A stretch of DNA of 39,149 nucleotides from an uncultured Bacilli bacterium (GTDB lineage: Bacteria > Bacillota_I > Bacilli_A > RF39 > UBA660): assembly GCA_944358435.1 (NCBI GenBank), contig CALVRD010000005.1, forward strand, positions 1 through 39,149, written 5' to 3'. Each line of letters starts with the position of its first letter. The first letter of the stretch is position 1. Positions 1-39,149 of the stretch are shown here, piece by piece. Position numbers and translations under genes: made by a program. Under the pieces are notes generated by a model that made no database searches, was not told where the DNA came from, and was given only the letters and a program-made list of their open reading frames with translations.

Positions 1-141
1 CCACATGGTGGTGGTGAAGGACGTGCTCCAGTAGGACGTAAAGCACCAATGACACCTTGGGGTAAACCTGCTCTTGGATTAAAGACACGTAAGAAAAAAC
101 AATCTGACAAGTTCATAGTACGTCGTCGTAATAGTAAATAA
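1..141 (+). CDS. rplB: Ribosomal protein L2, C-terminal end (partial)
   Basis: Only the last 46 codons of the 50S protein L2 are in the window; the gene starts upstream. The frame opens with [13 protein letters not shown] and continues through [13 protein letters not shown] to a basic tail, RRRNSK, before TAA. The GGGEGR segment lies in the conserved L2 region near the peptidyl-transferase centre. It is followed 18 bases later by rpsS, the standard S10-operon order, so the identification is secure although truncated by the window edge. Confidence 0.97.
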
Positions 142-159
142 GGAAAGGATGATTAGAAA

Positions 160-429
160 ATGGCAAGAAGTTTAAAAAAGGGACCTTATGTATTCGACAG
201 ATTATTAAAAAAGGTTCAAGAATTAAATAAAATTGGAAAAAAAGAAGTCATTAAAACTTGGTCACGCCGTTCCACTATTTTTCCTGATTTTATCGGACAC
301 ACATTCGCAGTTCACAATGGTAAAGAATTTATACCAGTTTATGTTACTGAAGATATGGTTGGACATAAATTAGGTGAATTTGCATTAACACGTAAATTTG
401 GTGGACATGGTTCAGACAAAAAGAAATAA
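160..429 (+). CDS. rpsS: Ribosomal protein S19
   Basis: An 89-residue 30S head protein that works with S13 and contacts 16S rRNA. The sequence opens with [11 protein letters not shown] and has [16 protein letters not shown] and [11 protein letters not shown], all S19 hallmarks, then a short lysine tail. The length is close to the usual 90 or so residues. An AGGAAAGGAT ribosome binding site precedes the ATG. It sits between rplB and rplV as expected and is co-transcribed with them. Confidence 0.98.
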
Positions 430-454
430 AAATAATGACTAGGAGGGTAAATAT

Positions 455-790
455 ATGGAAGCAAAAGCAATTGCTAAAGGACTTAGAGTATCGCCTATTA
501 GAGCTCGCTTAGTAGCAGACCTAATTCGTGGTAAAAATGTTCAAGAAGCATTAACCATATTGAGTAATGTTAATAATAAGTCAGCAAGACTTACAAAAAA
601 AGTATTAGATTCTGCTATTGCTAACGCTGTTAATAATAATGGTGCAGACGCTGCAACACTTTATGTTAAAGAAGCAAGAGTAGATGCTGGTCCTGTTATG
701 AAACGTCATTTATTCGACTCACGTTCTCATATTGGACATAAAGATCACAGAACTAGTCACATAAATATAGTAGTGGCTACAAAAAACTAA
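455..790 (+). CDS. rplV: Ribosomal protein L22
   Basis: A 111-residue 50S protein whose extended hairpin lines the peptide exit tunnel. It starts MEAKAIAKGLRVSP, with the typical RLVADLIRGK helix, and the tunnel loop appears as GPVMKRHLFDSRSH. The usual loop has a run of arginines (for example RAxGRA); here it reads MKRHLFDSRSH, a lineage variation in a macrolide-relevant loop. TAGGAGGG precedes the ATG at good spacing. It lies between rpsS and rpsC. Confidence 0.97.
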   Translation: MEAKAIAKGLRVSPIRARLVADLIRGKNVQEALTILSNVNNKSARLTKKVLDSAIANAVNNNGADAATLYVKEARVDAGPVMKRHLFDSRSHIGHKDHRTSHINIVVATKN

Positions 791-805
791 TAAGGAGGTT
801 ACAAA

Positions 806-1456
806 ATGGGACAAAAGGTAAATCCTAATGGACTTAGACTTGGTATCAATAAAGACTGGGAAGCAAAATGGTATGCAAATGGTACTGACTTTTCTAAGGT
901 ATTAGCTAAAGATATTAAAATTCGTGAATATTTAGAAAAAAATTTATCTAATGCTGGAATTGCTAAAGTTGAAATTGAAAGAACTGCCAAGAAATGCGAA
1001 GTTGTAATTCATACTTCTAAACCTGGTGTTATGATTGGACATGGTGGAGAAGAAATTGAAAAATTAAAGAAACAACTATCAAAGATTGCTGATGAAAATG
1101 TTCAAATTTCAATCGTTGATATTAAAAAAGCTGATTTAAATGCTCAATTAGTTGCTGACTCAATTGCAAGTCAAATTACTAACAGAGCTTCATTCCGTAT
1201 GGCTCAAAAGCGTGCAATTAAAAATGCTATGAAAGCTGGAGCAAAAGGAATTAAAACAATTGTATCTGGACGTTTAGGCGGAGCTGATATGGCACGTAGC
1301 GAAGGATACACAGAAGGAACTATTCCTCTACATACTTTAAGAGCAGATGTTGATTATGCAACTGCTGAAGCTGATACAACATTTGGAAAAATCGGTGTAA
1401 AAGTATGGATTTATAAGGGAGAAATTCTAAACAAAAAGACAAAAGGAGGTAATTAA
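806..1456 (+). CDS. rpsC: Ribosomal protein S3
   Basis: A 216-residue 30S protein at the mRNA entry site. It starts [14 protein letters not shown], carries the KH-type motif [16 protein letters not shown] at about residues 75-90, and ends with the conserved C-terminal domain ([28 protein letters not shown]). The length is normal. TAAGGAGGT is the ribosome binding site. Only one base separates its stop from the rplP start, so translation is probably coupled. Confidence 0.98.
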
Positions 1457-1457
1457 T

Positions 1458-1889
1458 ATGTTAATACCGTCAAGAACTAAATATCGTCGTGTTCATAGAT
1501 TACCTTACGAAGGAAGAGCTCGTGGAAACAGAGAATTACATTTTGGAGAATACGGGCTACAAGCAAAAGAAGGAGCTTGGATTACAGCTAATCAAATCGA
1601 AGCTGCTCGTATTGCAATGACTCGTTATATGAAACGTGGTGGTAAAGTTTGGATTAATATTTTTCCACACATGCCACTAACTAAAAAGCCTATTGGTACA
1701 AGACAAGGTAAAGGTAAAGGTAATGTTGAAGGATGGGTTGCTGTAGTTAAAGAAGGCAAAATCATGTTTGAAATTTCTGGAGTTGATGAAGCAACAGCAC
1801 GTGAAGCCTTACGTCTTGCCTCTCATAAATTACCAGTAGCAACAAAATTTGTAATGAAAGAAAATGGTGGTGAAGCAAATGAAGGTTAA
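1458..1889 (+). CDS. rplP: Ribosomal protein L16
   Basis: A 143-residue 50S protein at the base of the A-site tRNA path. It opens with [14 protein letters not shown] and shows the family segments [18 protein letters not shown] and [12 protein letters not shown]. The AAAGGAGG binding site lies inside the end of rpsC. The last 11 bases overlap the start of rpmC, a usual arrangement in this operon. Confidence 0.98.
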
Positions 1890-2073
1890 AGAAGTTAGAG
1901 AATTATCAACAGAAGAAATCAACAAGAAATTAGTTGAAGCTAAAGAAGAACTATTCAATTTACGTTTCCAACAAGCAACTGGAAACCTAGAAAAACCTTC
2001 TAGAATTAGAGAATTAAGACACACCGTTGCAAGATATAAAACAGTTCTAAAAGAACGTGAGATTAGCGAGTAG
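1879..2073 (+). CDS. rpmC: Ribosomal protein L29
   Basis: A 64-residue 50S protein near the exit tunnel, where SRP and trigger factor dock. I chose the ATG at 1879 ([14 protein letters not shown]) because family members begin this way; an in-frame ATG at 1864 would add five residues inside rplP. The [12 protein letters not shown] and [13 protein letters not shown] segments are diagnostic. It overlaps rplP by 11 bases and ends in TAG just before rpsQ. Confidence 0.96.
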
Positions 2074-2085
2074 GAGGGTAATAAA

Positions 2086-2346
2086 GTGGAAAAGAAAGTT
2101 AGAAAAGAATTAGTTGGAAAAGTAGTAAGTGCAACTAATAATAAAACAATTACTGTTTTAGTAGAAACTTATAAAAACCATCCGTTATATCACAAAAGAG
2201 TTAAAAGCTCAAAAAAATATTGTGTACATGATGAAAAGAATATTGCTAAGGTTGGAGATACAGTACGTATAGTAGAAACTAGACCATTATCAAAAACTAA
2301 GCATTTCTATTTAAAAGAAATCGTAAAAGAAGCAGTTATTATTTAA
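2086..2346 (+). CDS. rpsQ: Ribosomal protein S17
   Basis: An 86-residue 30S assembly protein with an OB fold. It starts at GTG, eight bases after TAGGAGGG, one of few non-ATG starts in this operon. Typical segments are [30 protein letters not shown] and [17 protein letters not shown]. Length and position (after rpmC, before rplN) match the family. Confidence 0.97.
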
Positions 2347-2373
2347 CGCTTAGATGAGAAGGAGGAATAATCT

Positions 2374-2742
2374 ATGTTACAACAAGAAAGCCGTATGAAA
2401 GTTGCTGACAATTCTGGTGCACGTGAACTATTAGTTATCCGTGTATTAGGTGGAAGCAAAGTAAAAACAGGTAACATTGGTGATGTAGTAGTTGGAACAG
2501 TAAAGAGTGCAATTCCAAACTCACCAATTACAAAAGGAAAAGTTGTAAAAGCAGTTATCGTTCGTAGTCGTCAAGGCGTTCGTCGTGAAGATGGAAGTTA
2601 CATTAAGTTCGATGACAATGCTTGTGTTATCATTCGTGATGACAAGAGTCCGATAGGAACTCGTATTTTTGGACCAGTAGCAAGAGAACTTCGTGATAAA
2701 GATTACATGAAAATTGTATCTTTAGCAAAAGAAGTGCTATAA
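2374..2742 (+). CDS. rplN: Ribosomal protein L14
   Basis: A 122-residue 50S protein forming a bridge to the small subunit. It starts [16 protein letters not shown], followed by [18 protein letters not shown] and [17 protein letters not shown], all strongly conserved in L14. The length equals the common bacterial length. The start follows GAAGGAGGA. Standard position between rpsQ and rplX. Confidence 0.98.
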
Positions 2743-2755
2743 GAGGAGGATAAAT

Positions 2756-3067
2756 ATGAACTTTAAAGTAGGAGATGAAGTTGTAGTTATCGCTGGTTCT
2801 GATAAAGGTAAAAAAGGAAAAATAATTAAGACATTAAGAGCAGAAAACAAAGTAGTAGTTGAAGGTGTTCATATGGTTAAGAAACATCAAAAGCCTACAG
2901 GACAAGAAACTGGTGGAATTTTAGAAATAGAAGCACCAATTCATGCATCAAATGTTATGATAATTGATCCTAAGACTAAAAAAAGAACTAGAATAGGACA
3001 TACAACTGATACAAAAACAGACAAAAAAATAAGAATAGCAAAAAAATCAAACGAGAAGCTTGATTAA
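2756..3067 (+). CDS. rplX: Ribosomal protein L24
   Basis: A 103-residue 50S assembly initiator with an N-terminal KOW motif ([19 protein letters not shown], residues about 5-23). [17 protein letters not shown] and [13 protein letters not shown] are typical of L24. AGAGGAGGA precedes the ATG. It lies 13 bases after rplN and 17 bases before rplE. Confidence 0.97.
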
Positions 3068-3084
3068 TTGGAAGGAGGGTAACT

Positions 3085-3624
3085 ATGAACCGCCTAAAAG
3101 AGAAATACTTAAATGAAGTTGTTCCAAGTTTAATGAGTAAATATAATTATAAGTCAATTATGGAAGTTCCAAAATTAGAGAAAATTGTTATTAATGTTGG
3201 TGTAGGTGATGCAACAGGAAATTCTAAATTAATAGATGCTGCTGTAGCAGACCTAGCTAAAATTTCTGGTCAAAAACCAGTAATTACAAAAGCTAAAAAA
3301 TCAATCGCAAGTTTTAAATTAAGAGAAGGACAAGCAATTGGTTGTAAAGTTACACTAAGAGGAGAAAATATGTATAACTTTATGGATAAGTTAATTAGTA
3401 TTTCACTTCCTCGTGTAAGAGACTTCCGTGGTGTAAGTTCAAAAGCTTTCGATGGTAGAGGAAATTATACAATGGGAATTAAAGAACAATTAATCTTTTC
3501 AGAAATTGATTATGATGACGTTGTAAAAGTTCGTGGTATGGATATCGTATTCGTAACAACAGCTAAATCAAACGAAGAATCATTTGACTTATTAAATGGA
3601 CTTGGAATTCCTTTTAGAAAGTAA
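3085..3624 (+). CDS. rplE: Ribosomal protein L5
   Basis: A 179-residue 50S protein that binds 5S rRNA in the central protuberance. Segments such as [36 protein letters not shown] and [20 protein letters not shown] identify it, and the length is normal. GGAAGGAGGG is the ribosome binding site. rpsN follows 13 bases after its stop. Confidence 0.98.
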
Positions 3625-3637
3625 TAGGAGGAATATT

Positions 3638-3823
3638 ATGGCAAAAAAAAGTATGATTATTAAAGCTAATAGACCACAAAAATATAAAGTACGTGAGTAT
3701 ACAAGATGTACTCGTTGTGGTCGCCCACACGCAGTTATGAGTAAATTCGGTATATGCCGTATTTGCTTCCGTGAATTAGCTTACAAAGGACAAATACCAG
3801 GAATTAAGAAATCAAGCTGGTAA
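3638..3823 (+). CDS. rpsN: Ribosomal protein S14, zinc type
   Basis: A 61-residue, zinc-binding (type Z) form of S14. The start is the ATG at 3638, just after AGGAGG; an in-frame ATG at 3596 lies inside rplE and is rejected. Two CxxC pairs are visible, CTRC and CRIC, with [12 protein letters not shown] between them, and the C-terminus IPGIKKSSW is the family signature. Having the four-Cys form here means this locus itself does not provide the zinc-independent version. Confidence 0.97.
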
Positions 3824-3842
3824 TTGGAAAGGAGGAGTTAAA

Positions 3843-4244
3843 ATGGCAGTAGTAACAGATACAATTGCAGATATGTTAACACGTATTCGTAATGCAAATC
3901 AAATGCGTTATGAAGAAGTACAAGTTCCTGCTTCTAACATTAAAATAGAAATCGCAAGAATTCTAAAAGAAACAGGATTCATTAAAGATTATAAAGTAGT
4001 TAAAGATGATGCTCAAGGAACAATTGTTTTAACTTTAAAATATACAGCAAAAAAAGAAAGAGTTATCACTGGGCTAAAAAGAATTTCCAAACCTGGACTT
4101 CGTGTATATGCAAAGAATGGTGAAGTACCAAAAGTACTTAATGGATTAGGAATCGCAATTATTTCTACATCAAAGGGAATAATGACTGATAAAGAAGCTC
4201 GTAAAGAAAATATAGGTGGGGAAGTTCTAGCTTATATTTGGTAA
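3843..4244 (+). CDS. rpsH: Ribosomal protein S8
   Basis: A 133-residue 30S assembly protein; in other bacteria S8 also represses spc-operon translation. It starts [20 protein letters not shown] and ends [16 protein letters not shown], the typical S8 C-terminus. GGAAAGGAGG precedes the ATG. It follows rpsN by 19 bases. No S8-binding hairpin could be recognised with confidence. Confidence 0.98.
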
Positions 4245-4270
4245 TAGAAAAAATATAAGGAGGTGTCAAT

Positions 4271-4801
4271 ATGAGTCGTATTGGAAATCGTGTAATTACA
4301 GTTCCAGAAGGAGTTACTGTTGAAAATGTTAATAACGTTGTAACTGTAAAAGGACCTAAAGGTACTTTAACACAACCAATGTTAAAAGACATTACAATGA
4401 AACAAGAAGAAAACAAAATTATATTAGAACGTTTAAATGAAAACGCTAAAGCAATGCATGGAACTATGAATGCATTAATCAATAATATGATTAACGGTGT
4501 TATAAAAGGTTATGAAAAAGGGCTTGAAATTATTGGTGTTGGATATCGTTTCAACGTTCAAGGAAATAAATTAGTAATAAGTGCTGGATACTCACATCCG
4601 GTTGAGATGAAAGTTCCAGAAGGTCTAACAGTCGAAGCAAACGGAAATACAGAAATTACAATCAAAGGTATTGATAAAGTACTAGTTGGCGAATTTGCTG
4701 CTAACGTTAGAAAAGTTAGACAACCTGAACCATATAAAGGTAAAGGAATTCGTTATAAAGATGAACATGTTCGTCGTAAAGAAGGAAAGAAAGCTGCTTA
4801 A
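4271..4801 (+). CDS. rplF: Ribosomal protein L6
   Basis: A 176-residue two-domain 50S protein near the factor-binding site. MSRIGNRVITVPEGV opens it and the C-terminal block EPYKGKGIRYKDEHVRRKEGKKA is conserved. Length matches the family. The start follows ATAAGGAGGTG. Co-transcribed between rpsH and rplR. Confidence 0.98.
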   Translation: MSRIGNRVITVPEGVTVENVNNVVTVKGPKGTLTQPMLKDITMKQEENKIILERLNENAKAMHGTMNALINNMINGVIKGYEKGLEIIGVGYRFNVQGNKLVISAGYSHPVEMKVPEGLTVEANGNTEITIKGIDKVLVGEFAANVRKVRQPEPYKGKGIRYKDEHVRRKEGKKAA

Positions 4802-4823
4802 TTAGTAGGAAGGAGAAATTAAA

Positions 4824-5186
4824 ATGATAAAAAAAGAATCACGTAATAGTATGCGTTTAGTACGTCATGAAAGAATTCGTAAAACAATCATGGGAACAAG
4901 CGTATTACCAAGATTATGCGTTTTCCGTTCAAATACTGGAATTTATGCACAAATCATTGATGATGAAACTAGAACTACTCTTGTATCTGCTTCCTCATTA
5001 GATAAAGATCTAAAATTAACAAACGGAAGTAATGTTGAAGCAGCTAAAGTTGTTGGTAAGGCAATTGCTGAAAAGGCAACAAAAGCAAAAATTACAAAAG
5101 TGGTATTTGATAGAGGTGGATACCTTTATCATGGACGTGTAAAAGCTTTAGCTGAAGCAGCACGTGAAAATGGATTAGAATTCTAA
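4824..5186 (+). CDS. rplR: Ribosomal protein L18
   Basis: A 120-residue 5S-rRNA-binding 50S protein. [34 protein letters not shown] and the terminal [20 protein letters not shown] region are diagnostic. GGAAGGAGA lies before the ATG. It ends in TAA, followed by a stacked TAG, just before the rpsE binding site. Confidence 0.97.
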
Positions 5187-5198
5187 TAGGAGGGTATT

Positions 5199-5708
5199 AT
5201 GCAAAAGAAAACTCATGAACCTAAAGAAAAACTTTTAGAAGAATTAGTAATTGACGTAAAAAGCGTTGTTAAAGTTAATAAAGGTGGTCGTCAAAGAAGA
5301 TATTCTGCTATAGTTGTAGTAGGTGACCGTAAAGGTAAAGTTGGATTAGGTATTGGAAAAGCCAATGAAGTACCTGATGCAATTAAAAAAGCAATTCAAG
5401 ATGCTAATAAGAAATTAATCACAATACCTCTAATTGATGGAAGAACAGTTGCCCATGAAGCAATTGGAACAGCTGGAGCTGCAAGAGTTATTATTAAACC
5501 TGCATCAGCTGGTACCGGAATTATTGCTGGTGGTTCTGTTCGTGCTATCTTAGAATTAGCAGGAGTTCGTGATGTTGTCTCTAAATCACTAGGAGCAAGA
5601 ACAAAATTAAATATGGCTACAGCTGCATTAAATGCATTAAAGTCAATTAAAACTCCAGAAGAAGTTGCAGCACTTCGTGGAAAAACAGTAGAGGAGATAT
5701 TAGGATAA
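5199..5708 (+). CDS. rpsE: Ribosomal protein S5
   Basis: A 169-residue 30S fidelity protein. The N-terminal double-stranded-RNA-binding domain shows [20 protein letters not shown] and [14 protein letters not shown]; the C-terminal half has [19 protein letters not shown]. Length is normal. Its TAA shares one base with the ATG of rplO (TAATG), so rpmD, which usually lies between the two, is not present here. Confidence 0.98.
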
Positions 5709-6151
5709 TGAAATTACATGAATTAGAAAAAAATATCGGTGCTACTCATGCTAAAAAACGTGTAGGACGTGGATCAGGTAGTGGTCTTGGTAAAACAAGT
5801 GGTCGCGGGCAAAAAGGACAAAAAGCACGTAGTGGTGGTAGTATCAACCCAGTATTTGAAGGTGGACAATTACCATTATACAGAAGACTTCCAAAAAGAG
5901 GATTCACTAATGGAAAGTTCAAAACAAGATATGCTGTTATCAATCTAACAGATTTAAATAATTTTGAAGATGGTACAGTAGTAACACCAGCACTATTAAA
6001 AGAAACTGGTTTAATCAAAAATCAATTAGATGGAATTAAAGTATTAGGTAATGGTAAGTTAGAAAAGAAACTTACAATTCAAGCCAATAAATTCTCAACA
6101 ACAGCTAAAGAAAAGATCGAAGAGTCAGGAAGCAAAGCTGAGGTGATCTAA
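5708..6151 (+). CDS. rplO: Ribosomal protein L15
   Basis: A 147-residue late-assembly 50S protein. The glycine-rich N-terminus ([20 protein letters not shown]) and the GFEGGQ-like segment [19 protein letters not shown] identify it. Translation is coupled to rpsE through a one-base TAATG overlap; GAGGAGA inside rpsE supplies the binding site. The end of the gene holds the GAGGTGAT site for secY. Confidence 0.98.
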
Positions 6152-6152
6152 T

Positions 6153-7427
6153 ATGTTTAGTACTATGAAGGAATTGTTCTCCCCAGTAAATAAAGATTTA
6201 AGAAAAAGAATTCTTTTTACACTAGGGTCACTAATAATCTTCATATTAGGTATTTCAATTAGAGTACCAGGTACAAAAGAACTTACTAGTAATTTAGGAT
6301 TCTTAGAATTAATAAATGCTATGGGCGGAGGAGCTCTTCAAAACTTCTCAATATTTGCTCTAGGAGTTACACCTTACATTACTGCTTCAATTATTATGCA
6401 ATTATTACAAATGGATATAATTCCATACTTTGCAGAATTAAGTAAACAAGGTCCAACAGGACGCCAAAAACTAAATCAAATAACTAGATATTTGGGAATT
6501 ATTTTCTCATTTATTGAAGGATATGCTTTAGCTTTTGCCTTCATTGGTAAAACTGGAAGTCCAATGGAATATTTATATATTTCAACAATATTAACTGCGG
6601 GAACTTCATTTCTACTATGGTTAGGTGATCAAATTACTCAAAAAGGTATTGGAAACGGACTAAGCTTAATTATTATGGCAGGAATTATCGCAACACTTCC
6701 ACAAATGTTTATTGATGCATTTACTAATTTGATTGCATTTGATGGTACAGCACAAGTTATTACATTAGGAGTAGTTAAATTTGCTCTATTCGTAATTTTA
6801 TACTTTGCAATTATTATTGGAGTTATCTTTGTTCAAGAAGCTGAACGTCGTATTCCAATTCAATATGCCAATAAATCAACAAGTGCTTTTGGAAGTGCAG
6901 CTCAAAGTTTTATGCCAATTAAGATAAATTCAGCAGGAGTTATCCCTGTAATCTTTGCATCGAGTTTATTATCAATTCCAAGTATAATAGCTCAAGTAAT
7001 AAAAAACGAAGGATTTACTGTATTTATTCAAAAATATATGACATACACAACTCCAATCGGATTCCTAATCTATGTAGCATTAATTTTCTTCTTTGCATAC
7101 TTCTATACATTCATACAATTGAAACCAGAAGAATTTGCCAAGAACTTACAGGAAAATGGAGGCTACATTCCAGGAATTAGACCAGGAGAAGAAACAAAGA
7201 AACATATAAGCCGAGTATTATCAAGGTTAACTATTTTAGGAGCCGCATTCTTAGTTGTTATTGCAGGGCTACCAATTTTATTCTCAAACTTAACAAGTCT
7301 TCCAACATCAGTATCAATTGGTGGAACAGGACTATTGATTGTAGTTGGAGTAGCACTAGAAACCTATAAGCAATTAGAAGGAAGCTTACTAACAAGAAGT
7401 TATAAAAGAGGATATAGTAGAAGGTAA
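6153..7427 (+). CDS. secY: Protein translocase subunit SecY
   Basis: A 424-residue integral membrane protein forming the Sec channel for secretion and membrane insertion. About ten hydrophobic helices are visible. Family motifs include ALGVTPYITASIIMQLLQ (second helix), GNGLSLIIMAGI and the cytosolic loop QEAERRIPIQYA, with FYTFIQLKPEEFAKNLQ and GGYIPGIRPG toward the C-terminus. The start lies one base after rplO, with GAGGTGAT as the binding site. It is the main route by which the membrane and exported proteins predicted here would be inserted. Confidence 0.98.
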   Translation: MFSTMKELFSPVNKDLRKRILFTLGSLIIFILGISIRVPGTKELTSNLGFLELINAMGGGALQNFSIFALGVTPYITASIIMQLLQMDIIPYFAELSKQGPTGRQKLNQITRYLGIIFSFIEGYALAFAFIGKTGSPMEYLYISTILTAGTSFLLWLGDQITQKGIGNGLSLIIMAGIIATLPQMFIDAFTNLIAFDGTAQVITLGVVKFALFVILYFAIIIGVIFVQEAERRIPIQYANKSTSAFGSAAQSFMPIKINSAGVIPVIFASSLLSIPSIIAQVIKNEGFTVFIQKYMTYTTPIGFLIYVALIFFFAYFYTFIQLKPEEFAKNLQENGGYIPGIRPGEETKKHISRVLSRLTILGAAFLVVIAGLPILFSNLTSLPTSVSIGGTGLLIVVGVALETYKQLEGSLLTRSYKRGYSRR

Positions 7428-7430
7428 TAT

Positions 7431-8084
7431 ATGAAAAATATTATGTTTATTGCTCCACCGGCTGCCGGAAAAGGAACACAAGCCGAGCTAGTTGTAGACA
7501 AATATCATATACCTCATATCTCAACAGGAGATATCTTAAGAGATATTTCTAAGGAAGATAGCGAAATTGGTCATTATGTATTTGAGACACTATCAAGTGG
7601 AAAATTAGTAAAAGATGAAATTACATACCAATTAATAGAAGAACGTCTAAAAAATTCTGACTGTCGTAACGGATTCATTATTGATGGTTTCCCTAGAACC
7701 TTAAATCAAGCTATTGAGTATGATAAAATTTTAGCTAATTTAGGATATTCAATTGGTAATGTGATATACATTAACATAAATGAAAAAACATTAGAAAAAA
7801 GAATTACTGGACGAAGAATTTGTGAAGATTGTAAGACCATTTATAACATTAATGATCCAAACAACGCTCCACAAATTGAATCTATATGTGACAACTGTGG
7901 TGGAAAATTATATCAGAGAAACGATGATAATTTAGCATCGTTCCAAACAAGATATAAGATGTATCAAGAAAAAACTGAGCCTATACTAAATCATTATCGA
8001 GAAATGAATGTATTACACGAAGTTAATGGTGAAGACACAGTTGAAAACGTATTTAACGAAATAGACAAAATTATTAGTGAATAG
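7431..8084 (+). CDS. adk: Adenylate kinase, zinc-lid form
   Basis: A 217-residue enzyme for ATP + AMP = 2 ADP. The P-loop reads IAPPAAGKGTQ (residues 7-17), unusual because the first and middle glycines of the usual GAPGAGKGT are alanine; the catalytic lysine (K14) and GKGT are kept. STGDILR, IIDGFPRT and GRR follow in order. The lid has four cysteines (C131, C134, C153, C156), so it should bind zinc. The gene begins three bases after secY, the classical spc-operon position. Confidence 0.96.
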   Translation: MKNIMFIAPPAAGKGTQAELVVDKYHIPHISTGDILRDISKEDSEIGHYVFETLSSGKLVKDEITYQLIEERLKNSDCRNGFIIDGFPRTLNQAIEYDKILANLGYSIGNVIYININEKTLEKRITGRRICEDCKTIYNINDPNNAPQIESICDNCGGKLYQRNDDNLASFQTRYKMYQEKTEPILNHYREMNVLHEVNGEDTVENVFNEIDKIISE

Positions 8085-8100
8085 TAATGGAGATGATAAA

Positions 8101-8847
8101 ATGATCACATTAAAAAGTAAAAGAGAAATTGAACTCCTAACAGTTGCTGGTAACATTGTCTATAAAACACATAAGTATCTGTTACCATATATAAAAGAAG
8201 GTATAAAAACCAATGAATTGGATAAGTTAGCTGAAGACTTCATTAGAAGTCAAGGAGCTACACCTTCTTTTAAAGGATACAATGGCTTTCCAACAGCCCT
8301 ATGCATCAGTATAAACTCTGAAGTAGTTCATGGTTTTCCAAGCAATCGAAAATTAAAAAATGGTGATATAATATCAATAGATATTGGAGCCTGCTATAAA
8401 GGCTATCATGGAGATTCAGCTTGGACTTACGCAGTTGGGGAAATTTCAGAGGAAAAGAAATACTTGCTAGAACACACTGAAAAATCATTATTCATTGGCC
8501 TAGAACAAGTTAAACCAGGAAACCGAATAGGAGATATTGGTGCCGCTATTGAAGCCTATGCTAAAGAGCACAAATTAGGTGTTGTAAGAGAATTGTGTGG
8601 TCATGGTGTTGGAGTCAATGTTCATGAAGATCCAGAAGTTCCCAATTATGGTATGAAAAATACTGGCTCTAGATTAAAAGAAGGCATGGTAATAGCCGTA
8701 GAACCTATGTTAACATTGGGAAGTCCAAGGATTTTTGTTCATGATAATAATTGGACCGTAGATACAGAAGACGGTCGTCCATCAGCCCATTTTGAGCATA
8801 CTGTTGTAGTAACTGCCGATGGATATAAAATCTTGACAGGAGAGTGA
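8101..8847 (+). CDS. map: Methionine aminopeptidase type I
   Basis: A 248-residue metal enzyme that removes the initiator methionine. I chose the ATG at 8101, after AGTAATGGAGATGATAAA; an in-frame GTG at 8077 lies inside adk and has no better site. The five metal ligands are in view: D in ISIDIGA, D in GYHGDSAW, H in ELCGHGVG, E in VEPML and E in FEHTVVV. Length is typical of the bacterial type I enzyme. Co-transcribed with adk and infA. Confidence 0.97.
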
Positions 8848-8851
8848 AAAG

Positions 8852-9067
8852 ATGGCTAAGGAAGATACAATTGAAATAGAAGGTAAAGTTCTTGAAATAA
8901 TCCCAGGTGGGAAATTCAAAGTTCAACTAGAAAATGGACACATTGTGGAAGCTCACGTTTCTGGTAAAATACGAATGAACTATATTCGCATCTTAGCAGG
9001 AGACACCGTAATGATAGAACTATCGCCTTATGACTTAACACGTGGGCGTATTACCTATCGTAAATAA
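8852..9067 (+). CDS. infA: Translation initiation factor IF-1
   Basis: A 71-residue OB-fold factor that occupies the ribosomal A site during initiation. [38 protein letters not shown] and [13 protein letters not shown] are the standard IF-1 blocks. It starts four bases after map, whose TGA overlaps the binding-site region. The KOW-domain gene found between map and infA in some Bacillota is absent. Confidence 0.98.
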
Positions 9068-9081
9068 TAGGAGGGATATTA

Positions 9082-9195
9082 ATGAAAGTAAAACCATCAG
9101 TAAAAAAGATTTGCGAAAAATGTAAAATAATTAAGCGCAAAGGAAAAATTATGGTAATTTGTGAAAATCCAAAACACAAACAAAGACAAGGATAA
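9082..9195 (+). CDS. rpmJ: Ribosomal protein L36, zinc form
   Basis: A 37-residue 50S protein. The frame starts [15 protein letters not shown] and ends [11 protein letters not shown]. The zinc ligands C11, C14 and C27, with H32, are in place as in the C-plus form of L36. TAGGAGGG precedes the ATG. It sits between infA and rpsM as usual. Confidence 0.97.
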
Positions 9196-9212
9196 TTATA
9201 GGAGGAAATTAA

Positions 9213-9581
9213 ATGGCACGTATTAAAGGCGTAGACATTCCAAATGATAAACATATATGTATATCATTAACATACATCTATGGAATTGGAAGAAGTCTAG
9301 CAAAACAAATTCTAAAAGAAATAAACATTGATCCAACAACAAAGACAAAAGATTTATCTCAAGATGATCTAATAAAAATTCGTGATGAAATTAACAAACA
9401 TTTAACTGAAGGTGACTTACGCCGTGAAGTTAGTATGAATATCAAAACTAAAATGGAAATTAATTCATACCAAGGAAGCCGTCACAAAAAAGGATTACCT
9501 GTAAGAGGACAAAGAACTAATCGTAATGCTCGTACTCGTAAGGGTAAAGGAAAAGTTGTAGCAAATAAGAAGAAAGTTTAG
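9213..9581 (+). CDS. rpsM: Ribosomal protein S13
   Basis: A 122-residue 30S head protein that contacts the P-site tRNA and bridges to the 50S subunit. It starts [21 protein letters not shown] and ends with the basic tail [18 protein letters not shown], both diagnostic. TAGGAGGAA precedes the ATG. First of the alpha-operon genes (rpsM-rpsK-rpoA-rplQ). Confidence 0.98.
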
Positions 9582-9618
9582 TTAAAAACACTTTAAAATA
9601 AAAAAGGAGGTAAGACTT

Positions 9619-10002
9619 ATGGCTTATAAGACTAGAAAGAAAAAAGTTAAGAAAAATGTTCCTGAAGGAATAGCACATATTCATTCAACATTTAACAATA
9701 CAATTACAACAATTACTGATAAAGATGGTAATGTAATTAGCTGGGCATCATCTGGTGCTATCGGTTTTAAAGGAAGTAAAAAATCAACTCCATTTGCTGC
9801 TGGAATGGCTGCTGAAGCAGCTGGTAAAGTAGCATTTGATATGGGAATGCGTAAACTTGAAGTTCGTGTTAAAGGTCTAGGACCAGGACGCGAAACTGCA
9901 ATTCGTTCATTACAAACAGCTGGATTAGAAGTAACCGCTATATCAGACGTTACACCAATACCACATAATGGATGCCGTCCACCAAAACGTCCACGTGGAT
10001 AG
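9619..10002 (+). CDS. rpsK: Ribosomal protein S11
   Basis: A 127-residue 30S platform protein. [32 protein letters not shown] and the C-terminal [14 protein letters not shown] identify it, and it has the usual length. AAAAGGAGGT is the binding site. It ends in TAG, one of several TAG stops in conserved genes here, which shows that TAG is a normal stop in this genome. Confidence 0.98.
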
Positions 10003-10050
10003 TAAAAAAAGGATAAGTTAAGTGGCTAAAAACAAAGGGAGGTTAGTTTC

Positions 10051-11001
10051 ATGTTACAATTTGAAAAACCAATTTATAAAATAACAGATTCTGTAGAAAG
10101 TAATTTTTATGGAAGATTTGAATTAGAACCATTAGAAAGAGGATTTGGTACTACAATCGGAAATGCTCTAAGAAGAGTAATGCTATCATCACTTCCAGGA
10201 AGTGCAATTAGTAGCATTAAAATAGATGGTGTTCTTCATGAATTCCAAACAATTGATGGTGTATATGAAGATGTAACAACTATTATTTTAAATTTAAAGG
10301 GAGTAGTATTTAAAAATCATTCAAATGAACCAAAAGTAGTTCATATCAATGCAACTAAAGAAGGAGAAATAACTGCTGGAGATATTGAACACGATGCTGA
10401 TATTGAAGTAATCAATAAAGATAAAGTAATTGCAACTTTATCTAAGGGAGCAACTTTAAATATGGAAATGACTGTTACAAATGGTCGTGGATATGTTAAG
10501 AGTGATGAAAACAAAAAATTATATGATATCAAAAAAGCTGGAGTTATAGCTATTGACTCATTATATTCTCCTATAGAAAGAGTTTCATATGAAGTTGGAA
10601 ATGCTCGTGTTGGACAAGATGAAAGTTATGATAAATTAATCCTAGACGTATGGACAAATGGTTCAATTAAACCAGAGGAAGCCATTGCATTAGCATCAAG
10701 AATTTTAATTGAACACTTTACAATTTTAACAGACTTATCATCAATTGCTGATGTAAGTGGAATGATGATTGAAAAGACTGAAGATCCAAAAGTAAAAGCT
10801 TTAGAAACTTCAATTGAAGATTTGGACTTCTCAGTAAGAGCATATAACTGTTTAAAAAGAGCAGGAATTCATACTCTACAAGATCTTGTTAACAAAAGTG
10901 AATCTGATATGATGAAAATACGTAATTTAGGTAAAAAATCTCTAAAAGAAGTATTAGACAAAATTAGAGATATGGGTCTAATTTTACGTGATGATGACTA
11001 A
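10051..11001 (+). CDS. rpoA: RNA polymerase alpha subunit
   Basis: A 316-residue subunit that dimerises to nucleate RNA polymerase assembly. The N-terminal domain ([19 protein letters not shown], then [14 protein letters not shown]) is followed by a short linker and the DNA- and activator-binding C-terminal domain ([36 protein letters not shown]). All domains are complete. GGGAGGTTAG lies ahead of the ATG. Placed between rpsK and rplQ. Confidence 0.98.
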
Positions 11002-11021
11002 AACATAAGGAGGAATTAACT

Positions 11022-11420
11022 ATGGCATATAGAAAATTAGGAAGAGATAACAAACATAGAAGAAGTATGCTAGCTACTATGACTAAGCAAGTAGTTCAAA
11101 ATGAATCAATTACTACTACTGAAACTAGAGCTAAAGAAGTACGTAAGTTCGTTGAAAAAATGATTACTTATGGAAAAAAAGGCGACTTAGTTTCTCGTCG
11201 TAAAGTTCTAGCATTTGTACATAACGATACAGAAGTTGTTGATAAGATTTTCAATGACCTAGCAAAGCGTTATGAAAACCGTAATGGTGGATACACTCAA
11301 ATTTTGAAATTAGAAGAAAGACGTGGAGATAATTCTTTAATGGTTATTTTAAAATTAGTTGAAGAAACTACACCAGTAGAAGAAAAGACAACTAAGAAAG
11401 CAAAGAAAGAAGAAAAATAA
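11022..11420 (+). CDS. rplQ: Ribosomal protein L17
   Basis: A 132-residue 50S protein near the exit tunnel. It starts [17 protein letters not shown] and shows [22 protein letters not shown] and [16 protein letters not shown] lysine/glutamate-rich tail of about 15 residues ([14 protein letters not shown]) extends past the usual end. It is the last gene of the superoperon; a terminator follows 27 bases later. Confidence 0.97.
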
Positions 11421-11447
11421 GCAAATATTGCTATTGCTTAACTTAAT

Positions 11448-11479
11448 AAAGATAGATTTTTTGAAGTCTATCTTTTTTT
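11448..11479 (+). terminator. Terminator of the ribosomal-protein superoperon
   Basis: AAAGATAGA at 11448-11456 pairs with TCTATCTTT at 11467-11475, loop of ten bases, followed by a T tract. It closes transcription after rplQ. Confidence 0.88.
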
Positions 11480-11814
11480 GAATATAAAGTTTAATTGAAA
11501 AATATAAAACACTATCAATAAATAATCATTCATAAAGAAGTAAACATTTGGTTTTTATAAAGTACACAATTAACAAAAGCAAGTCATTAAAACTAGAAAT
11601 AAAAATCTTTATTTATAATAGTTTTCTTATAATGCGACAGTATTGACTAATTGTTTTCTTTCATTTAGAATAATAAATGCAACAAGTTGATATATAGAAG
11701 CAATAAATATATTTAACAGACTTATAATTATAAAATATTTAAAAAGTCTGAATGCTATATCACAAATATTAAAAATAAGTAATCTAGATTATGAGTAGAA
11801 AATCTAATTAAAGG
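11480..11814. other. AT-rich intergenic stretch, no gene recognised
   Basis: Between the rplQ terminator and the next promoter I find no convincing gene on either strand. The minus strand has an open stretch of about 45 codons near 11640-11790 that would encode a hydrophobic segment, but it has no start codon, no binding site and stops on both sides; it could be the remnant of a lost membrane-protein gene. Confidence 0.45.
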
Positions 11815-11845
11815 TAGACTTATTTTTCAATTTTTATTGTATAAT
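11815..11845 (+). promoter_or_regulatory. Putative sigma-A promoter for the 11883 gene
   Basis: A perfect TATAAT lies at 11840-11845. A weak TAGACT at 11815-11820 is 19 bases upstream, longer than ideal. The gene start is 38 bases after the -10 box. Confidence 0.5.
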
Positions 11846-11882
11846 ATAGGTAAGATATAAATAAAAAAAGAGGTGAATTATA

Positions 11883-12407
11883 GTGCTTTCAAGTATTTTT
11901 TCAAAAAGTACAATAATTAACGCTAGAAGTATATCAAAAGACAGCAAAATATATGAGGCATTTAAGCCATATTTATTTGGAATATTAGGACTTGATTTAG
12001 AAGAATTTATGCGTAATAAAGAATTAAGACTTGCATATCGTCAAAAATTTGCCATAATAAAATCTAAATTCCAGTCTGATGAAAATAATGGTAAAAGTTT
12101 AACCGATGAAGACTGTTTTAGAAGAATATTCAGATATAGTCAAGAATGGCAAGAATTCGTTTCAACTGCCAGAGAAAACACTTTAGATGCCGGAGAAAGT
12201 TTTATTGAAAGTGTCCCATTAGACAGCTTTATATTAATGAATTATAATCAAAAAGAGACGCTTGAACAATGGCTAATAACTGCCGCTATTGAAAAAATTA
12301 GAGCACATACTCAAGATAAGGTTAATACCAGTAGAACACCTAAAATAAATATGCCAATAGATAATAATAACGATTTAGAATTAGCTGTACCTTCAAGAAA
12401 AATGTAG
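11883..12407 (+). CDS. Hypothetical protein, 174 aa
   Basis: I do not recognise this family. The frame starts at GTG after AAAGAGGTGAA. It is a soluble-looking, mostly helical protein without signal peptide or membrane segment; tryptophan and aromatic residues cluster in RRIFRYSQEWQEFV (about residues 78-92). The last 30 residues are polar and rich in Asn and Asp, so probably disordered. It has its own promoter and is followed 12 bases later by a short-chain dehydrogenase, so the two are probably co-transcribed. No function is proposed. Confidence 0.8.
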   Translation: MLSSIFSKSTIINARSISKDSKIYEAFKPYLFGILGLDLEEFMRNKELRLAYRQKFAIIKSKFQSDENNGKSLTDEDCFRRIFRYSQEWQEFVSTARENTLDAGESFIESVPLDSFILMNYNQKETLEQWLITAAIEKIRAHTQDKVNTSRTPKINMPIDNNNDLELAVPSRKM

Positions 12408-12419
12408 AGGAGTGATTAT

Positions 12420-13172
12420 ATGAAAGCCCTAATTACAGGAGCGTCATCTGGTATCGGACTAGATATGGCTAAATATTTAGCTCAAAAGAAATATGAATTA
12501 ATTTTAGTAGCACGCAGTCGAGAAAAACTAGAAAAAATTCAAGAATCACTTCCAACCAAAGTAACGATTATTGTTGCAGATCTATCCAATGAACAAAAGG
12601 TTAAAGAACTATACGTCTTAACTAAAAAAGAAAATATTGATATTCTAATAAATAATGCTGGATTTGGTGATTTTGGATACTTTACTGAGACAGATTTAAG
12701 TAAAGAATTAGAAATGATTGATACTAATATTAAAGCAGTTCATATTTTAACCAAGTCATTTCTTAAAGATATGGAGCAAAGAAATTTCGGTTATATTTTA
12801 AATGTATCTTCCTCAGCAGCTTTTCAACCAGGACCACTAATGAGTACTTATTATGCTACAAAGTCATATGTCTACCAATTAACAGAAGCTTTATATTATG
12901 AGCAAAAGAAGAAAAAATCCAATGTCCACTTATCAGTATTATGCCCTGGACCTGTAGACACTAATTTTAATAATGTAGCAGGCGTGAAATTTGGAGTAAA
13001 ACCCCAATCAAGCAAAGTAGTAGCAAAATATGCAATAGACCAGTTACTAGCAAAAAAAATGTTGATAATTCCAGGATTCAAAATGAAATGTGCTAGATTT
13101 TTAGGACGTTTTGTATCTGATAAATTCTTATTAAGAATGACCTATTTCATTCAAAAAAAGAAAGTCAACTAA
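12420..13172 (+). CDS. Short-chain dehydrogenase/reductase
   Basis: A 250-residue classical SDR, presumably an NAD(P)(H)-dependent oxidoreductase in the cytosol. Visible motifs are the cofactor-binding TGASSGIG (residues 6-13), the NNAG motif (78-81), the catalytic serine in NVSSS (about 131) and the YxxxK pair Y144/K148 in STYYATKS. ARSREK after strand two suggests NADP preference. The C-terminal 50 residues are basic and hydrophobic, as in the DltE/YqjQ-like subgroup. It follows the 11883 gene in the same direction and ends inside a hairpin. The substrate cannot be told from sequence. Confidence 0.9.
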   Translation: MKALITGASSGIGLDMAKYLAQKKYELILVARSREKLEKIQESLPTKVTIIVADLSNEQKVKELYVLTKKENIDILINNAGFGDFGYFTETDLSKELEMIDTNIKAVHILTKSFLKDMEQRNFGYILNVSSSAAFQPGPLMSTYYATKSYVYQLTEALYYEQKKKKSNVHLSVLCPGPVDTNFNNVAGVKFGVKPQSSKVVAKYAIDQLLAKKMLIIPGFKMKCARFLGRFVSDKFLLRMTYFIQKKKVN

Positions 13173-13182
13173 TGTTGACTTT
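13161..13182 (+). terminator. Hairpin over the dehydrogenase stop codon
   Basis: AAAGTCAAC at 13161-13169 and GTTGACTTT at 13174-13182 form a perfect 9-bp stem with loop TAAT containing the stop codon. Only three T residues end the arm, so termination is probably weak; it may stabilise the mRNA 3' end. Confidence 0.5.
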
Positions 13183-13214
13183 TAAATATTAAATAAAAAG
13201 AACTGGTGATGTAA

Positions 13215-14018
13215 ATGCAAGATAATATAATTGAAGTAGTTGGATTATCTTTACCATACTCCTTTCAAAATTTTAATATATCATTTGAAAGAAATAAGTT
13301 AATCGCAATTACAGGTCCCAATAATTGTGGAAAAACAACTTTAATTAAAAGTATAATTGGGCATATTTTTACTAATAATACAATCTATATATATTCTCAA
13401 GAGTTAGAATATTATCGTGTGACCGAGTTAAATACAATTATGAAGTATATAATTCCCGAAGAATATTTGTTTTTTGAAGAAAGTGTATTGCAAGAATTAA
13501 TAAATAGTCTAAATAATTTAGAGTTACCAGAAAATATTAAACAGAAAAAAGTTAAAGATATTATTAAGAATCTTAATATGACCAAGATTCAAAATATGAA
13601 TCCAAATGAACTATCTGATTCCAATAAAATAAAACTCCAACTAGCAAAACATCTTCTTCAAAATCCTAAAATACTATTATTAGATGATATATTTATTTGT
13701 ATGACAAAAGTTGAAAGACAAAATATAATAAAATTATTACGTGATATTCAAAATCAAATGGATTTAACTATTATAATGACAACATTAAATCTAGAAGATT
13801 GTCTTAAAAGCGACTATATATATGTAATTAATGATAACATTGTAGCTTTAGAAGGAACACCACTAGAAGTTTTAACAAAAGACAATATTTTAAACAAAAT
13901 AGGCCTAGAATTACCATTTATAATTGATCTATCAGTAAAACTTCGTGACTATGACTTAATAGAAGATGTAGAAATAGACATGGATATAGAACGGATGGTG
14001 AACATTCTATGGAAATAA
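13215..14018 (+). CDS. ecfA1: ECF-transporter ATPase EcfA1-like, degraded
   Basis: A 267-residue ABC ATPase placed where Bacillota carry ecfA1 (between rplQ and truA). In intact ECF vitamin or metal transporters it hydrolyses ATP with EcfA2 on the EcfT membrane subunit. Walker A is good (GPNNCGKTT, residues 34-42), and the C-terminus (GLELPFIIDLSVKLRDY) is the EcfA tail. However, the ABC signature reads LSDSNKIKL rather than LSGGQ, Walker B ends LLLDDI with Asp for the catalytic Glu, the Q-loop glutamine is not found, and the H-loop reads MTTLNLED without His. It may bind ATP but should hydrolyse poorly. It overlaps the next gene by 10 bases. Confidence 0.82.
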   Translation: MQDNIIEVVGLSLPYSFQNFNISFERNKLIAITGPNNCGKTTLIKSIIGHIFTNNTIYIYSQELEYYRVTELNTIMKYIIPEEYLFFEESVLQELINSLNNLELPENIKQKKVKDIIKNLNMTKIQNMNPNELSDSNKIKLQLAKHLLQNPKILLLDDIFICMTKVERQNIIKLLRDIQNQMDLTIIMTTLNLEDCLKSDYIYVINDNIVALEGTPLEVLTKDNILNKIGLELPFIIDLSVKLRDYDLIEDVEIDMDIERMVNILWK

Positions 14019-14797
14019 AATTTACAAATTTTATTGTAAATAGTGATCAAATTAATCTAACCTTCACAAGTGATGATATTACTGCAGTATCTACCAATGA
14101 TCACGATTTATTTTTAAAACTAATTTCCTTTTCTCTCCCATTAAAAGGTGAGATACAAATAAATGATAAAAAAATAACTCCAGACAATTTTCATATATAT
14201 AAACGCCAAGTAAGTATTGTCAAAACGTACAAAGATATCTCTTTTACAAAAACTGTTTTAGATTACATGAATTATATTATTACCGCCAAGAATCTAAAAA
14301 TAAAAAATCCCAACAAAAAGATAATAGATTCTTTGAAAATAGTTGGATTAGATGAAAAATACTTATTACGAGAATTAAATACTTTGTCAAGTTCAGAGAA
14401 AGAATTAATTCAACTTGCTATTTCCTTATTATCAAATCCCGAGGTAATAGTTCTAACCGACCAATTATTAAAATTAGATTTAAAAAATCAAAAGAGAATA
14501 TACATGCTTTTACTACGTTTAAAAGACCAATATCATAAGATAATAATAATTCTAAGCGATAATTCCAATATTTTATACAAGTATTGCACAAAGGGAGTTA
14601 TTATAAAAAATGGAAAAGTATTATCATCAGGTGATATTAAAGATATATATTGTAAAACTGAAACTTTAAGAAAAAATAAGTTTGATATTCCAGAAATAGT
14701 TGAATTTACTCATAAAGCCAAAACTCAGAAGAAGGTAAAAATAGATTATCATAAAGATATTAGAGATATTATAAAAGATATATATAAACATGTATAA
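14009..14797 (+). CDS. ecfA2: ECF-transporter ATPase EcfA2-like, P-loop lost
   Basis: A 262-residue protein in the ecfA2 slot. The fold is recognisable from the C-terminus (FDIPEIVEFTHKA, then DYHKDIRDIIKDIYKHV, close to the EcfA2 end), from LSSSEKELIQLAISLLSNPEVIVL (a decayed signature and Walker B) and from IIKNGKVLSSGD. The Walker A position reads STNDHDLFLKL, so no P-loop remains, and the H-loop His is absent. The reading frame is intact over the full length, which argues for selection on something other than ATP hydrolysis. The ecfT gene that should follow is missing; truA comes next. Confidence 0.75.
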   Translation: MEIKFTNFIVNSDQINLTFTSDDITAVSTNDHDLFLKLISFSLPLKGEIQINDKKITPDNFHIYKRQVSIVKTYKDISFTKTVLDYMNYIITAKNLKIKNPNKKIIDSLKIVGLDEKYLLRELNTLSSSEKELIQLAISLLSNPEVIVLTDQLLKLDLKNQKRIYMLLLRLKDQYHKIIIILSDNSNILYKYCTKGVIIKNGKVLSSGDIKDIYCKTETLRKNKFDIPEIVEFTHKAKTQKKVKIDYHKDIRDIIKDIYKHV

Positions 14798-14812
14798 AAT
14801 GAGGTGAGCATA

Positions 14813-15544
14813 ATGCGTTTCTTAATAAAATTTTCTTATGATGGAACAAATTATAATGGTTTTCAGTATCAAAAAGGTCTACCAAGCATTCAAGAAAGTT
14901 TAGAACTTGCTTTAAAAAAAGTGAATAATAATATTAAAACTAATGTCGTAGCAACTGGTAGAACTGATAAAGGAGTTCATGCTCTATGTCAATATGCTCA
15001 CGTTGATATTAATATCAACATAACAGAACAAAAATTAAAAAGAGCCCTAAATAGTAACTTACCAAAAGATATACATGTAATAGAAACAAAAATCGTTGTT
15101 GAAAATTTTCACGCGAGATATAACGTAAAAAGCAAAGAATATAAGTATTATATAAATGTTGGTGAATATAATCCATTAGAAAGAAATTATGTTTTTCAAT
15201 ATAACCATGAATTAAATGTTGATAATATGAAAGAAGCTATAAAGTACTTTGTGGGAACACATGACTTTAGAGCCTTTGTAACTGAAAATAAAGAAAAAGA
15301 AAACTGTGTTAGAACAATCTTTTCAGCAGGAATTGAAGAAAAAGATGAAAAAATAATTATAACTTTTCATGGAGATGGTTTCTTACGCTATCAGGTAAGA
15401 AACATGGTTGGAATATTAATAAGAGTTGGAGAAAATAAAATATCAACAACCTCTGTGGAAAAAATTTTACTAAGTAAAGATCGCAGAAAAAGTGGTAAAA
15501 CAGCGCCTCCACAGGGATTATATTTAACTAATGTTACCTATTGA
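14813..15544 (+). CDS. truA: tRNA pseudouridine synthase A
   Basis: A 243-residue enzyme that makes pseudouridine at positions 38-40 of the tRNA anticodon arm. The start is the ATG at 14813, six bases after GAGGTGAG; a GTG at 14804 lies inside the binding site itself. MRFLIKFSYDGTNYNGFQYQ opens the protein, the catalytic Asp is D52 in GRTDKGVHA, and GDGFLRYQVRNMVG is the conserved C-terminal block. Downstream position next to ecfA genes is normal for Bacillota. Confidence 0.97.
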   Translation: MRFLIKFSYDGTNYNGFQYQKGLPSIQESLELALKKVNNNIKTNVVATGRTDKGVHALCQYAHVDININITEQKLKRALNSNLPKDIHVIETKIVVENFHARYNVKSKEYKYYINVGEYNPLERNYVFQYNHELNVDNMKEAIKYFVGTHDFRAFVTENKEKENCVRTIFSAGIEEKDEKIIITFHGDGFLRYQVRNMVGILIRVGENKISTTSVEKILLSKDRRKSGKTAPPQGLYLTNVTY

Positions 15545-15556
15545 ATGCAAAATAAA

Positions 15557-15585
15557 TTGCAATTTTTGTAGTTTTATGTTATAAT
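15557..15585 (+). promoter_or_regulatory. Strong sigma-A promoter with extended -10
   Basis: TTGCAA (15557-15562), spacer of 17, TATAAT (15580-15585) preceded by TG at 15577-15578. An inverted pair TGCAA (15546-15550) / TTGCA (15557-15561) overlaps the -35 box and could be an operator. It drives the two-gene unit starting at 15629. Confidence 0.82.
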
Positions 15586-15628
15586 ATGCCTTGTCAAAAA
15601 GAGATGTTAGACTAAAGGGGTTATGTCT

Positions 15629-16411
15629 ATGAATCAAGATAAGGTTGAGTATAAGAGAAAAAAGAAAGTATACGAAGCATACGGTGCTAGAAAATTTCAA
15701 AAAGTTGTTATGAAAGTAGAAAGAATTAAGTGGTCATTCATAAAAAAACATTTTCCCAACTATTTAATACATTATGAAAAATACTATAATCGTAGGTGCC
15801 AAAAAGCTTTGAAAAAAGCTTCGAATGATAAAGAAAGAGAAATTATAATAAGCAATTTTCGTCATCATCTATTAAAAGCCAGAAAAGAATTTAATCATAA
15901 TGAAAATTGTAATTATCATTTAGACACGAAAAGGCCAACAGAGACTATAAACTATTTAAAATGGAACAAAAGTGTTCATGAGCATGGAATTGCCACTAAT
16001 ATGGCAGTTGGACTGGCTGCCTCTGGTTTTTTAATAGCCGGAGTTGGTCCTGTACTTGCAGCAACATTGATAGGAATTCAAGCCGTTAGTGCTGTTATCA
16101 ATTGGCAATGTATTAATTTACAAAACTACAACATTTGCCGTCTAGAGTACCAGCGAGAAGCTTTTGAAAAAAGAGAAGCAAAAAGACAACAAGAGGCCAA
16201 AGAAAAATATGGCGATGGAATGGCTGTAATCGAAAAAGCATTTAATAACACCAAAGAAGAATCCAATATTCCAACACCAAAAGAAGTAGTAGCTGAAATA
16301 AAAAATGAAGAACAATTAAGACAAGTACAGAAAATGATGGAATTAGTAAAACAATCATATCAACAACAAATTACCAGTACAAATACTAAAAAGTTTGGGG
16401 GCAGAAAATAA
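15629..16411 (+). CDS. Hypothetical membrane-associated protein, 260 aa
   Basis: I do not recognise the family. The ATG at 15629 is preferred over the ATG at 15623 because AAAGGGG ends two bases before the latter but eight before the former. A strongly basic first half (KRKKK, RRCQKALKKA, histidine-rich NHNENCNYHLD) is followed by a glycine/alanine-rich hydrophobic hairpin at about residues 127-155 (TNMAVGLAASGFLIAGVGPV then ATLIGIQAVSAVI). The rest is a charged, Gln/Glu-rich probable coiled coil. This layout suggests a membrane hairpin with cytosolic basic and coiled-coil parts. It overlaps the next gene by one base (TAATG), so the two are translationally coupled. Confidence 0.8.
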   Translation: MNQDKVEYKRKKKVYEAYGARKFQKVVMKVERIKWSFIKKHFPNYLIHYEKYYNRRCQKALKKASNDKEREIIISNFRHHLLKARKEFNHNENCNYHLDTKRPTETINYLKWNKSVHEHGIATNMAVGLAASGFLIAGVGPVLAATLIGIQAVSAVINWQCINLQNYNICRLEYQREAFEKREAKRQQEAKEKYGDGMAVIEKAFNNTKEESNIPTPKEVVAEIKNEEQLRQVQKMMELVKQSYQQQITSTNTKKFGGRK

Positions 16412-16806
16412 TGAGTATATTTAGTCTATTTAACACAACAACCGTTGTAGGACCAACTGCAACAACAGCAGTAAATTGCTTTGATCGTGAGAAAGGAACT
16501 CTCAAGTTTGATTATAATGAGAATAAAGCAAAAAAAACATTAAAAGGAGCTGGAATGACCGCAATAGGGGTATGTATATCTAGCTCACTACAATTTGGAG
16601 GAGAATTAAGTACAACTTACTTAGCTGACTTATATGCAGATTCTTTATCTGAAGAACAAATAGCTGAAATGGAACAATTATTAGCAGCTAAAGAAAATGA
16701 GTTTATGATTAATGGGGTATCTTACGACTTAACAAAAGTTGACCCAGTAGAAGAAAATTATAAACCTGAAAAATCAACAGATACAAATGTATTGATTAAA
16801 CTATAA
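16411..16806 (+). CDS. Hypothetical protein, 131 aa
   Basis: No family recognised. The N-terminus is Thr/Val/Ala-rich (SLFNTTTVVGPTATTA), followed by a charged stretch, a glycine-rich weakly hydrophobic segment (KGAGMTAIGVCISSSLQFGG, about residues 45-64) and an acidic helix EEQIAEMEQLLAAKENEF. It starts on the last base of the 15629 gene and ends before a strong terminator, so the pair forms one transcription unit dropped between truA and rplM. It may be a partner of the upstream protein. Confidence 0.78.
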   Translation: MSIFSLFNTTTVVGPTATTAVNCFDREKGTLKFDYNENKAKKTLKGAGMTAIGVCISSSLQFGGELSTTYLADLYADSLSEEQIAEMEQLLAAKENEFMINGVSYDLTKVDPVEENYKPEKSTDTNVLIKL

Positions 16807-16822
16807 GTAACCACAATAATGG

Positions 16823-16853
16823 AAAAAAAGTATTGATTTTTAATACTTTTTTT
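16823..16853 (+). terminator. Terminator of the 15629-16806 operon
   Basis: AAAAAAAGTATT (16823-16834) pairs with AATACTTTTTTT (16842-16853), 12-bp stem, loop of seven. It is A/T symmetrical, so it could act in both directions. Confidence 0.82.
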
Positions 16854-16861
16854 AGTATAAT
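16833..16861 (+). promoter_or_regulatory. rplM-rpsI promoter inside the terminator
   Basis: TTGATT (16833-16838), 17-base spacer, TATAAT (16856-16861). The -35 box is in the terminator loop and the spacer is its 3' arm. Transcription would start near 16868. Confidence 0.72.
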
Positions 16862-16867
16862 CATAAT

Positions 16868-16936
16868 CGGTACATTTCAAATCCCCACATAAATTAGATC
16901 CTGGGAAAATCTAGTTTAAGAAAAGGAGAAAAAAAT
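16868..16936 (+). promoter_or_regulatory. Candidate L13 leader RNA
   Basis: A leader of about 69 nt lies between the predicted start and rplM, the place and size of the Rfam L13_leader element, thought to mediate feedback by L13. AAATTAGAT (16891-16899) pairs with ATCTAGTTT (16909-16917, one G-U pair) around loop CCTGGGAAA. I infer the family from position, size and hairpin; a covariance search was not possible. Confidence 0.5.
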
Positions 16937-17368
16937 ATGACAAGTTATATGCAAAAAAAAGAAACTGTAGAGCGTAAATGGTATGTAATTGATGCTGAAG
17001 GAAAATCTTTAGGTAGAGTAGCCGCTTTAGCAGCAACTTACCTACGTGGAAAACACAAACCAACTTATACACCACACATCGATTGTGGCGATAACATTAT
17101 CATTATCAATGCACAAAAAGTTAACTTAACTGGTAATAAATTAGAAGACAAAATGTATTATAACCATTCACAATATGTTGGTGGTTTAAGAGAAAGAACT
17201 GCTAAGGTAATGAGAGAACAATATCCAGTTGAAATGATGGAAAGAGCTGTTAAAGGAATGCTTCCACATAATAGACTTGGAAGAGACATGTATAGAAAAT
17301 TATTTGTATATGCCGGAAATGAACACAAGCATACTGCTCAAAAGCCAGAAGTGCTTGAAGTTAAATAG
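16937..17368 (+). CDS. rplM: Ribosomal protein L13
   Basis: A 143-residue early-assembly 50S protein. [33 protein letters not shown], and [20 protein letters not shown] are the family signatures. AAAAGGAGAA precedes the ATG. It heads the two-gene rplM-rpsI operon, with its own promoter and a probable autoregulatory leader upstream. Confidence 0.98.
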
Positions 17369-17381
17369 GAGGGTTTAAGTT

Positions 17382-17807
17382 ATGGCAAAAGAAAAGAAAA
17401 ATGTTTATACTGGAACTGGACACAGAAAGACAAGTGTTGCAAGAGTTACATTAACTCCAGGAACAGGAAAAATTACAGTTAATGGTTTAGATGTTCATGA
17501 CTATTTACCTTTCGAAGTATTAGTGATGGATTTATGTCAACCACTTGATGCTACAAATACAAGAGAAATGTTTGATGTGGAAGCTAAAGTTAAGGGTGGA
17601 GGATTCCAAGGACAAACAGGTGCAATTCGTTTGGGAATTACAAGAGCTTTATTAGAATATGATAAGACAACACCGGCTGATTCAGAAAATAGTTTTAGAA
17701 AAGTATTAAAAGCTGCTGGATTTATCACAAGAGATTCACGTAAGAAAGAACGTAAAAAACCAGGTTTAAAGAAAGCACGTCGCGCACCACAATTCTCAAA
17801 ACGTTAA
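17382..17807 (+). CDS. rpsI: Ribosomal protein S9
   Basis: A 141-residue 30S protein whose C-terminal tail reaches the P-site t[39 protein letters not shown] and the end [17 protein letters not shown] identify it. It is slightly longer than the usual 130 residues through its N-terminus (MAKEKKNVY). TAGGAGGG precedes the ATG, 13 bases after rplM, and a terminator follows. Confidence 0.98.
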
Positions 17808-17821
17808 TTTATACAGTTTCC

Positions 17822-17850
17822 AAGAGCACAAAACCAAGTGCTCTTTTTTA
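17822..17850 (+). terminator. Terminator of rplM-rpsI
   Basis: AAGAGCAC (17822-17829) pairs with GTGCTCTT (17838-17845), loop of eight, followed by TTTTTA and more T residues. Confidence 0.92.
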
Positions 17851-17903
17851 TTTTTTAATAACAAAAAAATGTCATTTGCATAAAATACTTCGAGGAGGTT
17901 GAC

Positions 17904-18242
17904 ATGATAAAATTAAGTTACTTACAGGAGCTATTAGTAACAGCTATTGCTTTAAGTACAATTACTTGTGCTTTTGTTCAAAAAACTAAATGCTATTTTA
18001 AATGTAGTAAACATTTGCCTAAATATTCTCTTTTAATTAATCTAACTCTAGGAGTCCTTTTTTGCATAACCTTTACTGACATTACTTTTCCAACTAGTCT
18101 ATGGATAGGCTTATTTTCATTTATAGGAGCAGATACAATTTACAAATCTTTAGAAGGAAAACTAGCCTCTTACACCGATATAATTAATCAAAAAACAATA
18201 ACTATTTCTAAAGAAAATATAATTAATGAGGTAAATAATTAA
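17904..18242 (+). CDS. Putative phage-type holin, 112 aa
   Basis: A small membrane protein with three hydrophobic segments: about residues 9-26 (ELLVTAIALSTITCAFV), 42-60 (SLLINLTLGVLFCITFTD) and 66-80 (SLWIGLFSFIGADTIY), then a polar C-terminal tail. GAGGAGG precedes the ATG. Its stop overlaps the start of an M23 peptidase by one base (TAATG). Size, topology and the coupling to a cell-wall hydrolase fit a holin that lets an endolysin reach the wall; the holin call rests on context, since holins share little sequence. No other phage genes are near. Confidence 0.68.
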   Translation: MIKLSYLQELLVTAIALSTITCAFVQKTKCYFKCSKHLPKYSLLINLTLGVLFCITFTDITFPTSLWIGLFSFIGADTIYKSLEGKLASYTDIINQKTITISKENIINEVNN

Positions 18243-18946
18243 TGGAAAAGCCAATATATCCAAGTTATTATATGCGAATTACTCAAGGATACAATACCGG
18301 AACACATTTAGATAGTTTTGCTATAGATGAAGCTGGTAAAAATCAAGATATAGAGCCCTTACGTGCCCCATTTACAGGAATAATAAAAAAGATATATACT
18401 GCTGATGCCAATGAAGTATGGCTTGAAAGTATTGAACCGGTTGAATATCCTGATGGAACAATTGATTATATGACAATAATGTTTGCTCACTCAAATAATG
18501 TATCAAATTTATTTGTTGGAAAAAAAATTAATCAAGGCGAAGAATTTTACTCAGAAGGAACAAAAGGAAATGCTACAGGAAATCATTGCCATATTGAATG
18601 TGGAAAAGGAAAATTTGTAAACACAGGATGGTATAAAAATAGTGCAGGATATTATTCAATATATGGTGGAAAAAAGCCGGAAGAATGCTTGTGGATAGAT
18701 GATAAGATAACAATAATAAATAATAATGGATATAACTTCAAAAAAATAACTTCTGAAGAAAAAGTAGAAAAACCAGAAAGCGATATACCAGAAGATAAAC
18801 CAGATATAAAAGAACCTAATCCAAATAATCCACAGGAATCTGTGGAAAACAGTAAAGATACTCTTCCAAAAATAATTTTCACATGTTTAAAGGATGATTT
18901 ATATGGCATATATTTAAAAAAAGGCCAAAAACTATACCTAGAATAG
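18242..18946 (+). CDS. M23-family endolysin-like peptidase
   Basis: A 234-residue protein with an N-terminal peptidase M23 domain. The zinc-site residues appear as H22 and D29 in THLDSFAIDEAG, H83 in FAHS, and the HxH pair H115/H117 in GNHCHIEC. No signal peptide is present, as expected for a holin-dependent lysin. From about residue 170 there is a Pro/Glu/Asp/Lys-rich linker, then a hydrophobic C-terminal part (LPKIIFTCLKDDLYGIYL) that might be a wall-binding remnant. It is coupled to the holin-like gene. It should cleave peptide cross-links in peptidoglycan. The pair is either a prophage remnant or a domesticated lysis cassette. Confidence 0.82.
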   Translation: MEKPIYPSYYMRITQGYNTGTHLDSFAIDEAGKNQDIEPLRAPFTGIIKKIYTADANEVWLESIEPVEYPDGTIDYMTIMFAHSNNVSNLFVGKKINQGEEFYSEGTKGNATGNHCHIECGKGKFVNTGWYKNSAGYYSIYGGKKPEECLWIDDKITIINNNGYNFKKITSEEKVEKPESDIPEDKPDIKEPNPNNPQESVENSKDTLPKIIFTCLKDDLYGIYLKKGQKLYLE

Positions 18947-18956
18947 AATATTAAAA

Positions 18957-19008
18957 ATCTCAATGATGATGTATTACAATACCATACATCAAAATTGAGA
19001 TATTTTTT
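18957..19008. terminator. Bidirectional terminator, endolysin / ZIP
   Basis: ATCTCAAT (18957-18964) pairs with ATTGAGAT (18994-19001) and, inside it, GATGTAT (18968-18974) with ATACATC (18984-18990). A T tract follows on the plus strand and an A tract (T on minus) precedes it, so it can serve the two convergent genes. Confidence 0.88.
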
Positions 19009-19807
19009 ATCCTAAGGCTATATCTAAAATCATCATTACAGAAAATCCTATCAAAGTAAATAACGTTATTAAGTTTTTGTTTTTGCCACCTTGACTTTCA
19101 GGAATTAATTCGTTTACAACTACGTATATCATAGCACCAGCCGCTAGTGCTAAGAGAAATGGCAATAACGACTGAATTTTAAGGACTAGAAGTGCCCCTA
19201 AAACAGCAGCTATTGGCTCGACAATTCCGCTAAGCTGTCCTAAAAAAAATGCTTTAAAACTTGAAAACCCTTCTCTACGTAGAGGTAAACTGACTGCACT
19301 ACCTTCAGGAAAATTTTGCAGACCTATTCCTAATGCTAACGTTAAAGCTGAAACTAACGAAGCGCCATCAAGTCCATATGCAATTGATCCGAAGGCAACA
19401 CCAACTACTAATCCTTCTGGTATATTATGTAGAGTAATTGAAAAGACTAACATCAAAGATCGCTTATTTATGTTCTCTTCCAATAAATTACATCGCCTAG
19501 AAATAGCATCATAAATTTTATCTCCTAAAAATATTAATAATCCACCAGATAAGAATCCAACCGCCACAACAATCCATGATATCATTCCTAAATTATTCGC
19601 AATATCAATTGCTGGACTTAATAATGACCAAAATGATGCTGCAATCATAACTCCGCCTGAAAAACCTAATAATAGATCCATTATTGATCTTTTAATATCT
19701 CTAAAGCAAAATACCATTGCTGCCCCCAACATAGTTACACCCCAAGTAAAAATTGCTGCTAAAAATGCCTGCCAAACTGAAGACAATCCTAAAAAATAAT
19801 TTATCAT
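19007..19807 (-). CDS. ZIP-family metal transporter
   Basis: A 266-residue inner-membrane divalent-metal importer (zinc, possibly iron or manganese) of the GufA/ZupT-like branch. I chose the ATG at 19807 (MINYFLGLSSVWQA), six bases after GGTG; upstream in-frame ATGs at 19819 and 19897 would add an atypical N-terminus. The metal-binding motifs are TLHNIPEGLVVG in one helix and LQNFPEGSAVSLPL in the next; about eight hydrophobic helices are present. It stands alone, divergent from the ASCH pseudogene. Confidence 0.9.
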   Translation of the reverse strand: MINYFLGLSSVWQAFLAAIFTWGVTMLGAAMVFCFRDIKRSIMDLLLGFSGGVMIAASFWSLLSPAIDIANNLGMISWIVVAVGFLSGGLLIFLGDKIYDAISRRCNLLEENINKRSLMLVFSITLHNIPEGLVVGVAFGSIAYGLDGASLVSALTLALGIGLQNFPEGSAVSLPLRREGFSSFKAFFLGQLSGIVEPIAAVLGALLVLKIQSLLPFLLALAAGAMIYVVVNELIPESQGGKNKNLITLFTLIGFSVMMILDIALG

Positions 19808-19919
19808 AATAATCACCATTATAAAATATGCAAATAAATTACTCTGGTTTAGGCTGATATACATAAAATAATTTATCAACTTATGATATATTTGCATATA
19901 AGAAATAAGGATAATAATT

Positions 19920-20357
19920 ATGAAAGTGCTAAGTATTAAAGAACCATTTGCCAGTTTAATTAGTAACGTAATAAAGAAAATAGAAACAAGAAGTTAGAAA
20001 ACTAACTATCGAGGAGAATTATTTATTCATGCCAGTGCCAAAGGTGTTGATAAAGATTTTCTTAGAAATAATACTGTATTAAAACTAACAGAAAATATGA
20101 AGATAAATAATGGATATATAATATGTAGAGGTAATTTAATAGCCTGTATTTACATGGATAAAAATTTTATTAAGTATATTAAACAAAACCCAATAGAATA
20201 TAGTTGTGGTAAATATAAAATAAGAAGATATGCCTGGCTTTTTGAAAAAATAGAACCTATTCCTCCTACTTCAGCCAAAGGAAAATTAAATATCTGGAAC
20301 TTTAATGAAAAATATAAGTTAATAGAAAAAAGCATAGATAATCTTAAAACTAATTAA
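19920..20357 (+). pseudogene. ASCH-domain gene interrupted by one TAG
   Basis: From the ATG at 19920 (after AAGGATAA) the frame reads MKVLSIKEPFASLISN and continues to KKIETRS, then TAG at 19995-19997, then without a frame change KTNYRGELFIHASAK through to IRRYAWLFEKIEP and GKLNIWNF, ending at 20357. This is a complete ASCH (ASC-1 homology, RNA-binding) protein of about 145 residues. Relatives have Trp after ETRS, so TGG to TAG is the simplest event. The downstream part alone (from the ATG at 20097) would lack half the fold. TAG is an ordinary stop elsewhere in this window, so this is most likely a recent pseudogene. Confidence 0.82.
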
Positions 20358-20747
20358 TAATTTCAAAGTTTTAGATAACTTCAACAAATTGTTGTAATAT
20401 TAATGTTATTAAAAATGTGTAGTAAAAACATAAAACTTTATTTAACTAACATATTATAATTATTTATAATCAATTAAAAAAATTTCAATAGATTCGCTTC
20501 ATACTTATAGTTTATAAATAAAATATATGTAAATTTAGAACTTAAAGTAGATAGAAGTAAAACAGTAAAAATGCCCACTAGGCTGCTGAAGAAATTAATG
20601 ATAATATTGAGAAAACTTTGTTAAAATAAAACCAGCAATTTTTCATATCACTTATTAAATTAATAATTATAGCAATCACTTAATATATTAACGTAACAAT
20701 TGAAAATAATATATAAACTTAATGAATATACTACAACAGGTGATTAG
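20358..20747. other. AT-rich intergenic region with a coding remnant
   Basis: No intact gene. Around 20570-20627 a short plus-strand reading (AAEEINDNIEKTLLK before TAA) looks like the end of a decayed gene I cannot identify. The amidase binding site GGTGAT occupies the right end. No clear hairpin or promoter pair was found. Confidence 0.4.
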
Positions 20748-21419
20748 ATGCTAAAAAATAAATACAAGTCTTTATTAATAACTATCCTAATATTACTATT
20801 CTTATCAATTCAAATAATATCAGCTAAGAAGTTACCATTATCGAATATTATTATAACAATTGATCCTGGTCATGGTGGTCGAGACCCAGGAACCTCATAC
20901 AATTCTATCTTAGAAAAAGATATTAATCTTCAAATTGCCTTACAACTAGAAAAAAAACTTATTAATAAAGGAGCAACGGTCTATATGACTCGCCGTTCGG
21001 ACGTTGACTTATCTTCAATCTATGATTCTAAAAAGAAAAGAGGAGATTTATATCGGCGACTTTTACTTATAAAGGAAAATAAAAGTAATTTGTATATTTC
21101 AATTCACATAAATTGGTATGGTAACGCTAACTATCATGGAGCTGAAGTCTTATATAATCAAATTAATAAAGATAATAAGCTATTAGCTGAATCTATTATG
21201 AAAGAATTTAACAATAATTTAAAAAGTAATCGCAAAATACATACAACAGATTTATATATGTATAAAAATACTACAGTTCCCGGCGTACTTGTAGAATGCG
21301 GTTATTTATCAAATTATCAAGAAAGAAATTTATTACTTACAGAAGATTATCAAAAAAAATTATCCGAATCCATAACAAATGGAATTATTAATTATTTTAA
21401 ATTGATTACAAAATCTTGA
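20748..21419 (+). CDS. N-acetylmuramoyl-L-alanine amidase (Amidase_3)
   Basis: A 223-residue zinc amidase that cuts the bond between MurNAc and the stem peptide. An N-terminal hydrophobic stretch (SLLITILILLFLSIQIISA, residues 8-26) is a signal peptide or anchor. Zinc and catalytic residues are visible: H42 in DPGHGG, E56 in LEKD, H120 in YISIHIN and E183 in VLVECGYLSN. The domain plan is that of CwlD, but without other sporulation genes nearby I do not assign that role. AGGTGATTAG lies before the ATG. Confidence 0.92.
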   Translation: MLKNKYKSLLITILILLFLSIQIISAKKLPLSNIIITIDPGHGGRDPGTSYNSILEKDINLQIALQLEKKLINKGATVYMTRRSDVDLSSIYDSKKKRGDLYRRLLLIKENKSNLYISIHINWYGNANYHGAEVLYNQINKDNKLLAESIMKEFNNNLKSNRKIHTTDLYMYKNTTVPGVLVECGYLSNYQERNLLLTEDYQKKLSESITNGIINYFKLITKS

Positions 21420-21463
21420 TTATTTAATCAGTCTTCCTATATAATGATATTGGTGAAGTATAA

Positions 21464-21952
21464 ATGAAAAGAAGAAGTAAAGAAAACTATTATCTAGATA
21501 TTGCTGAAGCAGTTTTAAATAGAAGTACTTGTTTACGAAGAAATTTTGGAGCAGTAATTGTCAAAAATGACGAAATAATAAGTACTGGATACAATGGAGC
21601 TCCTAGAGGAAGAAAAAATTGCGCAGATTTAGATTTTTGTATGCGTGAAAAACTAGAAGTACCTCGTGGTGAAAGATATGAACTATGTCGTAGTATTCAT
21701 GCTGAACAAAATGCCATTATAAGTGCCAGCAGAAGGGATTTACTAGATTCAACACTATATTTAGTTGGAAAAGAACATAAAACTGGTGAATATATAAAGA
21801 ACCCAGCCCCATGTATGTTCTGTAAGCGTTTCATAATAAATGCCGGTATAAAAAAAGTGGTATTACGAGATGATGAAGACCATTATACTGTGATAGATAC
21901 TGATGAGTACATCAAAAATGATGATTCATTAGAAGGAAAGTTTGGTTATTAA
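21464..21952 (+). CDS. Deoxycytidylate deaminase (ComEB-like)
   Basis: A 162-residue dCMP deaminase, converting dCMP to dUMP for thymidylate synthesis. Zinc site: H79 and the proton-shuttling E81 in SIHAEQNAI, with C117 and C120 in APCMFCKR. NFGAVIVKNDEIISTGYNGAPRG is the typical N-terminal half. It is the same family as ComEB, which in Bacillus lies in the competence comE locus, but no competence genes are adjacent. GGTGAAG precedes the ATG. Confidence 0.93.
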   Translation: MKRRSKENYYLDIAEAVLNRSTCLRRNFGAVIVKNDEIISTGYNGAPRGRKNCADLDFCMREKLEVPRGERYELCRSIHAEQNAIISASRRDLLDSTLYLVGKEHKTGEYIKNPAPCMFCKRFIINAGIKKVVLRDDEDHYTVIDTDEYIKNDDSLEGKFGY

Positions 21953-21956
21953 TGAT

Positions 21957-21990
21957 ATAAAAGATCAGGAAAAAACTTGATCTTTTCTTT
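21957..21990 (+). terminator. Terminator after the dCMP deaminase
   Basis: AAAAGATCA (21959-21967) pairs with TGATCTTTT (21978-21986), then CTTTT. Confidence 0.88.
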
Positions 21991-22004
21991 TAAAAAATAA
22001 TGTA

Positions 22005-22044
22005 TTGTAAAAATACCAAAAAAAAGCTATAATTAACCTATAAT
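22005..22044 (+). promoter_or_regulatory. Promoter(s) of the type VII cluster
   Basis: TTGTAA (22005-22010), 17-base spacer, TATAAT (22028-22033). A second TATAAT at 22039-22044 lies 11 bases downstream without an obvious -35 box, so there may be two starts. The EssC start is 25-36 bases away. Confidence 0.78.
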
Positions 22045-22068
22045 AGAATAATAACGGGGTGATTTCTA

Positions 22069-25000
22069 GTGATAGTTAGACTTATCAAAAAGACTAAAAT
22101 CTATAACTTTACACTACCAACTCACGTATCTGGAAATTATTGGATAACTGACAATGATTATTTAGGTAACATTAGAAATCTAATTAATGTTGAAGAGCAT
22201 GAAGGTCAATGGAAAATAAAAAGTGACTTTGAAACAAAAATTATGAGCGGTGAAAATGAAATTGAATCAGCTATTTTAAAGGAATACAGTCTATACTTTT
22301 TAAAAATCAATACTGACAACGAATATGTTATTTTGTACTGTTCTCCAACCAGTGATCAAAACATCAAAAGACTTCATATAAAAAATGAAGGAGAAGTAAC
22401 AATAGGTAATGATATAACAGCCAATATAAATTATAATTATCCGCTAGTTTCTAAGCAACAAGCTAAATTAATCTACAGCAATGGTAAGTGGATGATTCAA
22501 GATTTAAATAGTAGATATGGAACATACGTTAATAATAATTCCATAACTTCAGCTAATTTAGAGTATGGAGATATTGTTTTTATAATGGGTTTAAAACTAG
22601 TAGTAATGAAAGATATGGTAATCATTAATAATATTGGTAACCTAGTAAATTATGATTCTAGAATATTTGCTGAAGAATATTCATTGATTCAGCGCCAAAC
22701 TGAAATGGATAATCCTGATGAAGAAACGATCGAATTTTACAAGGAAGACGATTATTTTTATCGTGCACCACGTTTTAAAACAAAAATTGAACCAGTAAAT
22801 ATAAATATTGATAGCCCACCAGGAAAACCAAATGAAGACAAAACCCCCTTAATTTATACAGTTGGGCCAATGTTAACAATGGCAACTATGTCAGCTTCAA
22901 CGGGAGTTACGGCATTAAATAGTGTCTTGGAGGGTACTAAAGACTTTAAAGAAGTTGCTCCAACCATAATATCTTCTTTAGTTATGCTTTCAGCAATGTT
23001 ATTGTGGCCAATGTTGTCAAAAAGATATCAGCGAAAAGAAGTCAAGAAGCAAGAAGCTTTACGCCAAGAAAAATATACGGAATATGTTAAGTCAAAACGT
23101 GCAGAAATTCAAACGGAAATTAAAACTCAACGTGAAATACTAATTGATAACTACTTACCACTTCAAGAAACTAAAGAAATAATATATTCAAAAAAGAGAA
23201 ATCTTTGGGAAAGAGAAATTGATCAAGCCGACTTCTTAGATTTAAGACTGGGCATTGGTACAACTGAATTAGAAGGAACCATTAATTTCCCTCAAGAACA
23301 TTTTTCCCTAACTGATGATAATTTATTAAATGAAGTATACAAGTTGGGTGCCGAATCAAGACTGATTGAAAATGTACCTATATCTTTATCATTTGTTTAT
23401 AACAATATAACGGCTATTATTGGTAACGCTGCTAATAAAAAACAATTTATTGATGGATTAATACTACAAATGCTTACATACCATAGTTACGATGATTTAA
23501 AAATTGTTATTCTAACAAACTCAAAGAATGCCACAAACTGGGAATATTTAAAAATAGCTCCTCACTGCTGGAACGATGAAAAAAGTGCCAGATATTATGC
23601 TACTAACTTAGATGAGGCAAAGGAAATATCCTTAGTTTTAGAGCAAGAATTACAAGCTAGAAAATATAAAGATGTAAATGGAAATCGAGAGCTAAATGAC
23701 GCTGACTACAAGAAATATAAACCATATTATGTCATAATCACAGATGATTATAAACTTGTCAGAAACGTAGAAATAGTAAAAGATGTTGCTGAATTATCAA
23801 TTAATGTTGGATTTAGCTTAATTGTAGTAAGTCCAAGACTAGTTAATATCCCAAACGAATGTAAGACATTTATTAGTATTGGTGATAAAAAGTCCGGAAT
23901 TTTTGAAAATGAACTTGTATCTAATAGACAAAAAGAATTTGTTGCTGATATTGATCCAAGTTTAAATATGTATGAATGCTGTAAAGCTTTAGCCAATATA
24001 CCAATTGATATTGAAAAAGAGCAACAAAAATTACCATCAAGTGTAACTTTTCTTGAAATGTATAATGTTGGTATGGTTGAACAACTAAATATTCTAAATC
24101 GCTGGAAAAATAATGATCCAACTAAAACACTTCAAACTCCAGTCGGTTTTGACAAATCACACGAATTATTTAAACTCGATTTACATGAAAAAGCTCATGG
24201 ACCACATGGTTTAATTGCTGGTATGACTGGTTCTGGTAAATCAGAATTTATAATTACTTATATTTTATCAATGGCTTTAAATTACCACCCTTATGAAGTT
24301 TCATTCGTCTTAATCGATTATAAAGGTGGAGGCTTAACAGGAGCATTTGAAAATAAAGAAACTGGTATGAAGTTACCTCATTTAGCTGGAACAATTACCA
24401 ACCTAGACACAGTTGAAATGAACCGTTCCTTAGCATCAATCCAAAGTGAGTTAAGAAAACGTCAAAGATTGTTTAATGAAGCGCGTGATAAATTAGATGA
24501 AAGTACAATTGATATCTACAAATATCAAGGTTTATACCGAAAAGGTCTTGTTGATAAACCAATCTCTCATTTATTTATTATAAGTGATGAGTTTGCCGAA
24601 TTAAAAGATCAACGACCAGATTTCATGGATCAGTTAATTTCTACTGCTCGTATTGGTCGTTCCCTAGGTGTTCACTTGATTCTTGCCACTCAGAAACCTG
24701 CCGGAGTTGTTAATGATCAAATTTGGTCAAACTCAAAATTCCGTGTCTGCTTAAAAGTACAAGATAAATCAGATAGTATGGATATGATTAAATGTCCTGA
24801 TGCTGCTTCCTTAAAACAAACAGGTAGATTTTATCTTCAAGTTGGTTATAATGAATTATTTGCTCAAGGACAAGCTGCTTGGACTGGTGCTCAATATTAT
24901 CCAACTGAAAAAAGAAAGAAAAAAGTCGATCAAACTATTTCAATTGTTGATAATACTGGAAATATCATTAAAAGCTTGGATAATAAACAAAACGAAGTAC

Positions 25001-26646
25001 AAGTTATATCTAAAGGCGAAGAAATTACAAGTATTATAAAATACATTGTCGAAGAAGCAAAACAAGAAAAAATTTCAATAGAGCAATTATGGTTAGATAG
25101 AATACCTAATGTTATATATACAGAAGATTTAAAAGAAAAATATAACTATAAGATTATTAAAAATAATATTAGACCAATTATAGGTGAATATGATGACCCT
25201 GATAATCAAATGCAAAGTCTTTTAACTTTACCAATATCTAATGGCGGAAATACAATTATCTTTGGAGCCGCTGGTAGTGGTAAAGAATTAATGATTACTT
25301 CTATTGTCTATTCATCTATTACTAGTCATGATTCAAAAGAAATAAATTTCTATATACTAGACTTTGGTGCTGAAACATTAACCATGTTTAGAAATGCTCC
25401 TCATGTTGGTGATGTATTATTATCAAATGAAAACGAAAAAATAGGTAATTTATTAAAAATGGTTATGCAAATAGCCGACGAGAGGAAGAAACTATTCTTA
25501 GAATATAACGGATCATATGATTTCTACATAAATCATGGTGGAAAACAAATACCATTAATTGTCATTATAATTAATAATATTGAAGGATTCATGGAATTAT
25601 ATCCAGAGTATGAGGATATAATAGGTCAATTGACAAGAGAGTGCCCAAAATATGGTATAAACTTTATTGTAAGTACCAATGGACCAAATACTATAAGATA
25701 CCGTTTACGCCAAAATTTTGCTCAAAATGTTGTATTACAATTTAATGATCCAAGTGACTATGCCAGTGTTATACCTGGGGTAAGAAAAAAGGAACCATCT
25801 AAAGCCTTTGGACGTGGATTAATTGGACTAGGTGGAATATATGAATTTCAAACTGCTTATCCATTTAAAGAGGAACGTTTATCTGATTACATAAAAGTAA
25901 TTAGTATTAAGCTAAATGAAATTTGTAGTTATAAAGCTAAGAAGATTCCAATCTTGCCAGCAGTAGTAACAGAGGAAGATGTTAAAACTGCTTTGAGAGG
26001 TCTAACAAGAATTCCAGTTGGAATTACAAAGGAAACTTTGGAAATTGCAACAATAAGCTTAAAGAAGGGCATATTTAATGTCTCAGGAGAAGATATTACT
26101 TTAGCTGGTGACTTCCTATTAGCAGTTACTAAAATGATTTCAAATATTTCAAATACAAAGTGTATCATTCTAGATGCTGCAGATATATTAGGTGAGGCCA
26201 CACCAGAAAATATTATTCATGATAGTGGAAGCTGCCAAAAAGGACTAGAAGCTTTAATAAACGATATTTCTACAAAAGAACAACAAGGATTAGACTATAC
26301 AACAATTTGTGTAATTGCTGGAATTAATAGTTTCTTATCTAAGCTAGATATTGGAAAAAAAACAGAGTTTACAAATATTATTGATAACGCATTAAAAAAT
26401 GGTAAATTTAAATTGATTATTGCTGATGTAATTGATAATATCAAAGGAATTAGTTACGATGCTTGGTATAAAAATAATTCAGATTTATCAGAAGGTATAT
26501 GGATTGGTAATGGAATTTCAAATCAATTCACATTTAAAATTACTACAAATTCAAGAGTTCTTCGTCAAGAACTACAGCCAAAATTTGGATTTGTTATTGA
26601 AAAAGGAAAAGCTAGTGTCATAAAATTGCTTTCAAACGAAGGGTGA
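22069..26646 (+). CDS. essC: Type VIIb secretion ATPase EssC-like
   Basis: A 1525-residue FtsK/SpoIIIE-type motor of the Bacillota type VII secretion system. It starts at GTG after CGGGGTGAT. Order: N-terminal domain and an FHA domain (about 95-200; DLNSRYGTYVNNNSI); two membrane segments near 262-282 and 296-315 (GPMLTMATMSAS, SLVMLSAMLLWPML); ATPase 1 with Walker A GMTGSGKS (about 717) and Walker B FIISDEF (about 834); ATPase 2 with P-loop GAAGSGKE (about 1065) but IIINNIEG where Walker B should have Asp; ATPase 3 (about 1310-1525) without a P-loop. Only the first motor looks fully active, as is common in EssC. The substrate-docking C-terminus is complete. It heads a four-gene unit. Confidence 0.93.
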   Translation: MIVRLIKKTKIYNFTLPTHVSGNYWITDNDYLGNIRNLINVEEHEGQWKIKSDFETKIMSGENEIESAILKEYSLYFLKINTDNEYVILYCSPTSDQNIKRLHIKNEGEVTIGNDITANINYNYPLVSKQQAKLIYSNGKWMIQDLNSRYGTYVNNNSITSANLEYGDIVFIMGLKLVVMKDMVIINNIGNLVNYDSRIFAEEYSLIQRQTEMDNPDEETIEFYKEDDYFYRAPRFKTKIEPVNINIDSPPGKPNEDKTPLIYTVGPMLTMATMSASTGVTALNSVLEGTKDFKEVAPTIISSLVMLSAMLLWPMLSKRYQRKEVKKQEALRQEKYTEYVKSKRAEIQTEIKTQREILIDNYLPLQETKEIIYSKKRNLWEREIDQADFLDLRLGIGTTELEGTINFPQEHFSLTDDNLLNEVYKLGAESRLIENVPISLSFVYNNITAIIGNAANKKQFIDGLILQMLTYHSYDDLKIVILTNSKNATNWEYLKIAPHCWNDEKSARYYATNLDEAKEISLVLEQELQARKYKDVNGNRELNDADYKKYKPYYVIITDDYKLVRNVEIVKDVAELSINVGFSLIVVSPRLVNIPNECKTFISIGDKKSGIFENELVSNRQKEFVADIDPSLNMYECCKALANIPIDIEKEQQKLPSSVTFLEMYNVGMVEQLNILNRWKNNDPTKTLQTPVGFDKSHELFKLDLHEKAHGPHGLIAGMTGSGKSEFIITYILSMALNYHPYEVSFVLIDYKGGGLTGAFENKETGMKLPHLAGTITNLDTVEMNRSLASIQSELRKRQRLFNEARDKLDESTIDIYKYQGLYRKGLVDKPISHLFIISDEFAELKDQRPDFMDQLISTARIGRSLGVHLILATQKPAGVVNDQIWSNSKFRVCLKVQDKSDSMDMIKCPDAASLKQTGRFYLQVGYNELFAQGQAAWTGAQYYPTEKRKKKVDQTISIVDNTGNIIKSLDNKQNEVQVISKGEEITSIIKYIVEEAKQEKISIEQLWLDRIPNVIYTEDLKEKYNYKIIKNNIRPIIGEYDDPDNQMQSLLTLPISNGGNTIIFGAAGSGKELMITSIVYSSITSHDSKEINFYILDFGAETLTMFRNAPHVGDVLLSNENEKIGNLLKMVMQIADERKKLFLEYNGSYDFYINHGGKQIPLIVIIINNIEGFMELYPEYEDIIGQLTRECPKYGINFIVSTNGPNTIRYRLRQNFAQNVVLQFNDPSDYASVIPGVRKKEPSKAFGRGLIGLGGIYEFQTAYPFKEERLSDYIKVISIKLNEICSYKAKKIPILPAVVTEEDVKTALRGLTRIPVGITKETLEIATISLKKGIFNVSGEDITLAGDFLLAVTKMISNISNTKCIILDAADILGEATPENIIHDSGSCQKGLEALINDISTKEQQGLDYTTICVIAGINSFLSKLDIGKKTEFTNIIDNALKNGKFKLIIADVIDNIKGISYDAWYKNNSDLSEGIWIGNGISNQFTFKITTNSRVLRQELQPKFGFVIEKGKASVIKLLSNEG

Positions 26647-26654
26647 TATAATAT

Positions 26655-26909
26655 ATGAAAAATAAAATATTAATAGGTCTTTGCGTACCACTAATAGAAA
26701 AAAATTATGATATATATATACCCGTAAATAAAAAGATAGGCACAATCAAAAAATTAATTGAAGAATGCCTAGTAGAACTAACTGATGGTAGCTATAAAAT
26801 AAAAGAAGATTCTAATTTTTATAGTAAAGAAACTGGTCAAATCTATGATGTAAATAAAAGTGTTAGAGAAACAGATTTAAAGAATGGTTCTAAAATCATA
26901 CTGATTTAA
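26655..26909 (+). CDS. esaB: YukD/EsaB-like ubiquitin-fold protein
   Basis: An 84-residue small protein matching the size and layout of YukD/EsaB, the ubiquitin-like cytosolic component of type VIIb secretion: two beta strands (ILIGLCVPLIEKNYDIYIPV), a helix (IGTIKKLIEECLVEL), and the terminal strand LKNGSKIILI. It starts nine bases after essC, with GGGTGAT as the site. The fold reading is from pattern; sequence identity to YukD is low, but the neighbourhood supports it. Confidence 0.8.
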   Translation: MKNKILIGLCVPLIEKNYDIYIPVNKKIGTIKKLIEECLVELTDGSYKIKEDSNFYSKETGQIYDVNKSVRETDLKNGSKIILI

Positions 26910-26919
26910 GGAGGTATTT

Positions 26920-27150
26920 ATGTCAGAATACAATCAATATGTAGATGCTGTAAATAAAATTTTTGAGCATATTACAAATCTAAAAGTAGCAATAATCGAT
27001 CAAGATAATTTATCTGCTATAGAAAATATTGAATCATATAAACAAATTGTTATTGACAATGCCGAAATGTTTTCTAATTCAAAAATAAATCCCTCAGAAG
27101 TTGTTAATGCAAAGGATGAAGATTTGGAGGATGTTGGAATAGATGATTAA
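26920..27150 (+). CDS. Small acidic helical protein in the type VII cluster
   Basis: A 76-residue protein I do not recognise. It is helical with a heptad-like pattern (YVDAVNKIFEHITNLKVAI) and an acidic end (NAKDEDLEDVGIDD). There is no signal peptide, no WXG motif and no clear YxxxD/E export tail, so it is not an obvious WXG100 substrate. AAGGAGGT precedes the ATG; it overlaps the next gene by eight bases. Candidates are a targeting factor, a chaperone-like partner or a diverged secreted helical hairpin. Confidence 0.8.
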   Translation: MSEYNQYVDAVNKIFEHITNLKVAIIDQDNLSAIENIESYKQIVIDNAEMFSNSKINPSEVVNAKDEDLEDVGIDD

Positions 27151-27361
27151 TGAAATGTCATATGAGGAGATTTTATCAGCCTCTCAAGATATGAAAAACT
27201 GCTGCCAAGTTATAAGCAACTTAATTAAAAATAAAAACATTCCAGACTTAGAAGACTTTGTAGCAAGCGTTGACACATATACAAAATATTTAGATAATAC
27301 CATTGAATTAATGGTTTCGGCTGATAAGGCCTTAAAAGGATTAGTAGAATCAAAAAAATAG
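27143..27361 (+). CDS. Small helical protein in the type VII cluster
   Basis: A 72-residue helical protein of unknown family, starting inside the end of the previous gene. A predicted helix-turn-helix hairpin is suggested: SYEEILSASQDMKNCCQVI, a turn at KNKNIPDLE, then TYTKYLDNTIELMVSADKAL. Hairpin shape and size resemble WXG100-like proteins but the WXG motif is absent and the turn holds IPDLE. It ends at the bidirectional terminator. Being encoded with the 76-residue protein in an overlapping pair suggests the two work together. Confidence 0.8.
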   Translation: MINEMSYEEILSASQDMKNCCQVISNLIKNKNIPDLEDFVASVDTYTKYLDNTIELMVSADKALKGLVESKK

Positions 27362-27386
27362 AGCTTTCATTATGGAAGCTCTTTTA
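27352..27386. terminator. Bidirectional terminator
   Basis: AGAGCTTTC (27360-27368) pairs with GGAAGCTCT (27374-27382) around ATTAT, with TTT after it on plus and an A run before it (T run on minus). It ends the type VII operon and the convergent SpoIID-like gene. Confidence 0.88.
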
Positions 27387-28440
27387 TATACTTATTAATA
27401 GTAATCTCTGGAAAATAGTATTTAATAATGCCTACATAGTCACATCCGTTTTTAGCAAGTTCATTAGCTCCAAAAATGCTTAGTCCCATAAAATATCCCC
27501 AACCTTTATTAATAAACTTAATATTATTCCTATTTACAATTATAGTAATTGCTCTAGATTTTAAGTCAAGCAACCTAACTAAATCCTCAACAATAAATAT
27601 AGAATTATCTATTTGCAGTTTACTAATAAATCCATATTCATCAGTATCAATAACTTGAAATTTACTATCAGCTGTAATATTAGTATGCAATAATTTACTA
27701 ATTTCCGCATAAGTAAAATCTTTAATATTTATATAGTAAGGAGCCGCTAAATCCCATAAACTAGACACACTAGATAAATACCCATATTTAGAAGAACTAA
27801 TTGTTCTACCATCATTAGAATAATGAATAAAAGGCAATGTATAATATTGTTTAAAACTGGTAAATAAACAATCAGTTTGCTCTATCGCTAAACTAAGTAG
27901 ATTATAAACATCTTGGTAATTATTAATCCAACTAAGTTTATAATATGATATTGGCCTATAAGAACAAAACTCATTAAAAGCCATTATAACTCGTTTTTCA
28001 CTCATTTCTTTAAAAGCATAAGAACGATACAAAACACAAAGAGATTTTAACGTTTCAAGTTCAAGACCAGGTATATAAATAGCAGCTAATACACCAAGTA
28101 AATATTCCTTTAAAGTAATTTCAATTAATGCCTTATTATCAAGTTTAACATTAATAAAATACTGGTCATTAGAGTAATATAAATCTTCTTTTAATACCTC
28201 TATTTCTTCACTATTATTACTTATATCAAGACTCTTAACTACAATTCCATCTATAACTAAATAAACTTTATTCCCATTATAATTAATATCATTATTCTTA
28301 ATAAAATTCTTAGTACGCCTAGTCATCTCTTTATCACTAGTTTTAAGACCTAATTCTTTTGAAAACTCATACGTCATTGTTAAATATAAGTACAAAATAT
28401 CTTCAAATCCATTATTTCTAATTTCATATTTATAAAACAT
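27370..28440 (-). CDS. SpoIID-like protein lacking catalytic residues
   Basis: A 356-residue protein whose residues 108-350 follow the SpoIID/LytB plan: a LKEYLLGVLAAIYIP block (SpoIID: LEEYLxGVVAAEMP), LYRSYAFKEM, GRTISSSKYGYLSSVSSLWD, and KGWGYFMGLSIFGANELAKNG (SpoIID: GWGHGVGMSQYGA). The catalytic Glu of AAEMP is Ile121, and the His of GWGHG is Tyr. No signal peptide or membrane anchor is visible; the first 100 residues (MFYKYEIRNNGFEDILYLYL) are a separate domain. It therefore should not be a working lytic transglycosylase and may be cytosolic. AGGTGAT precedes the ATG. It lies 53 bases after the zinc-phospholipase-like gene. Confidence 0.8.
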   Translation of the reverse strand: MFYKYEIRNNGFEDILYLYLTMTYEFSKELGLKTSDKEMTRRTKNFIKNNDINYNGNKVYLVIDGIVVKSLDISNNSEEIEVLKEDLYYSNDQYFINVKLDNKALIEITLKEYLLGVLAAIYIPGLELETLKSLCVLYRSYAFKEMSEKRVIMAFNEFCSYRPISYYKLSWINNYQDVYNLLSLAIEQTDCLFTSFKQYYTLPFIHYSNDGRTISSSKYGYLSSVSSLWDLAAPYYINIKDFTYAEISKLLHTNITADSKFQVIDTDEYGFISKLQIDNSIFIVEDLVRLLDLKSRAITIIVNRNNIKFINKGWGYFMGLSIFGANELAKNGCDYVGIIKYYFPEITINKYIKELP

Positions 28441-28493
28441 ATTATCACCTAAAATTAGTATGATAATTATTTTAATAAATATACAAAAAGAAC

Positions 28494-29465
28494 TTAAAAT
28501 TCAAAATATTTAAGTTCCCTCTTATCTTCACAGTCTAAACCTGTAAGATAGCTCTTATTAGTAAATATTTTTTCTAATTCAATTTCTTTTCCATTTATAT
28601 AATCAAAGCTAGCACAAACTAATACTTTAGTTTCTTTTAATGCTTTTAAATATAAATCAAGAAAACTCTCCTGACTTGTCATTCTATATATACAAGGATT
28701 TCTCCAAGTTTTATGATCTTCATTTAAAAAGTTATGTCTATCAACTAAAGGATAATTATAACTAATAGCTTCAAATCTAAACATTCTTCGACTAGTAAAG
28801 GTATCAATTAATTTATAAAAATTCTTTTTAACTCCATAAGGATCTCTTCTAAATAGCATTAAAAAACTCTCCATTTGTTTTAATGACTTAAAATATATTT
28901 TATCCATATTTTTCAATCCAAAAGTATCATAAAATGTATTAGCAATAGTATTATTTAAACCCTCTGAAAAATTATTTTTATCAAAACAAAATTTTTTAAT
29001 ATTAAATTTATATGGATTAATATTTTCTCTTCGACGAACCATATCATTATCTAAAAATGTTTCCATAAAAACATGAACATTATTATATTTATATGTTGTC
29101 TTATCATACTTATTAAATAGTCCTGTTTTATAGTAAATATAAGGATGTATAGTAGAATCTAATTCATAATGGCATATAGTACCAATCAGAAAAGAACAAA
29201 CATCTATATCGTTACCTAAGTTATTATCTTTAATATAATTAATTAAGTTAATAAAAAATTCTTGACTTTTATTTTCATGAAAATAGTCACAAAACGTTCT
29301 AACTTTTTTGCCAGGTAAAATACTAAACAAATTATAAAACATCAATGAATCCATACTTAGCCCAAACATTTTTAATCTTTCAGGACTAATATTTTCCTTT
29401 ATACCCTTTGGCAAAATATCATAGACGTCGTTGGCAAAATAAGAATGAACAATAGTAGCCGGCAT
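28494..29465 (-). CDS. Zinc-dependent phospholipase C-fold protein
   Basis: A 323-residue protein of the zn_dep_PLPC (phospholipase C/P1 nuclease) class found widely in Bacillota. It starts MPATIVHSYFANDVYD, then KMFGLSMDSLMFYNLFS, DYFHENKSQEFF, and GTICHYELDSTIHPYIYYKTG; the histidines and aspartates of these segments (H7, D59-like, H in YFHE, HYELD, H in THP) are the expected metal ligands. There is no signal peptide, so it probably acts in the cytosol, unlike secreted phospholipases. True substrate unknown. It is first of a two-gene minus-strand unit with the SpoIID-like gene. Confidence 0.83.
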   Translation of the reverse strand: MPATIVHSYFANDVYDILPKGIKENISPERLKMFGLSMDSLMFYNLFSILPGKKVRTFCDYFHENKSQEFFINLINYIKDNNLGNDIDVCSFLIGTICHYELDSTIHPYIYYKTGLFNKYDKTTYKYNNVHVFMETFLDNDMVRRRENINPYKFNIKKFCFDKNNFSEGLNNTIANTFYDTFGLKNMDKIYFKSLKQMESFLMLFRRDPYGVKKNFYKLIDTFTSRRMFRFEAISYNYPLVDRHNFLNEDHKTWRNPCIYRMTSQESFLDLYLKALKETKVLVCASFDYINGKEIELEKIFTNKSYLTGLDCEDKRELKYFEF

Positions 29466-29487
29466 AAATTACCCACTCTCCTCATAT

Positions 29488-29516
29488 AAAATATTTGAAA
29501 CATTTCATCCAATCAA
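29488..29516 (-). promoter_or_regulatory. Putative promoter of the minus-strand pair
   Basis: On the minus strand TTGATT (29516-29511), 17-base spacer, TATTTT (29493-29488), 22 bases before the 29465 start. Confidence 0.5.
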
Positions 29517-29585
29517 ATCAATAAAATTATACCATACATTTTCATAATTTTTTCACATTTTTCACATACTTTTAATAAGATAGTA

Positions 29586-29594
29586 TGTTATAAT
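29586..29594 (+). promoter_or_regulatory. Extended -10 promoter of the Abi_2 gene
   Basis: TGT followed by TATAAT (29589-29594); no good -35 box. The start codon is only 17 bases after the -10 box, so the leader is about 10 nt. Confidence 0.6.
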
Positions 29595-29611
29595 CAATAC
29601 AAGGTGAGAAT

Positions 29612-30562
29612 ATGATAGAAAAAAAATTTAAAAACTTAGATGAACAAGTAGAAATATTTAAACATAAAGGTCTTGTAATTAAAGATGAAAAGTATGTTAA
29701 AGAAATATTATTAAGAGAAAACTATTTCTTTTTAAATGGATATCGACATTTGTTTTTTAAATCTGAACAAGATAAAACATTTATAAATGGAACTAGATTT
29801 GAAGAAATGTATAGTCTATTTTTATTTGATCGAGCATTTCGTAATATTATATTTAAATATTTATTAGTAATTGAAAATAATTTAAAATCAATAACTTCTT
29901 ACCAATTATCTAAAAAGTATGGATATCGTGAAAGGGACTATCTAAAAGCTAAGAACTTTACACAAGCACCTGATAGGCAAAGACAAGTAAATGACTTATT
30001 AAAGAAGATGAAACGTCAAATAAGAGTTAATGGTCCACAACATACTGCTACATCACACTATGCAACTAATTATGGATATATACCACTATGGATTTTGGTT
30101 AAAGTCTTATCATTTGGAATAGTAAGTGAAATGATTTCTATCTTAAAACCAGAAGATCAAAAAGATATTAGTGATATTTATGGAATTAATACTAATGAAT
30201 TTGTTGACTATTTACCACTACTTGCTAACTACAGAAATCTTTGTGCTCATGAGGATATTTTATATGAAAATAGGACACAAAAAGCAATTGATGACACAAT
30301 TTATCATAAATTATTAAATATTCCACGTAATGAAGATGGATATAAGTATGGTAAAAATGATTTATTTGCATTAATAATTATTATGAAACAAATGTTATCA
30401 AAGACTGAATTTAAAAATATGACTATTGAATTAGAAAATGTTATTCAAACGTTAAACTATAATTTAACCACTATAAAGATTGATAAAGTCCTAAATAGAA
30501 TGGGCTTTCCATTAAACTGGGCTGATCTTGCTAAAATCGAAAGGAGTAATCTAGATGAATAA
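29612..30562 (+). CDS. Abi_2-family HEPN protein (AbiD/AbiF-like)
   Basis: A 316-residue protein of the Abi_2 family, which includes AbiD and AbiF phage-abortive-infection proteins. Family blocks seen: LDEQVEIFKHKGLVI, LLRENYFFLNGYRHLF, FDRAFRNIIFKYLLVIENNLK, PLWILVKVLSFGIVSEM and the HEPN motif R208-x4-H213 in YRNLCAHED. HEPN proteins of this kind act as RNases that arrest growth on phage infection. AAGGTGAG precedes the ATG. It overlaps the HtrA protease gene by eight bases, an unusual partner. It could instead be a stand-alone toxin-like gene; the antiphage role is from family knowledge. Confidence 0.88.
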   Translation: MIEKKFKNLDEQVEIFKHKGLVIKDEKYVKEILLRENYFFLNGYRHLFFKSEQDKTFINGTRFEEMYSLFLFDRAFRNIIFKYLLVIENNLKSITSYQLSKKYGYRERDYLKAKNFTQAPDRQRQVNDLLKKMKRQIRVNGPQHTATSHYATNYGYIPLWILVKVLSFGIVSEMISILKPEDQKDISDIYGINTNEFVDYLPLLANYRNLCAHEDILYENRTQKAIDDTIYHKLLNIPRNEDGYKYGKNDLFALIIIMKQMLSKTEFKNMTIELENVIQTLNYNLTTIKIDKVLNRMGFPLNWADLAKIERSNLDE

Positions 30563-31667
30563 GAAAAATAAAAGTGATTTAAAACAAATTGGAATAATTA
30601 TTTTCTCATTTGTAATTGGAGGTATAGTAACACTATCGATATTAAAGTGGACTCCAATATTAAGTGAAGTAATTGGAACTGGTAGTAATACAGTTATTAC
30701 AAAAAATGGAACACAAATATATGAAAAAACTTCTCTTGCTGCTTCAGTTGAAAAGATTTATGATGCTGTTGTAGTTGTAGAGGGATATGTTAAAGATAAT
30801 TTGGCATCAACTGGAACAGGATTTGTTTATAAAGTTGATGATAAATATGGCTACTTACTAACAAATCACCATGTAATAGAAGACATGGACAAAGTAGATG
30901 TTATAATGACTAATGAAAAAAAGGTAGAAGCGACTGTTTTAGGCAGTGACCAATATTTAGATTTAGCAGTATTACGTATTGATAAGGAAAATGTAAGTTT
31001 AGTTGCTACTATTGGAAGCAGTGAAGACATGAATTTAGGAGATACTATTTTTACAGTAGGTTCCCCTATGGGATATGACTATCGAGGTAGTGTTACATCT
31101 GGAATTTTATCTGGAAAAGATCGAATGGTTTCTGTAGCAGTATCAGGTGCTAATAACGATTGGATAATGCGTGTACTACAGATGGATGCTTCTATTAATC
31201 CCGGAAACAGTGGTGGACCATTATTAAATGTTAATGGAGAAGTAATTGGAATTTGTTCATTAAAGTTAGTTGATGATAAAATTGAAGGAATGGGATTTGC
31301 AATTCCTATTGAATATGCTATGAGTCATGCCGAGACTCTAGAAAAAGGAGAAAGTATTAATTGGCCAGTATTAGGTATTAGTATGACTAATGTAACTGAC
31401 GCTTCATCATTAAGATATTATGGTATAAGTCTTGATAAAAATATAAAAGAAGGTACTGTAATTCTTGAAATTGTTGTTGACAGCGGTGCCGATCGAGCCG
31501 GCCTTAAAAAGGGTGATGTCATTACAAAAATTAATGGTCAAGAAACAAAAGATAGTGCATATTTAAGATATGAATTATATCAATATCAAGCTGGTGACAC
31601 TATTGAAGTGACTTTTGTAAGAGGTAAAAAAGAACAGACTGTAAAAGTAAAACTTGGTTCAAATTAA
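30555..31667 (+). CDS. htrA: HtrA/DegP-like serine protease
   Basis: A 370-residue membrane-anchored S1C protease with one PDZ domain. A transmembrane helix lies at about residues 11-30 (QIGIIIFSFVIGGIVTLSIL), so the protease faces outside. The triad is H106 (LLTNHHVIED), D136 (LDLAVL) and S219 (NPGNSGGPL). The PDZ domain starts near 265, with DSGADRAGLKKGDVITKING. It degrades or refolds damaged envelope proteins. Its ATG at 30555 lies within the end of the Abi_2 gene after AAAGGAG, so expression is coupled. Confidence 0.93.
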   Translation: MNKKNKSDLKQIGIIIFSFVIGGIVTLSILKWTPILSEVIGTGSNTVITKNGTQIYEKTSLAASVEKIYDAVVVVEGYVKDNLASTGTGFVYKVDDKYGYLLTNHHVIEDMDKVDVIMTNEKKVEATVLGSDQYLDLAVLRIDKENVSLVATIGSSEDMNLGDTIFTVGSPMGYDYRGSVTSGILSGKDRMVSVAVSGANNDWIMRVLQMDASINPGNSGGPLLNVNGEVIGICSLKLVDDKIEGMGFAIPIEYAMSHAETLEKGESINWPVLGISMTNVTDASSLRYYGISLDKNIKEGTVILEIVVDSGADRAGLKKGDVITKINGQETKDSAYLRYELYQYQAGDTIEVTFVRGKKEQTVKVKLGSN

Positions 31668-31715
31668 AATTTTAAATTGCAAATAAAAGTTTATTAATAA
31701 GAACTGTAAAAATAG

Positions 31716-31743
31716 TTTACTAAATATCAATTAATGGTATAAT
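31716..31743 (+). promoter_or_regulatory. Putative promoter of the prs leader
   Basis: TATAAT at 31738-31743, with a weak TTTACT at 31716-31721, spacer 16. It lies upstream of the 28-codon ORF. Confidence 0.5.
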
Positions 31744-31762
31744 TATCTTAGGAGATGATTAT

Positions 31763-31849
31763 ATGACAAAGATAGCTAAAGAATATTTCAAGAATATATT
31801 TATTGGAAGCCTTAGCTTCTTAAATTTGTCATATATTCATCTTAATTAA
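31763..31849 (+). CDS. Small leader ORF, 28 codons
   Basis: AGGAGATGATT precedes an ATG that opens MTKIAKEYFKNIFIGSLSFL and ends YIHLN before TAA. It has a promoter-like element ahead of it and a terminator-like hairpin six bases after it, before the PRPP-synthetase-like gene. GAAGC (31806-31810) / GCTTC (31815-31819) form a hairpin within it. There is no run of one codon type, so classical amino-acid attenuation is not obvious. It could be a leader peptide or a small membrane-active protein. Confidence 0.5.
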   Translation: MTKIAKEYFKNIFIGSLSFLNLSYIHLN

Positions 31850-31853
31850 GTAA

Positions 31854-31875
31854 GGGAAGATTTATCTTCCTTTTT
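31854..31875 (+). terminator. Terminator-like hairpin before the PRPP-synthetase gene
   Basis: GGAAGA (31855-31860) pairs with TCTTCC (31865-31870) around TTTA, then TTTTT. It is 25 bases before the next start, so it could be an attenuator. GGAAG at 31805-31809 could pair with the 3' arm instead. Confidence 0.65.
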
Positions 31876-31899
31876 ATGTTGTTTTAGTAGGAGGTATTC

Positions 31900-33015
31900 A
31901 TGGAATTAGAAAAAAACAATCTACGTTTAATAGTAATGGACAATTTTGCAGATTTTGGTAAAAAAGTGGATGAACACCTAAAGAAAATGCGTGGAATAAC
32001 TGATAAAAATTTTAGCTTTATTGTCCCAATTAGATTAAGTCGCTTTGCTAGTGGAGAAGCAAAAGCAGAAATTTTAGAAAGTATAAGAGCTAAAGACGTT
32101 TTTATTTTAACTGATGTTACTAATTATAGTTGCACATATAAAATGCACGGCTTTATTAATCACAAGAGCCCAGATGACCATTTTCAGGATTTAAAACGTG
32201 TAATTTCCGCGATGGATGGTGGTGCATCATCTATCAGTATAGTTATGCCGTTTTTATATGAGAGTCGTCAGCATAAAAGAAAAGGACGGGAATCAATAGA
32301 TAGCTCTATGGCACTCCATGAATTAGAGCATATGGATGTTAATTCAATTATCACTTTTGATGCTCATGATCCTAATATTCGAAATGCACTTCATCACTGC
32401 TCATTCGATAATTTATATTCAACATATTCAATTCTAAAAGATTTTATTGAAAAAGAAAAAATTGATTTTGAAAATCTTTTAGTAGTTAGTCCTGATACCG
32501 GTGCCGTTGATAGAGCAATCTACTATGCCGATATGTTGGGAACAGATGTTGGTATTTATCATAAAAGAAGAGATTATTCAAAAGTAGTCGATGGAAAAAA
32601 TCCTATTGTTGCTCATGAATATATGGGAGCTGATGTAAAGGATAAAAATGTAATTATTGTTGATGACATGATTGCATCAGGTCAATCAATGTTAGATGTT
32701 GCTGAGCAACTAAAATCTAAAGGCGCTAAGAATATCTATTTAATTGCTTCCTTTGCCTTATTTAGTGATGGTGAAAAAAGTATAGAAGCCTTTAATAATG
32801 CCTATAAGAATAAGTTATTCACGAAGTGCTATGCCAGTAATTTATCATATGTTCCAGAAGAAGTATTAAAACAAAAATGGTTTTGCTTAGCAGATTGTTC
32901 TAAATATCTATCTAAATTGATAAGTACTCTAAATAATCATGAATCAATAAGCCCACTTTTAAATAGTAAAGAAAAGATTCTAGCTAAAATAGCCGAAGTT
33001 AAGAGAGATAACTAA
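31900..33015 (+). CDS. prs: Ribose-phosphate pyrophosphokinase-like protein
   Basis: A 371-residue PRPP-synthetase homolog, about 50 residues longer than the classical enzyme. Two phosphoribosyltransferase-type domains are recognisable: RFASGEAKAEI (flexible, substrate-contact region), ITFDAHDPNIRNALH (the usual DLH segment), VVSPDTGAVDRAIYYAD and the PRPP-binding loop VIIVDDMIASGQSM near residue 255. It should make PRPP from ribose 5-phosphate and ATP for nucleotide synthesis. DDMIASG differs from the usual DDMIDTAG, so activity or regulation may differ. TAGGAGGTA precedes the ATG; a strong terminator follows. Confidence 0.87.
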   Translation: MELEKNNLRLIVMDNFADFGKKVDEHLKKMRGITDKNFSFIVPIRLSRFASGEAKAEILESIRAKDVFILTDVTNYSCTYKMHGFINHKSPDDHFQDLKRVISAMDGGASSISIVMPFLYESRQHKRKGRESIDSSMALHELEHMDVNSIITFDAHDPNIRNALHHCSFDNLYSTYSILKDFIEKEKIDFENLLVVSPDTGAVDRAIYYADMLGTDVGIYHKRRDYSKVVDGKNPIVAHEYMGADVKDKNVIIVDDMIASGQSMLDVAEQLKSKGAKNIYLIASFALFSDGEKSIEAFNNAYKNKLFTKCYASNLSYVPEEVLKQKWFCLADCSKYLSKLISTLNNHESISPLLNSKEKILAKIAEVKRDN

Positions 33016-33018
33016 AGA

Positions 33019-33051
33019 AAAAATCACAGTATTCTAAAAACTGTGATTTTT
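33019..33051 (+). terminator. Terminator of the PRPP-synthetase gene
   Basis: AAAAATCACAGT (33019-33030) pairs with ACTGTGATTTTT (33040-33051); A/T-symmetrical, so it may work from both sides. Confidence 0.92.
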
Positions 33052-33054
33052 AAC

Positions 33055-33090
33055 AAACAAAAAAACATAATCCTGACAAAATCATGTTTT
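33055..33090 (-). terminator. Minus-strand terminator for the 33.2-33.4 kb RNA
   Basis: On the minus strand AAAACATGAT (33090-33081) pairs with ATTATGTTTT (33071-33062, one G-U), and the T run continues to 33059. It would end a minus-strand transcript coming from the promoter at 33443. Confidence 0.7.
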
Positions 33091-33187
33091 CGAGTTTTTA
33101 AAATGGAAAACTACAAAGTAATTAATTATCTACACCGTTTCTTGATACAATTATGTATCCAAGAAACATAATAATTCAAATTACAAA

Positions 33188-33408
33188 ATCTAAGTAAATG
33201 TCAGTACCTAGACGTAGCACCCTATTAACTGTGAGTTGCATCTCTCACTACGTACGCACCCTTAGATAGTAATAGGATATAGCCAAAGCTCATCACTCAA
33301 CTAACTTTCCAACGGCTTTCGCTAAAACAATAGCTATCGACCAACCAACCCAGCAATGCAATACGATACGCATAAACACGCCTGTCGATTATATTTCATA
33401 TCTAAGTT
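33188..33408 (-). ncRNA. Candidate structured noncoding RNA, about 220 nt core
   Basis: No protein frame fits here on either strand, but the G+C content is clearly above the flanks and long-range complementarities are many (plus-strand positions): 33384-33390 with 33336-33341; hairpin 33356-33373; 33315-33324 with 33280-33289 (9 of 10 pairs); 33270-33276 with 33221-33227 (7 bp) enclosing hairpin 33244-33248/33231-33235. Two crossing pairs are possible: 33248-33253 with 33212-33217, and 33261-33267 with either 33400-33406 or 33188-33194. GCGAAAGC, a stable GNRA-type loop, appears only in the minus sense. A minus-strand promoter ends seven bases before the start and a terminator lies at 33055-33090; a 12-bp hairpin at 33137-33167 lies between. 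It lacks tmRNA, RNase P and SRP landmarks. The family is unassigned. Confidence 0.62.
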
Positions 33409-33414
33409 AATATC

Positions 33415-33443
33415 ATAATATCATATAGTTAAGAGTAGTGCAA
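33415..33443 (-). promoter_or_regulatory. Strong minus-strand promoter of the ncRNA
   Basis: Minus strand: TTGCAC (33443-33438), exactly 17 bases, TATTAT (33420-33415) preceded by TGA, an extended -10. Predicted start near 33408. Confidence 0.78.
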
Positions 33444-33589
33444 GGGATTTTTTACAAAAAAGTAATAAAATTGTAAAAAAATCACTTAATTATAATATAA
33501 TAAATACATTTATTTAAGATTTATTATGAAGAATGTGCTATAAAACTATAAATGCGACATTAATCAGCCGAAAAAATGTTTTAATAAGA

Positions 33590-34179
33590 ATTACTGCAAG
33601 CATGGTAGCCAAATATGTATAGTTCCTTAACTATATTAAGATAATTATACACTTGACAGCAGTATAATTAATAACTTAGTCAACGTTATTAAAGAAGTAT
33701 GTAAAAATGGATACAAGGTGCTATTATTTAGTAATTTTAAAACTGTTATTGATAGAGTAAAAAATGTATTTGATAATAATATTACTAGTTATGCCATTGA
33801 TGGAAAGATATAAAGCAAGAGAAGACAAGAATAGGTTGATAAGTTTAATACAAATGATACTAACGTATTTTTAATAACTTTAAAAGCTAAAGATACTGGA
33901 ATTAACTTATCTTGTGCCGATATAGCAATTCATTTAGATATGTGGTGGAATCCATAGATTAAACATCAAGCAACTGATAGAACCCATAGAATTAGACAAA
34001 AAATGTAGTAGAAGTAATCAAATTTATTATCAAAAAAACAATTGAAGAACGTAGTGTTAAACTTCAAGAAAAAACGTAGGCTAAGGGATCAAATAATTGA
34101 AGATGGAGATAGAAATAAAAATTTTATTTCTAAACTTACAGTTGATGATATTAAGAAATTGTTATCATTTGAAAAATAA
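33590..34179 (+). pseudogene. SNF2-family helicase, decayed C-terminal half
   Basis: The plus strand reads as the second RecA-like domain of a SNF2/Swi2 helicase, broken by several stops and at least two frameshifts. Pieces in order: DNYTLDSSIINNLVNVIKEV, GYKVLLFSNF, then VDKFNTNDTNVFLITLKAKD, TGINLSCADIAIHLDMWWNP, then TAG, IKHQATDRTHRIRQ, a frameshift, VVEVIKFIIKKTIEER, a second frameshift, DQIIEDGDRNKNFISKL and VDDIKKLLSFEK to TAA. The RecA-like DRxHRIxQ motif is recognisable. The N-terminal half is gone. This is an old pseudogene. Confidence 0.85.
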
Positions 34180-34346
34180 GAATAGCTATGTTAATTAAAA
34201 TATAGATAAATTATATTTTTGATCATAGCGTAAAAAAAGCAATAATTAGAAAATAAAATTATACTATGCTAAAAAACATAATTAAATTAATAATAAAGTT
34301 AAAGAACCAATTTAAATTCCTTTCATATCATAGTATAGGTGATAAA

Positions 34347-34403
34347 ATGTATGACAGAAACCCTAAAAAAGTAGTTATTGATTCTGGACATGGGGGATAC
34401 TGA
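34347..34403 (+). pseudogene. Amidase_3 N-terminal fragment
   Basis: After AGGTGAT an ATG opens MYDRNPKKVVIDSGHGGY and stops at TGA. KVVIDxGHGG is the start of an N-acetylmuramoyl-L-alanine amidase (zinc His in GHGG); the rest is missing. A terminator follows at 34455. It is a relic, perhaps of a phage or duplicated lysin. Confidence 0.7.
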
Positions 34404-34454
34404 AAAATCCAAAAATAAAGAAATGGCTACAAAAACTAGTAAATAAAAGGATTT

Positions 34455-34482
34455 AGATGCTTTTTAAAAGTATCTTTTATTT
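34455..34482 (+). terminator. Terminator after the amidase relic
   Basis: AGATGCTT (34455-34462) pairs with AAGTATCT (34468-34475, one G-U), then TTTATTTTA. It isolates the following cassette from upstream transcription. Confidence 0.75.
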
Positions 34483-34514
34483 TATAAAAAAACGTTAGCA
34501 CTTATCTGTTTTTA

Positions 34515-34543
34515 TTGCTAATATAATAAATTTATGGTATATT
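34515..34543 (+). promoter_or_regulatory. Promoter of the MBL cassette leader
   Basis: TTGCTA (34515-34520), exactly 17 bases, TATATT (34538-34543) preceded by TGG (extended -10). Predicted start near 34550, some 318 nt before the first large gene. Confidence 0.72.
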
Positions 34544-34549
34544 CTTTTT

Positions 34550-34867
34550 GTAAGGATATGTGTCTTTTTGGACATAAAAAAATATGCTTTAAGGCAAACA
34601 AGCATATTTCCTTATTCGGTAGATATTAACTACCAACGAACTAAATCAAACAATTAAAAGAATGTTTGGAGAACTGATTGGAAAATGAAATCAATTCCTA
34701 ATATTATATTACACATTTTATTTAAGAATGTCAAATATTAAATTAGTAGTTTACATTTTACTTTCTTTTTTCAAACAGGGAAGGAGGTAAAATGTATTTT
34801 ATTTTGAATTGGTTTAATGTAGTAAATATCTACCTCTAATTTATTTTTTTGAGGAGGATTATATATT
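34550..34867 (+). promoter_or_regulatory. Long structured 5' leader
   Basis: Successive hairpins: AAATATGCTT (34580-34589) with AAGCATATTT (34600-34609); GGTAG (34618-34622) with CTACC (34630-34634), extended by TTC/GAA across a bulge; CAAACA (34647-34652) with TGTTTG (34663-34668); TGATT (34675-34679) with AATCA (34689-34693) plus GGA/TCC. Last, a 14-bp stem (34752-34765 with 34783-34796, two G-U pairs) buries the GGAGG and ATG of a 15-codon ORF. GAGGTA (34784-34789) could pair instead with TACCTC (34831-34836), just before a T-rich run. This looks like a regulatory leader, possibly with a separate small RNA. Confidence 0.55.
34792..34839 (+). CDS. Leader peptide ORF, 15 codons
   Basis: MYFILNWFNVVNIYL follows an excellent AAGGAGGT site. 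The site and start codon lie in the 14-bp hairpin (34752-34796). The stop is 28 bases before the MBL gene. Composition is very hydrophobic. Whether it is translated is unknown; the arrangement resembles translation-controlled leaders. Confidence 0.45.
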   Translation: MYFILNWFNVVNIYL

Positions 34868-35782
34868 ATGAATTTAGAAATAAAAGTTCTTGCTCCTAAA
34901 GAGCAAAAAGACGATGTTGATTATGGAGACTGTTTTATTATTAACGATAATGGTAAAGTTGTCGTATATGATTGTGGTTCTGAGGAATTGGCAGATCAAG
35001 TGTTAAATTATTTAAGGGAAAGAAATATAAAAAAAATTGATTTAATTTTATCACATAATGATAGTGATCATTTTAATGGTATACCAAAATTGGTTGAGAA
35101 TGGTGTTGTTAATTCGATTACAACATTATTGCTATTAAAATATAAAGATGCAATTTTTAATAAAATCAAAGATAATCGTGTTACTAAAGATTCTTTAGTA
35201 GAACATATCACGGATATGTATAGTAATATTTATTCATTATCAGGACTAAATTTACAAGATGCTTTGGATAATGATAATTGTTTAACTACTAATTTGAAAA
35301 TTGTCGGCCCAGCAACTGAATATTTTGTTGATGCTGTTGCTAAGCAATTTACTCCAAACGAGAGTAATAATATTGACGGGAGTACAATAATGAATGCTAT
35401 AAGTGTTCAATTGGAAGTTAATTTTAATGGACAAAAATTGTTGTTAACTGGAGATGCTGATTTTGCTGCATTTGACGATAAAATTAAAAATTACGATGCT
35501 ATTCAGTTACCACATCATGGTAACAACGATATGGCTCAAAAAATATTTGAAAAAAATGCAAAAAGAAATGATGTTCTATATATTATTTCTGATAATAAAG
35601 GTTCAAATATTAATGGGGGATCTGCTAATTTGGAAGTTAAGGGACATCGAATTATGAATACTAAAAACGGTGCTTTAAGTATTAACGAAAGTGTATTTAA
35701 AGCAGAAAGGAAAGGAACATTAAATTGCTATGAGATATATTCTTTTGAAGAAAACACTATCTTTCGAAGAAATAAGATCTAG
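34868..35782 (+). CDS. Metallo-beta-lactamase-fold hydrolase, ComEC-like
   Basis: A 304-residue MBL-fold protein. The metal site reads HNDSDHFNG (H63, D65, D67, H68), with D196/D198 in LLTGDAD and H216/H217 in LPHHGNND, the pattern of the ComEC/Rec2 C-terminal domain, a predicted DNase or phosphodiesterase. There is no signal or membrane segment, so it acts in the cytosol. GAGGAGG precedes the ATG. It is the first of three overlapping genes (53-base overlap with the next) on a mobilizable module, a context typical of defence or conflict genes. Leucine codons include many TTG, unlike the core genes. The exact substrate is unknown. Confidence 0.88.
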   Translation: MNLEIKVLAPKEQKDDVDYGDCFIINDNGKVVVYDCGSEELADQVLNYLRERNIKKIDLILSHNDSDHFNGIPKLVENGVVNSITTLLLLKYKDAIFNKIKDNRVTKDSLVEHITDMYSNIYSLSGLNLQDALDNDNCLTTNLKIVGPATEYFVDAVAKQFTPNESNNIDGSTIMNAISVQLEVNFNGQKLLLTGDADFAAFDDKIKNYDAIQLPHHGNNDMAQKIFEKNAKRNDVLYIISDNKGSNINGGSANLEVKGHRIMNTKNGALSINESVFKAERKGTLNCYEIYSFEENTIFRRNKI

Positions 35783-36170
35783 ACAAGAATATCTATATGA
35801 TGTTTTTAAAATTTATACAATTCCTTTTTACTATGAAAACTATATCGAGTTAAGATCGGTGCCTAAGAATTATTGTGATATTGTATTTATAAATGGACAC
35901 AATAATCAAGTCTATAGCTTTTTAAAGAATGAAGAACCTCCAGAAAATGATGTCGTACTAATTACTTGTTATCAAGGTTTAGTGGCAACACTAAATTTTC
36001 CTGGTAAATGTATATATTTTTCTAATACTACGACTGATAAACTAAACGGAAAAGAATATGGATTCGATTTTGAAATAACTAATTCAGAACTTGATTTATA
36101 TAATTGTTCTTATACTTTGATAAAAGATAAGCTTGACTATTCATTTGAAAGGACTGATAAAAATGGATAA
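35730..36170 (+). CDS. Unknown small protein with a possible His/Cys pair
   Basis: A 146-residue protein that I cannot assign. The start at 35730 lies 53 bases inside the MBL gene with only a weak AAAGGAA upstream; no better start was seen before the first conserved-looking strand. The central part alternates strands and helix: DIVFINGHNNQ ends at H57, then a helix, then DVVLITCYQG with C80, then GKCIYFSNT. A His at a strand end followed by Cys at the next strand end recalls caspase-like (clan CD) proteases, where GHG and xCxSG occupy these places, but the spacing of 23 residues is short. It overlaps the membrane gene by eight bases. Confidence 0.7.
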   Translation: MRYILLKKTLSFEEIRSRQEYLYDVFKIYTIPFYYENYIELRSVPKNYCDIVFINGHNNQVYSFLKNEEPPENDVVLITCYQGLVATLNFPGKCIYFSNTTTDKLNGKEYGFDFEITNSELDLYNCSYTLIKDKLDYSFERTDKNG

Positions 36171-36660
36171 AGTAATAGAGAAAATTAGTAATTATCAAAT
36201 ATTTAATAATCTGGTCCCAGGTTATTTATTCTTAATTATTAGTAGTAAAATAGTAGAAAAAAACCTAATTGTGGACAATTTTATTTATTTGTTGTTTGAA
36301 GCGTACTTTATAGGTATTGTAATAAGTAGGTTATCCTCTTTGATAATTGAGAAAATTATAGTTAAAATATGGAGATTAAAAAAAGAACCATATTTTAACT
36401 ATATCGAAGCAAATAAGCAAGATAATAAACTGGAAGTTTTAACTCAGGATTGTAATATGTATAGAAGTTTATGTACTTTAATGTTAATTGAATTAATATT
36501 AAAAATAATGATTATGCTTAAAATTGAAAACTTTATTGATAAAGATATTATTATTTTGATATGCTTTGTAGCATTAGCTATACTTTTTGCTTTTTCGTTC
36601 GTTAAACAAAATAAATTTATATCGTTAAGAGTAAAAGAAATAAGTAAAGAAGAAAAATAA
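36163..36660 (+). CDS. Four-helix membrane protein, 165 aa
   Basis: I start it at the ATG at 36163 (MDKVIEKISNYQIFNNL) after AAAGG; an in-frame ATG at 36133 lies further inside the upstream gene. Hydrophobic segments: about 14-30 (LVPGYLFLIISSKIV), 37-58 (LLFEAYFIGIVISRL), 95-112 (LMLIELILKIMIMLK) and 120-140 (IIILICFVALAILFAF), with a cytosolic charged loop (RLKKEPYFNYIEANKQDNK) between the second and third. The 2+loop+2 layout resembles membrane effectors of defence systems. Family not recognised. Translationally coupled to the two genes before it; a terminator follows directly. Confidence 0.82.
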   Translation: MDKVIEKISNYQIFNNLVPGYLFLIISSKIVEKNLIVDNFIYLLFEAYFIGIVISRLSSLIIEKIIVKIWRLKKEPYFNYIEANKQDNKLEVLTQDCNMYRSLCTLMLIELILKIMIMLKIENFIDKDIIILICFVALAILFAFSFVKQNKFISLRVKEISKEEK

Positions 36661-36662
36661 AG

Positions 36663-36690
36663 AAGATACTTAAGTTAGTATCTTTTTATT
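36663..36690 (+). terminator. Terminator of the MBL cassette
   Basis: AAGATACT (36663-36670) pairs with AGTATCTT (36677-36684), loop TAAGTT, then TTTATT. Confidence 0.88.
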
Positions 36691-36724
36691 GTGTATTGAC
36701 TTAAAAGAAAGAGAGGATTGATAT

Positions 36725-38011
36725 ATGAGTTTAAATTATGCAATATTTAGAAGTGAGCCAATTTATACTTTACAAGATTTAGCACAAATAGGATCACATA
36801 ATAAAAGGGAGAAGAAAGCATATAATTCTAATCCTAATATAAAAATACAATTAGCAAAGAATAATATAGAATTAGTGCCCTTAACAGACAAATATGTTAA
36901 GGGCTTTTATAATTTGACTGAAGAATATAGAAAAGAACATGATGAAAGAATGAAAACAGAACGAGAAGATAGAAAAAAGACATTTAATCAAATGTTAAAT
37001 AAATCCAAAAGTGTAGTAGCTGATGAACTACTATTTACTGCTACTCATAATTTTTTTAATAATATGACAAAAGATGATATTAAAAATTGGGCAGATACTT
37101 GTATGGAGTTCGTATATGAAGATTTAGGATATACAAAAGACCAAGTACTACATGCAACTGTTCATTTAGATGAAGAGACACCTCATCTTCATTGTGTTGT
37201 TGTACCACTTGTCAAAAAGTATGATAAAAGAACAAATACTGAAAGGTTTACTATATCAAAAAAACAATATATTAAAGATAAAGTTCATTTATCAGAATTA
37301 CAAGATAAGTATTATAAAAGACTAACTGATAAGGGTTATGATTTGGAACGTGGAATTAAAGGTAGTAATGCACAACATCAAAATGTAAAAGAATTAAAGA
37401 AAACTACAAAGTATTATGAGAATAAAGTAAGTGCTTTAGATAAAAAATTAGACAATGCTATAAATAATTTTGAATCTAAAATGCAAACAACTAAAAATAT
37501 TTTATTTGCTAAAGAATATGTAAAAGTTAAAAAGGATACTTTTGATTCTATGAACAAGGTTATTACAGAATCTAAAAAAATTATGGAATTTCAACCTAAA
37601 TTAGATGATTTATTTTCTGAAGTTAATGAATTTACTAAAAGCCATAAATCATTAGAAACAGAAAATAAAAAACTTCAAAAAGAAGTTAAAGCACTTATTA
37701 CAAAGAATAAAAGTTTATCAGATGAAAATAACAAACTAAAAAACTATATAGATACTATTCTAATGGTAATCAAAAATTTTTTTAGGAAAGTTTTACAATA
37801 TGGAAATGAAATTATAAAAGCAGAAACTGTTTTTGAAATAAAAAAATGTTATGATAATAACCAATTTGATATGGAAGATGTATTTAAAATATCTAAAGGT
37901 ACTTCAAAAGAAGATGAAATATTTGATTATGCAAATATTCCTGATTATTTGAGGTCTAGCAAAAAGAATTACGATCATAGGAAAAAGAAAGATAATGATT
38001 TATCTAGATAA
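36725..38011 (+). CDS. mobV: MobV-family relaxase (Mob/Pre)
   Basis: A 428-residue plasmid-mobilization relaxase. The hallmark VHLDEETPHLHCVVVPL lies near residues 141-157; the H-x-D-E-x-T-P-H-x-H core binds metal, and the N-terminal part opens MSLNYAIFRSEPIYTLQDL. In MobM, an N-terminal His or Tyr region attacks oriT; here R9/H25 are nearby. Residues 220-390 are a long coiled coil (DKKLDNAINNFES, ENKKLQKEVKALITKNKSL). GAGAGGATT precedes the ATG. It should nick the oriT-like site at 38984-38993 and transfer the module with a helper element. Confidence 0.92.
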   Translation: MSLNYAIFRSEPIYTLQDLAQIGSHNKREKKAYNSNPNIKIQLAKNNIELVPLTDKYVKGFYNLTEEYRKEHDERMKTEREDRKKTFNQMLNKSKSVVADELLFTATHNFFNNMTKDDIKNWADTCMEFVYEDLGYTKDQVLHATVHLDEETPHLHCVVVPLVKKYDKRTNTERFTISKKQYIKDKVHLSELQDKYYKRLTDKGYDLERGIKGSNAQHQNVKELKKTTKYYENKVSALDKKLDNAINNFESKMQTTKNILFAKEYVKVKKDTFDSMNKVITESKKIMEFQPKLDDLFSEVNEFTKSHKSLETENKKLQKEVKALITKNKSLSDENNKLKNYIDTILMVIKNFFRKVLQYGNEIIKAETVFEIKKCYDNNQFDMEDVFKISKGTSKEDEIFDYANIPDYLRSSKKNYDHRKKKDNDLSR

Positions 38012-38017
38012 TTAATA

Positions 38018-38042
38018 AGAGTTAACATATTTTGTTAACTCT
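38018..38042. terminator. Hairpin between convergent mob and XRE genes
   Basis: AGAGTTAAC (38018-38026) pairs perfectly with GTTAACTCT (38034-38042), loop ATATTTT. No long T tract on either side; a weak bidirectional terminator. Confidence 0.55.
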
Positions 38043-38289
38043 CATCTTTACTATCAATAGGTCTAAATAATTCTCTTATATCTATGTTTAGAACTTGTGC
38101 AAATCGCCATAAAGTTCCTAAACTAAATGTTTGATGGTATTTTTCACTTTCAATATTCATTATAAAACCATCACTATAATTACACAATTCGGCAAATTTG
38201 CTTTGGGTTAATCCTTTTAGCTTTCTCTGAATTTTAAGGTTATGTGCTACAAGATAATAAATATAATTTTCATCTTTTTTATTATTCAT
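38035..38289 (-). CDS. XRE-family transcriptional regulator
   Basis: An 84-residue protein with a helix-turn-helix of the Cro/CI type, residues about 15-70: VAHNLKIQRKLKGLTQSKFA, then ELCNYSDGFIMNIES as the recognition part. It reads away from a zinc-ribbon membrane protein and is preceded by two operator-like direct repeats, so it probably represses itself and that gene. The ATG at 38289 follows GAGAGGTAGGTG on the minus strand. It is convergent with mob. Confidence 0.88.
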   Translation of the reverse strand: MNNKKDENYIYYLVAHNLKIQRKLKGLTQSKFAELCNYSDGFIMNIESEKYHQTFSLGTLWRFAQVLNIDIRELFRPIDSKDES

Positions 38290-38318
38290 TGCAACACCTA
38301 CCTCTCTAAATATATTTT

Positions 38319-38358
38319 CTCACTTATTCGGTGAAAATATACTCACTCATTCGGTGAG
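38319..38358. promoter_or_regulatory. Two direct-repeat operators in the XRE/DUF4352 gap
   Basis: CTCACTTATTCGGTGA (38319-38334) and CTCACTCATTCGGTGAG (38342-38358) differ at one internal base and recur every 23 bp, about two helical turns. Each has CTCAC/GTGAG ends in inverted order. They flank the divergent promoters, the expected binding place for the XRE protein. Confidence 0.78.
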
Positions 38359-38363
38359 AATTA

Positions 38364-38372
38364 TGATATAAT
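38364..38372 (+). promoter_or_regulatory. Extended -10 promoter of the 38396 gene
   Basis: TGA followed by TATAAT (38367-38372). The second operator repeat covers the spacer and -35 area, so repressor binding would block it. Confidence 0.7.
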
Positions 38373-38395
38373 ATAAATTGAAAGGAGGAGAGCAC

Positions 38396-38956
38396 ATGAA
38401 AAAATGTAAGTATTGTCAAACTGAGATTGATAAAAAAGCTAAAGTTTGTCCAAACTGCAAAAAGAAACAATCACATATTTTTAGATGGATTCTACTTGGA
38501 CTTCTTGCAATCATTGTTATTGGAGCTATTGCAGGAGGTGGAAGTGAAGATAATTTTCAAAAAGATTATAAGCAGAGTGATGTAGTAACTTACAAAGATG
38601 TTACTTATTCAATCACTAAGGTTGAAAAAACTAAGGGATCTAATGAATATTTTCAAGCAAAAGAAGGATATGAATATGTAAAAGCAACTATCAAAATAGA
38701 AAATAAAAGTGATGAAAAAATATCATATAATGCATTAGATTTTCAAATGGTTAATGGTGATGGCGTAGAAGCTTCTGTATATAGTATTACTGCTGAAGAT
38801 GATGTACAATTAAATAGTGGTGAACTTGATGCTGGTGGAAAAGTTGAAGGTGTTATCATATGGGAACAAAAACAAGGTGATACAGGTTTAAAAATCAGAT
38901 ATTATGAAAATGTATTATTTGATGATGAGTATACTTTCCAATGGACTTTAGATTAA
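38396..38956 (+). CDS. Zinc-ribbon membrane protein with DUF4352 domain
   Basis: A 186-residue protein. I start at the ATG at 38396, after AAAGGAGGAG; an in-frame TTG further upstream is not needed. A cytosolic zinc ribbon (C4, C7, C18, C21 in KCKYC and VCPNC) is followed by one transmembrane helix (WILLGLLAIIVIGAIAG, residues 31-47) and an extracellular beta-rich domain (VVTYKDVTYSITKVEKT, GYEYVKATIKIENKSDE, FQWTLD) that matches the DUF4352 / telomere-repeat-like immunoglobulin fold. Function unknown. It is controlled by the operators above and lies between the repressor and oriT. Its C-terminal domain may sense or coat the cell surface. Confidence 0.85.
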   Translation: MKKCKYCQTEIDKKAKVCPNCKKKQSHIFRWILLGLLAIIVIGAIAGGGSEDNFQKDYKQSDVVTYKDVTYSITKVEKTKGSNEYFQAKEGYEYVKATIKIENKSDEKISYNALDFQMVNGDGVEASVYSITAEDDVQLNSGELDAGGKVEGVIIWEQKQGDTGLKIRYYENVLFDDEYTFQWTLD

Positions 38957-38965
38957 TTTTTATCA

Positions 38966-39043
38966 ACTAAATTGACAATTTAGTAACACACTACGATATT
39001 GGCATAGCCAATAACGAAAGTGTGCCAAGGGAACACCCTTTGG
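38966..39043 (-). other. oriT: MobV-type origin of transfer (oriT)
   Basis: On the minus strand TAGTGTG/TTA (38993-38984) matches the conserved MobV nick site as known for pMV158 MobM, cut between G and T (38987/38986). It is bordered by TATTGGC (38997-39003) paired with GCCAATA (39007-39013), by CACACT (38987-38992) with AGTGTG (39019-39024), by a 9-bp palindrome ACTAAATTG (38966-38974) / CAATTTAGT (38976-38984), and by CCAAGGG/CCCTTTGG (39025-39043). The relaxase gene lies 970 bases away. I know the pMV158 site from memory, so the exact match should be checked. Confidence 0.8.
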
Positions 39044-39055
39044 AAACCCTATAAT

Positions 39056-39098
39056 GCAACATATTATAAAAATTTTCTTTATAATATGTTGTTTTTTT
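39056..39098 (+). terminator. Strong hairpin terminator after oriT
   Basis: AACATATTATAAA (39058-39070) pairs with TTTATAATATGTT (39078-39090), extended by C-G and G-U, loop AATTTTC, then TTTTTTTA. It is the longest perfect stem in the window. Confidence 0.9.
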
Positions 39099-39149
39099 AT
39101 TTTGAAAAATATCAAAATAAAAAAAGACTATCGCCACTTTCATTGCTAA

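What the first reader, a model, noticed from the sequence alone, without database searches (positions are those of the whole stretch)
33188..33408. Minus-strand structured RNA with possible pseudoknots, unassigned
A 220-nt stretch without any protein frame has a well-formed minus-strand promoter (TTGCAC-N17-TGA-TATTAT... with an extended -10), a downstream minus-strand terminator, and at least six complementary segments of 5-10 bases. Two of them cross others (33248-33253 with 33212-33217; CTTAGAT at 33406-33400 or 33194-33188 with 33267-33261). The last offers two alternative partners for one strand, as in a switching RNA. I recognise no tmRNA, RNase P, SRP or 6S landmarks. In size and pseudoknot content it resembles large riboregulators such as the raiA motif RNA, but I cannot claim that identity.
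Basis: partly seen in the sequence, partly recalled or inferred. Interest (0 to 1): 0.85.

Follow-up and report, generated by a model that had tools for sequence, protein, structure and literature searches.

The report
Dimer-forming stand-alone bacterial structured RNA
The spot holds a real, stand-alone RNA gene of about 350 bases, a distant relative of the little-known 'PGK RNA', and comparison with over a hundred relatives suggests that these RNAs work in pairs, two copies (or two sister RNAs) sticking together through a short matching sequence that keeps changing yet always stays matched.

Summary
The minus-strand RNA is real and larger than reported: about 33409 to 33058 (~350 nt), with its own promoter and an intrinsic terminator. 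It is a divergent relative of Rfam RF03040 'PGK RNA' (window 24.8 bits, cut-off 50.8; intermediate relatives pass). Rfam describes 92 nt and labels it cis-regulatory.

Covariance models built here found 108 matches in the host's family; with a scan of named genomes this gave 157 distinct cores (119 representatives).

The comparison adds elements missing from the Rfam alignment as printed here: a long-range helix P1 forming a pseudoknot with P4; a covarying kissing loop between the P6 loop and the terminator loop; and, between P1 and P5, a palindrome whose sequence changes while staying self-complementary to its centre. Adjacent bases covary, so the pairing must be between molecules. Fourteen non-palindromic members have a nearby sister RNA, mostly with an exactly complementary segment.

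I conclude that it is a trans-acting RNA working as a homodimer (heterodimer in one subclass). What the dimer does is unknown.

It is not raiA. No experiment supports this yet.

The parts
33438..33443 (-). -35 element TTGCAC
   Evidence: sequence; CTTGC kept in all three species of the genus
33415..33423 (-). extended -10 element TGATATTAT, 17-nt spacer to the -35
   Evidence: sequence; in relatives a TTG-N-TANNWT promoter-like site lies just upstream of the P1 5' strand
33058..33409 (-). whole RNA gene, about 350 nt (5' end inferred from the -10, 3' end from the T-run)
   Evidence: conserved block in the 3-species alignment; sequence model R1 covers 33059-33416
33399..33406 (-). P1 5' strand CTTAGATA
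   Evidence: covarying long-range helix, cross-pair control
33279..33398 (-). 5' domain, highly variable in size between genera; contains ATCGAC (33389-33384) / GTCGAT (33341-33336)
   Evidence: near-invariant in the genus, so no covariation test; size varies in relatives
33270..33278 (-). P4 5' strand ATCCTATTA
   Evidence: changes on both sides in all 9 pairs of this helix over 106 distinct rows (this alignment was fitted to the model)
33261..33268 (-). P1 3' strand TATCTAAG, inside P4, so P1 and P4 form a pseudoknot
33249..33258 (-). self-complementary dimer element UGCGUACGUA (UACGCGCGUA in the two sister species)
   Evidence: duplex -12.4 kcal/mol in the window, no stable hairpin
33231..33248 (-). 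P5 hairpin GUGAG-AGAUGCAA-CUCAC
   Evidence: 97.6% of cells of the inner four pairs paired, changes on both sides in three of those four pairs
33219..33227 (-). P4 3' strand TAATAGGGT
33190..33211 (-). P6 hairpin CUAGGUA-CUGACAUU-UACUUAG
   Evidence: 7 of 7 pairs covary, 96.2% of cells paired
33199..33204 (-). kissing-loop strand CUGACA in the P6 loop
   Evidence: CTGATAA/TTATCAG in 69 and CTGACA/TGTCAG in 16 representatives, 3 swapped
33118..33184 (-). 3' domain: stem GTAATT (33184-33179)/AATTAC (33123-33118) around hairpin 33167-33137
   Evidence: two compensatory U-A to C-G changes in the hairpin within the genus; this domain is not found in all relatives
33062..33090 (-). intrinsic terminator hairpin; its loop carries the other kissing strand UGUCAG (33078-33073); T-run 33065-33059

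Best explanation
Shown by sequence comparison: a stand-alone RNA gene related to RF03040, with pseudoknot P1 x P4, hairpins P5 and P6, a covarying kissing loop between the P6 loop and the terminator loop, and a conserved self-complementary strand between P1 and P5. Inferred mechanism: the transcript folds so that the P1/P4/P5 junction holds the palindrome open. Two molecules then pair through 8-14 bp of palindrome to form a homodimer, and the P6-terminator kiss fixes the 3' end (within a molecule, or as a second contact between molecules). In one subclass the two partners are different RNAs, A and B, encoded near each other. They pair through complementary strands, and B carries the UUAUCAG that matches A's P6 loop. 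The dimer most likely acts in trans as a structural or protein-binding RNA, comparable in kind to OLE. Its cellular task is not known.
For: Homology: window genus to G026/L020 at E 6e-16; L020 and nine other loci pass the RF03040 cut-off; model R3 finds 107 matches in 88 of 386 family genomes. Helices: P4-P5-P6 with 461 cells changed on both sides, 159 expected, 0 of 500 shuffles as high; P1; kissing loop contingency 69 / 16 / 3 swapped. Dimer: self-complementary run of at least 12 nt in 60% of 119 representatives against 6.6% shuffled, with seven neighbouring 22-nt windows of the same RNAs at or near background. Choosing the centre by the outer arms only, the central 4 nt are self-complementary in 65 of 102 against 17% in shuffles. 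No complement to the palindrome elsewhere in the same RNA beyond shuffles (8.33 and 8.33). Within the genus the centre changes from CGCG to GUAC. Heterodimer: 14 non-palindromic A units have a same-strand B unit, mean complement 10.7 bp with the own partner against 6.9 with others; all 14 B units carry TTATCAG. Two paralog pairs have mutually complementary elements. Against cis-regulation: the downstream gene is same-strand in 70 of 87 and the upstream gene in 69 of 82, and downstream genes are diverse.
Against: No transcript or dimer has been measured. The window fails the formal Rfam cut-off. The dimer stays inferred from covariation; whether the kissing loop is within or between molecules is open. 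About ten non-palindromic members have no partner found in the sequence held. The B units were picked partly by complementarity, and several A/B pairs are related, so the 14 are not independent and the own-versus-cross comparison is biased upward. The 5' domain has no covariation support. Family representatives are not phylogenetically independent (CAATTG types are probably inherited). R3 finds a match in only 23% of family genomes, so the RNA is not universal or the model misses divergent ones.
Confidence: 0.8

Rival explanations
1. A cis-regulatory leader (the Rfam label): an attenuator whose terminator is opened or closed by a ligand through the P6 loop, controlling the next gene.
For: Promoter, aptamer-like fold, terminator and a same-strand gene at a median of 64 nt in 70 of 87 representatives; some members lie before a gene that by its sequence looks like phosphoglycerate kinase (L041, L071), the likely source of the name. 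The terminator loop does pair with the core.
Against: In the window and its sister G001 the downstream gene is the convergent prs; in G002 it is a convergent protease gene. 17 of 87 representatives have an opposite-strand gene, and the upstream gene is same-strand just as often (69 of 82), as expected from general co-direction. Downstream genes are unrelated. A leader would not need a palindrome or a sister RNA.
Confidence: 0.1
2. The palindrome is a DNA operator or restriction-related site inside the gene, not an RNA contact.
For: Perfect DNA palindromes of 8-16 nt, often with core CAATTG or TGATCA.
Against: About twenty different core hexamers occur, five different elements within genus g44 alone (L050, L052, L110, two in L124); position is fixed next to the P5 stem; G-U pairs are tolerated; non-palindromic members have a complementary partner RNA.
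Confidence: 0.04
3. The palindrome forms a small hairpin within one molecule and its symmetry is incidental.
For: A 12-nt palindrome could form a 4-bp stem with a 4-nt loop.
Against: Nine of nine palindromes tested give no stable hairpin but strong duplexes. The central four bases, which would be the loop, are self-complementary in 64% against 17% expected.
Confidence: 0.04
4. One reading: the ATCTAAG strand alternates between two CTTAGAT copies.
For: Both copies exist in the window and are invariant in the genus.
Against: Across the family the second pairing is close to controls (40%, against 32% and 26%); the second copy is the covarying 3' strand of P6.
Confidence: 0.02

Closest known systems
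PGK RNA, Rfam RF03040
   Same: P4, P5 and P6 in the same order and spacing; relatives in the same bacterial family pass its cut-off; best match by bit score at relaxed threshold over the window core.
   Different: The window scores 24.8 bits against a cut-off of 50.8. Rfam holds 92 nt and calls it cis-regulatory; the Rfam structure line shown lacks P1, palindrome, kissing loop, terminator and 5' domain. The original description (Weinberg and colleagues, from memory) was not in the held library, so I cannot say which of these it mentions.
OLE RNA (homodimer)
   Same: Dimer contact inferred from covariation of adjacent bases in a palindrome: OLE L9.3 switches between GGCC, GAUC and AGCU (PMC12286853).
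   Different: No sequence or structural relationship was found here; the element here is 8-14 nt between helices, not a hairpin loop; no protein partner is known.
GOLLD and ROOL RNAs
   Same: Large bacterial RNAs with intermolecular kissing loops (PMC12286853).
   Different: Those are larger 14-mers and 8-mers; no match here.
raiA motif RNA
   Same: Size class, pseudoknots, stand-alone RNA in Bacillota (from memory).
   Different: No raiA match at E up to 10; raiA is reported as a monomer, 205 nt in the construct studied (PMC12286853).

Membership tests
PGK RNA (RF03040) | score at or above the curated cut-off of 50.8 bits | tested here: not met
   window 24.8 bits, E 1.5
PGK RNA (RF03040) | helices P4, P5, P6 in order, with the P6 loop motif | tested here: met
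   A14 counts, window aligned over the full R3 model
PGK RNA (RF03040) | homology to accepted members through intermediates | tested here: met
   window genus to L020 E 6e-16; L020 51.4 bits with RF03040
PGK RNA (RF03040) | cis-regulation of a downstream gene (Rfam type) | tested here: not met
   convergent downstream gene in the window; orientation statistics
raiA motif RNA | match to the raiA covariance model | tested here: not met
   no raiA match at E up to 10
tmRNA, RNase P, 6S | match at this locus | tested here: not met
   no match here; found elsewhere in the genome, the 6S candidate 1 bit under its cut-off
homo-oligomeric RNAs (OLE, GOLLD, ROOL type) | covarying self-complementary contact at adjacent bases | tested here: met
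homo-oligomeric RNAs (OLE, GOLLD, ROOL type) | oligomer observed by mass photometry or cryo-EM | not testable with these tools
   needs experiment

The most novel reading that the evidence does not exclude
A bacterial RNA family whose quaternary pairing evolves like a lock-and-key code: most members are homodimers with fast-changing palindromes (paralogs in one genome often carry different ones), and one subclass has become a heterodimer of two separately encoded RNAs joined by two complementary contacts.
Probability: 0.6. Interest if true: 0.88.

Novelty: new variant of a known kind. Interest (0 to 1): 0.78.

Why it matters
Natural RNA oligomers with evolutionary support are few (OLE, GOLLD, ROOL). 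This would add a family found in many genera of uncultured gut Bacilli, with a short, simple and directly testable dimer element, and a heterodimeric branch for which I know of no precedent outside RNA-RNA regulation. It also corrects the picture of RF03040 from a 92-nt cis element to a whole RNA gene, and gives the boundaries needed to express it, probe it and look for its protein partners.

Tried and rejected
Rfam at cut-off on the window (nothing). BLAST of the RNA against phage and plasmid records (one weak match and none) and against 193 family genomes (only the genus). Five pattern hits in viral contigs gave no R3 match, so there is no sign of a phage origin. R1 matches L022-L028 and R2 matches L044, L045, L055 were judged chance (in coding sequence or lacking the elements). 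MAFFT alignment of distant members failed, and one search had one row in the wrong orientation, so covariance models were used. RF03040 itself run on the own genome did not list the window among its weak matches. Partner search for the TGTAAC-type members with one fixed pattern found no new partner for them. The literature search for the PGK motif found nothing in the held library.

Full report
What is there. The minus strand carries TTGCAC, a 17-nt spacer and TGATATTAT (33443-33415), then about 350 nt without an open frame, ending in a hairpin with a T-run (33090-33059). Both other held species of the genus have the RNA at 89-90% identity over about 380 nt and 93-94% over the core, while neighbouring intergenic DNA does not align well. 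In G001 it lies beside prs as in the window; in G002 prs is not between the RNA and the protease gene, and an IS30-like reading frame lies on the other side. So the RNA is not tied to prs.

What it is not. The window has no Rfam match at cut-off. At relaxed threshold the core matches PGK RNA, RF03040, with 24.8 bits against 50.8. tmRNA (C16) and RNase P class B (C12) of the same genome lie elsewhere; a 6S candidate on C14 scores 45.4 against 46.4.

Finding the family. A sequence-only model (R1) of the three genus copies found a second genus at E 6e-16 and a third at 0.007. A structured model of P4-P5-P6 (R2) reached about twenty genera. Rfam on those loci shows ten of them above the RF03040 cut-off, one of which, L020, is the closest outside relative of the window. 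A broader model, R3, gives 107 matches in 88 of 386 genomes and 38 of 150 genera of the family, and in a class-wide sample of 395 genomes only genomes of this family match. Named records are uncultured gut Bacilli, Tenericutes, Bacillales and Erysipelotrichaceae MAGs from rabbit, goat, rumen and other guts (contig lengths link several to the G handles; links G026 and G001). Viral contigs gave no true match.

Secondary structure. P4, P5 and P6: 90.6% of cells paired, 461 cells with changes on both sides against 159 in shuffles, collapse when slid by one column (the alignment was fitted to this structure, which favours it). P1 joins the first bases of the transcript to a strand inside P4, a pseudoknot: at least 8 bp in 80% of 115 representatives, 29% with swapped partners, 19% shuffled. 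The P6 loop matches the terminator loop: CTGATAA with TTATCAG in 69, CTGACA with TGTCAG in 16, a GACT type with AGTC or TTGTCA in 11, three swapped between the first two types (scored by motif presence in the downstream 420 nt). Estimated length of 67 members is 227-619 nt, median 313; the 5' domain accounts for much of the variation.

Dimer element. Directly 5' of P5 lies a palindrome: window UGCGUACGUA, sister species UACGCGCGUA, others such as UAUGUACAUA, UUUGCGCAAA, AUGUUCGAACAU, AUAUGGCCAUAU, UUACAAUUGUAA. Over 119 representatives, 60% have 12 nt or more (6.6% in shuffles), and seven control windows in the same RNAs are at or near background; the 30 representatives that came from the pattern scan, which was chosen on P5 and P6 only, show 43% against 7%. 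The centre itself is kept self-complementary (65 of 102 against 17%), and adjacent bases cannot pair within one chain. The same argument was used for OLE and GOLLD (PMC12286853). No partner for the palindrome is found elsewhere in the same RNA. Palindrome and kissing loop occur together (92 of 94 with, 13 of 25 without; Fisher p 4e-8; relatedness not corrected).

Heterodimer subclass. Members without a palindrome prompted a prediction, that a partner RNA carries the complement. In two genomes (G036, G170) the two paralogs are reverse complements over 11-12 Watson-Crick bases. In 14 other loci a same-strand sister unit with a modified P5 (AAGAAGGAAAACTT or GGGAAGGAAAACCC and the like) lies 170-2100 nt away and complements the A element over 8-13 bp (own mean 10.7, cross 6.9; candidates were picked partly by complementarity). 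All 14 sister units carry TTATCAG, the match for A's CTGATAA loop, while A's own terminator lacks it wherever B does not follow within 420 nt. Where read in full (L136, L250, L126) both units have their own promoter-like site, and B has its own loop-terminator match (AATGATT/AATCATT, AATGACA/TGTCATT). Where A and B are only about 180 nt apart (L194, L200, L232) they may share one transcript. About ten non-palindromic members have no partner in the sequence held.

Mode of action. Downstream genes are diverse and their orientation bias equals that of the upstream genes, so I favour a trans-acting RNA over cis-regulation. Homodimer formation is inferred, not shown; its task in the cell is not known.

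Noticed in passing
L136, L126, L250, L113, L125, L127, L131, L132, L153, L200, L232, L255, L101, L194: Tandem or nearby A/B pairs of related RNAs with complementary dimer elements; B has a modified P5 and carries UUAUCAG.
   Followed up: partly
L138 (three copies), L124, L080, L092, L103, L105, L192, L244 (two copies each): Several copies of the RNA in tandem; the palindromes are alike in some arrays (AUGCAU core in L138) and different in others (CUAG and UCGA centres in L124), perhaps to keep paralogs apart.
   Followed up: partly
L106, L107, L108, L117, L121, L137, L185: Members with a conserved (C/U)UGUAAC strand in place of the palindrome and no UUAUCAG terminator; no partner RNA found.
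   Followed up: partly
window 33022-33047: A second inverted repeat between prs and the RNA's terminator, probably the terminator of prs.
   Followed up: no
window 33600-34180: Interrupted reading frames that look like a decayed helicase (by eye).
   Followed up: no
window 36725-38011: A MobV-like relaxase frame (by eye), suggesting a mobile element beside the locus.
   Followed up: no
L015 (G000 C14:8467-8649): Likely 6S RNA of this genome, 45.4 bits against a cut-off of 46.4.
   Followed up: no
L009 1716-2372: IS30-like reading frame (by eye) next to the RNA in G002, where prs is missing from between the RNA and the protease gene.
   Followed up: no
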